41,039 nt of DNA, taken from positions 1 through 41,039 of IMG/VR virus record IMGVR_UViG_3300036845_000395, one strand, 5' to 3'. Of this stretch, positions 1 through 41,039 are shown one piece after another. Every line of letters begins with the position of its first letter. Within the stretch, counting starts at the first letter, position 1. The position numbers and the translations under genes were made by a program. A model generated the notes under the pieces. It did not search any database. It was not told the DNA's origin and was given only the letters and a program-made list of their open reading frames with translations. Origin of the DNA: a virus.

Positions 1-155
1 CGACGTGCTGACGCAGGGCGCCAACTACGTGGTCGATCAATGCAACGGCGATCAGGAGGACACCGACGCGTTCTTGGATTGCCTGACCTGTGGCGTCGGC
101 TGGACCGAAACGCGGGTCGAGGTCGAGGGGCCAACCGCCAGCATTATCAAGGAAC
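1..155. repeat. Terminal direct repeat, left copy
   Basis: Bases 1-126 are identical to 40885-41010. The next 29 bases match 41011-41039 with six substitutions, five of them silent and one Thr to Ala in the portal protein. The overlap shows that the window closes on itself with a unit of 40,884 bp. This fits either a circular or terminally redundant phage molecule, or an assembly overlap. The clustered mismatches suggest that two related variants of the portal gene were sampled. Confidence 0.9.
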
Positions 156-1819
156 GGGTGGACCCGCTTCAGATCAAGGCCGACCCCGCCAGCCGTAAGC
201 GCTGTTTCGAGGACAAGCGTTACCTGAAGCGCGAAATCCCGATGACGCGGGATGAGTTTGACGATTTTAAAGAAGAAATAAGACGGCCCGATCTGGACGA
301 AGGCGACGTGGATGGCCAGAGCGCGGGCGGCAAGCGCCTGACGGTGGTCAATCCGCGCCAGCGCTATACCCATGGCCTGTTGGGCGACGGCGCCGACGCC
401 GAGGTCACGGTCTGCGAGTGGCAATGGTGGGTCAAGGAGTCGGTCAACGTCGCACCGATGCCGCATCCGACCGACCCGACCGTCACCAAGCTGACGCCCT
501 TGTCGGACTCCGAATATCAAGCCGCGAAACAGCAAAATCCCAACCTGCGCAGCGTCCCGTCCACCAGAAAAGTGTATTACCGCGCCTTCGCCGGTGACGG
601 CGAAATCCTGTTCAAGGAAATGATGCCGGAGAACGACTTCCGCTATAAGGCGATTACCGCGAAACGGGACCGCAACAAGGGGACCTATTACGGCTTGGTC
701 AAGCCGATGGTCGAGCCGAACAAATACGTCAACAAGCTGTTCTCTGAAGTCCTGCACATCGTCCGCACCAACGCTTCCGGCGGCATGGCCCTTGAAGAGG
801 ATGCCGTTGCGGACACGCGGCAATTCGAAACCTCTTGGGCCAATACGCAGAAAATCACGTGGCTGAAGAGCGGGGCCTTGAGCGGCGCCCATGGATCGAA
901 GATGGCGCCGAAGGCGCCGCCCCCGGTGCAACCGGCCTTGTTCCAGTTGATGCAGTTCGCCAAGGACATGGTGCAATCTTGCACCGGCGTGAATGAAGAG
1001 ATTCTTGGGCTGGTCGGGCGCGAACAGGCCGGGGTGCTGGAGCAACAGCGCAAACAGGCCGCCTACGGAATCCTAAGCAGCTTCTTTGACGCCAAACGCC
1101 GCTATCAGCGCAATCAAGGCAAGCTGTTGCTGGTGATGATGCGGCTCTACCTGCCCGACGACTTCATGGTCCGCATCGTGCTTGAAGGCGAGCAACAGTA
1201 TGTGCCGCTGGCCATGGCCCTTCAGAGCGGCGAGTTCGACGTAGTGGTCGATGAGGCGCCCGCCTCGCCCAATACCAAGGCGCGGGTGGCGGCGATCCTG
1301 ATGCCCCTGGTGCAACAACTGCTTCAGGCGCAGCTTATTTCGCCTGCGGTGCTGGCTGATCTGGTGCAGTACCTCGATATCCCGGCCTCGGTCGCGCAAA
1401 CTCTGGCGCAGGCGATCACGCAACAGGTTCAGGTGCTCTCGACGCCGAATCCGGCGCTGGTCGCCAAGCAACAGAGCGAGATCGCCAACACCGACGCCGA
1501 CACGGCCAACAAGAAAGCCTCGGCGCAGGAAAAGCAGGCCAAGGGCTTCAAGGCCGTGACCGACGCCCATGTGTCGCAAGTCGGCCTCGGCGTCGATTTC
1601 CTGCACGCCACCACGCCCCCTGGCCCCCCGGCGACCGGCGGTCAGCCGACTCCTGCGGCGCCCCCCGGTGCGCCGGGTCCGGGTGGTCCCGCGCCTGTCG
1701 TGCCGAACGGGCGCGGGCCTGCCCTTCCGCCAGGCGGACCGTCACAACGGGCGGCGGGCTTGCCGATGGCGCCAGGGCCGAACACGCCGATGCAGCCGGG
1801 AGGCCCCGGCCGTGGTTGA
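2..1819 (+). CDS. Portal protein, C-terminal part (continues from the right end)
   Basis: This is the remainder of the P22-type portal; there is no true start here because the gene begins at 40454. The sequence has the P22-portal body (GVGWTETRVEVEG, then KPMVEPNKYVNKLFSEVLHIV). It ends in a tail of about 65 residues made almost only of Pro, Gly and Ala, presumably disordered. Downstream come a small coiled-coil gene, scaffold and, after an inserted leftward cluster, the coat gene, which is the P22 order. Bases 971-984 form a GTGCA inverted repeat resembling the operator-like sites elsewhere, but it sits in conserved coding sequence. Confidence 0.92.
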   Translation, partial: DVLTQGANYVVDQCNGDQEDTDAFLDCLTCGVGWTETRVEVEGPTASIIKERVDPLQIKADPASRKRCFEDKRYLKREIPMTRDEFDDFKEEIRRPDLDEGDVDGQSAGGKRLTVVNPRQRYTHGLLGDGADAEVTVCEWQWWVKESVNVAPMPHPTDPTVTKLTPLSDSEYQAAKQQNPNLRSVPSTRKVYYRAFAGDGEILFKEMMPENDFRYKAITAKRDRNKGTYYGLVKPMVEPNKYVNKLFSEVLHIVRTNASGGMALEEDAVADTRQFETSWANTQKITWLKSGALSGAHGSKMAPKAPPPVQPALFQLMQFAKDMVQSCTGVNEEILGLVGREQAGVLEQQRKQAAYGILSSFFDAKRRYQRNQGKLLLVMMRLYLPDDFMVRIVLEGEQQYVPLAMALQSGEFDVVVDEAPASPNTKARVAAILMPLVQQLLQAQLISPAVLADLVQYLDIPASVAQTLAQAITQQVQVLSTPNPALVAKQQSEIANTDADTANKKASAQEKQAKGFKAVTDAHVSQVGLGVDFLHATTPPGPPATGGQPTPAAPPGAPGPGGPAPVVPNGRGPALPPGGPSQRAAGLPMAPGPNTPMQPGGPGRG

Positions 1820-1858
1820 CGCGCTTCGCCTTGTTGGCTCATCGCGCCAAAACCGCTC

Positions 1859-1873
1859 GCCTCTGAAAGAGGC
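1859..1873 (+). promoter_or_regulatory. Hairpin covering the ribosome binding site of the next gene
   Basis: GCCTCT (1859-1864) pairs with AGAGGC (1868-1873) around a GAA loop. The 3' arm holds the AGAGG ribosome binding site for the ATG at 1879, so the hairpin could hide it. The whole 1820-1878 connector resembles the sequence before the GcrA gene at 33864-33925. Confidence 0.4.
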
Positions 1874-1878
1874 TCGCT

Positions 1879-2076
1879 ATGGCTAACAGCGCGATCATCG
1901 TCCTTGAGCGCGAGGTTTCCGCCCTCGCCGCCTACCAGCGGCGCTTGGATCGCCAGCTTGAGAAATGGCCAGCGGACTCCGACAAGGCGCGCGGGGCGAG
2001 GCAGGCGAATGACGTGTGCCGCGAGCGGATCGGTGAACTGCGCGCGGCGATTTCAGTGCTGAGAGGCAAATTATGA
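1879..2076 (+). CDS. Small coiled-coil protein between portal and scaffold
   Basis: A 65-residue protein with no recognised family. It is a predicted long helix with heptad-like Leu/Ala spacing (LEREVSALAAYQRRLDRQLEK, then RIGELRAAISVLR). The start has an AGAGG site 5-6 bases upstream. It overlaps the scaffold start by four bases, so the two are probably translated together. The position suggests a minor head-assembly role, but that is inference. No membrane or enzyme motif is visible. Confidence 0.7.
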   Translation: MANSAIIVLEREVSALAAYQRRLDRQLEKWPADSDKARGARQANDVCRERIGELRAAISVLRGKL

Positions 2077-2954
2077 GCGGTGAACGCGAAGGCGATGGCG
2101 AAGATCGGTTAGAGCCGGATGTAGGCGATGCTGACGAAGGTCAGGATCAGGGCCAGGACGATTTCGGCCAGGACGACGGCGGCGACGATGCCGAAGAGAA
2201 GGCGGCGAAAGCCAAGGAAGCCGCCGAAGCGGCGAAGCGCACGCAACACGTCGGACAGGTGCGCCGCGAGCGGGCGAAACGGCTCGCCGCCGAGGCCCGC
2301 AGCGCTGAACTTGAACAGCGATTCGGCGAGCTTGAACGCCGGGTCGGCGGGCGCTCGAACGAAGACGAACTGTTGGCCCTGATCGGCCAATTACCGGACA
2401 CGGAAGACGATCCGGTCGGCGATATCGCGGCCCTCAAGCGGGCTTTGAAGCTGTACCGCGACCGCGAAGTGGCGGCCTATGGCCAAAGTCAGCAACAGGC
2501 CGCACTTGAACGCGAGGTCGGCAAGCTGCGGGTGGCGATGTCGGACGCCGAAGAGGATTTCGCGACGGAGAAGCCGGACTATTACGACGCGGCGGCCTTC
2601 TACCGCAAAGCCCGGACCGACGAACTGCGCGAGGCGGGCTATGGCGGCGCCCATCTTGACCGCAAGCTGGCCGATGACCTGTTCGGCGTCGTCAGGATGG
2701 CGTTGGAGAGCGGCCAGGACCCGGCCGAACGGGTTTACGCCCTGGCCGGGCGCCGGGGCTTCAAGCCGGGCATGAAGGCGGCCGACAAGGCCCTCGACAA
2801 GCTCGGCGCGGCGGCGGCTACGGGAGCCCGGCCGGTCGCGCGTCAGGCGGGCGGCGGCCTGTCGTGGGGCGACGTGGCGAAACTCGACGGCGTCGCCCGC
2901 GACAAGGCGTGGGCGAAGCTGCGCGAGCGCGAGAAGGCGCGGAGTCGGGGCTGA
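2073..2954 (+). CDS. Capsid scaffolding protein candidate
   Basis: A 293-residue protein lying just after portal and before coat, where P22 gp8-type scaffolds lie. Scaffolds fill the procapsid, direct coat assembly and leave before DNA packaging. The first 40 residues are strongly acidic (runs of Asp, Glu, Gly, Gln). Residues 45-90 form an Ala/Glu/Lys/Arg-rich coiled coil. The last 20 residues are basic with alternating Lys, Arg and Glu, as expected for a coat-binding helix. The assignment rests on position, composition and length rather than a sequence motif. Confidence 0.75.
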   Translation: MSGEREGDGEDRLEPDVGDADEGQDQGQDDFGQDDGGDDAEEKAAKAKEAAEAAKRTQHVGQVRRERAKRLAAEARSAELEQRFGELERRVGGRSNEDELLALIGQLPDTEDDPVGDIAALKRALKLYRDREVAAYGQSQQQAALEREVGKLRVAMSDAEEDFATEKPDYYDAAAFYRKARTDELREAGYGGAHLDRKLADDLFGVVRMALESGQDPAERVYALAGRRGFKPGMKAADKALDKLGAAAATGARPVARQAGGGLSWGDVAKLDGVARDKAWAKLREREKARSRG

Positions 2955-3121
2955 TGCACGCCGAGATCAGCTGGTTTTGGGAATCTGTGATCTGGCGCAC
3001 TCGCCATCATGAGTATTGCGTGCAGTTCGAACACGATCAGCGCCCCCATACCGGCAACTGGATGTGGCGCGTCTGTCTGATCCGGTACGACCGATGCAGC
3101 GCCCGATCTACCGCGACCTGA
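2954..3121 (+). CDS. Small hypothetical protein, Trp/His-rich
   Basis: A 55-residue reading frame whose ATG shares bases with the scaffold stop (TGATG), a normal coupling in this genome. It is rich in Trp and His (MHAEISWFWESV, then WRTRHHEY and NWMWRVCLIRYD). Its end overlaps the next gene by 28 bases. No family is recognised. The coding call rests on tight coupling and sensible composition. Confidence 0.5.
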   Translation: MHAEISWFWESVIWRTRHHEYCVQFEHDQRPHTGNWMWRVCLIRYDRCSARSTAT

Positions 3122-3333
3122 CCGCCGCCCGGCGCAAATGGCTGGCGTCGCTCCCGGCCCGGCGGGCGGCTGGTCACGTCGCCAACGACTGCGAAATCCT
3201 CGGCTGGACGGTGCGCCTGCCCTCTGGCCATGACGTTTTGACCCCGCTTGGCCGGTCGGTGCTGCGCTGGGGTCGGGCGGATATCAGCGAAAATCCGATG
3301 GTCCCGGTGACGGGGTTCCGGGTCGCGCGCTAG
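3094..3333 (+). CDS. Small hypothetical protein after scaffold
   Basis: A 79-residue basic protein beginning MQRPIYRDLTAARRKW, with an internal stretch CEILGWTVRLPSGHDVLTPLGR. It starts inside the preceding small gene and ends five bases before the convergent beta-helix gene. It could start further upstream at 3016, but the ATG at 3094 gives a cleaner N-terminus. No function can be assigned. Confidence 0.5.
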   Translation: MQRPIYRDLTAARRKWLASLPARRAAGHVANDCEILGWTVRLPSGHDVLTPLGRSVLRWGRADISENPMVPVTGFRVAR

Positions 3334-3337
3334 AACA

Positions 3338-4498
3338 CTAGTCGAGCGCCCTTTGCGCATCCTCGATTTTGCCGCTGAGAATGGCCACTTCATCCTCAAG
3401 CACCGCGACCTGAGCCTGTAGCTCGGCGATCATCGCCTTTTCCGCCGCGCACGGATCGACCGGATCGGGCGGTTCGGGCGCGAGCGAGGCTTTCCAGTCG
3501 TCATAGACTGCATTGTCATCCGGCCCGCTGGCGGGCGCGACTTCGATGTTCCCGCTTTGCGTGATGTTCTCGGGCTGCGGCTCGCCCGAGACGCCAACCG
3601 CGATATAGGCCCAATTATCAGCGAGTACGCCGTTTCGCGCCTCCTGGCGCACGAGGATCGAAGAGCCGATGTCTTCGAACGGCTGCACGAGGTTTTCGGC
3701 CACATCGAAATCGACCGTGCGGGTGATCGAAATGCCGTTGGTCTGCGCCCCCCGGATGGCGTTGCGCAACACCCGGATGCGCTCGCCGTCGCCGATGAAG
3801 ATGCCTTGGGCGGCGTCGCCCTCGCCGCGCCGGTACTCGTTCTCGATGATGGCCACGTCTTGCGAGCCGGACCCGGCGCTATTGGCGATCTGACAGAAGT
3901 CCGGGTGGACGCCGGGGATCACGCGGGCGTTGGTCCCCCGGTTGCCCCGGATCAACAGGCGATGCACGCCGCTGAAGAACATGAAGTTCGCGCCGATGTC
4001 GTGAAGGTCATTGTCAAGGACTTGGTAGGAAATACCGCTCCCATCGCCATCAGCCTGCCCGTCGATGCCGTCACCAACCCAATAGACTTCGTTCTTCCTG
4101 GCCAGGACGTGGGCAGAGTTGCGTATCCAGATGCCCGTTCCACTAGGCGTCATATCGTCGGCTTGGTGAATCTTGTTGGATTGCAGGATCACATGCTGCG
4201 CCCATCCGGTGTAAATCCCGTATTGGGAGGCCGGGGTCATGCGGATATCCAAGCCCCGGATCACATAGCCGCCGGTCGGGGCGGCTTGCTGACCGCTGAC
4301 GCCTAGGCTGCTGAAGATCGGGTCGGCGCCCACGGCCGGTTCGATGGTGACGAACGGGGCCGCGTGCAGCACGCCCGCAGGGACGGCGACCGCGCCATAG
4401 TCGCCGCTCGGGCATTGTATCCGGTCGCCAGCGCTCGCCTCGTTACAGGCGATCCACAGGGCGTCGCCGGTCGGCTCGGGCAGGATCAGGCTGGCCAT
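3338..4498 (-). CDS. Right-handed parallel beta-helix protein (tailspike or adhesin-like)
   Basis: A 386-residue protein. From about residue 60 to 310 it shows successive turns of a right-handed parallel beta-helix: repeated segments with Asn or Gly at turns, such as VILQSNKIH, HVLARKNEVYWVGDGID, YQVLDNDLHDIG and LLIRGNRG. This is the fold of pectate lyases, NosD and phage tailspikes. After a Pro/Asp linker, the last 35 residues form a coiled coil (IAELQAQVAVLEDEVAILS) that could trimerise it. A GGGGAG site precedes the ATG. It lies antisense to the head genes, heading a leftward cluster, so it may be a lysogenic-conversion or accessory surface protein rather than a standard late gene. No catalytic residues can be assigned. 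Confidence 0.75.
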   Translation of the reverse strand: MASLILPEPTGDALWIACNEASAGDRIQCPSGDYGAVAVPAGVLHAAPFVTIEPAVGADPIFSSLGVSGQQAAPTGGYVIRGLDIRMTPASQYGIYTGWAQHVILQSNKIHQADDMTPSGTGIWIRNSAHVLARKNEVYWVGDGIDGQADGDGSGISYQVLDNDLHDIGANFMFFSGVHRLLIRGNRGTNARVIPGVHPDFCQIANSAGSGSQDVAIIENEYRRGEGDAAQGIFIGDGERIRVLRNAIRGAQTNGISITRTVDFDVAENLVQPFEDIGSSILVRQEARNGVLADNWAYIAVGVSGEPQPENITQSGNIEVAPASGPDDNAVYDDWKASLAPEPPDPVDPCAAEKAMIAELQAQVAVLEDEVAILSGKIEDAQRALD

Positions 4499-4583
4499 GG
4501 CGGTGACTCCCCGGTTGTCTTGGCGCCCCTCAATCCGTTCGTTCGGAAAAGCAACTGGCGCGGGTCCTGACCGTTATCCTGGC

Positions 4584-4763
4584 ATGACGATCATCAGCCT
4601 TTTGGTTGTCGTCCTGATTTTCGCGATTGTCTGGTGGGTGCTTCAGCAACTCACGCTTCCGCCGCCGGTTCGCATGGTGGTCATCGTGGTCCTGGCGATC
4701 ATCGCTATCCTGTGGCTGCTATCCCTGGTTGGCGGCCCGAGCCTCGGGCTGCACGTCGGCTAG
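4584..4763 (+). CDS. Small two-helix membrane protein, Thivi_2564-like
   Basis: A 59-residue hydrophobic protein with two membrane segments: residues 2-18 (IISLLVVVLIFAIVWWV) and about 28-47 (MVVIVVLAIIAILWLLSL), joined by a TLPPPVR turn. Length and pattern match small Thivi_2564-type membrane proteins common in proteobacterial phages. It is the only rightward gene within the leftward 3.3-6.9 kb cluster. Its stop overlaps the end of the convergent neighbour by four bases. No strong ribosome site is visible. A holin-like role is possible but untested. Confidence 0.65.
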   Translation: MTIISLLVVVLIFAIVWWVLQQLTLPPPVRMVVIVVLAIIAILWLLSLVGGPSLGLHVG

Positions 4764-5146
4764 AGTTTAGCGTCTCGCCGGAAGAAGGCGCGCAGCGGCT
4801 CATCAAATTCAGGCGGCATACAGACGTTCGGCGTCGCGGCCGCGAACATCGGGGCGATGGCGCTTGGCCGGTAGCCCGCGAGGCCGCAGCCAACCGGCGT
4901 CAGGTCGAAGGTCAGTTCGGGATGGTCGGCGGCGTATTCGAGGAAGCGGTCAACCCCGACCCGGATCGAGGTGAGCGGCAACGTTTTCAGGTTTTCGTCC
5001 TTGGTCGGGATGGCATAGCTGAAGCCCTGGCGGCCTTCGCCCTGGCCGGTAACGGCGCCCCGGTTCTGCTTCGCCCACAGGGCCGCGCCCTTGCCGTGGC
5101 GGCCCGCGAGATTCGATCCGAACACGAAGACGGGGGGGATAGCCAT
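4760..5146 (-). CDS. A1S_2505-like phage non-structural protein
   Basis: A 128-residue protein matching the A1S_2505 family of small phage non-structural proteins. It opens with VFVFGSNLAGRHGKGAALWA and carries GQGEGRQGFSYAIPTKD, then LTPVGCGLAGY. The glycine-rich turns recall a nucleotide- or ADP-ribose-binding macro-like fold, but the biochemical role is not established. The start is coupled to the previous gene's stop (TGATG). It is the second gene back from the beta-helix gene in the leftward cluster. Confidence 0.8.
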   Translation of the reverse strand: MAIPPVFVFGSNLAGRHGKGAALWAKQNRGAVTGQGEGRQGFSYAIPTKDENLKTLPLTSIRVGVDRFLEYAADHPELTFDLTPVGCGLAGYRPSAIAPMFAAATPNVCMPPEFDEPLRAFFRRDAKL

Positions 5147-5655
5147 CAGTTGAGTGTCGGGGGCGGGAACAGGTTCGCCAGCGCCCCGCCCATGTTGATC
5201 GTGTCCTCGGAATCCGAGCGCACCAGACGGCGGACCCGGCGGCGTTTGTCGCGCTCGATCTCCTGTTGCCGCATCGTCACCTTGCCGCCGGGCTCAACAA
5301 TCATCGTGAACACGACTTCCGCCCGCTCGGGATCGCGGCTCACATCGCCGGGCCGCATCGCCATCATTTTCGCCCGCGCCGCTTCCGGGTCCTTCGCGTC
5401 GATGGGGATTCGCGTGATCCAGGCTTCGGCCCACACCGCGTAGCGCAGCGCCTTGACCTTGATCACATGGGCGCGCAGGGCTTCTAGCATCACCACGCGT
5501 TCAATCGGGTTCGACCACGCGCACAGCATGATATCGGCGTCGCCGTCTGGCCGCTCGATCAGCACGGTTTGCGCGAGGGCGCCGTCCGGGTGCGCCTTGA
5601 AATAACGCTCGTGCTGCGCGGTCAGGAAATCCGCCAATTCGTCCGCCGTTTTCAT
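5146..5655 (-). CDS. Hypothetical protein, leftward accessory cluster
   Basis: A 169-residue protein of unknown function. It has an N-terminal helix (MKTADELADFLTAQHERYF), a probable beta segment (VLIERPDGDADIMLCAWSN), and a highly charged C-terminal part with an RDKRRRVRRLVRSDSEDT stretch. The ATG at 5655 was chosen because it overlaps the upstream stop as ATGA. A longer frame upstream would run through the neighbouring gene. Confidence 0.65.
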   Translation of the reverse strand: MKTADELADFLTAQHERYFKAHPDGALAQTVLIERPDGDADIMLCAWSNPIERVVMLEALRAHVIKVKALRYAVWAEAWITRIPIDAKDPEAARAKMMAMRPGDVSRDPERAEVVFTMIVEPGGKVTMRQQEIERDKRRRVRRLVRSDSEDTINMGGALANLFPPPTLN

Positions 5656-5828
5656 GGCGTCATCTTCGCCTCGATCAGCCGAATCCGATCTTCTAGGGCC
5701 GTTTCGTGTCGCCGCCACCGGCGCCGCTCACCCGGTTCGTTCGCCCCGCCGATCAGCGCCCGCGTCGCCGAAAGCGCGGCGTACAGGTGGCGCAATTCTT
5801 CCGTGTCCTTCGGAATTTCGAGCGTCAT
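5652..5828 (-). CDS. Very small coiled-coil protein
   Basis: A 58-residue gene. It begins MTLEIPKDTEELRHLYAALS and ends RIRLIEAKMTP, with an Arg/Trp-rich middle (ERRRWRRHE). Both ends are coupled to neighbours by four-base overlaps (ATGA at 5652-5655 and at 5825-5828), which strongly supports translation. It is predicted mostly helical, with no family recognised. Confidence 0.7.
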   Translation of the reverse strand: MTLEIPKDTEELRHLYAALSATRALIGGANEPGERRRWRRHETALEDRIRLIEAKMTP

Positions 5829-6289
5829 GGCGCCGTCTCCTGATCCACCGCCGACCAGGGGTTACGGCTATCGGCGAACGGGAAAAACCGAATCCCAAGG
5901 CCGCCGTCCCGCCGCACCAGCCGGACAATCACCGCGCCAAGCTCAGGAATGCGGTAGGCCGTCAGATTCGCCGGAAATTTCGTGTCCTTGCGCACCGTTT
6001 CCACGATCCCCTCGGTGCGGCTCCAGGGCGCATGAATCCCAAACCGGAGCTGCACCATCCGATAGACCCGCCGCCCTTCCCAGGCGTGATCCGGGATCAC
6101 CAAATCCCGCGTTTCGCGCCACAGGGCTTCCGTCGCCTCTATCGCCTTCGCCGCCGCCTTCAGCCGTGCGGCGTACTTGTCTTCAAGCTGCACCAAAAAT
6201 CGGCGGCGCTCGTCATCCCGTGCGTCCTTCAGGGTCAAGAGCGCCGTTTTCGCTCGCTGCACCGCTTCCTCGGCTTCGTCTTCCGTCAT
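5825..6289 (-). CDS. Hypothetical protein with helical N-terminus
   Basis: A 154-residue protein. Residues 1-60 form a charged helix (EDEAEEAVQRAKTALLTLKD). The C-terminal half looks like a compact alpha/beta domain (VIVRLVRRDGGLGIRFFPF). I chose ATG 6289 because GGAAGG lies nine bases upstream. An alternative ATG at 6349 would overlap the previous gene by 32 bases. One copy of the CCGCCAGGCGG palindrome (6303-6313) lies in its leader. Function unknown. Confidence 0.6.
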   Translation of the reverse strand: MTEDEAEEAVQRAKTALLTLKDARDDERRRFLVQLEDKYAARLKAAAKAIEATEALWRETRDLVIPDHAWEGRRVYRMVQLRFGIHAPWSRTEGIVETVRKDTKFPANLTAYRIPELGAVIVRLVRRDGGLGIRFFPFADSRNPWSAVDQETAP

Positions 6290-6317
6290 CGAAGGCGCCC
6301 TTCCGCCAGGCGGGTTG

Positions 6318-6605
6318 TCATATCCACGTTTCCATGATCTGCGGTTCATCGTTCGGGTGGCGCATCATCGGCGTGAAGCCCATGGCCGCGATACGGAAGC
6401 GGACGGGCTCTAGCTCAGGCGACTCGATGGTGAAGCCAGTCGGCGCGAGGGCCGGGAGGGTGAAGAACAGCCGGGCGACGTACTGGCCGAACTTGTCGTC
6501 CGGGTACTGATAGAGCGTCCACATCGGCAAGCGGTCGCGGTGGTCATAGAGGAACTGCGCGAAAGCGTGTGTCCCCGGCTCGGGCTGGGAAAGTTCGTCG
6601 CTCAT
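6318..6605 (-). CDS. Small hypothetical protein
   Basis: A 95-residue protein starting MSDELSQPEPGTHAFAQFLY, coupled by ATGA to the preceding gene. It contains a middle segment with aromatic residues (WTLYQYPDDKFGQYVARLFF) and a C-terminal mixed segment (RFRIAAMGFTPMMRHPNDEP). No family is recognised. The leftward order and tight spacing put it in one operon with its neighbours. Confidence 0.65.
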   Translation of the reverse strand: MSDELSQPEPGTHAFAQFLYDHRDRLPMWTLYQYPDDKFGQYVARLFFTLPALAPTGFTIESPELEPVRFRIAAMGFTPMMRHPNDEPQIMETWI

Positions 6606-6910
6606 AGCAGGCGCCTGAACTTTTCGACCATCCGGCCGTGACCGGCCTGCGCCTGCGCCCATGTCGCGTAACGGTCCTGTTCAACGCTATGGCCCAAGGG
6701 GTCGAATACCATCGTTTCGAACATGCGCGGGAAGCCGCCGAGGCTGTGGCCGATGCCGAGGAAAATGGTCGAGACGTGGCCGCCCTGCGAAAGCTCGGTC
6801 AGGCCGACTTGACGGTTATCGCCGCTTTCAAACCAGCGTGCCCATGTCAGAAGGTCAGGTTCTAAGACCGGCTCATGGGCGTCGTTCAGGACGTAGAGGT
6901 TCTGAGGCAT
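6602..6910 (-). CDS. Widespread small phage protein, first gene of leftward cluster
   Basis: A 102-residue protein of a type often seen in proteobacterial phages, with MPQNLYVLND, then DLLTWARWFESG, VSTIFLGIGHSLGG, FETMVF and a closing YATWAQAQAGHG. Its function is unknown. The ATG follows directly after two tandem 10-base repeats (read on this strand as GAAACGAACA), so leader and regulation overlap. It is the first gene of the 6.9 to 3.3 kb leftward unit. Confidence 0.75.
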   Translation of the reverse strand: MPQNLYVLNDAHEPVLEPDLLTWARWFESGDNRQVGLTELSQGGHVSTIFLGIGHSLGGFPRMFETMVFDPLGHSVEQDRYATWAQAQAGHGRMVEKFRRLL

Positions 6911-6930
6911 TGTTCGTTTCTGTTCGTTTC
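6911..6930. repeat. Tandem decamer next to a start codon
   Basis: TGTTCGTTTC is repeated exactly twice in tandem (6911-6920 and 6921-6930), followed by TGTTCAG. On the minus strand each unit contains AAACGAAC, the core of the motif found before the coat, terminase and portal units. It abuts the ATG of the leftward gene. Confidence 0.7.
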
Positions 6931-6955
6931 TGTTCAGTAAGTCCAAGGTTCTCGC

Positions 6956-6972
6956 GGGTGCAAATTGCACCC
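6956..6972. promoter_or_regulatory. Palindromic operator candidate (copy a)
   Basis: GGGTGCAAATTGCACCC is an inverted repeat with a single central base. Its GTGCA-N3-TGCAC core recurs at 28021-28033 and 37789-37801. It lies 46 bases before the leftward gene at 6910 and 148 before the coat gene, so it could control either. Confidence 0.6.
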
Positions 6973-6978
6973 TACACC

Positions 6979-6998
6979 TTGACTGGCCAAACGAACAC
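6979..6998 (+). promoter_or_regulatory. TTGNNNGGNCAAACGAACRC motif upstream of coat operon
   Basis: TTGACT, GGC and CAAACGAACAC follow with the same spacing as at 34450-34469 and 39618-39637. All three lie on the plus strand and precede rightward late units. This is a candidate late promoter element or activator site. The 7041-7087 interval after it has two short hairpins, GGGCT/AGCCC and CCGCC/GGCGG. Confidence 0.55.
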
Positions 6999-7119
6999 CT
7001 TCAGGGGCCAAATTCACGGTCAAGGACCGATACGCCGCCGGGGGCTGTAAGCCCGGCTTTCGGGGACCGCCAACGTCATCGGCGGGAAGCAAAACCTCAA
7101 TAATCATGAGGGCCTCCCG

Positions 7120-8190
7120 ATGGCCGGAACAGTCTATGGGGTCAACGCTCCCGAGGCGGTCAAGCTGTGGCGTTCACAGTTGGCAAGAGAAGCACTCAAA
7201 GCGACATGGATACAGAAGTTCGTCGGCGATTCATCTGACGATATCGTTCAGGTGTTCGGTGAAACCTCAAAGTCTGCTGGCGACCGCGTGACCGCGACGT
7301 TGCGGATGCAGCTGACCGGCGATGGCGTCAGTGGCGACGCGACCCTGGAGGGCAACGAAGAGCCCCTGACCACCTATACCGACAACCTGTTGATCGATCA
7401 GCTACGGCACGGCGTGCGCAGTGGCGGCAAGATGACCGAACAGCGTATCCCCTGGTCGATCCGGGAAGAGGCCATGATGGGCCTCAAGGATTGGTGGGCG
7501 GGCCGGTTCGATACGGCGTTCTTCAACCAGCTTGGCGGCTACACGCCGATCACGGACCTTCGCTATACCGGCAACAATGCGGTGATCGGCCCGGACGCCA
7601 ACCACATCACCCGGCCGAACGCGAAGACGGCCGATGAACTCCTGGCCGCCGGGGATGAAATGTCCCTGGCTCTGATCGACAAGCTGGTTGAAAGCGCCAA
7701 GCTCGGGTCGGTCAATGGGACCGGGCCGGTGATCCGGCCGGTCAATGTAGACGGTGAAGACCGGTACGTCGTGGTCATGCATACAAAGCAAGTCACGCAG
7801 CTTCGGACCAATACTCAAGCCGGGCAATTTTTGGACATTCAGAAGGCGGCGATGACCGGCGATGGATCGGCCAAGAACCCGATCATGACCGGCGCGCTCG
7901 GCATGTATAACGGCGCGGTCCTGCATGAATCGACCCGCGTCACCAATGGCGTGAACAGCACGACCGGCGTCCCGGTCCTGACTGCCCGGCGGGCGATGCT
8001 TCTAGGCGCGCAAGCCGCCGCCATTGGATTTGGCGAAGGGCAGTCGTTCAAGTCGTTCGACTGGAATGAAGAACTCTTTGACTATGGCAATCAGCTTGGC
8101 GTCGAAGCCGGGGTGATCCATGGCTTGAAGAAGCTTCAATTCAACTCGCAGTCCTTCGGCGTCATCGTCGGCTCGACTTTCACCAATTAG
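7120..8190 (+). CDS. Major capsid protein, N4-gp56 family
   Basis: A 356-residue coat protein of the N4-gp56 major capsid family (HK97 fold), forming the icosahedral shell. Recognisable parts are the N-terminal AREALKATWIQKFVG, the RMQLTGDGVSGDATLEGNEE loop, FDTAFFNQLGGYT and the C-terminal GVEAGVIHGLKKLQF. The start is supported by GAGGG about seven bases upstream. It is separated from portal and scaffold by the leftward accessory cluster, which is unusual for this gene order. Confidence 0.93.
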   Translation: MAGTVYGVNAPEAVKLWRSQLAREALKATWIQKFVGDSSDDIVQVFGETSKSAGDRVTATLRMQLTGDGVSGDATLEGNEEPLTTYTDNLLIDQLRHGVRSGGKMTEQRIPWSIREEAMMGLKDWWAGRFDTAFFNQLGGYTPITDLRYTGNNAVIGPDANHITRPNAKTADELLAAGDEMSLALIDKLVESAKLGSVNGTGPVIRPVNVDGEDRYVVVMHTKQVTQLRTNTQAGQFLDIQKAAMTGDGSAKNPIMTGALGMYNGAVLHESTRVTNGVNSTTGVPVLTARRAMLLGAQAAAIGFGEGQSFKSFDWNEELFDYGNQLGVEAGVIHGLKKLQFNSQSFGVIVGSTFTN

Positions 8191-8199
8191 GAGGGCGCG

Positions 8200-8577
8200 A
8201 TGGCGACCGGCGGGCGCAAGACACAGCTTCAGGTCATCCACGAGATCAGCGCGCAGTTCGGCTTCGGCCAGACGGCGGGCCAAATCGGCGTGCTCCCGGC
8301 GGGGGCGATCATGATGACCTGTCACGTTCTCAATTCTCAGGTGTGGAATTCCACGACCAGCGTCCTGAATGTCGGCACCACGCCCGGCGGGACGCAGATT
8401 ATCGCCGGGACCGATATCAAGACGGCGGTGGCGCGGGTCGATACGCCGGTTCCGGCGGCGACCATGGGGCCGCTGGCTATCGACACGCCGATCTACGGCA
8501 GCATCACCAACACCGGCCCGGCCCCGACGCAGGGCGTGGCGACGGTGTGGCTGGATTACCTGCCCGGCCCTGGCTAA
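8200..8577 (+). CDS. Small structural protein, decoration candidate
   Basis: A 125-residue protein directly after the coat gene with a strong GGAGGG site. It is predicted beta-rich, with many Thr, Gly and Val (TTSVLNVGTTPGGTQIIAG, then DTPIYGSITNTGPAPTQG) and few charges. Its position between coat and adaptor suggests a head decoration or head-completion protein. No family can be named from sequence alone. Confidence 0.6.
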   Translation: MATGGRKTQLQVIHEISAQFGFGQTAGQIGVLPAGAIMMTCHVLNSQVWNSTTSVLNVGTTPGGTQIIAGTDIKTAVARVDTPVPAATMGPLAIDTPIYGSITNTGPAPTQGVATVWLDYLPGPG

Positions 8578-8590
8578 GGGCGGTGCGGCC

Positions 8591-9229
8591 ATGCCGGATG
8601 ACCTCGGCGACCTGAAGACGCGGATTCAAAGCGAGACGCTGCGCGACGATCTGGTGGACGCCCTGGCGGGCGACCTGACGACGGCGATCCTGAAATCCAT
8701 CGACCATTACGAGTGGGAGCGGTGGTGGTTCAACGAGGGCCTGCTGACCGTGCCGTCCGTGGTCGATTCCATGTACGTCCCGATTGACCCCTCGACTCTC
8801 AGAATCGACGTGATTCGGGCGGTGATCGGCGGCGTCAGGTACAGGATGACCGAACGCCAAGTCGATTGGATCATGGCGGCCTATTCGGTCCCGACCTATG
8901 GCCAGCCGACGGAATGGGCGATCCTCGGCGATCAAGTCCTGATTTACCCGATGCCGAACCAGCCGTACCCGTTGCTGATGGAAATCATTCAACAAGTGCA
9001 GCCGGTGATCGACGGTACGGACGACACGATTTCGAACACATGGACGACGTTTGGCCAGGACTTGATTGTGGCCCGCTGCAAACTCAGGCTTTACCGCGAT
9101 TACCTGTCAGCGACGGCGCAGGACCCGCGCATCAGCAACGCGATGGCGCAGGAAGACGAGGCTTATACGAAGCTGCGCAGCCAATCGAACCGGCGCATGT
9201 CGGTGGATCGGGTTGAGCCCGGATGGTGA
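8591..9229 (+). CDS. Head-tail adaptor (connector) candidate
   Basis: A 212-residue protein resembling phage adaptor proteins that sit under the portal, as P22 gp4 does. It has an N-terminal helix (DLKTRIQSETLRDDLVDALAG), WWFNEGLLTVPSV, a GGVRYRMTERQVDWI segment and a helical C-terminus (ARCKLRLYRDYLSA). Its position after coat fits the P22 order. The ATG at 8591 has AAGGG upstream; longer in-frame extensions overlap the previous gene. Confidence 0.7.
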   Translation: MPDDLGDLKTRIQSETLRDDLVDALAGDLTTAILKSIDHYEWERWWFNEGLLTVPSVVDSMYVPIDPSTLRIDVIRAVIGGVRYRMTERQVDWIMAAYSVPTYGQPTEWAILGDQVLIYPMPNQPYPLLMEIIQQVQPVIDGTDDTISNTWTTFGQDLIVARCKLRLYRDYLSATAQDPRISNAMAQEDEAYTKLRSQSNRRMSVDRVEPGW

Positions 9230-9486
9230 CTCAGGCCGCGCCTTCATCGACCGCCCTGGTCGAAGCCGCCGCCCCGATGTGGGCGCAGCGCATGGCCTTG
9301 AAGATGGTCAGGCTGTTCATGCCGATGACGCCGCGCGCGCCGATGCCGGTGTGGACGGTGACGAAAGCCGAGCTACCGCCCGCCGCCGACTGGCCGAACA
9401 CCGTCGTCATCGTCAGCGACCAGAACGAGCTAGCCCTAAGCCTCGGCGGGGCGTGGCTGAAGATCAGCACAGGAGGGCCAGTGTGA
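9223..9486 (+). CDS. Small virion-module protein
   Basis: An 87-residue protein starting inside the adaptor stop (ATGGTGA). It has a Met/Arg-rich helix (MWAQRMALKMVRLFM) and a beta C-terminus (TVVIVSDQNELALSLGG, ending WLKISTGGPV). Conservation cannot be judged here. It probably belongs to the head-tail joining genes by context. Confidence 0.6.
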   Translation: MVTQAAPSSTALVEAAAPMWAQRMALKMVRLFMPMTPRAPMPVWTVTKAELPPAADWPNTVVIVSDQNELALSLGGAWLKISTGGPV

Positions 9487-9680
9487 TGGCCAAGGGATTC
9501 CAGACAGGCGGGCTCGATCCCGCCAGGCGGAAAGCCGCTTTCGCGCGCGGGACCGACAAGTCGAAGGGCGGATCGAAGGGCCTGCTTGGCGGCCTTGGAC
9601 CGGCCAGGGCCGGGTTCCGGCCTGCGGCGTTGCCGAAGATGCCGGGGATGCCGCCAGGGCCGAAAAAGGGAGGTTGGTGA
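9486..9680 (+). CDS. Very small basic Gly/Pro-rich protein
   Basis: A 64-residue protein, coupled to the previous stop (TGATG) and overlapped by good ribosome signals for the next gene. It is rich in Lys, Gly and Pro (DKSKGGSKGLLGGLGPARAG, ending MPPGPKKGGW) and so is probably disordered. A copy of CCGCCAGGCGG at 9520-9530 encodes PARR here. Function unknown. Confidence 0.55.
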   Translation: MAKGFQTGGLDPARRKAAFARGTDKSKGGSKGLLGGLGPARAGFRPAALPKMPGMPPGPKKGGW

Positions 9681-9681
9681 T

Positions 9682-9864
9682 ATGGCGCCGGTTAGGAAAT
9701 CCGGGTCCTTCAAGGGCAAGAGCAACGCGCTCGGCCACGGCGGCCGGGCGGCGCAGCTGAAGGCGCAAGGTGTGCCGGGCGGGGTGATTGGCGCCCTGGC
9801 GCGCAAGGCGCACGCGGCGCCGGGGCAGAAGAATTTCCACGGGGGCGCCAAGCGTAAAAGCTGA
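9682..9864 (+). CDS. Very small basic protein
   Basis: A 60-residue basic protein (MAPVRKSGSFKGKSNALGHG, then KAHAAPGQKNFHGGAKRKS). A GGGAGG site lies 9-12 bases upstream. The stop overlaps the tail-fibre ATG. With its neighbour it forms a pair of short lysine-rich proteins that may bind DNA or the connector, which is inference only. Confidence 0.55.
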   Translation: MAPVRKSGSFKGKSNALGHGGRAAQLKAQGVPGGVIGALARKAHAAPGQKNFHGGAKRKS

Positions 9865-11480
9865 TGCCGTCGTCCTATACCGCCTCCGCCCGGTTCACCC
9901 TTCAAGCGACCGGTGAGAACAACAACACCTGGGGCGTGATCCTCAATCAGGGCGTGTTCCAACTCGTTGACGACTCGATCAACGGGCGGCTGGCGATCAG
10001 CTTGTCCGGGCCGCACACGCTGACCGTGAATCAGGGCGCGACCGACGAAGCCCGCATGGCCTTCATCGACGTGACCGGCGGCTCGGGCGGGGTGATTACG
10101 GCGCCCTCTGTGCCGAAGAGCTACTTCGTCCACAACGGCTCTAGCGGCGGCGTGCAGCTTACGGGAGGCGCGACGCCATCGCCTGTGTTCAATCCGGGTG
10201 ACGCCGGACCCTTGTTCACGGACGGGACCACCTTCTATCCGGTGCTGATTGGCGGCCTGACGATCAAGGCTTATGCCGACGCGGGCGACGCGGCGCAAAA
10301 GGCCTATACGGACGCCTCGATTGCCTCAGCCTCGGCGATCAACCTTCCGTCCGTCGCGGGTCATGCCGGGCAGTTCCTCGGCACGGACGGGAGCGTCGCG
10401 CTATGGGAGCCTGCGCCGATTGCTTGGCGCAACCGTCTCGACAACGGGGGTATGCGAATCCAACAGCGGGCGGCGGGCGCTACCGTCCTGCTTGCGGGCG
10501 GCTCTCGGGCCTATCCCATCGACCGATGGGCCGCAACCATGGGCGCGGGAACCGCCGTCGGCAATGCGGCACAAACAACGGTCAATTGGGCGCCCGTAAC
10601 GCTCAATACAAAAGCACTGCAAATTTCGATCACAACGGCACAGGCGACACTAGCTGTAGGACAAGCGGCGCAAACCAACGTCGGAATTGAAGGTCTGAGG
10701 ATTGCAGACTTAGCGTGGGGCACTCCGAACGCCGTTCCTGTCACTGTTCAAGCGGTGCTAGCGGCAACGGTGGCAGGCGATTATTTTATACGATTGGCCA
10801 GTACAGCCCCAATTCAGTCCTATGTGCATAAGGTAACGCTGGCGGCTAGCACGACTACAAAAGTCGCGTTTACCGTGCAGGGTCCAACTAGCGGAACATG
10901 GCCAACGGACAGCTCGTTTTCGCTGGGCCTAGGCTTTTGCTTGGGCGCAGGCGCGAATTTCCAAACATCAACTTTTGACGCTTGGATACCGGGCAATTTT
11001 ACTTGCGGCGCTAGCCAAGTGAACGTCATGGCCGCAAACGGCAACGGCTTTTGGCTAACCGACGTGCAACTTGAAGTCGGGAGCGTAGCCACGCCGTTCG
11101 AGCGGCGGCCCTATGCCGTCGAATTGCAGCTTTGCCAGCGGTACTATGAGAACAACATGCCGGGCGGCGTGGCGCCCGCAGAGGGTGCGGCAATCGGATA
11201 TCAGGCGGGCGGCGCCTACGCCACGAATACCTTGTTAGCGGAAGTTCTGTTCAAGGTCGAAAAGCGAACTGCACCAATTGTCACCCTTTACCGCGCTAAT
11301 GTAGGCGTAGTGAATGGCCAATGGTCGGCGGCTATCGGCCCAAGCTCAGTGGATATGTCGGCTTCCGGCGCTAATCGCGGGACGACCAAGCGGTTTGAGG
11401 TTGGCGGGACTGTGCCAGCCCTTGCCCAAGGCCAATACTGCTTGATGACAGGCGGTTGGGCGGCGGATGCGGACTTCTGA
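9864..11480 (+). CDS. Tail fibre protein
   Basis: A 538-residue probable receptor-binding fibre. The N-terminal 170 residues (ATGENNNTWGVILNQG, then DGTTFYPVLIGG and an Ala/Asp coiled segment) look like the virion-anchoring part. The C-terminal half ends with the phage-fibre signature FWLTDVQLEVGSVATPFERR followed by PYAVELQLCQRYYE. From about 10590 to 11440 the DNA is visibly richer in A and T than its neighbours, suggesting that the distal domain was exchanged. No chaperone domain is seen. Confidence 0.8.
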   Translation: MPSSYTASARFTLQATGENNNTWGVILNQGVFQLVDDSINGRLAISLSGPHTLTVNQGATDEARMAFIDVTGGSGGVITAPSVPKSYFVHNGSSGGVQLTGGATPSPVFNPGDAGPLFTDGTTFYPVLIGGLTIKAYADAGDAAQKAYTDASIASASAINLPSVAGHAGQFLGTDGSVALWEPAPIAWRNRLDNGGMRIQQRAAGATVLLAGGSRAYPIDRWAATMGAGTAVGNAAQTTVNWAPVTLNTKALQISITTAQATLAVGQAAQTNVGIEGLRIADLAWGTPNAVPVTVQAVLAATVAGDYFIRLASTAPIQSYVHKVTLAASTTTKVAFTVQGPTSGTWPTDSSFSLGLGFCLGAGANFQTSTFDAWIPGNFTCGASQVNVMAANGNGFWLTDVQLEVGSVATPFERRPYAVELQLCQRYYENNMPGGVAPAEGAAIGYQAGGAYATNTLLAEVLFKVEKRTAPIVTLYRANVGVVNGQWSAAIGPSSVDMSASGANRGTTKRFEVGGTVPALAQGQYCLMTGGWAADADF

Positions 11481-11482
11481 CC

Positions 11483-12991
11483 ATGAATCAGCCGTTCCAA
11501 CCTGCCCAAGGGCTCGACTCCGACGATACGACCTTCAACGAGCTTGGCCGGTGGCTGAATTCGTCGCTGATCCGCTTCTATAACGGCTCCTGGCAGACCA
11601 AGGGCGGCTGGGAGCGGCTAACCCTTCAAGCCCTTAAAGGGGTGTGCCGCTCGACTCTCGCGTGGACCGATTTCAGCGATATCCTCGGCGTCGCCTTCGG
11701 CCTGCATAACGGCTTCGAAGTGTGGCGCGACAACCTGCTGTACGACATCACGCCAAGCCCTTGGACGGATGGCGAGATCGACGGGACCGGCGGCCGGGGC
11801 TTCGGCACGGGGGCGTGGAACGTCGGCACCTACGGCACTGAAAGCGACACGGAATATTACCCGCTCACATGGTCGCAAGCGACCTGGGGCGATCAGGTGG
11901 TCGCAAACCCGCGCGGCGGCATGATCTATCAATGGGATGGAACGACGGCCGACGTGCTGGTGCAAGTGCCGAACGCGCCCGCCGAAGTCACCTATATGCT
12001 GGTGGTCCCGCAACGGCAAATGATCGCCTTCGGCTGCAATGAGGAAACGTCGGGAACCTTCAACCCGCTGTGTATTCGCTGGTCGGATATCGAGGATCAA
12101 ACCGATTGGACGACGCTCCCGACCAACAACGCGGGCGAATATATCCTTCAGAGCTTCGGCCGCATCGTCACCGCCCGCGTGGTCGGCGATTATATTCTCG
12201 TATGGACGACGGTCGGCCTCTACCTCGGGACCTATCTCGGCAATCCGGGCCAGACGTGGCAATTCGATAAGGTCGGCGACCATTGCGGCGCGATCAGTCC
12301 CGGCGCCCCCATCGTCCAGGGGCAAAATGTGATGTGGATCGCGCCGGACCTGACGTTCTGGACCTATAGCCTCGGCGGCGTGCCGTCACAGATCGTCTGC
12401 CCGATCCGCTCGATGTTCACCGAGTTCATCGCCCCCGGCCAGCAAGACAAAATCATCGGGACGGCGGTTGCGCAGTTTCAGGAGATCGGCTGGTTTTACC
12501 CGGACACGCGCGACGGCTTCGAATGCTCGCGCCAGCTATGCCTTGGGCCGGACGGCTGGAATCGCGACTTGCTTCAGCGCACCGCGTGGATCGACGCCGG
12601 GCCGCAGTCGAACCCTATCGGGGTCGATCCGCAAGGTGACGTGTATCTGCACGAGAAAGGCAATTCGGCCGATGGCCAGCCGATCACAGGCTTCATCGAG
12701 AGCGCCGATTTCTATCTCGGCGACGCCGAAGGCGGCCTGATGGTCAATGGCGTGTGGCCGGACTTCAAGGGCCAGATCGGGCCACTTTCGCTGACGCTCT
12801 ACCTGCGTGACCATCCGCAGGCGGCGACCGTGCGGACCAAAGGACCGTTCGTCATGACGCCAGGGCAAGAGCGGCTGTGCCTGCGGGCGACCGGGCGGAT
12901 CGCCAGGGTGCGCTTCGACTTTTCATCGTCCCCGGCCTATGTGCGCGGCGGCAAGCCTGAGTTCGATGTGGCGGCCATAGGCGGGCGGTAG
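11483..12991 (+). CDS. Tail hub/stabilisation-like protein
   Basis: A 502-residue protein. The N-terminus (LIRFYNGSWQTKGGWERL) and repeated beta blades with Trp and Tyr (ITPSPWTDGEIDGTG, TYMLVVPQRQM, WTTVGLYLGTYLG) suggest a beta-propeller-like virion protein. Proteins of this type take the place of P22 gp10 in related phages and plug the connector. The ATG at 11483 is preferred because it follows the fibre stop by two bases. The family name is not certain. Confidence 0.6.
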   Translation: MNQPFQPAQGLDSDDTTFNELGRWLNSSLIRFYNGSWQTKGGWERLTLQALKGVCRSTLAWTDFSDILGVAFGLHNGFEVWRDNLLYDITPSPWTDGEIDGTGGRGFGTGAWNVGTYGTESDTEYYPLTWSQATWGDQVVANPRGGMIYQWDGTTADVLVQVPNAPAEVTYMLVVPQRQMIAFGCNEETSGTFNPLCIRWSDIEDQTDWTTLPTNNAGEYILQSFGRIVTARVVGDYILVWTTVGLYLGTYLGNPGQTWQFDKVGDHCGAISPGAPIVQGQNVMWIAPDLTFWTYSLGGVPSQIVCPIRSMFTEFIAPGQQDKIIGTAVAQFQEIGWFYPDTRDGFECSRQLCLGPDGWNRDLLQRTAWIDAGPQSNPIGVDPQGDVYLHEKGNSADGQPITGFIESADFYLGDAEGGLMVNGVWPDFKGQIGPLSLTLYLRDHPQAATVRTKGPFVMTPGQERLCLRATGRIARVRFDFSSSPAYVRGGKPEFDVAAIGGR

Positions 12992-13020
12992 CTGGTTGAC
13001 AAAACCGGCTGATTTTCGGG

Positions 13021-13050
13021 TTTGGTTGCGCAGGCCCTTCCGCAACCAAA
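13021..13050. terminator. Perfect 10-bp stem-loop after the hub gene
   Basis: TTTGGTTGCG pairs exactly with CGCAACCAAA around a ten-base loop. There is no U-run on the plus strand, so it may be a processing or pausing hairpin rather than a classical terminator. Confidence 0.45.
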
Positions 13051-13092
13051 TGTCCCGTTTTCCCGCATCGCCTGATGCAACAAAAAGGGACA
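13051..13092 (+). promoter_or_regulatory. Nested hairpin containing the next start codon
   Basis: TGTCCC pairs with GGGACA, TTTT with AAAA, and GCATC with GATGC around GCCT. The ATG at 13075 lies in the inner stem. If this start is used, the structure would restrain initiation. Confidence 0.4.
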
Positions 13093-13569
13093 TGCGCCGA
13101 GAAGATTGAAATCCCAAAGGAACGGGTTCACCCGGCCTTGGGGATGGATGGCGAAGCTCTCTCTCCCCCGCTGAACGATCCCATCGACCTTGAAACGACG
13201 GTCGATCCGCTGTTGTCGCAGTGGGCGCGATATCGGGACGGCTTCATCGAAGCCATGACCGATGACGGCTATTGGACGATTGACGAACTGGAATCGCGGG
13301 TCGCCAGCCGCCGGGCGTTCTTCTTCCCCGGCGCCAAGGCGGCGATGGTCGGTCAGATCGAAGTCTACCCTGGCGGCGCCCGCGTCTTTCAAATCCTGTG
13401 GGCGACTGGCGATGTGACCGAGCTGCTTCAGATGGCGCCGGGTATCGAGGCCCTGGCCCGGATGATGGGCTGCGTTGAAATCCTGATCGAAGGGCGCGAG
13501 GCGTGGCGGCGGCTGCTTGAGCCGATGGGTTACGCCCTGTTCAGCGTCACCCTGCGCAAGGCGCTGTAG
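13075..13569 (+). CDS. GNAT-fold-like virion-module protein
   Basis: A 164-residue protein. Residues from about 60 on (FFFPGAKAAMVGQIEVYPGG, FQILWATGDVTELLQM, IEALARMMGCVEILIEGREAW) resemble small acetyltransferase-fold proteins found near phage tail genes. The catalytic acetyl-CoA loop is not obvious, so activity is doubtful. The ATG at 13075 lacks a ribosome site and sits in a hairpin; Met at 13144 is an alternative. It precedes the ejection-type genes. Confidence 0.55.
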   Translation: MQQKGTCAEKIEIPKERVHPALGMDGEALSPPLNDPIDLETTVDPLLSQWARYRDGFIEAMTDDGYWTIDELESRVASRRAFFFPGAKAAMVGQIEVYPGGARVFQILWATGDVTELLQMAPGIEALARMMGCVEILIEGREAWRRLLEPMGYALFSVTLRKAL

Positions 13570-13571
13570 CC

Positions 13572-14597
13572 GTGTCCAGCAAGTCGAAAACCACACAGGC
13601 CGGGACACAGGCGACTACCAGCCAAACTTCGCCAACCGTCCCGTCATGGATCGCTGATCCGACGCAGAACGCGGCTGGTCAGGTCGCTGCGCTTCAGGCG
13701 GGCGGTCCGGCGGCTTACACGCCGGGATCGTCAGCGGTGCAACAGGCGGCCACGGCCGGGGCGCTTAATCTGCAAACGTCGCCCTATTACGGGCAGGCCA
13801 GCGGCGTGTTGAACAACGTGCCGCAAGTCACGACCGGCGGGAACATCGACCCGGTGACGGGTCAGAGCGTGCTGACCAACCTTCAGGCTTACGAGAACCC
13901 CTATCAGGATCAGATCATCAATCCGGTGCTGCAACAGTACGACCAGCAATCGGGGATGACTCAGGCCGCGCAGGCGGCGGCGGCGGCCAGGACCAACGCC
14001 TTCGGCGGCTCGCGCTACGGCGTGGAGTCGGCCCTGACCGACCAACAGCTTGCGATGGGCCGGGCGCAGACGCAGGGCGGCCTGCTTCAAGGCATGTACA
14101 CACAGGCGGCGGGCATGTCGGCGCAGGACGCGGCGAACCGTCAGGCCGCCGAGATGGCGACGCAACAGGGCCAGGAGTTCATGGCCGGGCAGACGCAAAC
14201 CGCGTCACAGGCCAATCAGGCGGCGGCGCTGCAAAAAGCCGGGCTGCTGACGACTCTCGGGAGCACGCAAGACACGGACGCCCGGTCGAACCTGCAAACA
14301 CAGGCGGCGATTGGCACGGAACAGACCAACCTTGAAAACCAGATCAAGCAATATCCGCTGCAATATCAGGCGCAGATTGAAAGCCTGTTGAGCGGCCTTA
14401 ACCCCTCGATGTACACCGGGAGCACAACGAGCGGTCTCGGCAATAGCACATCAACGTCAACCACACAGCAACAGCCGGGCTTACTGCAAATGTTGGGCGC
14501 AGGCATATCCGCCGGTTCGATGTTCGCGGGAACACAAGGTCTTGGCGCAATGTTTGGCGGCGGTGCGACAAGTCAGGCCATGCCGGAGTTCTATTAA
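13572..14597 (+). CDS. Ejection/internal virion protein candidate, Ala/Gln-rich
   Basis: A 341-residue protein starting with GTG three bases after the previous stop. It has a Gln/Ala/Thr-rich composition and the recurrent phage motif NAFGGSRYGV after ENPYQDQIINPVL, then a long helix (AANRQAAEMATQQG). The C-terminus is Gly/Ser/Thr-rich with a hydrophobic segment (MLGAGISAGSMFAGTQG). By position it is the counterpart of P22 gp7-like ejection proteins, which leave the capsid with the DNA and span the envelope. The assignment is positional. Confidence 0.6.
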   Translation: MSSKSKTTQAGTQATTSQTSPTVPSWIADPTQNAAGQVAALQAGGPAAYTPGSSAVQQAATAGALNLQTSPYYGQASGVLNNVPQVTTGGNIDPVTGQSVLTNLQAYENPYQDQIINPVLQQYDQQSGMTQAAQAAAAARTNAFGGSRYGVESALTDQQLAMGRAQTQGGLLQGMYTQAAGMSAQDAANRQAAEMATQQGQEFMAGQTQTASQANQAAALQKAGLLTTLGSTQDTDARSNLQTQAAIGTEQTNLENQIKQYPLQYQAQIESLLSGLNPSMYTGSTTSGLGNSTSTSTTQQQPGLLQMLGAGISAGSMFAGTQGLGAMFGGGATSQAMPEFY

Positions 14598-14606
14598 GGC
14601 GCGACC

Positions 14607-15827
14607 ATGGGCATTCTTGACAACCTTGACTTGTCGCAACTGTCTCGGCTCCTGGCGCCTGCGGGCTACACGCCAAATGTGATGACGTTGCCCGGCGACT
14701 TTTCGACCGGGGCGACCTTGAACGACCTGACATCGAAATTGGCGCCCGCTGGCTATACACCACCCGCCCCGGCGCCCCCGCCGGACATGGGCGCTAGTCC
14801 GCCAGGCGGATTGTTATCCGGTGGTCCGCCTCCGACTGGCCAACCGCCGCCCGGACCGCCGCCAGATCAACCGCCCCCGCCGGACCCATCACAGTCGCCT
14901 GCGCTCGCGCCGTTGCCGGACTTGGATCAAGCGCCGCAGGGGGCGAACATCAGCCTGTTGCGCAATCAGGACTCGGCGCCGCCCCCGGCGACCAATCTGA
15001 CGCCCGCACAATCGCCGCCGCAAGGCGGCCTGCGCGGATTCCTGTCGGGCCTGACGGCGACCGATCCGACTAGCGGTATCACGTTCCGCGACAAGCTGAT
15101 GGCGCTCGGGCAGATCATGCAAGGCGACACGAAGGGCGCGCAAAGCTACCTGCAATCAGCCCGGCAAAATGCGGTGCAGTTGGCCATGCGCCAGCAAATC
15201 GGACAGATGTTCCCGAACAACCCGAAAATGCAGTTGTTCATGATGGCCAACCCTGGCGAAGCGCTAAAACTGATGCTTCCGCAAGTGTTGAAAAAGGGCG
15301 AGCACTACGGGCCGCCGTTGGTTGGCGATGGAGTGGGTGGTGGCGCTCCGGGGCAGGCTGGCGGTGCTGGCGGGGCGCCGGGGCAGGCTGGCGGCGTTCC
15401 GGGACAGCGTGGCGGCTATTCCGACGTGATGGATTACGGCCAGGAAGGCGGCGTGCCGTACGTGGTCCATAATGATGGTTCGTTCACTTGGGGCGGCGCG
15501 CGCCCGGCGAATGCGGCCGAGCTTGAAACCAAGGCGCGCGACGCGGCGACACAGAAAAACGAAGCGGACCGGCTTGCTTTCGAAAAATCGAGCAAGGCGA
15601 CGGAATTAGCGCAGGGTCAACAGCGCCTTGGGATCGAGGGCGGCCAGTTGACCGTCGCGCAGCAAAACGCGGCGCGAGAACAGGCGGCGCAAAACAAAGC
15701 GGCGGTGACGGCGGCTATCGCCCGCTGGCCAGGGCGCCCGGTTCTCACGAGTCCAGAGCAACGGGCCGCGCTCGGGCCGAACAAGGAATACATTACGCTG
15801 GATGGCCAGCTAGCACGGACAAAGTAA
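14607..15827 (+). CDS. Pro/Gly-rich virion protein
   Basis: A 406-residue protein. Residues 45-110 are strongly Pro-rich (PPPDMGASPPGGLL and similar). A helical segment of about 75 residues follows (GITFRDKLMALGQIMQGD), then collagen-like Gly repeats with APGQAGG units near residue 250 and a charged C-terminus. It lies in the ejection module between two Ala/Gln-rich proteins. No enzyme motif is visible. A copy of CCGCCAGGCGG at 14799-14809 encodes PPGG. Confidence 0.55.
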   Translation: MGILDNLDLSQLSRLLAPAGYTPNVMTLPGDFSTGATLNDLTSKLAPAGYTPPAPAPPPDMGASPPGGLLSGGPPPTGQPPPGPPPDQPPPPDPSQSPALAPLPDLDQAPQGANISLLRNQDSAPPPATNLTPAQSPPQGGLRGFLSGLTATDPTSGITFRDKLMALGQIMQGDTKGAQSYLQSARQNAVQLAMRQQIGQMFPNNPKMQLFMMANPGEALKLMLPQVLKKGEHYGPPLVGDGVGGGAPGQAGGAGGAPGQAGGVPGQRGGYSDVMDYGQEGGVPYVVHNDGSFTWGGARPANAAELETKARDAATQKNEADRLAFEKSSKATELAQGQQRLGIEGGQLTVAQQNAAREQAAQNKAAVTAAIARWPGRPVLTSPEQRAALGPNKEYITLDGQLARTK

Positions 15828-15828
15828 G

Positions 15829-16497
15829 ATGCCGAATTGGTGGGATGAAGACGTAAGCAATGCTGCTTCAGCGCCGCCTGCGCCGCTTGTTCAACTCGGT
15901 AAAACCGACGCGACCGCACAACAAGCGCTTGTCGATCAGGCGACCAAGGCGAATAAGCTTGCGGACCTCGGGCAGCAATACGTAACGGCGAATGCCGTGG
16001 ACCCTGACGCGACGGGTCCGATCAATTCGCTTGGCTTCCATTTGCCGCAATGGCTCGGCGGCGCCGGGTTCAACGTCGGCGACATGCGCGCCAACACCAA
16101 TCCCACGACCGGGCGCCTGTCGGAACTGTCGAAACGTATGATCCCGCTGCAACGGGACGTGGGCGCGGGGCCGATCCGGATCGGCGAGGTTTCCGGTCCC
16201 GGCGGCGGCATTTGGGGCGGCGACGTGCCGCGCATCAACGCGGCGGCGCCTGTGAGCGCCGCGATAGCCTCCGATTGGCAAACCAATGCTGCTTACGACC
16301 GGGCGCTTCGGGATTGGGCGACAAGCTGGGGGCAGAACAAGGGAACGCTGGCGGGCGCTCAAACGGCGTTCGACAAATGGTGGCCGGGGGCGGTGGCGCA
16401 GAAAGCGCAACAGCGGCAGGCGGCCAACGCCGCGCTCACAGCCCAAAGCAACACCGCCCGGCAACAAAACGACCCGGTCAACCTGTTCGGGAAGTAA
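15829..16497 (+). CDS. Hypothetical virion protein
   Basis: A 222-residue protein one base after the previous stop, beginning MPNWWDEDVSNAASAPPAP. It has a central GAGPIRIGEVSGPGGGIWGG stretch and an Ala/Gln-rich helical C-terminus. By context it is part of the virion or ejection module. It is not recognised. Confidence 0.55.
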   Translation: MPNWWDEDVSNAASAPPAPLVQLGKTDATAQQALVDQATKANKLADLGQQYVTANAVDPDATGPINSLGFHLPQWLGGAGFNVGDMRANTNPTTGRLSELSKRMIPLQRDVGAGPIRIGEVSGPGGGIWGGDVPRINAAAPVSAAIASDWQTNAAYDRALRDWATSWGQNKGTLAGAQTAFDKWWPGAVAQKAQQRQAANAALTAQSNTARQQNDPVNLFGK

Positions 16498-16500
16498 CCG

Positions 16501-18657
16501 ATGGTCACGAAGCTCGCCGCTTTCCGTCAGCAATATCCGCAGTACGGCCAGATGAGCGACGCGCAGTTGGCGAACGCGCTGCACGCCAAGTTCTACAGCC
16601 AAATTCCGTTCGATCAGTTCGCCAGCAAGGTCGGGCTGAAGACGGACCCGGTGACAGGCGCCATCGATACCTTTGAACGGTCAATCCCGTTCGCTGATGA
16701 GGCGAGCGCAGGCGTCAGCGCCCTTGCTGGACGCGTCTTCGGCGGCGCCCCAAGCCTATCGTCCGCTTGGGCGAATGCGCGGGCGCAGCAAAAAGCGCAG
16801 GCCGATGCGTTCCAAGCCGCGCACCCGTACTTGAGCGGCGCGGCGACTGGCGCCGGTATCGGCGGTCAGATTGTCGCCGCCTTGGGCTCAGGCGGGACCT
16901 CGGCGGCGCCGGAGGCGCCCGGCCTCCTGGCCGGTATCGCCCGCGCCGGGAAGGGCCTTCTAGGGCTCGATGCCGCCCCGGCCACGGCGGCGGCGGCTCC
17001 GGCTGGTGGGCTTGTCAACAGAGCGGTCCAAGGTGCGGCGAGGGCCGCCCCGGCGGCGACCAAGGGTGGCCTCCTGGCCGGAACCGCCGCCTTCGCCAAC
17101 ACCGATGGCGATCTACAAACCCGTATGCAGGCGGCGGCGGATGCAATTCCGGTTGGCGGCGTGGTCGGCGGCGGAACCGGCGAACTGATCGGCGCGGCGA
17201 ACACTGGCGCTCAGCAGCTTGCCAAGCGCGGCATGACCGCGACGCAAAAGGCGGCGATCAGGGCCGTGCAGATTTTACAGAAACGAGCGCCGCAGGTTGC
17301 GGCTCTACAGCCCGGCGATATCCCCGAAGGCCAGTTCGCCTTTCAACAGGGCGACGGCGCCAGCCTCGCCCGCGCGGTTGCGGCGGTCCCTGGCCCCGGC
17401 CAGAACATCGCCCAACAGGCTTTGGGCGCCCGGTCGGCGCAGGCGGGCAACCGGGTGAAGGCGGCAATGCAAGACAGTCTCGACGCCAGCCGGGCCGATT
17501 ACTACCAGACGAAAAACATGACCGAAGCCGCCCGCAAGGCGGTCGCCGATCCGCTCTATGCGCAGAGCGCGGCGACGCCGGTCAATGAGGTCGATTTCCA
17601 GCACCTTATGGGGCCGATCCTCAACACGGATATCGGCCAGCGGGCGATGACTTCGGCGCAGCGGATCGCTGAAGCGGAATCGGTTGTAAGCGGCCAACCA
17701 TCCACGTGGGATCAGAACATCATTCAAAACGGACAAGTGGTCAGCGCACAGACGCCCGGCGCCCCGATGCTCGATAAGATGGCCCAAGGCTGGGATGAAG
17801 CCCTGCGGCCCTATTATCAGGGCGGCCGGTTGAGCACCGAAGGCCGGGCGATGCTCGGGCTGCGCAATGAGTTCGTGAACCGCCTCGGGCAGCTTGTCCC
17901 GGCCAACGCCGAAGCCCGCGCCGCGTGGGGCCAGGATTCCAGTGTCCTGAACGCGATGCAGACCGGCCGCGATATCATCCGCAAAACGACCGACCCGGAG
18001 CTGATCGCGCAGGACACGGCGAACCTGACGCCGGAACAACAACAAGCGCAAAATACCGGCATGGCTTATGAGATTGGCGGTTCGCTACAGGGCCGCAATC
18101 CGCAGGCGTTTTTGCGCAGCCTCAATCAAGATCAGAACATGCAAGAGCGTTTTCGGGCGGGCTTCGCCCCCGGTGACGCGGGCGATCAAGCCTTCAGCGA
18201 TTTCATGGCCTCAGTGAAAGCCGAAGCTGAACAACAAGCGACCCACAACAACATTCTGACGGGCTCGCGCACAACACCCCTGAAAGAGGATATCGACGCG
18301 GCGAACATGGCGGGCGTTGACCCGGACGATCCGTGGCTACAGGCGGCGCAAACCGTGGATAAGGCCAAGGCCGCCCTGCGGACGCCGGTAACAAGCGCCG
18401 CCGCTCTTGGCCTGAAAGCGCTATCGAAAGTCCAGTCCAAGCCGTTGAACGACCCGGACGTGAGCCAGCATCTAGGCGAAGTGCTGTTCGGCCAAAAGTC
18501 GCCTAGCGACCTGTTAGCCGAAGCGGCGGGCGGGCAGCCGCAGGCGCCGATTGATGCAAATACAACGCTGAAGGCGATTTCGGCCGCCAATGCGGTCAAC
18601 GCGGCGGGGACCGACCAGACTCAGGCGCCGCCCGGTCAGTTGTGGCCAACGCCCTAG
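16501..18657 (+). CDS. Large ejection-type protein
   Basis: A 718-residue protein and the largest structural gene. It starts with a segment often found at the N-terminus of phage ejection proteins (AAFRQQYPQYGQMSDAQLAN, then LHAKFYSQIPFDQFASKVG). Next come an Ala/Gly-rich stretch with short hydrophobic helices at about residues 115-190, and a long helical region to the end. No lysozyme or transglycosylase motif is evident. Its stop (TAG) overlaps the stop of the convergent gene on the palindrome CTAG. It ends the late structural run. Confidence 0.65.
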   Translation: MVTKLAAFRQQYPQYGQMSDAQLANALHAKFYSQIPFDQFASKVGLKTDPVTGAIDTFERSIPFADEASAGVSALAGRVFGGAPSLSSAWANARAQQKAQADAFQAAHPYLSGAATGAGIGGQIVAALGSGGTSAAPEAPGLLAGIARAGKGLLGLDAAPATAAAAPAGGLVNRAVQGAARAAPAATKGGLLAGTAAFANTDGDLQTRMQAAADAIPVGGVVGGGTGELIGAANTGAQQLAKRGMTATQKAAIRAVQILQKRAPQVAALQPGDIPEGQFAFQQGDGASLARAVAAVPGPGQNIAQQALGARSAQAGNRVKAAMQDSLDASRADYYQTKNMTEAARKAVADPLYAQSAATPVNEVDFQHLMGPILNTDIGQRAMTSAQRIAEAESVVSGQPSTWDQNIIQNGQVVSAQTPGAPMLDKMAQGWDEALRPYYQGGRLSTEGRAMLGLRNEFVNRLGQLVPANAEARAAWGQDSSVLNAMQTGRDIIRKTTDPELIAQDTANLTPEQQQAQNTGMAYEIGGSLQGRNPQAFLRSLNQDQNMQERFRAGFAPGDAGDQAFSDFMASVKAEAEQQATHNNILTGSRTTPLKEDIDAANMAGVDPDDPWLQAAQTVDKAKAALRTPVTSAAALGLKALSKVQSKPLNDPDVSQHLGEVLFGQKSPSDLLAEAAGGQPQAPIDANTTLKAISAANAVNAAGTDQTQAPPGQLWPTP

Positions 18658-18848
18658 ATGGCTTCGTCTAGGCCGTTGACGATCATGCAAACGAGGAAGA
18701 CCGGCCAGAACAGGACGTGCAGCACGAACAAGCCAAGCGTCTTCGGCCAGTACAGAAGATCGTCAAGGCTCGGCATGGCGTAGGGGGCCGCCTTGATTTT
18801 CAGACCCAAAACGACGCCCGCGCCAATCAGGCCAATCAACAGGTACAT
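18654..18848 (-). CDS. Small two-helix membrane protein
   Basis: A 64-residue protein with membrane segments at residues 2-17 (YLLIGLIGAGVVLGL) and 38-58 (LGLFVLHVLFWPVFLVCMIV). It has a very strong AAAGGAGG site nine bases before the ATG. It is convergent with the large ejection gene, sharing CTAG. It is a possible holin or superinfection-exclusion protein, but sequence alone cannot tell. Its isolation and strong ribosome site suggest a separately controlled unit. Confidence 0.65.
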   Translation of the reverse strand: MYLLIGLIGAGVVLGLKIKAAPYAMPSLDDLLYWPKTLGLFVLHVLFWPVFLVCMIVNGLDEAI

Positions 18849-19007
18849 AGGCCAACGCCTCCTTTGCGGTCGCGGCTTGTAGCAGGGGCCGGACGCAGCC
18901 CGAAGGCGGCATAGGCGCGCAGGAAAGCCCCCTACAGCCATTTCCTCGGGCGCCCGGCTATCCCAAGGCCGCGCGCCGACCCCTGGCCATCCACGGCCCG
19001 GATTTTC

Positions 19008-19020
19008 GACTCTGAGAGTC
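19008..19020. promoter_or_regulatory. 13-bp palindrome before the DUF6283-like gene
   Basis: GACTCTGAGAGTC is a perfect inverted repeat with one central base, 26 bases before the ATG at 19046. The rest of 18849-19045 is GC-rich, with no gene I can support. Confidence 0.35.
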
Positions 19021-19045
19021 TACAGGCTTCGCGGTATCCAGGGGC

Positions 19046-19441
19046 ATGACCGTTCTCGGCGTGGCCAAGGCCCCTTGCAAATCCTGCCCCTACCGCCGGG
19101 ACGTGCCGTCCGGGGTGTGGGATGCAAGCGAGTACGAAAAGCTTCCTGGCTATGACGGCGACGTTCCCGACCAGCTAGCGGCCGGGGCGTTCGGCCTGTT
19201 CCACTGTCACCAACGGGACGGCAACCTGTGCGCGGGGTGGCTGGCCTGCCACGGCCCGCATAACCTGCTGGCGATGCGATTGAGCGGGGCCAAGGTCACG
19301 CGCCGGGCGTGGGATTACCGGACCGCTATTCCCCTGTTCGGATCGGGCCAGGAGGCGGCTGAACATGGGCTGGCCGATATCGACGCGCCGGGCGAGCGGG
19401 CGCTGGCCATGATCCACCGGTTTATCCGGCGACTCCGCTAG
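19046..19441 (+). CDS. DUF6283-like cysteine-rich protein
   Basis: A 131-residue protein matching the DUF6283 pattern: PCKSCPYRRDVPSGVWDASE near the start, then FHCHQRDGNLCAGWLACHG. The conserved Cys and His (CxxCP, HCH, CxGWxxC) look like a metal- or cofactor-binding site. Its function is unknown; the family occurs in phages and actinobacterial or proteobacterial genomes. It lies between the structural genes and the integrase, where accessory genes are common. Confidence 0.8.
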   Translation: MTVLGVAKAPCKSCPYRRDVPSGVWDASEYEKLPGYDGDVPDQLAAGAFGLFHCHQRDGNLCAGWLACHGPHNLLAMRLSGAKVTRRAWDYRTAIPLFGSGQEAAEHGLADIDAPGERALAMIHRFIRRLR

Positions 19442-19473
19442 ATTCAGCCATAGAGCTACGCTACGGTTTGCGC

Positions 19474-19695
19474 ATGGCTGACCTGTTCGCATGGCTGGTG
19501 AAAGAGGCTGACGGGTCCGAAGGGACCATCGGCGTCTTCGTACCCGGCATGGGCGCGGGGGCGGTCCCATTGGTGGTGGCGAACGAGAAAATGGCCGCAG
19601 CCCTTGAGCCTTACGCATGGCGTCATGCCGAAGCGAGCGGCAAGCCGGTGCGACTCGTCAGGTTCGTGGAAGCGGAGACGCTGAAGCGGCTTTGA
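19474..19695 (+). CDS. Small hypothetical protein before the attachment region
   Basis: A 73-residue protein beginning MADLFAWLVKEADGSEGTIG, then MAAALEPYAWRHAEASGKPV and ending EAETLKRL. It looks like a small alpha/beta domain with no family recognised. A TTG two codons upstream is an alternative start. It is the last rightward gene before the integrase. Confidence 0.6.
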   Translation: MADLFAWLVKEADGSEGTIGVFVPGMGAGAVPLVVANEKMAAALEPYAWRHAEASGKPVRLVRFVEAETLKRL

Positions 19696-19959
19696 ACCTA
19701 CTGTGACGCTACCGATTGAAAGCCTGCGTCAATTTGTGCCAAACCCTGTGATAGTCGCGCAACGCCGTCGAAAAAGACCAGCAATTTCAACGGCTACCCT
19801 CCCCCTCGATGGGGAAATCTGGCGTTCGAAGCTGGTCGGACATGGGCGGTAAGTGCTTGCTTGAAAAGATATATTTTGCGCGCTCGGCGTAAGTCGTTCT
19901 AACTCAAAGGCGAAGTTTTAGCCCCGGTTCCGGGGTAACATTTTGAGGTAGAGAACGAC
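19696..19959. promoter_or_regulatory. Intergenic region, attP/integrase promoter candidate
   Basis: There is no gene here. The base composition falls, with an AT block around 19864-19875 (AAAAGATATATTTT). CCCCGG/CCGGGG (19922-19935) forms a tight hairpin just before the integrase ribosome site. Attachment sites normally lie beside the integrase, so attP is expected here, but I see no tRNA-like core. The call rests on position and composition. Confidence 0.35.
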
Positions 19960-21324
19960 ATGGCCAAGCGCGAGAAAATCGCCCTGATCCACGGAAAGAC
20001 CTTCACGTCCCTGATGGGCGAGACGCCTCGGATCGAAACGAAGAACGGTGTCCAATCGACTGGCAAGGTGAACGACGGCGGCGGCCTGTGGCTCATCGTC
20101 GGCAAGGGTGAACAACGGTCATGGTTGTACCGCTATCAGTTCGGCGGCAAGGCATGCGAACTGAATATCGGTTCGGCCCACAAAATCGACCTCGGCGCCG
20201 CCCGCGAAAAACGCGCCGCCTGTGAAGCCCTGAAGGACAAGAACATCGACCCGCGCAGCGAGCGCGTGGCGACCAAGGCGGCGGCGAAGGCCGCTATCGT
20301 GGTCCGTCAGACCAGCAAGACCCTGTTCGAACTGGCCAAGCTGGCGGCGGTGGATATCGGTCCGAAGAACCCGAAGCGGCAAGCCTATTGGGCCAACCAA
20401 CTGAAGCCGGACCTGACGGCGGGCGTCGGCGGTATGGCGCCCGCTTCGATCACGCACGATGACGTGGTGCGCGCCCTGAAGGCCATCCGCGAGCGGTGCG
20501 CTTGCGCGGAGCAAAGCCGGAAGGTCGAAGGTCAGATGCGGCTCATGTTCGAATGGTGCGCCGCGCACGGTCATATGCCGAGCGACGCCGAGAACCCGGC
20601 CGAGTTCACCAAGCGCCAGCGGTTCCGTTTCGCGGCGGCGCCGAAGCGCAGCGTTGGCCACGCGCGCGTCCCGGTCGAACACGTCACGGCGACCCTGGCC
20701 GATCTGCGGGCGAAGGAAGTCAACCATCGGACCCTGGCCGTTGAATGGCTGGTGCTGTCCGTGATCCGGGCGTCTGCGGTGACGACGGCCGATTGGTCGG
20801 AAATCGACCGCGCCGCGAAGGTGTGGACGGTCCCGGCGGCGAAGATGAAAATCAAAAACGTCGGCGCCCATCGCATCCCCCTGACCGCTCGCCATCTGGA
20901 AATCCTTGACGCCCTGGTGGCGATGGCGAGCGGCGAACAACCGAAGTGCGGCCTTGTGTTCGAAGCGGCCGAAGGCGGCGAAATGACCGTGGACAAGCTG
21001 AACGACACGCTGCGGACGGTTTACCCGCATCTGGTCGAACGGTTCGACAACGAGAACGGGCAGTTCGTGGACATGCGTCAGGCGTGCGTGCACGGCTTCC
21101 GAACCACCTTCAGGACGTGGGGCGGCGACCAATTCGACCGGAAGGCGAAGAAGCGCATGTTCGATGAAACGACCCTGGAATTGTGCATGGCGCACGTCGT
21201 GGGCGATGCGGCCCGCAACGCTTACGACAAGAGCGACAACGTCGAGGCCCGGCGGGTGGTGCTGGACGCTTGGGCCGCATTCTGCGGCGGCGCCAAGATC
21301 AAGACTTTCCGGGCGGCTGCTTGA
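19960..21324 (+). CDS. int: Tyrosine integrase
   Basis: A 454-residue site-specific recombinase of the P4-like type. The N-terminal part (GGGLWLIVGKGEQRSWLYRY) resembles the DUF4102 arm-binding domain, followed by a core-binding helical domain. The catalytic residues are all present: Arg270 (VIRASAV), His378 and Arg381 (HGFRTTFRTWG), His412 (MAHVVGD) and the nucleophile Tyr422 (NAYDKSD). It would integrate and, with an excisionase, remove the prophage. GAGGT precedes the ATG. The 3' end overlaps the convergent AlpA-like gene by 26 bases. Confidence 0.93.
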   Translation: MAKREKIALIHGKTFTSLMGETPRIETKNGVQSTGKVNDGGGLWLIVGKGEQRSWLYRYQFGGKACELNIGSAHKIDLGAAREKRAACEALKDKNIDPRSERVATKAAAKAAIVVRQTSKTLFELAKLAAVDIGPKNPKRQAYWANQLKPDLTAGVGGMAPASITHDDVVRALKAIRERCACAEQSRKVEGQMRLMFEWCAAHGHMPSDAENPAEFTKRQRFRFAAAPKRSVGHARVPVEHVTATLADLRAKEVNHRTLAVEWLVLSVIRASAVTTADWSEIDRAAKVWTVPAAKMKIKNVGAHRIPLTARHLEILDALVAMASGEQPKCGLVFEAAEGGEMTVDKLNDTLRTVYPHLVERFDNENGQFVDMRQACVHGFRTTFRTWGGDQFDRKAKKRMFDETTLELCMAHVVGDAARNAYDKSDNVEARRVVLDAWAAFCGGAKIKTFRAAA

Positions 21325-21517
21325 TCGCGCCCCGCCTCCTGGCCGCTTCCTCGCGGGCGGCCAGGAGGTCGGATTTCCAAATGACCCGCCGGTTGTTCAT
21401 GCTCAAATGGGTTGTGAACACGCCCTCTCGCACACGCTGATAGAAGGTGGTCCGGCCGAACTTCATCAGGCGGCAAACCTCCCTGATGGTCAGTTCTTCA
21501 TCTTCATCGTGGTTCAT
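21299..21517 (-). CDS. AlpA/excisionase-like HTH protein
   Basis: A 72-residue DNA-binding protein. The segment ELTIREVCRLMKFGRTTFYQ followed by RVREGVF is a winged HTH of the AlpA/Xis (MerR-like) type, and RRVIWKSDLLAAREE fits the usual C-terminal wing. It is convergent and overlapping with the integrase, an arrangement that lets excision follow leftward transcription. A likely role is directionality factor. AAGGGG precedes the start. Confidence 0.75.
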   Translation of the reverse strand: MNHDEDEELTIREVCRLMKFGRTTFYQRVREGVFTTHLSMNNRRVIWKSDLLAAREEAARRRGAIKQPPGKS

Positions 21518-21560
21518 CGTTCCCCTTTTCCCGGCGCCCTCCTCGCCGCGTCCTTTCTCG

Positions 21561-22013
21561 TTAATGCCGCCTGAAAAATGGCGTCAGGTCTGGCGGCGAT
21601 GCAGCCGGGTCGATGGCCTGAAGCTGGTTGAGAATGCCTGTCACCGTTTCGCCGATCACGTCCCCGTAGTCTTCTTCAAGCCGCTCGATAGCCTCCTGTT
21701 GAAGCTGAAGGCAGCGCAGCAATCGGGCGTCCGTGTAGCTGTTGAAAATCAGGAACAGGTACAGGAACGGAAGCCAGCCGGTCCCGGCGATGAACATCAT
21801 CAGTCGCCCGAATTGCAGGCTCGGCGGCATGATGAACAACAGCGCGACCAGCCACCCGGCCATGTAGAACGCCAATCCGAACACGAAAGCGTTGGTGTAG
21901 AAGCGGGCCAGCGGCGTCATCCACCGCTCGGGAAGCTTCAGCAACAAATCGACAATCTGCGGTTCAGGCGGCGTGTCTGCGGTGTTGAGGGCGAACCTGA
22001 CTTGAACATGCAT
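21561..22013 (-). CDS. Two-helix membrane protein
   Basis: A 150-residue protein. Residues about 42-64 (FVFGLAFYMAGWLVALLFIM) and 71-90 (LMMFIAGTGWLPFLYLFLIF) are membrane segments, followed by an amphipathic C-terminal helix (LQLQQEAIERLEEDYG). GGAGG lies about ten bases upstream. No family is recognised. Its place in the lysogeny region suggests a prophage-expressed membrane protein such as an exclusion factor, which is speculative. Confidence 0.6.
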   Translation of the reverse strand: MHVQVRFALNTADTPPEPQIVDLLLKLPERWMTPLARFYTNAFVFGLAFYMAGWLVALLFIMPPSLQFGRLMMFIAGTGWLPFLYLFLIFNSYTDARLLRCLQLQQEAIERLEEDYGDVIGETVTGILNQLQAIDPAASPPDLTPFFRRH

Positions 22014-22029
22014 TCACGCCTCCTGTGCT

Positions 22030-23208
22030 CTATCCCGTCGCCCTGGCGACGCTCCATCCTTTTGGGCAGGGCGGATAGACCGCGCCCTTATCCTTGGCGG
22101 CCTGAATGGCATCCTTAATGAACACCATGTCGGCGCCGACCCTGGCGGCGATGCTCCGTGGATTCATTCCTTCCATCCGCAGGCGAACAACATTCTCCTG
22201 AAGATCAAGATAGGCGTCGGGCGTCATGTTCCGGCGGGCAGCAGCCCTGGCAACCATCGGCGCCTGACGTGGACCTACCGCGCTGAATGGCCCGAAGAAC
22301 CGGGATGGCCAGATCACGTTGGACCCGGCCTCGGTGGCGCTGGAAGGGGGCGCCAGGACCTTTTCGCGAACTTCACGACGTATGCCCGCCGCGACGGTCG
22401 GTAAGGGCGCCGGGCGACCTTCCTGTTCGGCCTTGCGTGCTTCGGACAGGAACGACTTGGTGAGCCCCGAATACGGCACGTTGATTCCGGCGGCGCGGGC
22501 GTGGCTCAAGATGACGCCGACTTGTGCGACGGTGAACGGCGTCGCCTCGGCGATATCGCCGACCTGGGCGCCTTTCTGGGCCATGTCGAGCACGCGCATC
22601 TTGCAATCGAGATACCCTTGCGCCGAGAGCTTCACCTTCGCCGCCGCTCGGGTTACGGCGACCAAACCCATGGTGGAAAGCTGGTCGGTGTGGGTGTACC
22701 AGCGCTTTTGTTCAATCGGGCCTTTATGGGTGTAGTGCAGGTTCGGGAACTGGATTCCGGCGGCCTTCGCATTGGCGATGATCCGCTGCACTGCATGACG
22801 GGCGAGCCCGGTTTCGTCGGCGATCTGCACCGGGTGTCTGCCTTTCTTACGTAGCCGGATCACGTCAGCTTCAGGCCCGACAAGATTCTCGGGCAGGGTG
22901 TCTTTCGGCTTGGCTTTCGGCGGCGCCGGGGCGTCCGCGCGAGGTCCCGCCAGGCGGGTCGCCTCTTTTACGGGCGGCGGGGTGACGATGAACCCGGCGG
23001 CGGTCAATAGCGGGTCGGGCATACCCATCCCCGCCGGGGCGGCGCTGTATTGGTCCGCGAGGGTGCGCGCGAGATGGATCACGCTATCGCGCATCGGTCC
23101 CGGCGGGATGCGCCCGAAGGCGTCTAGCAACGGTTCGACGCCCGGCATGACGAGGAAGCGCGCGAGGATGACCGGATCAAGGCCGGTCGAAGGGTTGGCT
23201 CTAGGCAA
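22030..23208 (-). CDS. Protein with three HTH-like repeats
   Basis: A 392-residue protein starting with TTG (GGAG eight bases upstream). Three related segments of about 40 residues appear near residues 113-153 (IRLRKKGRHPVQIADETG and on to AGIQFP), 208-248 (LDMAQKGAQVGDIAEATP and on to AGINVP) and 343-383 (VRLRMEGMNPRSIAARVG and on to KGAVYP). Each has the pattern of a helix, G, then IA and a recognition-like helix, as in HTH repeats. It is probably a multi-site DNA-binding regulator or nucleoid-type protein. No known family is recognised. A CCGCCAGGCGG copy is at 22947-22957. Confidence 0.6.
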   Translation of the reverse strand: MPRANPSTGLDPVILARFLVMPGVEPLLDAFGRIPPGPMRDSVIHLARTLADQYSAAPAGMGMPDPLLTAAGFIVTPPPVKEATRLAGPRADAPAPPKAKPKDTLPENLVGPEADVIRLRKKGRHPVQIADETGLARHAVQRIIANAKAAGIQFPNLHYTHKGPIEQKRWYTHTDQLSTMGLVAVTRAAAKVKLSAQGYLDCKMRVLDMAQKGAQVGDIAEATPFTVAQVGVILSHARAAGINVPYSGLTKSFLSEARKAEQEGRPAPLPTVAAGIRREVREKVLAPPSSATEAGSNVIWPSRFFGPFSAVGPRQAPMVARAAARRNMTPDAYLDLQENVVRLRMEGMNPRSIAARVGADMVFIKDAIQAAKDKGAVYPPCPKGWSVARATG

Positions 23209-23223
23209 GGGCGGGGCTCCAGA

Positions 23224-23655
23224 TTATCGGCGTTTTTGCCAGGGTCGATCCCAACCGAGGACGGCCATGACGGTGCTCATGGTGGCGTTCTGCGGGCGTC
23301 GCGTCTCGCCGAAATACCAGTTCAATAAGGTGTAGCGGCTGACCTTGTGACCGACTTTTTCGGTCTCTTGTTCGATCTGTTCAAGGGTCATGCCGCTATC
23401 CTCGATAGCCATCTTCACGGCGTCGAGGTCAGGGTCTTTGTCGATCCAGTTGTAAGCAAGCCAACTCTGCGCGGGGATGAAGTTCTTGTGGGTTTTCGGG
23501 AGCGGCTTCGCCCATTTTGCTTGGCTGCGATAGGCGGTCGCTTGTGGATTGGTGGCGGCTGGCATGGGCGCCTCTTTCCTCCCGGCCTCGGCGTCGCGCT
23601 GGTCAACCTTGGCGACGAAGGCTCTATGGTCTGGCTGATACGCATGTACTCCCAT
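23224..23655 (-). CDS. HTH repressor candidate
   Basis: A 143-residue protein with a disordered basic N-terminus and a C-terminal HTH: AIEDSGMTLEQIEQETEKVG, then SRYTLLNWYFGETRRPQNAT and MSTVMAVLGW. This matches XRE-type regulators of alphaproteobacterial prophages, in which the WY-G-T-RRPQNAT segment follows the recognition helix. It may be the lysogenic repressor. The start at 23655 has AGGGGG about eight bases upstream and overlaps the upstream gene by 32 bases. Confidence 0.65.
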   Translation of the reverse strand: MGVHAYQPDHRAFVAKVDQRDAEAGRKEAPMPAATNPQATAYRSQAKWAKPLPKTHKNFIPAQSWLAYNWIDKDPDLDAVKMAIEDSGMTLEQIEQETEKVGHKVSRYTLLNWYFGETRRPQNATMSTVMAVLGWDRPWQKRR

Positions 23656-24325
23656 CGTCAATTCCCCCTGTCTCTGCTGCGGGTCGCGGTAAAAGCCGCA
23701 TCGCCTTTTTGTAGGCGGCGGCAAGCTCAACCACGGCTTCCGGTCCTTCAGCTTCAGCAATCTGGCTGAGGTACGGCATACCGGAGTCGATGCTTTCGAT
23801 TGTCTCTTCGGCGGTCGCGTAGCGCCCTCGGGCGAACCATTGGACCTTGAGCGGCTGGCCGATTTCGAACAGCACGCCGTCGCCGACGCGGAACGGCTTG
23901 AAGTTGAACGCCCACCACAGGCACATCACGCCCGGATTCCGGTCAAGGTGAATGCCCGCTGGCGCCACCTTGGCGGTCGGCATGTCGCGCGCGTTGCGCT
24001 TGGCCAGCGGGTGCGTGAGGAACGGGCAGGCGTGAACGGCGAAGTCGGCGCATTCAGGATGTGACGGCGGTTCGGACGTAACCCGATTGACAGCGCACAT
24101 AGGGCCGATGACGAAAGCGCGGATGCGGCGCAGTTTCCGCCCGCAAATCCAGCACAAATTGTTACGGACAGCTAAACCGATCTTGTCCCGGCCAATAACC
24201 CGGAAATCAGGTTGGCCTTGGTCATCTATGTAGACGAACCAAGGGACCGGGTATCCCCGGCGATCAAGCGGAAGTGCTTGAATTGATTGCGGTTTTGTGG
24301 GGGGGGGGGGTGAATCGGTCCGCAT
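23624..24325 (-). CDS. Cysteine-rich phage protein with homopolymer in N-terminus
   Basis: A 233-residue protein of a type common in alphaproteobacterial prophages. It has QALPLDRRGYPVPWFVYIDD, then CWICGRKLRRIRAFVIGPMC and AVNRVTSEPPSHPECADFA. The Cys and His (CWIC, MC, HPEC, HACPF) suggest a zinc site. The function is unknown. Codons 6-9 after the ATG are formed by a run of twelve C on this strand, so single-base slippage would shift the frame before the conserved part begins. Confidence 0.7.
   Translation of the reverse strand: MRTDSPPPPTKPQSIQALPLDRRGYPVPWFVYIDDQGQPDFRVIGRDKIGLAVRNNLCWICGRKLRRIRAFVIGPMCAVNRVTSEPPSHPECADFAVHACPFLTHPLAKRNARDMPTAKVAPAGIHLDRNPGVMCLWWAFNFKPFRVGDGVLFEIGQPLKVQWFARGRYATAEETIESIDSGMPYLSQIAEAEGPEAVVELAAAYKKAMRLLPRPAAETGGIDDGSTCVSARP
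24299..24310. repeat. Homopolymer of twelve G
   Basis: Twelve consecutive G on the plus strand lie inside the first nine codons of the leftward gene at 24325. Runs of this length are prone to slippage and to sequencing error. It may give phase-variable expression, or the count may be wrong. Confidence 0.8.
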
Positions 24326-24528
24326 AGGGTTTTCCTGGACCGCTAATTAGGCCCTGAATGAGCCTGACCTTAACGGCGTTAGTGTGTGTTGTCACGGTGG
24401 CGCGTTCAAGTTGTAACTTTGCCTTCCGCTTACTGAACAGTTGCGAACGGGGTTGTACCGAAGCGGTACGGTTGGAAAGGCGACTTAGGGCCAAAATATC
24501 AGGTGAAACCCTGAGACCATCTCGGGAA
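24326..24528. promoter_or_regulatory. Intergenic region with palindrome
   Basis: This is a gap between the methyltransferase and the cysteine-rich gene, both leftward. It contains GTACCG-AAG-CGGTAC (24455-24469), a perfect inverted repeat with a 3-base centre that is a plausible repressor site. Minus-strand TTGAAC (-35-like) near 24400 is followed by no convincing -10. It is a likely promoter region for the repressor and Xis side of the operon. Confidence 0.4.
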
Positions 24529-25542
24529 TCAACCTGACCCTAGCCGAACAAGTCGGGCTGCACCGGAAGAGGTTCTAGCAAGCGTTGCTGTAAGAGTACG
24601 GAACGCGTGTGCTGCTTCCAACGGGACAACACCGTTTCCGAGTAGATACAGCCGGTGAAGGCGCTGGGCTCGGGCGTGGCGGCTCCAACCGCGAGCCCGC
24701 TCCATCCCGGCGGCCAGTTCATCAAGCTTTCCACAAACAACGGGTTCAAGGTGAGGCCACGCGGCGAGGAGGTAACGCCATCGTTCGGTGTCTGCGGGGC
24801 CAGGAGGGAATGCAAAAGCTGGCCCTGGCCCTTCATCAGGAGTTCCGTGTTCCTCGCCCCTGAGCGGGTCCTGCGCCCGCCGGTCACGTCGGCCACGGTA
24901 GGCGTCGCCCATCGGCCCGCCGCCTCGCTCAAGGGCCGCGCGTTGCGGCCATGCGTCCCCGGCGAGGCGTAGACGCTGCGGTCGTCCCTGGCGGCTGGCG
25001 TCGGCCAGAGCGTCATGGATCGCGAGGATGAAAAGCCGCTCGCGCTCATGGGGGGCGCCAACCTCTGACGCCGTGAATAGTCCGCCCTCAACCTGATAAC
25101 CCAATCGGCGAAGGTCTCGATGAATACGGGCGGCCCCGCCTCGCGCGTGCAACATGCCGCCGACGTTCTCGATGAACACGGCCCATGGCCGGGACTGGAC
25201 GATGATCCGGCGGGTGGCTGGCCAGAGGTCGCGGTCATCAGCGGCGCCTCGGGCGGGTCCGGCTTCAGACCACGGCTGGCAAGGGATGCCGCCAAATAAG
25301 AGGTCCACGCATCCACGAAAGCGTCGGCCAGGGAAGGTTCGGGCGTCAGACCATACAGGCGCCGCAGCCAGATATGCCGCTTCAATCGCCTGAACCAGAG
25401 TCGCGCACGCGAAGGCTTCCCTCTCCACATAAGCGACCGGGCGAAGCGCCGGAACCGCGAGTTCAAGGGCAAGGTCCAAGGCCCCGGCGCCTGTGCAGAT
25501 GGAGAGGGCGCAGAGGTCATCAGCGGGGGAATGTAGACCCAC
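24529..25542 (-). CDS. DNA cytosine-C5 methyltransferase
   Basis: A 337-residue enzyme transferring a methyl group from S-adenosylmethionine to C5 of cytosine in DNA. Motif I is LSICTGAGALDLALE. Motif IV is GGIPCQPWSEAG, with catalytic Cys88. Motif VI is the IENVGGML segment, motif VIII is EVGAPHERERLFILA and motif X is YLLGNGVVPLEAAHAF. All key motifs are intact, so it should be active. No cognate nuclease is nearby, so it probably protects phage DNA. I chose the GTG at 25542 (AGGAGG eight bases upstream); longer frames run into the repeat array. Target specificity cannot be read from sequence. Confidence 0.88.
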   Translation of the reverse strand: MGLHSPADDLCALSICTGAGALDLALELAVPALRPVAYVEREAFACATLVQAIEAAYLAAAPVWSDARTFPGRRFRGCVDLLFGGIPCQPWSEAGPARGAADDRDLWPATRRIIVQSRPWAVFIENVGGMLHARGGAARIHRDLRRLGYQVEGGLFTASEVGAPHERERLFILAIHDALADASRQGRPQRLRLAGDAWPQRAALERGGGPMGDAYRGRRDRRAQDPLRGEEHGTPDEGPGPAFAFPPGPADTERWRYLLAAWPHLEPVVCGKLDELAAGMERARGWSRHARAQRLHRLYLLGNGVVPLEAAHAFRTLTATLARTSSGAARLVRLGSG

Positions 25543-26002
25543 ACTCGAATCCTCCTGAAGGCGATGACGATGGCGGGGACAGGGACGCGGACGGCGGCGT
25601 TGACGTAGGCGCCGACAGTGGCGCAGGCGTTGGCGTTGACGGCGGCGCAAGCGTTGACGGTGGCGGCGCCGTTGGCGCGGGCGTGGCCGGGAACGACGGC
25701 GAAGCCGGTGGCGCGGGCGTAGGCGCGGACGGTGACGGCGCCGGAGGCGCTGACGGAGACGGCGGCGTGGACGCGGACGATAGCGAAGGCGTCGGCGCTG
25801 GCGATGACGGAGCCGGAGACGGCGGCGACGGCGGGGGCGCTGGCGATAAGGTTGACGGGGACGCTGGCGAGGATGTGGGCGCAGACGTTGGCGTTGGCGC
25901 CGGGGACGGCGAAGACGGAGGCGGTGGCGAAGGCGCCGACGTTGCCGGTGACGTGGACGACGCCGGGGACGAAGACGTTGACGGGGGCGAAGGCGCAGAC
26001 AT
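25520..26002 (-). CDS. Low-complexity Ser/Pro/Ala/Thr reading frame over array 1
   Basis: A 160-residue open frame beginning MSAPSPPSTSSSPASS, composed almost only of Ser, Pro, Ala and Thr with Pro or Ser at nearly every second position. It starts two bases after the upstream gene's stop and ends 23 bases inside the methyltransferase, so it sits like an operon gene. Codons alternate YCN and NCG; in NCG the wobble base is almost always G while in YCN it is free. Pure protein selection would not give that. It may be translated as a disordered protein, or be a by-product of the DNA array. Confidence 0.4.
   Translation of the reverse strand: MSAPSPPSTSSSPASSTSPATSAPSPPPPSSPSPAPTPTSAPTSSPASPSTLSPAPPPSPPSPAPSSPAPTPSLSSASTPPSPSAPPAPSPSAPTPAPPASPSFPATPAPTAPPPSTLAPPSTPTPAPLSAPTSTPPSASLSPPSSSPSGGFECGSTFPR
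25561..25998. repeat. Hexamer array 1, GRCGNN consensus, 73 units
   Basis: Seventy-three consecutive six-base units lie without a single phase break. Read as RCGNNG from 25561, 58 of 73 match exactly; most others change only the first base to C. The two N positions are highly variable. The core is therefore GGCG or GACG (CGCC or CGTC on the other strand) spaced by two free bases. It lies between the RAMP-like gene and the methyltransferase start. Confidence 0.9.
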
Positions 26003-26006
26003 TCGA

Positions 26007-26678
26007 TTACTCGGCGGCGAGGTTCAAAGCCTGATGCTGGTCAAGCTCTTTCGCTTCCCAACCAGCCAGGGCGAAGCGGCCCTTGCCCATCTTGCGCGAG
26101 GCGCCGATGCCGACGAACTGGCCGCCCCACATGATCAGGTTGCGCAGAGTCGGCGGATCGACGGTCTGTTCGTCAATCGTCAGTTCGCCATGGGCGGTGA
26201 AGCCTTCGATATAGCCGTTCTCGCGCAGGCCGCGTTGATTGGACGCTTTCGCGCCGGTCCCGAGCGTGACGGTCGCGAACCGGGTCCACACGCCGTCCGG
26301 CGCGAACTTGCCGGTGTAGAACGGCGTGGCCGCGATTTTTGACCTGACCTGTTCTGGTGGGCAGGCCCGGTGCGCCGCGCGCGCCTCGCTGTTGGCGGCG
26401 ACAAGGAAGGACAGAATGTTGTCTGGTGGGATGATGATTTCGTTATCCTCGGCGACATGGAACGGGCGCTTCGACAAGGTTTCTAGCTTGTCGTAATCGA
26501 GCAAGGTCATGTCGTGCGCGCGCAGATACTCTTCTAGCGACTTGCGCCGATTGGCGTCGCTCTTGGCCCGGTTGAGGCCAGATTTCTTGGTGATTTCGAT
26601 GACCTGATACATTTCGGTCCAATAAGGATGCGCGACGAATGGCGTCGTGAACCTTAGGGCGGTTTTGATGGTCAGCAT
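26007..26678 (-). CDS. Unknown protein with RAMP-like glycine loop, flanked by arrays
   Basis: A 223-residue protein. The N-terminus is MLTIKTALRFTTPFVAHPYW. A middle segment, EDNEIIIPPDNILSFLVAAN, has the IPxxxLxxxLxxAA look of phage proteins whose C-terminal loop resembles Cas7-like RAMP domains. The C-terminal FVGIGASRKMGKGRFALAGW is the GIGxxRxxGxGRF loop. I do not claim a CRISPR role; no array or cas gene is present. AGGAGA precedes the ATG at 26678. A frame starting at 26888 would add 70 Pro/Ser-rich residues from array 2. Both sides are hexamer arrays. Confidence 0.55.
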   Translation of the reverse strand: MLTIKTALRFTTPFVAHPYWTEMYQVIEITKKSGLNRAKSDANRRKSLEEYLRAHDMTLLDYDKLETLSKRPFHVAEDNEIIIPPDNILSFLVAANSEARAAHRACPPEQVRSKIAATPFYTGKFAPDGVWTRFATVTLGTGAKASNQRGLRENGYIEGFTAHGELTIDEQTVDPPTLRNLIMWGGQFVGIGASRKMGKGRFALAGWEAKELDQHQALNLAAE

Positions 26679-26700
26679 GTCTCTCTCCTGTTGAGACGGT

Positions 26701-27172
26701 GGCGTTGACGACGGCGCTGACGATGGCGACAGCGGCGGCGGGGACAAGGACGACGGCGTTGGCGAGGACGACGGCGAGGGCGCCGTCGATGGCGTTGCGT
26801 CGGCGTAGACGTTGCTTAGGCGTTGGCGACGCAGAGGCGGGGACGGAGGCGACGGCGTTGGCGCGGGCGTAGCCGCTGGCGTGGCCATTGCATTGGCGTA
26901 GGCGTTGCCGGAGCCGGAGCCGGTGGCGACGCGGTGACGACGGCGATGGCGGGGACGAAGGCGCGGGCAGCGCCGGGGGCGTTGACGGCGGCGCCGACGA
27001 CGGCGGGGACGGCGACAGGGACGAAGACGAAGGCGCTGACGAAGGCGTGGCCAGGGCCGTAGCCGTGGGCGTAGACGCTGACGGGGACGCGGCCGAAGGC
27101 GTTGGCGTCGGCTTAGGCGGCAACGTCGGCGGGGGCGACGGCGAGGGCGTTGACGTTGACGCAGGCGTAGAC
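26701..27172. repeat. Hexamer array 2, GRCGNN consensus, about 78 units, with phase breaks
   Basis: This has the same unit as array 1 (GGCG or GACG plus two free bases), but the register shifts by one base about five times between 26796 and 26937; 26937-27172 is uninterrupted. On the minus strand a frame starting at 27176 (MSTPASTSTPSPSPPPT), coupled by TGATG to the upstream stop, reads the first third as a Ser/Pro/Thr/Ala polymer like that of array 1, then leaves register. It is probably a decayed or non-coding relative of array 1. Confidence 0.85.
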
Positions 27173-27173
27173 A

Positions 27174-27419
27174 TCAGGGCTGACCACCGGCCTTGCGCCG
27201 GGCTTCCACGATGGCGGCGCAGCGGTAGAGCTTTTGCGCGATGTAGCGGGCCTGAGCCGGTGACAGACCGGCCGGATAAGACGGCCCTTCGGTTTTGTTG
27301 AGGCTGATCCACTGACCCCGCGCGACCACCGTCACGCGCTGCGTCAGGTCGCTGGCCGTCGCCGACAGCTTGGCGCAGTCGTTCACGCCGTGAACCTCAT
27401 CACACACGTCCGGGATCAT
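27174..27419 (-). CDS. Small hypothetical protein before array 2
   Basis: An 81-residue protein. The ATG overlaps the previous stop (ATGA) and AAGGA is upstream. It has a possible helical N-terminus (VNDCAKLSATASDLTQRVTV) and a C-terminal helix (SPAQARYIAQKLYRCAAIVE, then ARRKAGG). No family is recognised. It lies in the leftward operon upstream of array 2. Confidence 0.6.
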   Translation of the reverse strand: MIPDVCDEVHGVNDCAKLSATASDLTQRVTVVARGQWISLNKTEGPSYPAGLSPAQARYIAQKLYRCAAIVEARRKAGGQP

Positions 27420-27754
27420 TGCGGGTCCTTGTCGGTTTCGCCGCGCCAGCGGGCGAGGCTGGCGGCCCTGGCGATCTCGCTGCGCCGTTCGGGCGACAGG
27501 CTGGCCGCGCGCGCGACGGCGGCGATCCTGGCGATTTCGCTGCGCTCGCGTGGTGACAGCACGGCGGCGCGGGCGTGGCCGCGCGCCTCGGCGTCGGTCA
27601 TCAGCGGCGGTTCGCCGTGGGCGGTTAGGATGAACTCGGTTCCCGGCTCCCCTTCCGCCAGGCGGATTGCCGCGAAGGCGGCGCGCTCGGCAGTTTCATA
27701 GTGAAGGTGCTGGCTCCCGCCCTTCCTCCGAACGCTGAACGAAAGCGGCGTCAT
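27416..27754 (-). CDS. Small protein with duplicated SPxxRSEIAR motif
   Basis: A 112-residue protein and the first gene of the leftward operon. The C-terminal half holds two copies of a short motif, LSPRERSEIARIAAVARAA and LSPERRSEIARAASLARW. This ARxAAxARW-type helix is frequent in small phage proteins and is probably DNA- or protein-binding. GGGGAGG lies ten bases before the ATG at 27754. The longer frame to 27811 lacks a ribosome site. A CCGCCAGGCGG copy is at 27655-27665. Confidence 0.6.
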   Translation of the reverse strand: MTPLSFSVRRKGGSQHLHYETAERAAFAAIRLAEGEPGTEFILTAHGEPPLMTDAEARGHARAAVLSPRERSEIARIAAVARAASLSPERRSEIARAASLARWRGETDKDPQ

Positions 27755-27880
27755 GGCGGCGGCCTCCCCTTGCTTACGACTATGCGGGCAAGGATGAGAC
27801 TCTGAGTTCAAACTGTCTCGCCCAAATATTCAAGCAAGCAGACGGTGATGAAACAAGGTGAACTGGCGTCGCTCTAACGA

Positions 27881-27920
27881 CTGAACAGCGACGGACAGCT
27901 ATGGACAGCCACGGACACTC
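27881..27920. repeat. Four direct repeats at exact 10-bp spacing
   Basis: NNGRACAGCN appears as CTGAACAGCG, ACGGACAGCT, ATGGACAGCC and ACGGACACTC, each starting 10 bases after the last. Sites one helical turn apart on the same DNA face are typical of cooperative binding. It lies in the divergent control region. Confidence 0.65.
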
Positions 27921-27980
27921 TACACGTTTCCGTGAACCCCTATCGCAAGCAAAGGCGGGAAAAGCAAAAACCGCGTTTTA

Positions 27981-28020
27981 CCGACCAGAACCGACCAGCC
28001 CCGAACAATTGCGGACATGA
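27981..28020. repeat. Second cluster of 10-bp phased repeats
   Basis: CCGACCAGAA, CCGACCAGCC, CCGAACAATT and GCGGACATGA follow at exact 10-base intervals. The units resemble those at 27881-27920. The cluster ends next to the GTGCA palindrome at 28021 and lies 85 bases before the Cro-like gene. Confidence 0.6.
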
Positions 28021-28033
28021 GTGCATTTTGCAC
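28021..28033. promoter_or_regulatory. Palindromic operator candidate (copy b)
   Basis: GTGCA-TTT-TGCAC matches the core of the 6956-6972 palindrome with identical spacing. It lies 72 bases before the start of the Cro-like HTH gene, after the phased repeats. It is a likely site for a phage repressor. Confidence 0.55.
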
Positions 28034-28104
28034 CATGCTTAAACGGCCGCCGACTGTTCTTTTTGTATTGCCCGGCCTGAACCCGGCGGCCGAATATCCG
28101 GGCC

Positions 28105-28320
28105 ATGAGAAGCCACGCGCAAATCATCTTGGACGCGGGCGGCTACAAGGCCGTTTTCCTGCGGCTGCATTGGTCCGGCAAGCTCCAGACGGTCAAGTCG
28201 TGGGTGCTGCGCGACAACATTCCGGCTGAGCACTGGCGGGCGCTGGTCGATCAGGGGGTCTGCACCCTTGACGAACTGGCGACGTGGGCGGCGGCCCGAA
28301 AAGTCCGACAGGCGGGTTAG
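28105..28320 (+). CDS. Cro/YdaS-like HTH regulator, first rightward early gene
   Basis: A 71-residue protein. IILDAGGYKAVFLRLHW is followed by a turn and a recognition-like helix TVKSWVLRDNIPAEHWRAL. The IPxxxW ending matches small Cro/YdaS or carph-isopro type HTH regulators. As the first gene after the divergent control region it is a good candidate for the Cro counterpart of the repressor at 23655. No clear ribosome site is visible, so it may be poorly translated or leaderless. Confidence 0.65.
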   Translation: MRSHAQIILDAGGYKAVFLRLHWSGKLQTVKSWVLRDNIPAEHWRALVDQGVCTLDELATWAAARKVRQAG

Positions 28321-28325
28321 TGGCC

Positions 28326-28460
28326 ATGCGTACAGGGCGGCCGACGTGGAGTCTGATCTATGCCCGGCGCCGCTGGGGGCCTGATTGGGCGGTGGCTATC
28401 GCCGCCTGTATCGGCGGCTTCAGCCTCGGGCTGGTCCTGGCCAACCTGTTGCACGCATGA
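28326..28460 (+). CDS. Very small single-helix membrane protein
   Basis: A 44-residue gene. It has an Arg-rich N-terminus (MRTGRPTWSLIYARRRWGPD) and one membrane segment (WAVAIAACIGGFSLGLVLAN). Its stop overlaps the ATG of the resolvase gene (ATGA), and it follows the HTH gene by five bases, so it is well placed in the operon. Function unknown. Confidence 0.55.
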   Translation: MRTGRPTWSLIYARRRWGPDWAVAIAACIGGFSLGLVLANLLHA

Positions 28461-28978
28461 CCGGCAAGCTGATCCTCGGGATAGACCCTGGCCTCGATGG
28501 CGCTCTCGCCCTGGTCGATCTGGATACCGGCGCCCTGGTCGATGTGTTCGACGTTCCGACCCTGAAGCTGAAGAATGGCCGGACCCTGAACGAATACCAG
28601 CTTGCCGCCCTGGTCGATGATTGGTCGCGCAAGGTTGCTGACGCTTGGATTGAAAAGGCGTGGCCACGCCCCGGCGAGGGCGGCGTTCAAGGCTTCGCCT
28701 TCGGCAAGAACTACGGGCAGTTGATGGGGACCGTGACCGCGAACATGGTCCCGCTTCATGAGGTCGGCCCGGCGCTGTGGAAGCGCACGATGGGGGTCAC
28801 GTCGGACAAGGATGAAGCCCGCGCCGCCGCCTCGAAAGCATGGCCACGTGAAGCGCACCGCTGGCCGCTGAAGAAGCATCACGGCCGGGCGGAAGCCGCC
28901 CTGATCGCCGCCTATGGGCGCCGCCGCTTCCTGACGACGTACCTAGAGGGCGACCTGATCGAGGTGGCCCATGGCTGA
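28457..28978 (+). CDS. RuvC-like Holliday junction resolvase
   Basis: A 173-residue endonuclease of the RuvC/RNase H fold, expected to cut branched DNA made during replication and recombination before packaging. The first acidic site is Asp10 in LILGIDPGLDGALALV; AWIEKAWP carries the second acidic residue, and HHGRAEAALIAAYGRR is the C-terminal metal-site helix (Glu where Asp is usual). It is coupled by ATGA to the small membrane gene. RuvC-like proteins are common in alphaproteobacterial phage early operons. Confidence 0.82.
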   Translation: MTGKLILGIDPGLDGALALVDLDTGALVDVFDVPTLKLKNGRTLNEYQLAALVDDWSRKVADAWIEKAWPRPGEGGVQGFAFGKNYGQLMGTVTANMVPLHEVGPALWKRTMGVTSDKDEARAAASKAWPREAHRWPLKKHHGRAEAALIAAYGRRRFLTTYLEGDLIEVAHG

Positions 28979-29174
28979 AACCGTGCACTTCAGCGCCCCG
29001 GTGCGCCTGACCGAAATGCTGCGATGCGCCGAACGTGAAGTCGCGATGCGGCGCGGCGTCTACCCGCGCCGGGTGCGCGCCGGGTCGATGACGCAGGCTG
29101 AAGCGGACCGCGAAATCCGGTTGATGCAGGATATCGCCAGCTACCTCGAAAAAGACCTGTCGGGGATGTTCTGA
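28971..29174 (+). CDS. Small conserved early protein
   Basis: A 67-residue helical protein overlapping the resolvase by eight bases. MLRCAEREVAMRRGVYPRRV followed by RAGSMTQAEADREIRLMQDI is a pattern seen repeatedly beside resolvase and SSB genes in proteobacterial phages. Its function is unknown. Confidence 0.7.
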   Translation: MAETVHFSAPVRLTEMLRCAEREVAMRRGVYPRRVRAGSMTQAEADREIRLMQDIASYLEKDLSGMF

Positions 29175-29435
29175 ATGGGCGCCCTGGCCAAAGCCCTACA
29201 GTCGCAATCGTCCTACGCGGCGAAGAAGACGCCCCTGTGGGATGAAATCTGTGACCGGATCGAGGGCGCGATGTATCCGCGCCAGCTTGAAGAGGTCGAG
29301 TGGTGGCTAGAAGCTATAGAGCTTCAGGTTCCCCGCGCGTGGGTCGAGCCGATTGCAGAACTGATCGAGAAACGGCTGGTCGAGCTGAAGGACGAGGATA
29401 TCGCCCAAATCATGCGCGACCGCTTCGATTTCTAG
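29175..29435 (+). CDS. Small acidic early protein
   Basis: An 86-residue protein starting at the base after the previous stop. It has helical segments PLWDEICDRIEGAMYPRQLE, VEPIAELIEKRLVELKDEDI and AQIMRDRFDF. No family is recognised. It is part of the replication operon by spacing. Confidence 0.6.
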   Translation: MGALAKALQSQSSYAAKKTPLWDEICDRIEGAMYPRQLEEVEWWLEAIELQVPRAWVEPIAELIEKRLVELKDEDIAQIMRDRFDF

Positions 29436-29478
29436 TGTGTGTGCTGACGTGTGGATGTGAAGACGTGAGGAATGTGTC

Positions 29479-30132
29479 ATGGCCTTGAATCTCCCCCAAA
29501 GGGGCTCCGGTGAAGATCGGACCCCTATCGTGAAGTACGACGCCCGCGCCGGTCGCCTGTTCCGGGTGGACCGGACGCAAAGCGACGGAAGCTGGGAAAG
29601 CAACACCGTCGAGATCACGCCGGTTTTCCAGGCGGTGATGGACCTTGAGAACATCGAACTCGGGTGGCTGTACTTCCCGACCAACGGCGCCCCTGAAATC
29701 GACGTGGCGCCCTACGGCAAGCCGATCCCGCCGAAGCCGTCCGACAAGGCCCGGCCGGGGTATCGGGTGCATATGAAGCTCGGCAAGCAGGCGGGCGGCG
29801 ATATCCGCGAGATGGCGGCCAACGCAGCGGTTTCCATCGCCGGTATGGACGCCTTGCACGACCTCTACCTGAAGGACCGGGCTGGCCATCCCGGCGAGCT
29901 GCCGGTGGTCCGGCTGGAAAAGACGACGGCTATCGTCACCACCGGCAAGGGCCAGGACGGCAAGCCGGTCTCCAGTCAGAACTACCAGCCGGTGTGGCAG
30001 ATCGTCGGCTGGGCGAAGCGCCCGGACGACCTGTTGCCGCCGGGGGCGCAGCCCCCGACCAGCCACGCCACACAGGCGGCGAACGACGCCGCGCGGCCGG
30101 TCGAGGTCGCGTCTATCGCGGACGATTTCTAG
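29479..30132 (+). CDS. Single-stranded DNA-binding-like protein
   Basis: A 217-residue protein matching an alphaproteobacterial phage family that behaves like SSB: MALNLPQRGSGEDRTPIVKY, then ELGWLYFPTNGAPEIDVAPY and SDKARPGYRVHMKLGKQAGG. It ends in an acidic tail, VEVASIADDF, resembling the SSB C-terminal tip that recruits replication partners. GAGGA lies upstream. It would coat single strands beside the primase-helicase. The link to T7 gp2.5-type or OB-fold SSBs is by analogy. Confidence 0.65.
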   Translation: MALNLPQRGSGEDRTPIVKYDARAGRLFRVDRTQSDGSWESNTVEITPVFQAVMDLENIELGWLYFPTNGAPEIDVAPYGKPIPPKPSDKARPGYRVHMKLGKQAGGDIREMAANAAVSIAGMDALHDLYLKDRAGHPGELPVVRLEKTTAIVTTGKGQDGKPVSSQNYQPVWQIVGWAKRPDDLLPPGAQPPTSHATQAANDAARPVEVASIADDF

Positions 30133-30147
30133 TGCTGCGGGTAACTG

Positions 30148-30181
30148 CGCCAGGGGCCGCCCCCGCCCCTGGCGATTTTTT
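30148..30181 (+). terminator. Rho-independent terminator inside the early operon
   Basis: CGCCAGGGGC (30148-30157) pairs perfectly with GCCCCTGGCG (30165-30174) around a seven-base loop, followed by A and six T. It lies 15 bases after the SSB-like stop and ends 14 bases before the primase-helicase start. It should reduce or condition helicase expression. Confidence 0.85.
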
Positions 30182-30195
30182 CATGAGGCGAGCCG

Positions 30196-32334
30196 TTGCG
30201 GATGATTGGACCGTTCAACGCCGAATGGGCGACCGCCCCGCAATGGGCGCTGATGTACCGCGAGCGGGGCCTTCAGGTGGTCCCGGCGCATCGGCCCGGC
30301 GAGGGCGCGCAATGGAAGCGGCCGTTCGGCGACTGGCTGGAATTTCGTGAGAACCTGACAAGCGACGCCGTGTTCAGCCGGTGGTTCCACCCGGAGACCG
30401 GGGAACACCGCGCCCGGCGCAACATGGGCCTGATCCTCGGGCGCCCCTCGGGCGGCCTGTTCGCCATCGACCTTGACCGCAAGGAAGGGTCCGGCGCCTT
30501 CGATTGGTGGGCGCGGATCGTGAACGTGCACTTCGGCGGCGTCGAACCGCTGACCTGGGCGCAGACGACCGGCGGCGGCGGGCGGCAAGTGTTCTTCAAG
30601 GCGCCGCCACACTGGACGCCCCCGACCTTCAAGACCGGCTTGTGCGTCGATCTGCGCGGCCAGGGCGGATTCGTGATCTGCCCGCCGAGCCTGCATCAGT
30701 CGCAACGCATCTACGATTGGGAGGATGAGCGCGGGCCATGGCAGGCGCCGCTCGCGGACGCCGATGAAGCCTTGATCGAAGAGATCGAGGAACTGCGCGA
30801 GGATTACGGCGGTGCGCCAGGCGGGCAGTCACAGGCCGAACACACGCCGTCACCCGGCCAGAGCAAGAACGACTGGGGCCGCGACATCGACGGGCGCGAG
30901 GCGAAGATCAGGGACGCGGTGTGGGCGGCGGTGGTGGATATGTATCGGGAATGCCCGATCCCGCTCGCCCAGAGCTTGCAGGACGCCGAAATCGAGCGGC
31001 TGTGGACGCAGTTCCAGTTGACCACGAAAAGCCGTCTGACGGGCGATCCTGGCGAGAGCAACGGCGAGCTGTTGGAACGCGAAGGCCGGGGGCTTTCAGA
31101 GTTCCGGCGCAAGTGGGCGTACGCCATGCGGCAATGGGATTCGAAGGTCGCGGAGGCGGCCAAGGTCCCAAAGCCTGAAAGCCAGGACGGCGGCCCGGTG
31201 CGCGCCGGGCAGGTATCCGACGCGAGCGGACAACTCGCCGCCCCGGATTCGACTCAAGAACAGGCCCGCGACGCAGACCCGATCTGCGCAGGCGACCTTC
31301 ATGGCCAACCGCCCGAGCGCCTGTGGCTGGTCACGGATTGGATTGCGCAGAACGAGGTCAACAGCCTGTACGGCATGGGCGGGACCGGGAAGTCGCTCCT
31401 GGCGCAGCAACTCGCCTACAGCGCGGCGACCGGGGAACCCTGGCTCGGGCTAGAGGTCAAGCCGTGCGAGACGGTTCTAGCGGTGCTGTGCGAGGACAAG
31501 CTGGACGAACTGCACAGGCGACATGAGGCGATCCGACTCGCGAGGGGCCATGCTATCGGCAACCCCTACGGCGGTGTGTACCTGTGGCCGCGCTACGGCT
31601 TCAACAACACCCTCCTGACCTATGAACGCGACGCGCCGATCTACGGCCCATTCCACGACCGACTCAAACAGCAACTGCAAAGGCTGAACCCCGGCCTGCT
31701 GATCCTCGATACGATCCGCGACGTGTTCGGGGGAGACGAGCGCGACCCGCAACAGGCGAACGCCTTCCTGAAGACGGTGCTCGGCGGCCTGATCCTGGCG
31801 CAGAAAGAGCGTGGCCATAGCCTCACAGTGATGCTGGTCGGCCATCCCAGCGTGCTCGGCGCCAAAGAGGGAACCGGGCTGGCGGGCTCCCTGGCATGGG
31901 AGAACGGGGTCAGGTGCAGACTTTACCTGAGCAAGCCTGAAGAGGGCTCCGGCGACGAACGAACCCTAGCCAAGGGCAAGGCGAACTACAGCGCCAGCGG
32001 CGCCGCAACCGGCGTCGCCCTCCTGTGGCAAGACGGCGTGTTCACGCCGACCAGCGGCCAGGATGTGAAAGCCGCCGTGAGGGCGGGCGGCCTCGCCCGG
32101 CTGGTCAGGGAGAAGGTCGAGTTCGCATGGTCAATCAACCGGCCATACACGGCGCGCGCGGACCATGACCGCCACCTTTACAAGCTCCTGCCCGAGCAAC
32201 TGAAAGACGGAACCGGGTGTAGTCAAGCAACCGCCTTACGCGCCGTCAGAGAAGCCATAGACGACGGCCTGATCATGCTTTCGAAGAACAGTAACAAGCG
32301 CGGCTGGAAACCAGCCGGGGCGGCGGACGAATGA
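30196..32334 (+). CDS. Primase-helicase (prim-pol plus RepA-like ATPase)
   Basis: A 712-residue replication protein. Residues 1-180 are a bifunctional primase-polymerase (AEP-type) domain with the acidic pair Asp92-x-Asp94 in LFAIDLDRKEG and TTGGGGRQVFFK. Residues about 365-620 are a RepA/AAA_25-type ATPase: Walker A GMGGTGKS (393-400), EDKLDELHRRHEAI, and LLILDTIRDVFGG as Walker B. The C-terminal 100 residues hold a winged-helix-like segment. The TTG at 30196 has GAGG at proper distance; ATG 30202 is the alternative. A terminator just upstream and an iteron region downstream fit a replication initiator. Confidence 0.85.
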   Translation: MRMIGPFNAEWATAPQWALMYRERGLQVVPAHRPGEGAQWKRPFGDWLEFRENLTSDAVFSRWFHPETGEHRARRNMGLILGRPSGGLFAIDLDRKEGSGAFDWWARIVNVHFGGVEPLTWAQTTGGGGRQVFFKAPPHWTPPTFKTGLCVDLRGQGGFVICPPSLHQSQRIYDWEDERGPWQAPLADADEALIEEIEELREDYGGAPGGQSQAEHTPSPGQSKNDWGRDIDGREAKIRDAVWAAVVDMYRECPIPLAQSLQDAEIERLWTQFQLTTKSRLTGDPGESNGELLEREGRGLSEFRRKWAYAMRQWDSKVAEAAKVPKPESQDGGPVRAGQVSDASGQLAAPDSTQEQARDADPICAGDLHGQPPERLWLVTDWIAQNEVNSLYGMGGTGKSLLAQQLAYSAATGEPWLGLEVKPCETVLAVLCEDKLDELHRRHEAIRLARGHAIGNPYGGVYLWPRYGFNNTLLTYERDAPIYGPFHDRLKQQLQRLNPGLLILDTIRDVFGGDERDPQQANAFLKTVLGGLILAQKERGHSLTVMLVGHPSVLGAKEGTGLAGSLAWENGVRCRLYLSKPEEGSGDERTLAKGKANYSASGAATGVALLWQDGVFTPTSGQDVKAAVRAGGLARLVREKVEFAWSINRPYTARADHDRHLYKLLPEQLKDGTGCSQATALRAVREAIDDGLIMLSKNSNKRGWKPAGAADE

Positions 32335-32549
32335 CGCAAGCCATTGAAAAGAAAGGCATAAGCGATGACCGCCTTACATCGCCTTACCCGTGAACAAAAG
32401 GGGATAAGGCGATCCCTAAGGCGGTACAGGATGCACCAAGCGATGATTGCAAAAAACACAGCAAAATCAGCTACTTGGCATAAGGCGATCGCGCAAATTG
32501 ACCGCCTTACCCTATTCCCTCGCGCGCGCGTATGTGCGCCCCCCTTCAC

Positions 32550-32588
32550 CCGTATAAATATCCCCTACGGGGATAGATATTTATACGG
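32550..32588. repeat. AT-rich 13-bp hairpin
   Basis: CCGTATAAATATC (32550-32562) pairs exactly with GATATTTATACGG (32576-32588); the 13-base loop can itself pair CCC with GGG. The AT-rich stem stands out in this GC-rich genome. It is a candidate unwinding element or single-strand origin. Confidence 0.75.
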
Positions 32589-32636
32589 AGAGAAGGGGAA
32601 GACGGAGGGAGGGGAACAAGGACTTCGGAATCGAAC

Positions 32637-32702
32637 CCGCCGGGCGGCAAGGCGCTCGGCTTTCGGCGTGTGGCCACGCCGAACGCCTTACACGCCCGGC
32701 GG
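32637..32702. repeat. Three-tier nested inverted repeat
   Basis: CCGCCGGGCG pairs with CGCCCGGCGG, AAGGCG with CGCCTT, and TTCGGCGTG with CACGCCGAA around a TGGC loop. This gives 25 nested base pairs in 66 bases. It lies 31 bases before the ATG at 32733 and could act as RNA structure or cruciform. Confidence 0.7.
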
Positions 32703-32732
32703 TGTCCGAAGGGGTGTTCGGGAGGTCAGGGC

Positions 32733-33143
32733 ATGACCGGAACCCGCCGACCCAAAAAACTGGAAAACCCGGACCCGAAGGCAGCGAGACGGGCCAAGGC
32801 GGTCAAGTACATCAGGATCGCCAAATGGCGCCGTGAAGCTATCGACGGCACGGACTCGCTGAAGCGGAACACGGTCAAGGCGCTCGCCAAGGCAGAACGG
32901 CGGCTGCGCAACAGCATGGCCTACATCGTGAGGCCCCGAAACGCGGACTTGGCCCGGTGGCGCACGATGGAAGCGCACATCGCCACCCTCAAGGCGAGCT
33001 TGGCCAAAATGGGGATCAGCAACGAGCACCCTCGTAGGCCCCTCAAGCTGAAGGCTGTTCAGCCGGTCGGCGCACAGCCGAAGGCGCGATTCCGCAATAC
33101 CGCGAACCCGAAACCGGAGGGAGGCCCTGATGCCACGTCCTGA
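32733..33143 (+). CDS. Small basic protein after the origin region
   Basis: A 136-residue Lys/Arg-rich protein. RRPKKLENPDPKAARRAKAV is followed by a helical middle (LKRNTVKALAKAERRLRNSM) and a basic tail. A GGGAGG site lies nine bases upstream. It overlaps the next gene by 14 bases. It is probably nucleic-acid binding from charge alone; no family is recognised. Confidence 0.6.
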   Translation: MTGTRRPKKLENPDPKAARRAKAVKYIRIAKWRREAIDGTDSLKRNTVKALAKAERRLRNSMAYIVRPRNADLARWRTMEAHIATLKASLAKMGISNEHPRRPLKLKAVQPVGAQPKARFRNTANPKPEGGPDATS

Positions 33144-33864
33144 CGATGCGGTGATGATCCAAGCGTTCGGCGAGGGTATCGAGGCGGCGCGGATCGAGAG
33201 CGAACGCAAGTGGGGCATGGGGCGGGTCGAACGGCTGGCCGCGCTCCAGAACCTCGAATTGCTGGCCCGCTTCCGGCGCCAGGAAGCCAGTTGGGCGCAG
33301 ACCTATTCGGCGTGCTGGCAGTCGGACTTCCTGACCAGTGACCAGCTTGGCCAGCTACAGGCGAAAGCGGCGTCGATGCAGCGGGCATTCGCGGCGTTGG
33401 ACGCATGGGCGACGGAGGCGGGCCACAGGCCCGTCGCGCCGTGGGTGTGGGAGGCGAACCTACAGGACGGGACGATTGTCGCCCTGGTCGAGGACGACGC
33501 GGCGGCGAGCAAGGTGATCGCCGAAGGGCGGGCGATAGCGGTCTACACGGCGCGCGAGGTCGCCAACGTCATCGACGCCATACCGGACGCGCTGAAGCTG
33601 GCGAAGGCGACGTGGACCGGGGCGAAGTTCAAGGCGCCGCAGATTCCGCGATCCACAGGCGAGTGGGTGGAACAGGGCGATGAAATTCCGTTCGGAGACC
33701 CGCCAGGTGGAACGTCACGAAGCCAGCGGGTCGCGCAATCCGGCGGCCAGCCGGTCGGCAACCTGCCCGCAGATGACAATCCGCCGCGCGACCTGTCGCT
33801 AGCGCCCAAGCCGCCGCCAACAGCGTCGGGCGCCCTTTCGGCCAATTGGGAGGATGACCTGTGA
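33130..33864 (+). CDS. Hypothetical early protein with disordered C-terminus
   Basis: A 244-residue protein. It has a helical N-terminal domain (ERKWGMGRVERLAALQNLEL, then FRRQEASWAQTYSACWQSDF), a compact middle (WEANLQDGTIVALVEDDAAA) and a Pro/Asn/Ser-rich tail ending LSANWEDDL. The acidic, aromatic end recalls tails that dock on replication proteins, but that is inference. It lies just before the GcrA gene. Confidence 0.6.
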   Translation: MPRPDDAVMIQAFGEGIEAARIESERKWGMGRVERLAALQNLELLARFRRQEASWAQTYSACWQSDFLTSDQLGQLQAKAASMQRAFAALDAWATEAGHRPVAPWVWEANLQDGTIVALVEDDAAASKVIAEGRAIAVYTAREVANVIDAIPDALKLAKATWTGAKFKAPQIPRSTGEWVEQGDEIPFGDPPGGTSRSQRVAQSGGQPVGNLPADDNPPRDLSLAPKPPPTASGALSANWEDDL

Positions 33865-33925
33865 TGCGCTCGCTTCGCCTTGTGGGCTCCGCTCGCTCCA
33901 ATTCGCTTCGCCGGAGGCTGCGCTC

Positions 33926-34474
33926 ATGAACATCATCTGGACGGTCGAACAAACCGGGCTGTTGGCCCAAGCGTGGGGCGCTGGACACGCCAGCCGGGAA
34001 ATCGCGTCGATGGTCGGCATGTCGGCCAGCGCGGTCCGGTGCAAGCGGCGGCGGCTCGGGCTACCGGCCCGGAGCGAGGTCAGCCAGGAGGCGACGGAAC
34101 ACGCACGCGGCGTCGCCCTGGCCGGTCCGAAAGTTCCCGACAATCCGAGTTACACCGCGACCTGTGCGCCGCCGTTGGCCGGGTCGATGCCAAGGCCTTG
34201 GACGCAGCGGATGGCGCGTGAATGCGCTTGGCCGGTGCTCGGGTTCGGCGACGAAACCCTGTCGTGCTGCTTGCCGGTGGAAGGCCGGGGGCCGTACTGC
34301 GCCGGTCACATGGCGCTGATGCGGCGCGAGCCCTGGCCGCCCACGGAGGCCGTGCTTCGCTGTGGCTCCGCGCTCGGCGTCGCTGCGGCTTCGCCTTCGC
34401 TCCAGCCACCCGCCGCCCCCGGCAACGTGCTGCTGTTTCACGGTCACGCTTGCAAGGTCAAACGAACGCTTTGA
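33926..34474 (+). CDS. GcrA-family regulator
   Basis: A 182-residue phage copy of GcrA, the alphaproteobacterial cell-cycle regulator that binds promoters with methylated GANTC and contacts sigma70. The N-terminal HTH (WTVEQTGLLAQAWGAGHASR, EIASMVGMSASAVRCKRRRL, GLPARS) and the C-terminal signature (ECAWPVLGFGDETLSCCLPV, then GPYCAGHMAL) are clear. The start at 33926 has GGAGG upstream and follows a connector like the one at 1820-1878. It is placed just before terminase, so it may control late transcription. The 3' end (34360-34420) contains a low-complexity insertion. Confidence 0.88.
   Translation: MNIIWTVEQTGLLAQAWGAGHASREIASMVGMSASAVRCKRRRLGLPARSEVSQEATEHARGVALAGPKVPDNPSYTATCAPPLAGSMPRPWTQRMARECAWPVLGFGDETLSCCLPVEGRGPYCAGHMALMRREPWPPTEAVLRCGSALGVAAASPSLQPPAAPGNVLLFHGHACKVKRTL
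34450..34469 (+). promoter_or_regulatory. TTGNNNGGNCAAACGAACRC motif before terminase operon
   Basis: TTGCAA, GGT and CAAACGAACGC have the same spacing as at 6979 and 39618. The motif sits at the very end of the GcrA gene, 43 bases before the GTG at 34512. Confidence 0.5.
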
Positions 34475-34511
34475 GAGGCGCCAGGAGGTTACGACTCCCG
34501 GAGGGCCGCCC

Positions 34512-34703
34512 GTGTCTCAGACCCGTCCAGACCGCGATCCGATCACGCAAGATTCGACCGGGGCGAAGGCGTCGCCGAAGCGGTCCGATCTGCTGAACAA
34601 CAAGCCGCGCACCACGTCCGCCGGATCGAAGGGTCCGGCCTTCACGACCGGCGATGACAAGACCAGCGCGCCTTGTCCGTCAGACCCCTATGACGACGAG
34701 TGA
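34512..34703 (+). CDS. Small disordered protein before terminase
   Basis: A 63-residue protein with a GTG start and GGAGGG seven bases upstream. It is Ser/Thr/Asp/Lys-rich with no hydrophobic core (SQTRPDRDPITQDSTGAKAS, ending CPSDPYDDE), so it is likely disordered. No family is recognised. It ends ten bases before the terminase small subunit. Confidence 0.55.
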   Translation: MSQTRPDRDPITQDSTGAKASPKRSDLLNNKPRTTSAGSKGPAFTTGDDKTSAPCPSDPYDDE

Positions 34704-34712
34704 GCGGCCGTC

Positions 34713-35192
34713 ATGCATGGCGAGCGCCCGACCCTCACGCTGATCCAACGTCCGGCCGATCCGGTCCCGTACTCGGATGAGGTTGCGAACGCGATTTGTG
34801 ACGCCATCGTGTGCGGGTCGCGCGGCCTCGCCTACCTGTGCGCGACGCAGCCGGGTTTCCCTTGTTACCGGACGGCGCGGCGGTGGATCGCGGAGAAGCC
34901 CGATTTCCGGGCGATGTACGATGAAGCGAAGATGCTTCAGGCCGATTTGTTGTTCGATGAGATCATCGAGATCGCGGACAACGATTCCGAAGATGTGCTG
35001 ATCATCACGCGCAATGACGGGCGGCAAGTGCGGACCCTGAACCGGGAGTTCGTGCAGCGGTCCGACCTGATGGTCAGGGCGCGTGAAAAGGTCTGCGCCA
35101 AGCTCAACCCGAGGAAGTACGGCGAGAAGCTGGATGTGAACGCCACGCTCGGGTTCATCCCGTATGAACAGGCGCTAGCGCAGCTAGCCTAG
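34713..35192 (+). CDS. Terminase small subunit
   Basis: A 159-residue DNA-recognition subunit that selects phage DNA for packaging. It has an HTH-like N-terminal half (FPCYRTARRWIAEKPDFRAM), a central helix (DLLFDEIIEIADNDSEDVLI) and the small-terminase signature REKVCAKLNPRKYGEKLDV near the C-terminus. It is immediately upstream of the large subunit. No clear ribosome site is seen, so it is perhaps coupled to the preceding gene. Confidence 0.85.
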   Translation: MHGERPTLTLIQRPADPVPYSDEVANAICDAIVCGSRGLAYLCATQPGFPCYRTARRWIAEKPDFRAMYDEAKMLQADLLFDEIIEIADNDSEDVLIITRNDGRQVRTLNREFVQRSDLMVRAREKVCAKLNPRKYGEKLDVNATLGFIPYEQALAQLA

Positions 35193-35201
35193 GCGGCGGC
35201 C

Positions 35202-36776
35202 GTGCCGTCCCTTCAACTCAGTGAAGAATCGAAAGGTCTCCTTCAGCGGTTCAAGGATGACTTAGAGTATTATGCGCCGCGATGCCTGAAGATCAGGACC
35301 AAGGCGGGCGAACTTCAGCGGCTACAGTTCAATGGTGTTCAGGACTACGTCCATGGACGCTTAGAGGCGCAGCGCAAGCGGACACAAAAGGTCCGGGCCT
35401 TAGTGTTGAAGGCCAGACAGGAAGGCTTAAGCACTTATATCGGCGCGCGGTTCTACCATCGGGCGACGTTCTTCAAGGGTGTTCAGGTTTATATCCTGAC
35501 GCACGAACAGGATGCGACCAGCAACCTGTTCAGCATGGTCGAACGGTTTCATCGGCATTTGCCGCCGCATCTGCGCCCGGTGACAGGCGCGAGCAATGCC
35601 AAGGAACTGTATTTCCCGACGCTGGATAGCGGATACAGCGTCGGCACGGCGGGGTCAAAGGCAGTCGGCCGAAGCAAAACCGTCCAACTTTTCCACGGAA
35701 GCGAAGTCGCCTTTTGGCCGAACGCGAAGGAACACTTCGCGGGCGTGCTGCAAACCGTGCCGGACATGCCGGAGACTGAAATTGTCCTTGAGAGTACGGC
35801 GAACGGGATTGGCGGCGAGTTCCATGAACGGTGGCAACAGGCGCAGGCGGGTGACGGGGATTATGAGGCGATCTTTGTACCGTGGTTCTGGTCGCTGGAC
35901 TATCAGCGGGCGCCGCCTATCGGGTTCGAACTGAATGAGGAAGAAGAGGAGTACGGGCGGCTGTATGGTTTGACCCTGCCTCAACTTGTGTGGCGGCGGT
36001 ACAAGCTTCTCGAATTGAAGGACCCGGCGCTGTTCCGGGCCGAATACCCGGCGACGGCGGCCGAAGCCTTCCAAGCAACCGGGCATGACGCGTTTATACC
36101 TTCAAGCCTGATCCTGGAGGCGCGCAAGCGGACCTGCGAGGCGGTCGGGAGTCTGATCATCGGCGTTGATCCGGCGCGGTTCGGGGATGACGGTTTCGCG
36201 GTGTGCTGGCGCCAGGGGCGCAAGGTGCTGAAGGTCGAACGGCGCTACAAGCTGGATACGGTGCAAGGGGCCAATTGGGTTCGCCAGATTGTCGAACGCG
36301 AGAACCCGGCGAAGGCGTTCATCGACGTGGGCGGCCAGGGCGCGGGCGTGGTCGATCTGCTGAAGGATTGGGGCGAGCCGTGGAGCCGGGTGTGCGAGGG
36401 CGTGAACTTCGGCGGCGCCCCGCATCAGCCGACGCGGACCGGGCCGAACGGCGACCTGATCCCCGGACCGCGCAATCGCAGAGCCGAAATGTGGATGGAG
36501 TCGAAGGACTGGCTGAACGATCCGGGCGGCGCCGATATCCCCGACGACGACGCCTTGCACGCGGACGCGGTGTGTCCCGGCTACAAGTACGACGCGCGTC
36601 AGTTCATCGTGCTTGAGAGCAAGGACGATATCCGCAAGCGCGGCGCCCGATCCCCGGACGGATGGGATTGCGTGGCCCTGACGTTCGCCGCGCCAGTCGC
36701 CACAAAAAGCGAAAGCGGCGACCGTTACCGGCGCCGCTCGCTGAAGGGCATGTTCGATTCCCTGTGGGGAGACTGA
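35202..36776 (+). CDS. terL: Terminase large subunit
   Basis: A 524-residue packaging ATPase and nuclease with a GTG start. The N-terminal motor has the Walker A-like KARQEGLST (residues 70-78) and a Walker B-like segment LFHGSEVAFW. The C-terminal nuclease shows LIIGVDPARFGDDGFAVCW with Asp323, then KAFIDVGGQGAGVVDLL. With a P22-like portal, headful packaging is likely. It ends 18 bases before the convergent leftward cluster. No terminator is evident between them. Confidence 0.92.
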   Translation: MPSLQLSEESKGLLQRFKDDLEYYAPRCLKIRTKAGELQRLQFNGVQDYVHGRLEAQRKRTQKVRALVLKARQEGLSTYIGARFYHRATFFKGVQVYILTHEQDATSNLFSMVERFHRHLPPHLRPVTGASNAKELYFPTLDSGYSVGTAGSKAVGRSKTVQLFHGSEVAFWPNAKEHFAGVLQTVPDMPETEIVLESTANGIGGEFHERWQQAQAGDGDYEAIFVPWFWSLDYQRAPPIGFELNEEEEEYGRLYGLTLPQLVWRRYKLLELKDPALFRAEYPATAAEAFQATGHDAFIPSSLILEARKRTCEAVGSLIIGVDPARFGDDGFAVCWRQGRKVLKVERRYKLDTVQGANWVRQIVERENPAKAFIDVGGQGAGVVDLLKDWGEPWSRVCEGVNFGGAPHQPTRTGPNGDLIPGPRNRRAEMWMESKDWLNDPGGADIPDDDALHADAVCPGYKYDARQFIVLESKDDIRKRGARSPDGWDCVALTFAAPVATKSESGDRYRRRSLKGMFDSLWGD

Positions 36777-36794
36777 CTGGCGCTGAAGCGAACC

Positions 36795-36977
36795 CTAGCC
36801 GCGTGGTCTGTGGCCCCGGCTTCTGATCTGCGCCGCGACCCAATCAAGAGCATCTTCAACGTCCTGGCGAGGAAGGCCCGGCGTCCAGTCGCCTTCGCCC
36901 TCGATACCGGATTCCAGGGCTAATAGGGCGCTTTCGATGGCCGTCAGGATAGCGACGGTGAGGCGTGGTGGTTTCAT
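36795..36977 (-). CDS. Small hypothetical protein, last of leftward operon
   Basis: A 60-residue protein (MKPPRLTVAILTAIESALLA, then PRQDVEDALDWVAAQIR). The ATG overlaps the previous stop as ATGA, which favours this start over the one at 37010. It is predicted to be two helices, with no family recognised. Confidence 0.6.
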   Translation of the reverse strand: MKPPRLTVAILTAIESALLALESGIEGEGDWTPGLPRQDVEDALDWVAAQIRSRGHRPRG

Positions 36978-37327
36978 CCGCGCCTCCGGCTCTTGCTCGG
37001 CGGTGTCCAAGGCTGAGCTTGAACGTCGAAACTCGCTACGGTTTCGCTACAAATTGCTAGGGGGTCTACAGGCGCGGGAATCGGCTCGGGCTGTGGAGCA
37101 GCGGGCGGGGGCTGAATCGCCGTCAGGGGCTTCGCCTGCGCTGATTTCGCGGCTTGCAGCATCAGTTCGACCGCGCAGCGGACCGGGCCAGGGACCGGCT
37201 TGCGGTTGGTTTCCCACAGCCGGACCGATTGGCCCGGGTCACGCCCGATCAGGTAGAGGCGCCGCCCGAGGTCGGCGGCTGACAGCTTCAGGCGCTTGCG
37301 GGCGGATTCGAGTTCAGCGCCATTCAT
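36974..37327 (-). CDS. XRE-like HTH protein
   Basis: A 117-residue protein. Residues 1-60 form a lambda-repressor-like HTH (MNGAELESARKRLKLSAADL, GRRLYLIG, then SVRLWETNRKPVPGPVRCAV). The rest is a Pro/Ala-rich linker without a dimer domain. Both ends are coupled by ATGA overlaps. It is probably a regulator encoded late in the small-gene operon. Its target may be one of the palindromes in this genome, which is inference. Confidence 0.7.
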   Translation of the reverse strand: MNGAELESARKRLKLSAADLGRRLYLIGRDPGQSVRLWETNRKPVPGPVRCAVELMLQAAKSAQAKPLTAIQPPPAAPQPEPIPAPVDPLAICSETVASFDVQAQPWTPPSKSRRRG

Positions 37328-37539
37328 TTTGCGGTCTCGCGGGTCATCAGGAACAGGGCGCGGTCACGCAGGCCGAACGGGTCAGGGCGACCCGCGAGAC
37401 CAAGGGCGACCATTGCACAATCAAGGGCGGCTTCCTGGCCGCTACAGGTTGTGCGCAGGTAGATGCGGGCGACTTGTTGAAGGACGGTCAGGGTATGCAG
37501 CGATTTCGCTACGGGAGTCGTATTGGTCGGGAGGGCCAT
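37324..37539 (-). CDS. Small hypothetical protein
   Basis: A 71-residue protein starting MALPTNTTPVAKSLHTLTVL. It contains two Cys in a helical middle (YLRTTCSGQEAALDCAMVAL) and ends DRALFLMTRETAK. It is coupled to the HTH gene downstream by ATGA. No family is recognised. Confidence 0.6.
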   Translation of the reverse strand: MALPTNTTPVAKSLHTLTVLQQVARIYLRTTCSGQEAALDCAMVALGLAGRPDPFGLRDRALFLMTRETAK

Positions 37540-37544
37540 GGCGG

Positions 37545-37769
37545 TCAGGACTTGATCAGCACGGTCAGGAAGGTGGCGAAGGACGCGAGGAAGGCGCCCC
37601 AGACCAGCAACGGCGCCCATCGGGTGTCGCTGTTCAGCTTGTGGGATTCGGCGATCAGTTTTTGCGTCTCGGCTGTGAACTTGCGGGTTTCGGCCTGCGC
37701 CTGTTCGATGCGGGCGACCTGTTCTTGAAAGTCATAGGCGTGCGGTTCGGGAGCGTGTGTGTCAGTCAT
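37545..37769 (-). CDS. Coiled-coil protein with C-terminal membrane anchor
   Basis: A 74-residue protein. After an Asp/His/Pro leader comes a coiled coil (VARIEQAQAETRKFTAETQK, then LIAESHKLN), followed by one membrane segment at the C-terminus (WAPLLVWGAFLASFATFLTV). Such tail-anchored coiled-coil proteins are frequent in alphaproteobacterial phages, and their role is unknown. The ATG at 37769 lies 19 bases downstream of the GTGCA palindrome copy c. Confidence 0.65.
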   Translation of the reverse strand: MTDTHAPEPHAYDFQEQVARIEQAQAETRKFTAETQKLIAESHKLNSDTRWAPLLVWGAFLASFATFLTVLIKS

Positions 37770-37788
37770 CGGCTGGCTCTCTTCTATG

Positions 37789-37801
37789 GTGCAATTTGTA
37801 C
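37789..37801. promoter_or_regulatory. Palindromic operator candidate (copy c)
   Basis: GTGCA-ATT-TGTAC has the same spacing as copies a and b, with one mismatch in the second half-site. It lies just upstream of the coiled-coil membrane gene. Confidence 0.45.
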
Positions 37802-37821
37802 GCGCGGACGATCCGGGCGCC

Positions 37822-37892
37822 AAGGCGGCTATCGCCTTCATGCCTTAAGCCGGGCCAGCGTTTCCGCTTCCCGGCTATGGGCGCTAGGGCGC
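37822..37892 (-). ncRNA. Duplicated structured RNA-like element, copy A
   Basis: On the minus strand, starting 15 bases after the stop of the 37907 gene, this is read as a small GCGC-CCTA-GCGC hairpin, then a seven-pair stem (AGCCGGG with CCCGGCT) capped by AGCG-GAAA-CGCT, then AAGGCG-ATAGC-CGCCTT. Copy B (38395-38464) shares most bases but swaps one G-C pair of the main stem for C-G, a compensatory change. It lies between two small genes and may be a leader or processing element. Confidence 0.6.
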
Positions 37893-37906
37893 GAAGGGTT
37901 GAGGGG

Positions 37907-38056
37907 TCAGGCTTTGCGGCAAGCGATTATGAGGAAGCGCGAGCCGGTCCAGCCACCCCCATAGGTCCGGCCGATTTCGAAAGACACTGGCGAGCGGTCT
38001 TCGATGGTCATTCCCTTGAGGGCGCCGTCGAGAATGGTTTTGGTCACGATGAACAT
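37907..38056 (-). CDS. Very small hypothetical protein
   Basis: A 49-residue gene: MFIVTKTILDGALKGMTIED, then FEIGRTYGGGWTGSRFLIIA and CRKA. AAGGA lies ten bases before the ATG. Gly and aromatic residues suggest a compact beta domain. No family is recognised. RNA-like element A follows it directly. Confidence 0.6.
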   Translation of the reverse strand: MFIVTKTILDGALKGMTIEDRSPVSFEIGRTYGGGWTGSRFLIIACRKA

Positions 38057-38082
38057 TGTTGTGGGTCCTTGAAGGGTGATGG

Positions 38083-38370
38083 CTAGGCGGCTAACTGGTC
38101 TAGCTGGTCGCGCATGGTCGTTACCGCCTCGCGACAGGTCGCCAGCGGGACCTTGCCGCCTAGGACAAGGCGCAGGGCTTGCGCGGCTTTTTCAACTTGC
38201 TGGTCAGCGGGTTTGACGGCGACTGGCGCCGAAACCGCCACCGCGCGGCGGGCGATGGTGTGACAGGTTGGGCAAACCTTACAGTGCGACGCGCGGAACA
38301 TATGTCCGCAGGCGTGACGCTTGTATTCAGCCGGGAGAGACAGACCTTTGTAAGCTTTGGACATAGCCAT
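38083..38370 (-). CDS. Small zinc-finger-like protein
   Basis: A 95-residue protein. HACGHMFRASHCKVCPTCHT holds four Cys and several His in a CxxC-type arrangement typical of a zinc finger. A helical C-terminus follows (AAQALRLVLGGKVPLATCRE). Start Met at 38370 or 38364; neither has a clear ribosome site. The frame continues upstream through RNA-like element B to 38448, which I regard as accidental. Confidence 0.6.
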   Translation of the reverse strand: MAMSKAYKGLSLPAEYKRHACGHMFRASHCKVCPTCHTIARRAVAVSAPVAVKPADQQVEKAAQALRLVLGGKVPLATCREAVTTMRDQLDQLAA

Positions 38371-38394
38371 TTGAGCGGGTGCTTTCTGAAACTG

Positions 38395-38464
38395 AGGCGT
38401 TATCGCCTTCACGCCTTCAACCCGGCCAGCGTTTCCGCTTCCGGGCATTGGGCGCTAGGGCGCG
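38395..38464 (-). ncRNA. Duplicated structured RNA-like element, copy B
   Basis: This is the second copy, again starting about 14 bases after the stop of an upstream gene (38478). The main stem GCCCGG with CCGGGT is capped by the same AGCG-GAAA-CGCT. The last hairpin is AGGCG-ATAA-CGCCT, with a loop one base shorter than in copy A. Bases outside the stems, such as CGCGCCCTAGCGCCCA, are identical in both copies. Confidence 0.6.
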
Positions 38465-38477
38465 ATGTGAGCGGCGG

Positions 38478-38729
38478 TTAGTCGCCATAGCCGATGCGGG
38501 AAGGTTTCACGCGATCCGCGAAGGCTTCAGCTTCGCCCTTTGTGGCGAAGGGCGGACGGCAGGCGCCGACTTGGCCGTTGTGCGGGTTGCGAACCGTCCA
38601 ACCAGAGTCTTCCACTTCCCATTCCGCCATTTCGCTGGCGGATCGCCACGGCGCCGCACCGTAGACTGATGCGGTTTGGCCTGATGTGTGGCGCCAACGG
38701 CGAGCAGGGATGACTTCAAAGCGGTTCAT
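38478..38729 (-). CDS. Small phage protein, MNRFEVIPARRW type
   Basis: An 83-residue protein of a recurring phage type: MNRFEVIPARRWRHTSGQTA, then GWTVRNPHNGQVGACRPPFA and TKGEAEAFADRV. Its function is unknown. The ordered Trp, Asn and Gly pattern suggests a small beta fold. It is the second gene of the leftward operon. Confidence 0.7.
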   Translation of the reverse strand: MNRFEVIPARRWRHTSGQTASVYGAAPWRSASEMAEWEVEDSGWTVRNPHNGQVGACRPPFATKGEAEAFADRVKPSRIGYGD

Positions 38730-38754
38730 GATCAGGTTCCTTCAGGTTTGGGGG

Positions 38755-38979
38755 TTAGCGGGCGCCGCAAGCGACAAGAAATCGCTGCTTGTCGAAGCGC
38801 GGGTTTGTGGCGGTCAGCATGTTGGCGAGGCGTTCGGCGACGTTTTCGATGCCGTGGCAATAGCCTGCGTCATAGCGGACTTCTTCTGGCGAACGATCCG
38901 AAGCTTCCATCGTCTCGGCATGGTTCTGAAGACGCGCCTTGAAGACGCTGGCGATCAATTCGTAATCTTTGCGGGTCAT
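38755..38979 (-). CDS. Small phage protein, first gene of the leftward small-gene operon
   Basis: A 74-residue protein of a common phage family: MTRKDYELIASVFKARLQNH, then YCHGIENVAERLANML, ending TNPRFDKQRFLVACG. Its role is unknown; it often stands first in delayed early operons. GGAG lies eight bases before the ATG at 38979. Extensions to 39078 cross the promoter, so the short form is preferred. Confidence 0.8.
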   Translation of the reverse strand: MTRKDYELIASVFKARLQNHAETMEASDRSPEEVRYDAGYCHGIENVAERLANMLTATNPRFDKQRFLVACGAR

Positions 38980-39022
38980 TTGCAACTCTCCGGCGCCGGT
39001 TACATCAACCGGGTGAACCCCA

Positions 39023-39051
39023 TACATACATACGTTGTACGTATCTGCCAA
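39023..39051 (-). promoter_or_regulatory. Leftward promoter with internal operator
   Basis: On the minus strand, TTGGCA (39051-39046) and TATGTA (39028-39023) are separated by 17 bases. ATACGT-TGT-ACGTAT (39030-39044), a perfect inverted repeat, occupies that spacer, an ideal place for a repressor to block RNA polymerase. It lies 44 bases before the first gene of the operon. Confidence 0.6.
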
Positions 39052-39472
39052 GGGGAAAGCGCAAGCAACGTGCGACACATTGGACCGCGCGCGGCGCGCG
39101 TGTGCGTCAGGCGCAGGGCATGCGTCAGTGGTCGCTAGATCGAAGGGTTCGCCGCGCTAGCCTGAACACGTCCAGACAGGCGCGAGGCCCCAGTTTCAGG
39201 CGCGCGATTTTTTCCCGTTATTTGGGATTCTGTAGGCGTTCGCGTTCGTTTGGCCGCTCGCCAGGTCGCGCGCCACAATGTCGAGAACGCTGGTTTCTGG
39301 CTACACCTTCCCCGCCCTAGGGGAAAGGTCGCTGTTGATATCGTTCAGCTTTCCGCCGCAGCGCTCGCTTTACCCCTGCGGATTACCCCGCAAGCTGGTC
39401 GCTCGCCCCCCTCCCGCTGCGCCCGCGCGCCCCTCGAAAAATCAATCCCTACTGCCCCCCTAGGCTCTCTTC

Positions 39473-39492
39473 GGGAGGGTGGGGGTGGGGGG
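39473..39492 (+). promoter_or_regulatory. G-quadruplex motif
   Basis: GGGAGGGTGGGGGTGGGGGG has four G-runs with one-base loops, a very stable quadruplex pattern. It lies in the leader of the portal operon or upstream of its promoter. Confidence 0.6.
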
Positions 39493-39617
39493 CATGAATC
39501 TAACACCACCATACGCGCACCGGCTGCTGTAACCCCGCGTGCGACCTGACCACCGGCAAGCCGAAAAATCCGCCGCCCGGACTCCCCTCACGCGAGAGGT
39601 TGACCCCTCACGCCTAC

Positions 39618-39637
39618 TTGCGCGGGCAAACGAACGC
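39618..39637 (+). promoter_or_regulatory. TTGNNNGGNCAAACGAACRC motif before portal operon
   Basis: TTGCGC, GGG and CAAACGAACGC sit 50 bases before the ATG at 39687, in the same orientation and spacing as the motifs before the coat and terminase units. Confidence 0.55.
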
Positions 39638-39686
39638 ATTGACCGCGCCCAACATGGCCGACCCCCGGTCAGGAGGCGCGCGCACC

Positions 39687-40133
39687 ATGTCACAGAAGCC
39701 CTATGAGCCGTCCAAGCACGAGCAACAGGCGGCTGAAGAGCGCCGCGAAGAGCGCGAGGCGCAGACCCTTGAACACGCGCGCGAGCCGGACAAGCGCTCA
39801 AGTAGCGAAGCGGTAGCGCATGAGGAAAAGCAAAAGCCGCTGCCCGCCGGAGAAGCGGTCGGGGTGACGGACGCCGCCCGGCTGGCGTGGGCGAAGCAGG
39901 CCCCGCAGACCTATGCCGATAGCCTCGGCCGAAGCTGGACGTTCGAGATCGTCAGCGACCCGATCCATGGCCTGAAGCTGACCTGTGACGGAATCTCCCT
40001 CGGGCTGACGGCGGCGCAGATCGAGGCCAAGGACCCGGACGCCGTACACACGGCGGTCGCCGATCTGGACGAGGCGATGCCGCCCGGCGTCCAGCCCCAA
40101 GGTCCGGGGGCGCAGGCCGCCCCGAAGGGCTAG
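39687..40133 (+). CDS. Hypothetical protein, first gene of portal operon
   Basis: A 148-residue protein. The N-terminal 60 residues are highly charged and helical (KHEQQAAEERREEREAQTLE), then comes a compact segment (TYADSLGRSWTFEIVSDPIH, GLKLTCDGISLGLTAAQIEA) and a Pro/Gln tail. GGAGG lies about ten bases upstream of the ATG. Its position before portal suggests a head-assembly or late function. No family is recognised. Confidence 0.65.
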   Translation: MSQKPYEPSKHEQQAAEERREEREAQTLEHAREPDKRSSSEAVAHEEKQKPLPAGEAVGVTDAARLAWAKQAPQTYADSLGRSWTFEIVSDPIHGLKLTCDGISLGLTAAQIEAKDPDAVHTAVADLDEAMPPGVQPQGPGAQAAPKG

Positions 40134-40136
40134 GCC

Positions 40137-40457
40137 ATGGCCGGTCGCTACGCCGTGATGCTGGTCCCGACGCCGGACTTCGCCCGCGTCATCGTCGCCG
40201 ACATGGAAGGCGGCGAAGTGTGGGCGCAGGTCGATGGCCCGGTGCTGCTGGACGCGATGGCGGCGGGCAAGGGCTGCTGGCTGGCCGACATGGCCGACGT
40301 GAATATCAAGTTGCCCTATCCCGAGGCCCTGGTGTGCATGGCCCCGGCGTCCTGGCTGCGCGACTTCTACCCGCCCGAGCAACGGGACGGCTTTGACGAC
40401 TTCATGGCTAAGTGCATCCGCACCGCGCGTGAAGGCGCCGGGATGACCCTGCAATGA
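40137..40457 (+). CDS. Small protein before portal
   Basis: A 106-residue protein three bases after the previous gene and coupled by ATGA to portal. MAGRYAVMLVPTPDFARVIV is followed by ADMEGGEVWAQVDGPVLLDA and a C-terminal helix. It is an alpha/beta small domain with no family recognised. Confidence 0.65.
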   Translation: MAGRYAVMLVPTPDFARVIVADMEGGEVWAQVDGPVLLDAMAAGKGCWLADMADVNIKLPYPEALVCMAPASWLRDFYPPEQRDGFDDFMAKCIRTAREGAGMTLQ

Positions 40458-41039
40458 GCGCCGGGATCACGCCTGACGGGCCGCGCGGCCCGCAGTTCGA
40501 TGGCCCGCAGGCCTTGAGTCCGGCGCAGCAGCAGCCCCCTCCTGGCCGCAAGCAGACGGACCCGGCGAGCAAGCTGGACGGTCGGCGCACGGCAACGGAG
40601 TTGCCGGACGACGACGATCTGTTGGCCATGTTCGACCGCTGGGATAGCGCCCTGACCGCCCATTGGTCGCAATGGATGGAAGAGGCGCGCGGCTGGTACG
40701 ACTTCAGGGCCGGGAAGCAATGGACCGAAGTCGAAACCGAGCGGATGGATGAAAACCAGAAGATTCCGGTCACGTTCAACCTCACCGAACCGGCCATTGA
40801 TGCGGTCAACGGCGCCGAGATACAGGACCGGCAACAGGTCCAATACTATCCGCGTAATACGAGCCTGCAATCGACCGGGATCGCCGACGTGCTGACGCAG
40901 GGCGCCAACTACGTGGTCGATCAATGCAACGGCGATCAGGAGGACACCGACGCGTTCTTGGATTGCCTGACCTGTGGCGTCGGCTGGACCGAAACGCGGG
41001 TCGAGGTCGAAGGCCCGGCGGCCAGCATCATCAAGGAAC
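40454..41039 (+). CDS. Portal protein, N-terminal part (runs off the right end)
   Basis: This encodes the first 195 residues of a P22-type portal, the dodecameric ring at the head vertex through which DNA is packaged and ejected. The ATG overlaps the stop of the upstream gene as ATGA. After a Pro/Gln-rich leader of about 50 residues comes the portal N-terminus with WYDFRAGKQW, then an EPAIDAVNG segment typical of P22-like portals. The frame continues at base 2 of the window, giving 749 residues in total, close to the 725 of P22 gp1. Partial only because of where the circle was opened. Confidence 0.92.
   Translation, partial: MSAGITPDGPRGPQFDGPQALSPAQQQPPPGRKQTDPASKLDGRRTATELPDDDDLLAMFDRWDSALTAHWSQWMEEARGWYDFRAGKQWTEVETERMDENQKIPVTFNLTEPAIDAVNGAEIQDRQQVQYYPRNTSLQSTGIADVLTQGANYVVDQCNGDQEDTDAFLDCLTCGVGWTETRVEVEGPAASIIKE
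40885..41039. repeat. Terminal direct repeat, right copy
   Basis: This is the second copy of the end overlap and lies inside the portal gene. It keeps the portal reading frame in register with the left end, because codons at 40889 and 5 are equivalent. The six differences from the left copy all lie in its last 29 bases. Confidence 0.9.

What the first reader, a model, noticed from the sequence alone, without database searches (positions are those of the whole stretch)
25561..27172. Two long arrays of a degenerate hexamer (GRCGNN) flank one gene
Array 1 has 73 units and array 2 about 78, each with a fixed GGCG or GACG core and two nearly random bases. The core is CpG-rich and repeats every 6 bp over 438 and 472 bp. 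In the possible reading frame, the wobble base of NCG codons is almost always G while that of YCN codons is free, so the constraint looks DNA-level rather than protein-level. The arrays sit on either side of an unrecognised gene and end at a cytosine methyltransferase. I know of no described phage element of this form. Whether it is a binding array, a methylation-dense decoy or a protein-coding repeat is open.
Basis: partly seen in the sequence, partly recalled or inferred. Interest (0 to 1): 0.85.

Follow-up and report, generated by a model that had tools for sequence, protein, structure and literature searches.

The report
Phage guide-RNA arrays with six-base repeats
A temperate phage carries two long arrays of a six-base repeat around a small CRISPR-Cas7-like protein gene; they look like a new, six-base version of the recently described VIPR guide-RNA weapon that phages use on one another, with the two random bases of each repeat spelling out target genes one codon at a time.

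Summary
Array 1 (25560-25997) has 73 units and array 2 (26695-27169) about 80; the core is GRCG and the last two bases are random (1.93-1.99 bits). The gene between them (26007-26678, minus strand) is a RAMP/Cas7-fold protein homologous to Vipr of phage SUSP1. A 2026 preprint (PMC13142463) describes VIPR: a phage RAMP with guide RNAs of tandem five-base GGY/NN repeats, whose NN pairs read DNA with a one-base skip. Of 22 loci with this gene, 21 have six-base arrays; no other gene is shared by more than six. Array-gene-array is a clean 1.6-kb insertion between genes that lie 53 bp apart in a relative. Between two close phages NN diverges 29-40%, against 10% at third codon positions; core positions 1, 3 and 4 diverge 1-5%, position 2 15%. 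NN order carries coding information only under the one-base (wobble) skip (p about 0.003). Part of array 1 spells the VRYRVADLDAW motif of excisionase-like HTH_17 genes in other phages. New relative to the preprint's main text: six-base unit, CGYC/NN on the transcribed strand, 10-103 units, no conserved tail. Best called a new hexanucleotide variant of VIPR. Transcription and targeting are untested.

The parts
25560..25997 (-). Array 1: 73 hexamer units; GRCG-NN read on the + strand, CGYC-NN on the transcribed minus strand
   Evidence: C-rich strand equals local coding strand in 41 of 46 arrays
25674..25769 (-). Candidate guide segment of array 1 (units 19-34, counted from 0): NN pairs, read with a one-base skip, spell R-C/W-G-T-N/K-V-R-Y-R-V-A-D/E-L-D/E-A-C/W, the motif of excisionase-like HTH_17 genes
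   Evidence: 27/32 bases in an HTH_17 gene of relative G026 and 22/22 (units 24-34) in L336, both in frame with the skip at the wobble base; 0 of 400 shuffles reach the joint score on four HTH_17 genes
26007..26678 (-). vipr homologue: 223-aa RAMP/Cas7-fold protein with C-terminal glycine loop GIGASRKMGKGRF
   Evidence: AF2 pLDDT 89.5; Foldseek PDB top hits all Cas7-family, best E 7e-8; PHROG 4652 shared with SUSP1 Vipr; profile-profile E 3.6e-7 with five phage Viprs
26695..27169 (-). Array 2: about 80 hexamer units with five one-base register shifts
25543..27173 (.). Cassette (array 1 + vipr + array 2) absent from relatives
   Evidence: in G023 the two flanking genes are 53 bp apart
24529..25542 (-). 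C5 cytosine methyltransferase: flanking gene, not part of the system
   Evidence: PF00145 E 1.7e-29; present without arrays in G023-G026 and G028
27174..27419 (-). 81-aa ORF: flanking gene, not part of the system
   Evidence: homologues 52-58% identical in G023, G025 and G026, which lack the cassette

Best explanation
This is a single-protein VIPR-type system with six-base repeats. The arrays are transcribed with the operon as (CGYC-NN)n RNA (inferred from orientation). The RAMP/Vipr protein binds this RNA, one subunit per six-base unit, holding the CGYC core (inferred from fold and homology). The two free bases of each unit point outward, and successive NN pairs read successive NNx triplets of a target with one skipped base, usually the codon wobble base (supported by sequence statistics). 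Runs of roughly 9-17 units act as one guide, so one array can hold several (inferred). Targets are genes of competing phages; one guide in array 1 reads the excisionase/AlpA-like HTH_17 motif, and binding would repress that gene (mechanism by analogy with VIPR). In both candidate targets, and in the statistics over all arrays, the transcribed guide is antisense to the target mRNA, so binding to RNA as well as DNA is possible.
For: Protein: weak RAMP/Cas6 Pfam hits, PHROG 4652 (2.7e-6; SUSP1 Vipr 1.4e-96), hhalign 3.6e-7, Cas7-family fold. Linkage: 21 of 22 vipr loci have hexamer arrays, no other gene is shared by more than six loci, 43 arrays in 19 contigs against 0 in reversed sequence, and none in the cassette-free relatives. 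Cassette. Core kept, NN hypervariable: in G014 vs G017 substitutions at unit positions 1-6 are 1.7, 14.6, 1.1, 5.2, 39.5 and 28.9%; vipr third codon positions 9.8%. Code: NN order fits codon pairs only when the wobble base is skipped (p about 0.003; 0.001 without the window; other skips and frames |z| below 1). Target: an excisionase-like HTH_17 gene in relative G026, in frame, 1 of 150 shuffles as good; the 10-unit pattern has one hit in 2.9 million viral contigs, also an HTH_17 gene in frame; joint test 0 of 400. Second candidate: 9 terminal units of a G007 array match a DndB gene 18/18 in frame.
Against: No RNA data: transcription, processing and binding are not shown. No conserved 3' tail was found. 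NN base composition does not resemble codon positions 1-2 of the phage's genes. Profile scans of decoded peptides gave nothing useful, and a decoded segment next to the HTH_17 guide has no match in IMG/VR. Over all guides and the whole local DNA set the top target scores only modestly exceed shuffles. The HTH_17 family was picked after the first match, so the 0-of-400 test is partly post hoc. One vipr locus (L158) has no array.
Confidence: 0.8

Rival explanations
1. The arrays are plain binding scaffolds for the RAMP protein (an RNA sponge, autoregulatory leader or filament platform); the two N bases are neutral spacers and nothing is targeted.
For: The six-base period equals the footprint of one Cas7 subunit on RNA (established knowledge of Class 1 effectors); arrays sit in operons, often just before the vipr start; NN composition drifts toward A+T.
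Against: NN diverges 29-40% where third codon positions diverge 10%; NN order fits codon pairs under one reading rule only; part of array 1 spells a conserved phage gene motif.
Confidence: 0.12
2. The arrays encode low-complexity Pro/Ser/Thr/Ala-rich peptides on the minus strand.
For: Both arrays begin in frame right after ATG-TCT next to the previous stop codon, and array 1 forms a 160-aa ORF.
Against: The strand is stop-free in all frames by construction; the most conserved base (position 3) is a wobble base in that frame; one-base indels break the frame in array 2 and in relatives; no peptide feature is conserved.
Confidence: 0.04
3. CpG-dense methylation decoy or target for the adjacent cytosine methyltransferase.
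For: The core holds a CpG every six bases and the neighbour is a C5 methyltransferase.
Against: Relatives keep the methyltransferase without arrays; no gene other than vipr is shared across the loci.
Confidence: 0.01
4. [quoted passage not shown] S17 of PMC13142463).
For: The preprint says type consensus and array architecture vary, and lists overlapping 'staggered' arrays.
Against: The main text defines vrRNAs as 9-16 tandem pentanucleotides with a 3' tail and never mentions six-base units; SUSP1 and four of five further cultured-phage Viprs give period 5, and the fifth (Trine) is ambiguous. The supplement could not be read.
Confidence: 0.3

Closest known systems
VIPR (Viral Interference Programmable Repeat), PMC13142463; Escherichia phage SUSP1
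   Same: Phage-encoded minimal locus; single-RRM-type RAMP homologous in sequence; flanking tandem repeats with a fixed core alternating with hypervariable NN; NN statistics and candidate targets fit the one-base-skip, wobble-skipping rule; temperate-phage control gene as candidate target.
   Different: Six-base unit (GNCG-NN; CGYC-NN on the transcribed strand) instead of five-base GGY-NN; runs of 10-103 units instead of 9-16; no conserved 3' tail and no shared accessory (vap) gene found; protein about 28 aa longer; arrays also scattered far from vipr in some genomes.
Class 1 CRISPR-Cas Cas7 (Csm3, Cmr, Cas7-11, type VII)
   Same: Protein fold (best PDB matches) and a six-nucleotide repeat of protein on RNA.
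   Different: No CRISPR array, no other cas gene, no contiguous spacer; two rather than five positions per six appear to carry target information.
Racr RNA anti-CRISPRs (PMC10651486)
   Same: Phage-encoded RNA repeats linked to Cas-type proteins.
   Different: Racrs mimic CRISPR repeats as solitary units; here there are long arrays with their own RAMP gene.

Membership tests
VIPR | RAMP protein with RRM core and glycine-rich loop, encoded alone in a phage or prophage | tested here: met
   AF2 and Foldseek; GIGASRKMGKGRF loop; no other cas-like gene shared
VIPR | Sequence homology to known Vipr | tested here: met
   PHROG 4652 hit by 14 of 20 homologues (best 2.7e-6) and by SUSP1 Vipr (1.4e-96); hhalign 3.6e-7
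VIPR | Tandem repeats with conserved core alternating with hypervariable NN next to vipr | tested here: met
   21 of 22 loci; core 1-15% vs NN 29-40% divergence
VIPR | Pentanucleotide unit with GGY core ('or a related consensus') | tested here: not met
   period is 6 and core GNCG / CGYC, SUSP1 control gives period 5; whether it falls under 'related consensus' could not be read
VIPR | 9-16 repeats followed by a conserved structured 3' tail | tested here: not met
   10-103 units; flanks of 41 arrays show only gene ends and ribosome-binding sites
VIPR | Target recognition by NN with a one-base skip, usually the wobble base | tested here: inconclusive
   supported by codon-pair statistics and HTH_17 matches; no experiment
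VIPR | Accessory vap gene | tested here: not met
   no gene other than vipr recurs in more than six of 22 loci
VIPR | Array RNA expressed and bound by Vipr | not testable with these tools
   orientation only: C-rich strand is the local coding strand in 41 of 46 arrays
CRISPR-Cas class 1 | CRISPR repeats with unique contiguous spacers and multiple cas genes | tested here: not met
   hexamer arrays only; no other gene shared
Protein-coding repeat | Conserved reading frame and peptide | tested here: not met
   frame-breaking indels in array 2 and in L148; all sense frames stop-free by construction

The most novel reading that the evidence does not exclude
A distinct hexanucleotide class of VIPR: one protein and operon-embedded CGYC/NN guide arrays of up to about 100 units holding several overlapping guides, no tail and no accessory gene, reading one codon per repeat and antisense to target mRNAs, with the same six-base footprint as CRISPR Cas7 and therefore a plausible intermediate between five-base VIPR and CRISPR.
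Probability: 0.45. Interest if true: 0.92.

Novelty: new variant of a known kind. Interest (0 to 1): 0.82.

Why it matters
VIPR has been proposed as the ancestor of CRISPR, with a five-base repeat. A sister family whose repeat is six bases, the footprint of every Cas7 backbone subunit, would give a missing intermediate and makes the origin question directly testable by structure. Arrays of 70-100 units in one phage would carry several guides at once, and their decoded NN strings let one read which genes phages use as targets in uncultured communities.

Tried and rejected
Coding repeat: rejected. Methylation decoy: rejected. Most IMG/VR hits to the bare GRCGNN pattern are low-entropy repeats, mostly glycine/alanine-type coding, and unrelated. 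Skip rules 0, 2, 3, 4 and 5: no signal beyond shuffles; skip-0 hits of 19/20 fall within the shuffle range. A run of units decoding to SLIDEATG looked meaningful but has no exact match in IMG/VR. HMM and tblastn scans with decoded pseudo-peptides returned nothing useful, since about 15 residues are too short. NN composition versus codon positions 1-2: no correlation. Hits to RVAELDA in L050 and L092 do not extend and are treated as chance. No cultured phage carries this Vipr clade. Conserved tail or promoter next to arrays: none seen.

Full report
OBSERVATION. The arrays are as described: array 1 at 25560-25997 with 73 in-register units, array 2 at 26695-27169 with about 80 units and five one-base shifts. 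The core is strongly conserved and the last two bases are near uniform. Triplet shuffles of the region never exceed a chain score of 8, against 106.5 and 77. The window is an IMG/VR virus record with an integrase, hence probably a temperate phage.

THE GENE. The gene between the arrays has no database hit of its own above cut-off. A profile of relatives found 20 other viral contigs and one Actinomycetes MAG, and no cultured phage. AlphaFold2 on the alignment is confident (pLDDT 89.5) and the 50 PDB matches listed are all Cas7-family RAMPs (Cas7-11, type VII Cas7, Csm, Cmr). Weak Pfam hits to Cas6 and RAMPs agree.

THE ARRAYS GO WITH THE GENE. Twenty of the 22 loci have GRCGNN arrays; one more (L170, the most divergent) has a CGRC-NN version, and one (L158) has none. 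Across 19 contigs there are 43 arrays, and none in reversed sequence. No other gene is common to the loci: the next cluster links six, others three or fewer. Close relatives of the window phage (terminase 72-93% identical) lack both gene and arrays. In G023 the two flanking genes lie 53 bp apart, so the cassette is exactly array-gene-array.

WHAT IT RESEMBLES. PMC13142463 describes VIPR: a phage RAMP and guide RNAs of tandem YNNGG units in which NN pairs recognise DNA with a one-base skip. I located the SUSP1 locus. Its Vipr belongs to PHROG 4652 (1.4e-96), the family that 14 of our 20 homologues also hit, and profile comparison with five phage Viprs gives E 3.6e-7. SUSP1 shows repeat period 5 with the same test that gives 6 here. 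Four of five further phages, including GC-rich Mycobacterium and Gordonia phages, show 5 best; Trine is ambiguous. The six-base period therefore goes with this Vipr clade, not with GC content.

HOW IT EVOLVES. In G014 and G017, whose non-array DNA differs by 3.5%, aligned array units differ by 1.7, 14.6, 1.1, 5.2, 39.5 and 28.9% at positions 1 to 6; vipr third codon positions differ by 9.8%. Neutral spacers should not exceed the synonymous rate. Misaligned or replaced blocks contribute to the NN figure, which is itself a kind of turnover.

WHICH STRAND. In 41 of 46 arrays the C-rich strand is the local coding strand, including one array in an operon that runs opposite to vipr. The transcribed unit is therefore most likely CGYC-NN. 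That strand has no stop codon in any frame, which may let arrays sit inside operons (inference).

THE CODE. Tests of NN order against codon-pair tables from 1,770 phage ORFs gave a signal only for the reading that skips the wobble base (z 2.5 to 3.1, p about 0.003; p 0.001 with the window left out), in the orientation where the transcribed RNA is antisense to the target mRNA. Other frames, skips 0 and 2, and the opposite orientation gave |z| of at most about 1. The two window arrays taken alone are too short to show it. This test does not depend on knowing any target.

CANDIDATE TARGETS. Under the one-base skip, units 19-34 of array 1 match 27 of 32 bases of an excisionase-like HTH_17 gene in the relative G026, in frame (1 of 150 shuffles as good). 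The 10-unit pattern searched in 2.9 million viral contigs has one hit, in frame in another HTH_17 gene, and the match extends to 22/22 (Pfam). Against four HTH_17 genes with this motif, two of them not chosen by guide matching, the window guide ranks first of 92 guide readings. Its joint score of 75/96 is not reached in 400 shuffles of all arrays (maximum 64); for the two independent genes alone it is 1 in 400. The family was noticed through the first match, so these are not fully independent. A second case: the nine terminal units of a G007 array match 18/18 in frame a DndB-family gene; only two viral contigs match, homologues that differ at skipped bases. About 10% of shuffled guide sets reach such a score, so this one is only suggestive.

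LIMITS. There are no RNA or binding data. No tail, promoter or accessory gene was found. NN composition is more A+T-rich than codon positions 1-2. The preprint's supplement, which shows consensus variants, could not be read, so whether a six-base type is already catalogued is open.

VERDICT. A VIPR-type guide system in a six-base form: related by protein homology and architecture, with two defining features of published VIPR (five-base GGY unit, tailed 9-16-unit RNA) tested and not met. It is best called a new variant.

Noticed in passing
L148: 4640-4944 and 5652-6285: In the Actinomycetes MAG the core is almost perfectly conserved (152 of 153 units) with 21 seven-base units spaced 2-11 units apart, possibly marking guide boundaries.
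   Followed up: partly
G002 contig (L172-L175): 49503-49892, 69853-70152; G007 contig: 7552-7695, 38237-38452, 39122-39217; G013 contig: 53041-53124: Further hexamer arrays lie far from the vipr gene, one in an operon of opposite direction.
   Followed up: partly
L170: about 7440-7700: The most divergent homologue (192-kb contig) has a CGRC-NN array on the vipr strand, the opposite purine/pyrimidine choice at the variable core base.
   Followed up: partly
L139 / L161: vipr gene: The vipr gene in this contig appears frameshifted after about residue 130 (stop early), so it may be decaying or an assembly error.
   Followed up: no
L337, L338, L340, L341: Vipr homologues in cultured phages Medea1, LittleE, phiHSIC and Pipp have period-5 arrays nearby; annotated only as hypothetical proteins.
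   Followed up: partly
window 28460-28978, 30196-32334: RuvC-like resolvase and Prim-Pol/AAA primase-helicase genes read on the + strand beyond the cassette.
   Followed up: no

What the first reader, a model, noticed from the sequence alone, without database searches (positions are those of the whole stretch)
37822..38464. Duplicated RNA-like element with a compensatory base-pair change
Two elements of about 70 bases start 14-15 bases after the stop of different small genes in the same leftward operon. They share a GAAA-tetraloop stem and a following hairpin. One stem pair is G-C in copy A and C-G in copy B, and another is G-C in A versus G-T in B, while the surrounding bases are conserved. 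The peptide reading is broken by a stop in copy A, so RNA structure explains conservation better.
Basis: seen in the sequence. Interest (0 to 1): 0.75.

Follow-up and report, generated by a model that had tools for sequence, protein, structure and literature searches.

The report
Stop-codon-anchored RNA hairpins in phages
A group of related temperate bacterial viruses repeats one folded RNA element between small genes of a single operon, nearly always about ten letters after a stop codon, which suggests an undescribed RNA punctuation mark that separates neighbouring genes.

Summary
The window carries two copies of a structured element (37840-37895 and 38411-38466, minus strand), each 11 nt after a stop codon, with the claimed G-C/C-G and G-C/G-U changes. 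They belong to a family not in Rfam. I found 43 copies in 20 virus records. Seven of those records were found through a protein, not through the RNA, and all seven carry the element. In 40 aligned copies 95.2% of cells pair, 10 of 16 pairs change on both sides (85 cells; shuffles 28), and G-U far outnumbers A-C, so the mRNA strand folds. Copies start 8-14 nt after the upstream stop codon in 42 of 43 cases, with all three stops used and no fixed reading frame. They occur only in one leftward accessory operon, at its long gaps; other gaps are mostly short or overlapping, as in translational coupling. Two helices (P1, P3) compete for the same bases in 36 of 38 distinct copies. Best reading: an intercistronic mRNA boundary element, just clear of the terminating ribosome, that uncouples translation of adjacent gene blocks and probably also protects the upstream message. 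Structure and placement are shown; function is inferred. A small phage protein, F1, co-occurs and may be its partner.

The parts
37840..37895 (-). Element copy A (core, 56 nt), 11 nt after the TGA of the 49-aa gene 37907-38056
   Evidence: CM R1 68.5 bits, R2 64.2 bits; context
38411..38466 (-). Element copy B (core, 56 nt), 11 nt after the TAA of the 83-aa gene 38478-38729
   Evidence: CM R1 74 bits, R2 69.2 bits; context
37881..37892 (-). Copy A hairpin P1 (GCGC ccta GCGC); its 3' strand can instead pair with the element's 3' end (P3)
37848..37876 (-). Copy A hairpin P2: outer stem AGCCGGG/CCCGGCT, GG bulge, inner stem with GAAA loop
38452..38463 (-). Copy B hairpin P1 (GCGC ccta GCGC)
38420..38446 (-). 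Copy B hairpin P2: outer stem GCCCGG/CCGGGT, GG bulge, inner stem with GAAA loop
37822..37838 (-). Optional third hairpin P4 after copy A (AAGGCG atagc CGCCTT)
38395..38408 (-). Optional third hairpin P4 after copy B (AGGCG ataa CGCCT)
37324..37539 (-). Gene F1 (71 aa, MALPT...AKSLHTLTV): small three-helix protein (predicted) that co-occurs with the element; candidate partner
37545..37769 (-). Gene directly downstream of copy A (family F6; phrog_6330, unknown function)
38083..38371 (-). Gene downstream of copy B (about 95 aa, start at ATG 38371 or nearby)
36974..37327 (-). [quoted passage not shown] present with and without the element

Best explanation
The element is a cis-acting mRNA boundary module of a phage accessory operon. 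SHOWN: the mRNA strand folds into hairpin P1 and a larger interrupted hairpin P2 (GG bulge, usually GNRA-type loop), with a 3' GGCGU that can pair back (P3) in competition with P1; the module starts 8-14 nt after a stop codon; it fills the long gaps of the operon, while the remaining gaps are mostly short or overlapping. INFERRED: at that distance P1/P2 lie just beyond the leading edge of a ribosome that is terminating, so they fold undisturbed. There they stop the post-terminating ribosome from running on to the next start codon (translational uncoupling). The next block then initiates on its own Shine-Dalgarno sequence, and the same hairpin can serve as a stable 3' end for the upstream message. 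The conserved unpaired letters (UCGCG, GG bulge, GGCGU) and the clade-limited distribution suggest that a factor reads it, perhaps phage protein F1. The P1/P3 competition could make the boundary adjustable.
For: Covariation on the seed, on all 28 first copies, on 14 copies not used for the model, and on 40 copies together. G-T 14 against A-C 1 in stems. Stop distance 8-13 nt in 41 of 42 copies, one at 17, plus a 43rd copy at 14 nt. All three stops are used (TAA 15, TAG 14, TGA 13). Gaps with an element are 78-140 nt in 33 of 38 junctions; of 90 gaps without one, 76 are 37 nt or less, and one of the other 14 held a diverged copy. The Shine-Dalgarno region pairs with the element only weakly (mean probability 0.07, n=37), so the element does not hide the start site. 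[quoted passage not shown] In the gal operon an intercistronic hairpin blocks 3'-5' exonucleases (PMC9239205, passages read). F1 is in 9 of 9 full element-bearing records and 0 of 9 full relatives without it; all 17 loci found with the F1 profile lie in records that carry the element.
Against: No expression, probing or ribosome data exist. A simple hairpin would suffice for uncoupling, so the sequence conservation asks for more. Shine-Dalgarno strength is the same after element and non-element gaps (medians -5.2 and -5.1), so there is no sign of extra demand for independent initiation. The ribosome-edge geometry rests on recalled footprint sizes. The link to F1 is confounded by shared ancestry, and F1 has no recognisable RNA-binding fold.
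Confidence: 0.42

Rival explanations
1. mRNA processing or stabilisation signal: the hairpins are cut by an RNase or block 3'-5' exonucleases, so each gene block ends in a stable 3' end; uncoupling is a side effect.
For: Position right after stop codons, strong G+C-rich hairpins without a T run (0 of 42), often a further hairpin behind (27 of 40); the gal E-hairpin precedent.
Against: A 3' stabiliser need not sit at a fixed short distance from the stop, nor keep unpaired letters and two competing helices.
Confidence: 0.2
2. Antitermination or anti-Rho element (put- or nut-like): the nascent RNA, alone or with F1, keeps RNA polymerase or the message resistant to Rho where translation stops.
For: Untranslated gaps in operons are where Rho acts; two-hairpin RNA in a phage operon; a clade-specific small protein, F1, co-occurs; the put system of HK022 is an RNA antiterminator (passage read).
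Against: Up to four copies spread along the operon are not needed for a processive system; I know of no put or nut sites (recalled) with this strict link to stop codons.
Confidence: 0.16
3. DNA-level boundary for gene shuffling: a recombination linker, or an attC-like site, that lets accessory genes be swapped; the RNA strand bias is incidental.
For: At element junctions the neighbouring family switches in 18 of 24 comparisons, against 39 of 81 at other junctions (Fisher p 0.034, comparisons not independent). [Element + gene] is present or absent between the same two genes F3 and F2. Copies are more alike within a phage than between phages (0.763 against 0.663, 0 of 2000 shuffles).
Against: G-T far outnumbers A-C, so the mRNA strand is under selection. 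attC core boxes: GTTRRRY in 0 of 42 copies. I did not look for an integron integrase. Recombination between repeats gives the same pattern without being their function.
Confidence: 0.1
4. Miniature mobile element of REP/REPIN type that happens to survive only after stop codons.
For: Dispersed copies, three identical ones in one phage (G007), a nested hairpin insertion in two copies of another.
Against: Always one orientation, one operon and a near-constant stop distance. No Y1 transposase in any of 11 element-bearing records searched. No copy in the rest of the 9 largest element-bearing records of the first set.
Confidence: 0.07
5. Stop-codon readthrough stimulator, or a coding repeat.
For: The spacer of about 10 nt resembles the spacer of viral readthrough structures (recalled). 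In the window both copies stay open for 22 codons past the stop.
Against: Distances are not frame-locked (mod 3: 17, 15, 10), extension length runs from 3 to 122 codons, all three stops are used, and no frame is open in all 38 distinct copies.
Confidence: 0.03

Closest known systems
Start-associated sequences (SAS/ESAS) of cluster K mycobacteriophages (PMC3203893, passages read)
   Same: Dispersed cis repeats in non-structural phage operons, one orientation, next to many unrelated genes, proposed role in translation.
   Different: SAS are a 13-bp motif 3-7 bp before start codons, and departures in the ESAS inverted repeats do not support pairing. Here the anchor is the stop codon and covariation is strong.
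put RNA of phage HK022 and other antiterminator RNAs (mentioned in PMC8955417, passages read; details recalled)
   Same: Short folded phage RNA acting in cis within an operon.
   Different: put sites are early-transcript antiterminators (recalled); this family is repeated after stop codons. No sequence link was found.
gal operon E-hairpin at the galE-galT junction (PMC9239205, passages read)
   Same: An intercistronic hairpin that defines a stable mRNA 3' end.
   Different: A single hairpin whose mRNA 3' end lies about 130 nt after the stop, not a repeated family with a fixed stop distance.
REP/REPIN elements (PMC3116915, passages read)
   Same: Repeated, extragenic, hairpin-forming, with compensatory changes.
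   Different: REPINs are linked to a RAYT transposase; here no such transposase was found in the phages, with one orientation only and a strict link to stops.

Membership tests
Any Rfam 15 family | Score above the family's gathering threshold | tested here: not met
   0 matches in the window at gathering; 0 in 37750-38520 at E up to 10
SAS/ESAS (cluster K) | 13-bp consensus GGGATAGGAGCCC | tested here: not met
   1 match with 2 mismatches in the window at 4713, chance mean 1.00, not near the elements
SAS/ESAS (cluster K) | Location a few bases before start codons | tested here: not met
   Anchored to the stop: 8-14 nt in 42 of 43 copies; the distance to the start varies
Intrinsic transcription terminator | Hairpin followed by a T run | tested here: not met
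   0 of 42 copies have 5 T in 8 nt behind P2; no terminator-like site at either copy
Integron attC | RYYYAAC and GTTRRRY core boxes | tested here: not met
   RYYYAAC in 3, GTTRRRY in 0, both in 0 of 42 copies
REP/REPIN | RAYT (Y1) transposase | tested here: not met
   PF01797: 0 of 11 element-bearing records; the controls ring in 5 of 14. A host enzyme acting in trans is not excluded
put-type antiterminator RNA | Antitermination activity of the nascent RNA | not testable with these tools
   Needs a reporter assay
Programmed readthrough element | Open frame after the stop, conserved extension | tested here: not met
   Extension 3 to 122 codons, distance not frame-locked
Conserved structured RNA (general) | Double changes that keep pairs, beyond shuffles and slid controls | tested here: met
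   85 double-change cells against 28.1 in shuffles, 0 of 500; slid structures 1 to 24 cells

The most novel reading that the evidence does not exclude
A stop-codon-anchored two-state RNA switch. P1 and P3 exclude each other; a ribosome sitting at the stop, or phage protein F1, decides which forms, and so whether translation or transcription passes on to the next gene block. The phage thereby has a portable, ribosome-sensing boundary for building accessory operons from shuffled genes.
Probability: 0.13. Interest if true: 0.88.

Novelty: new variant of a known kind. Interest (0 to 1): 0.64.

Why it matters
Cis-acting repeats at start codons and single intercistronic hairpins are known. A repeated, covarying RNA whose position is set by the stop codon of unrelated genes would be a new type of operon punctuation. 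If it uncouples or insulates translation, it is a compact natural insulator for polycistronic designs and explains how a phage can accept swapped accessory genes without disturbing their neighbours. It also makes directly testable what post-terminating ribosomes do when they meet structure just past a stop codon.

Tried and rejected
Exact 18-mer core scan of viral contigs: 8 hits, all judged chance because they lack the flanking element (several read as coding EAETLA). The gene downstream of copy B as a search query found no relatives. Pattern scan of 84,980 bacterial and archaeal species genomes: 22 hits, all judged chance because none has the 5' half of the element. The same pattern matches 17 copies in the virus records, so the absence is informative but not complete. 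CM search in three whole bacterial genomes was saturated (150 of 7,368 to 13,242 candidates scored), so it says nothing.

Host: terminase relatives appeared in 1 of 390 genomes of one family (59% identity over part of the protein) and 1 of 385 of the class (45%); the host stays unknown. Whole phage and plasmid collections: only short chance matches. F1: no PHROG match, no phage-record match, no confident fold match. Element as Shine-Dalgarno mask: rejected. A different stop-associated structure in relatives without the element: long gaps in G009, G011 and G022 hold unrelated hairpins, not pursued. Own P3 tail against shuffled tails: 33 of 2000 shuffles reach the observed score, weak support only.

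Full report
WHAT IS THERE. The window is a whole IMG/VR virus record (G000) of a temperate phage: integrase, primase-helicase and terminase are recognisable. Between the terminase end (36776) and the rightward genes at about 39.7 kb lies a leftward operon of small genes. Two of its gaps hold copies A (37840-37895) and B (38411-38466) of one element, each exactly 11 nt after a stop codon. Rfam has no match.

THE FAMILY. Terminase relatives in viral contigs (80 loci kept) and an A+B profile revealed homologues. A seed of 20 copies gave model R1. In 49 virus records (chosen from the loci in hand), 13 had 28 copies at E 4.1e-7 or better; the remaining 12 hits (E 0.003 to 0.09) I treat as chance. 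A search with the small protein F1, not with the RNA, then found 17 loci: 10 in records already known to carry the element and 7 in new records. All 7 new records carry it, with 14 further copies. A gap in front of F1 in L187 that R1 had missed was recognised by eye as a diverged copy and then scored by model R2 (E 1.2e-4). Total: 43 copies in 20 records, 1 to 4 per record. In nine large element-bearing records of the first set every R2 hit with E below 0.01 lies in this operon (22 hits; the next is E 0.021). R2 found nothing below E 0.1 in terminase relatives without the element (the hits there are L018, which carries a copy, and L187). Annotated phage and plasmid collections hold only short chance matches.

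STRUCTURE. P1: GCGN loop N'CGC. P2: outer stem of about 6 pairs, GG bulge, inner stem with mostly GNRA-type loop. Then GGCGU. On the 40 copies of A7 (38 distinct rows), 95.2% of 599 cells pair (shuffles 77.1%), 10 of 16 pairs have double changes, and 85 cells are doubly changed (shuffles 28.1); slid structures give 1 to 24 such cells. The 14 copies that were not in the seed give 93.5% and 32 cells against 9.9; they were aligned by the model, which leans towards its structure. P1 alone is weaker: 77.7% of cells in the model alignment, mainly because the alignment shifts by one base in some copies; parsed copy by copy, 37 of 38 distinct copies have a P1-region helix of at least 4 pairs. In two of these (the L180 insertion copies) the parser met the inserted hairpin, and the true P1 lies further upstream. 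Stems hold 14 G-T and 1 A-C, so the operon's mRNA strand is the folded one. The 3' GGCGU can pair with the 3' strand of P1 (P3, 4 or more pairs in 33 of 38), overlapping P1 by 2 or more bases in 36 of 38. Folding of the core alone favours P3 in 40 of 42 copies and P1 in 9 of 42 (probability over 0.5). Variation in P3 is small and only weakly supportive (33 of 2000 tail shuffles reach the observed score). A third hairpin of variable sequence follows in 27 of 40 copies. In two copies of L180 a hairpin-bearing insert of over 50 nt sits between P1 and P2.

PLACEMENT. Distances from stop to element: 8 (2), 9 (5), 10 (16), 11 (12), 12 (5), 13 (1), 17 (1) in 42 copies, three of them set by hand; the 43rd is at 14. 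TAA 15, TAG 14, TGA 13. The distance is not locked to a frame, and continuing past the stop gives 3 to 122 codons, so readthrough and coding readings fail. With my own simple gene prediction, element gaps are 78-140 nt in 33 of 38 junctions; the other five are 163 and 167 (the insertion copies) and 200, 255 and 438, probably missed genes. Of 90 gaps without an element 76 are 37 nt or less, most from -4 to +6; one of the 14 longer ones held the diverged copy, and the longest lie beyond the operon.

GENE SHUFFLING. The same neighbours occur with and without [element + gene]: F3 and F2 are adjacent in G002 and G003, but separated by an element plus one of two different genes in G047 and G048. Element junctions switch partners in 18 of 24 comparisons, other junctions in 39 of 81 (p 0.034, not independent). 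Copies within a phage are more alike than between phages (0.763 against 0.663; inner P2 0.683 against 0.508; 0 of 2000 label shuffles). So elements take part in, or mark, cassette exchange, but the G-U signature says the RNA is what selection sees.

F1. Family F1 (window 37324-37539) is in 9 of 9 full element-bearing records and 0 of 9 full relatives without the element. It was not found in two element-bearing fragments, G008 and G045 (11 of 13 element-bearing records). Shared ancestry confounds this. AlphaFold2 gives three helices (mean pLDDT 83.5); no known fold is close.

HOW IT MOST LIKELY WORKS. A terminating ribosome covers roughly 9-10 nt past the stop codon (recalled), so an element that starts 8-14 nt downstream is about as close as it can be while still folding. 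Structure immediately after a stop lowers translational coupling in a library study reported by a review (PMC12548453, passages). The operon looks like coupled blocks separated by these elements. I therefore favour a translational boundary, with 3'-end protection as a likely second effect (PMC9239205, passages). The element does not mask the next Shine-Dalgarno site. What exceeds a plain hairpin - fixed unpaired letters, competing helices, clade restriction, F1 - points to a reading factor or a switch, which remains untested.

NOVELTY. Nearest in kind are SAS/ESAS of cluster K mycobacteriophages (PMC3203893, passages), which sit at starts and whose repeats do not covary. My paper searches (within an open-licence library) listed nothing that by title or abstract describes a stop-anchored repeated phage RNA; unheld literature may.

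Noticed in passing
window 1-155 and 40885-41039: The two ends of the record repeat each other over 155 nt (149 identical) inside the 604-aa gene at the left end: a circular or terminally redundant genome, probably assembled from mixed strains.
   Followed up: partly
L180:3930-4058 and 4830-4959: Two copies of the element carry the same hairpin-bearing insert of over 50 nt between P1 and P2: a nested, apparently mobile hairpin.
   Followed up: partly
L127:3445-3501 (G006): Variant copy without the GGCGU tail, with P2 lengthened instead (CTCAGGCCCG/CGGGCCTGAG): a natural P1-only form.
   Followed up: no
window 39005-39060, minus strand: Partly palindromic stretch (ATACGTACAACGTATGTATG) upstream of the first operon gene, seen by eye; a possible operator.
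   Followed up: no
window 37333-37401: Perfect 13-nt inverted repeat, 43 nt apart, inside the F1 gene.
   Followed up: no
window 32733-33143: Basic 136-aa protein found in 9 of 9 full element-bearing records and 0 of 9 without, but also in the element-free fragment G012.
   Followed up: no
L167 (G011), L153/L154 (G022), L151/L152 (G009): Relatives without the element have other strong hairpins in long gaps of the same operon, possibly different elements with a similar role.
   Followed up: no
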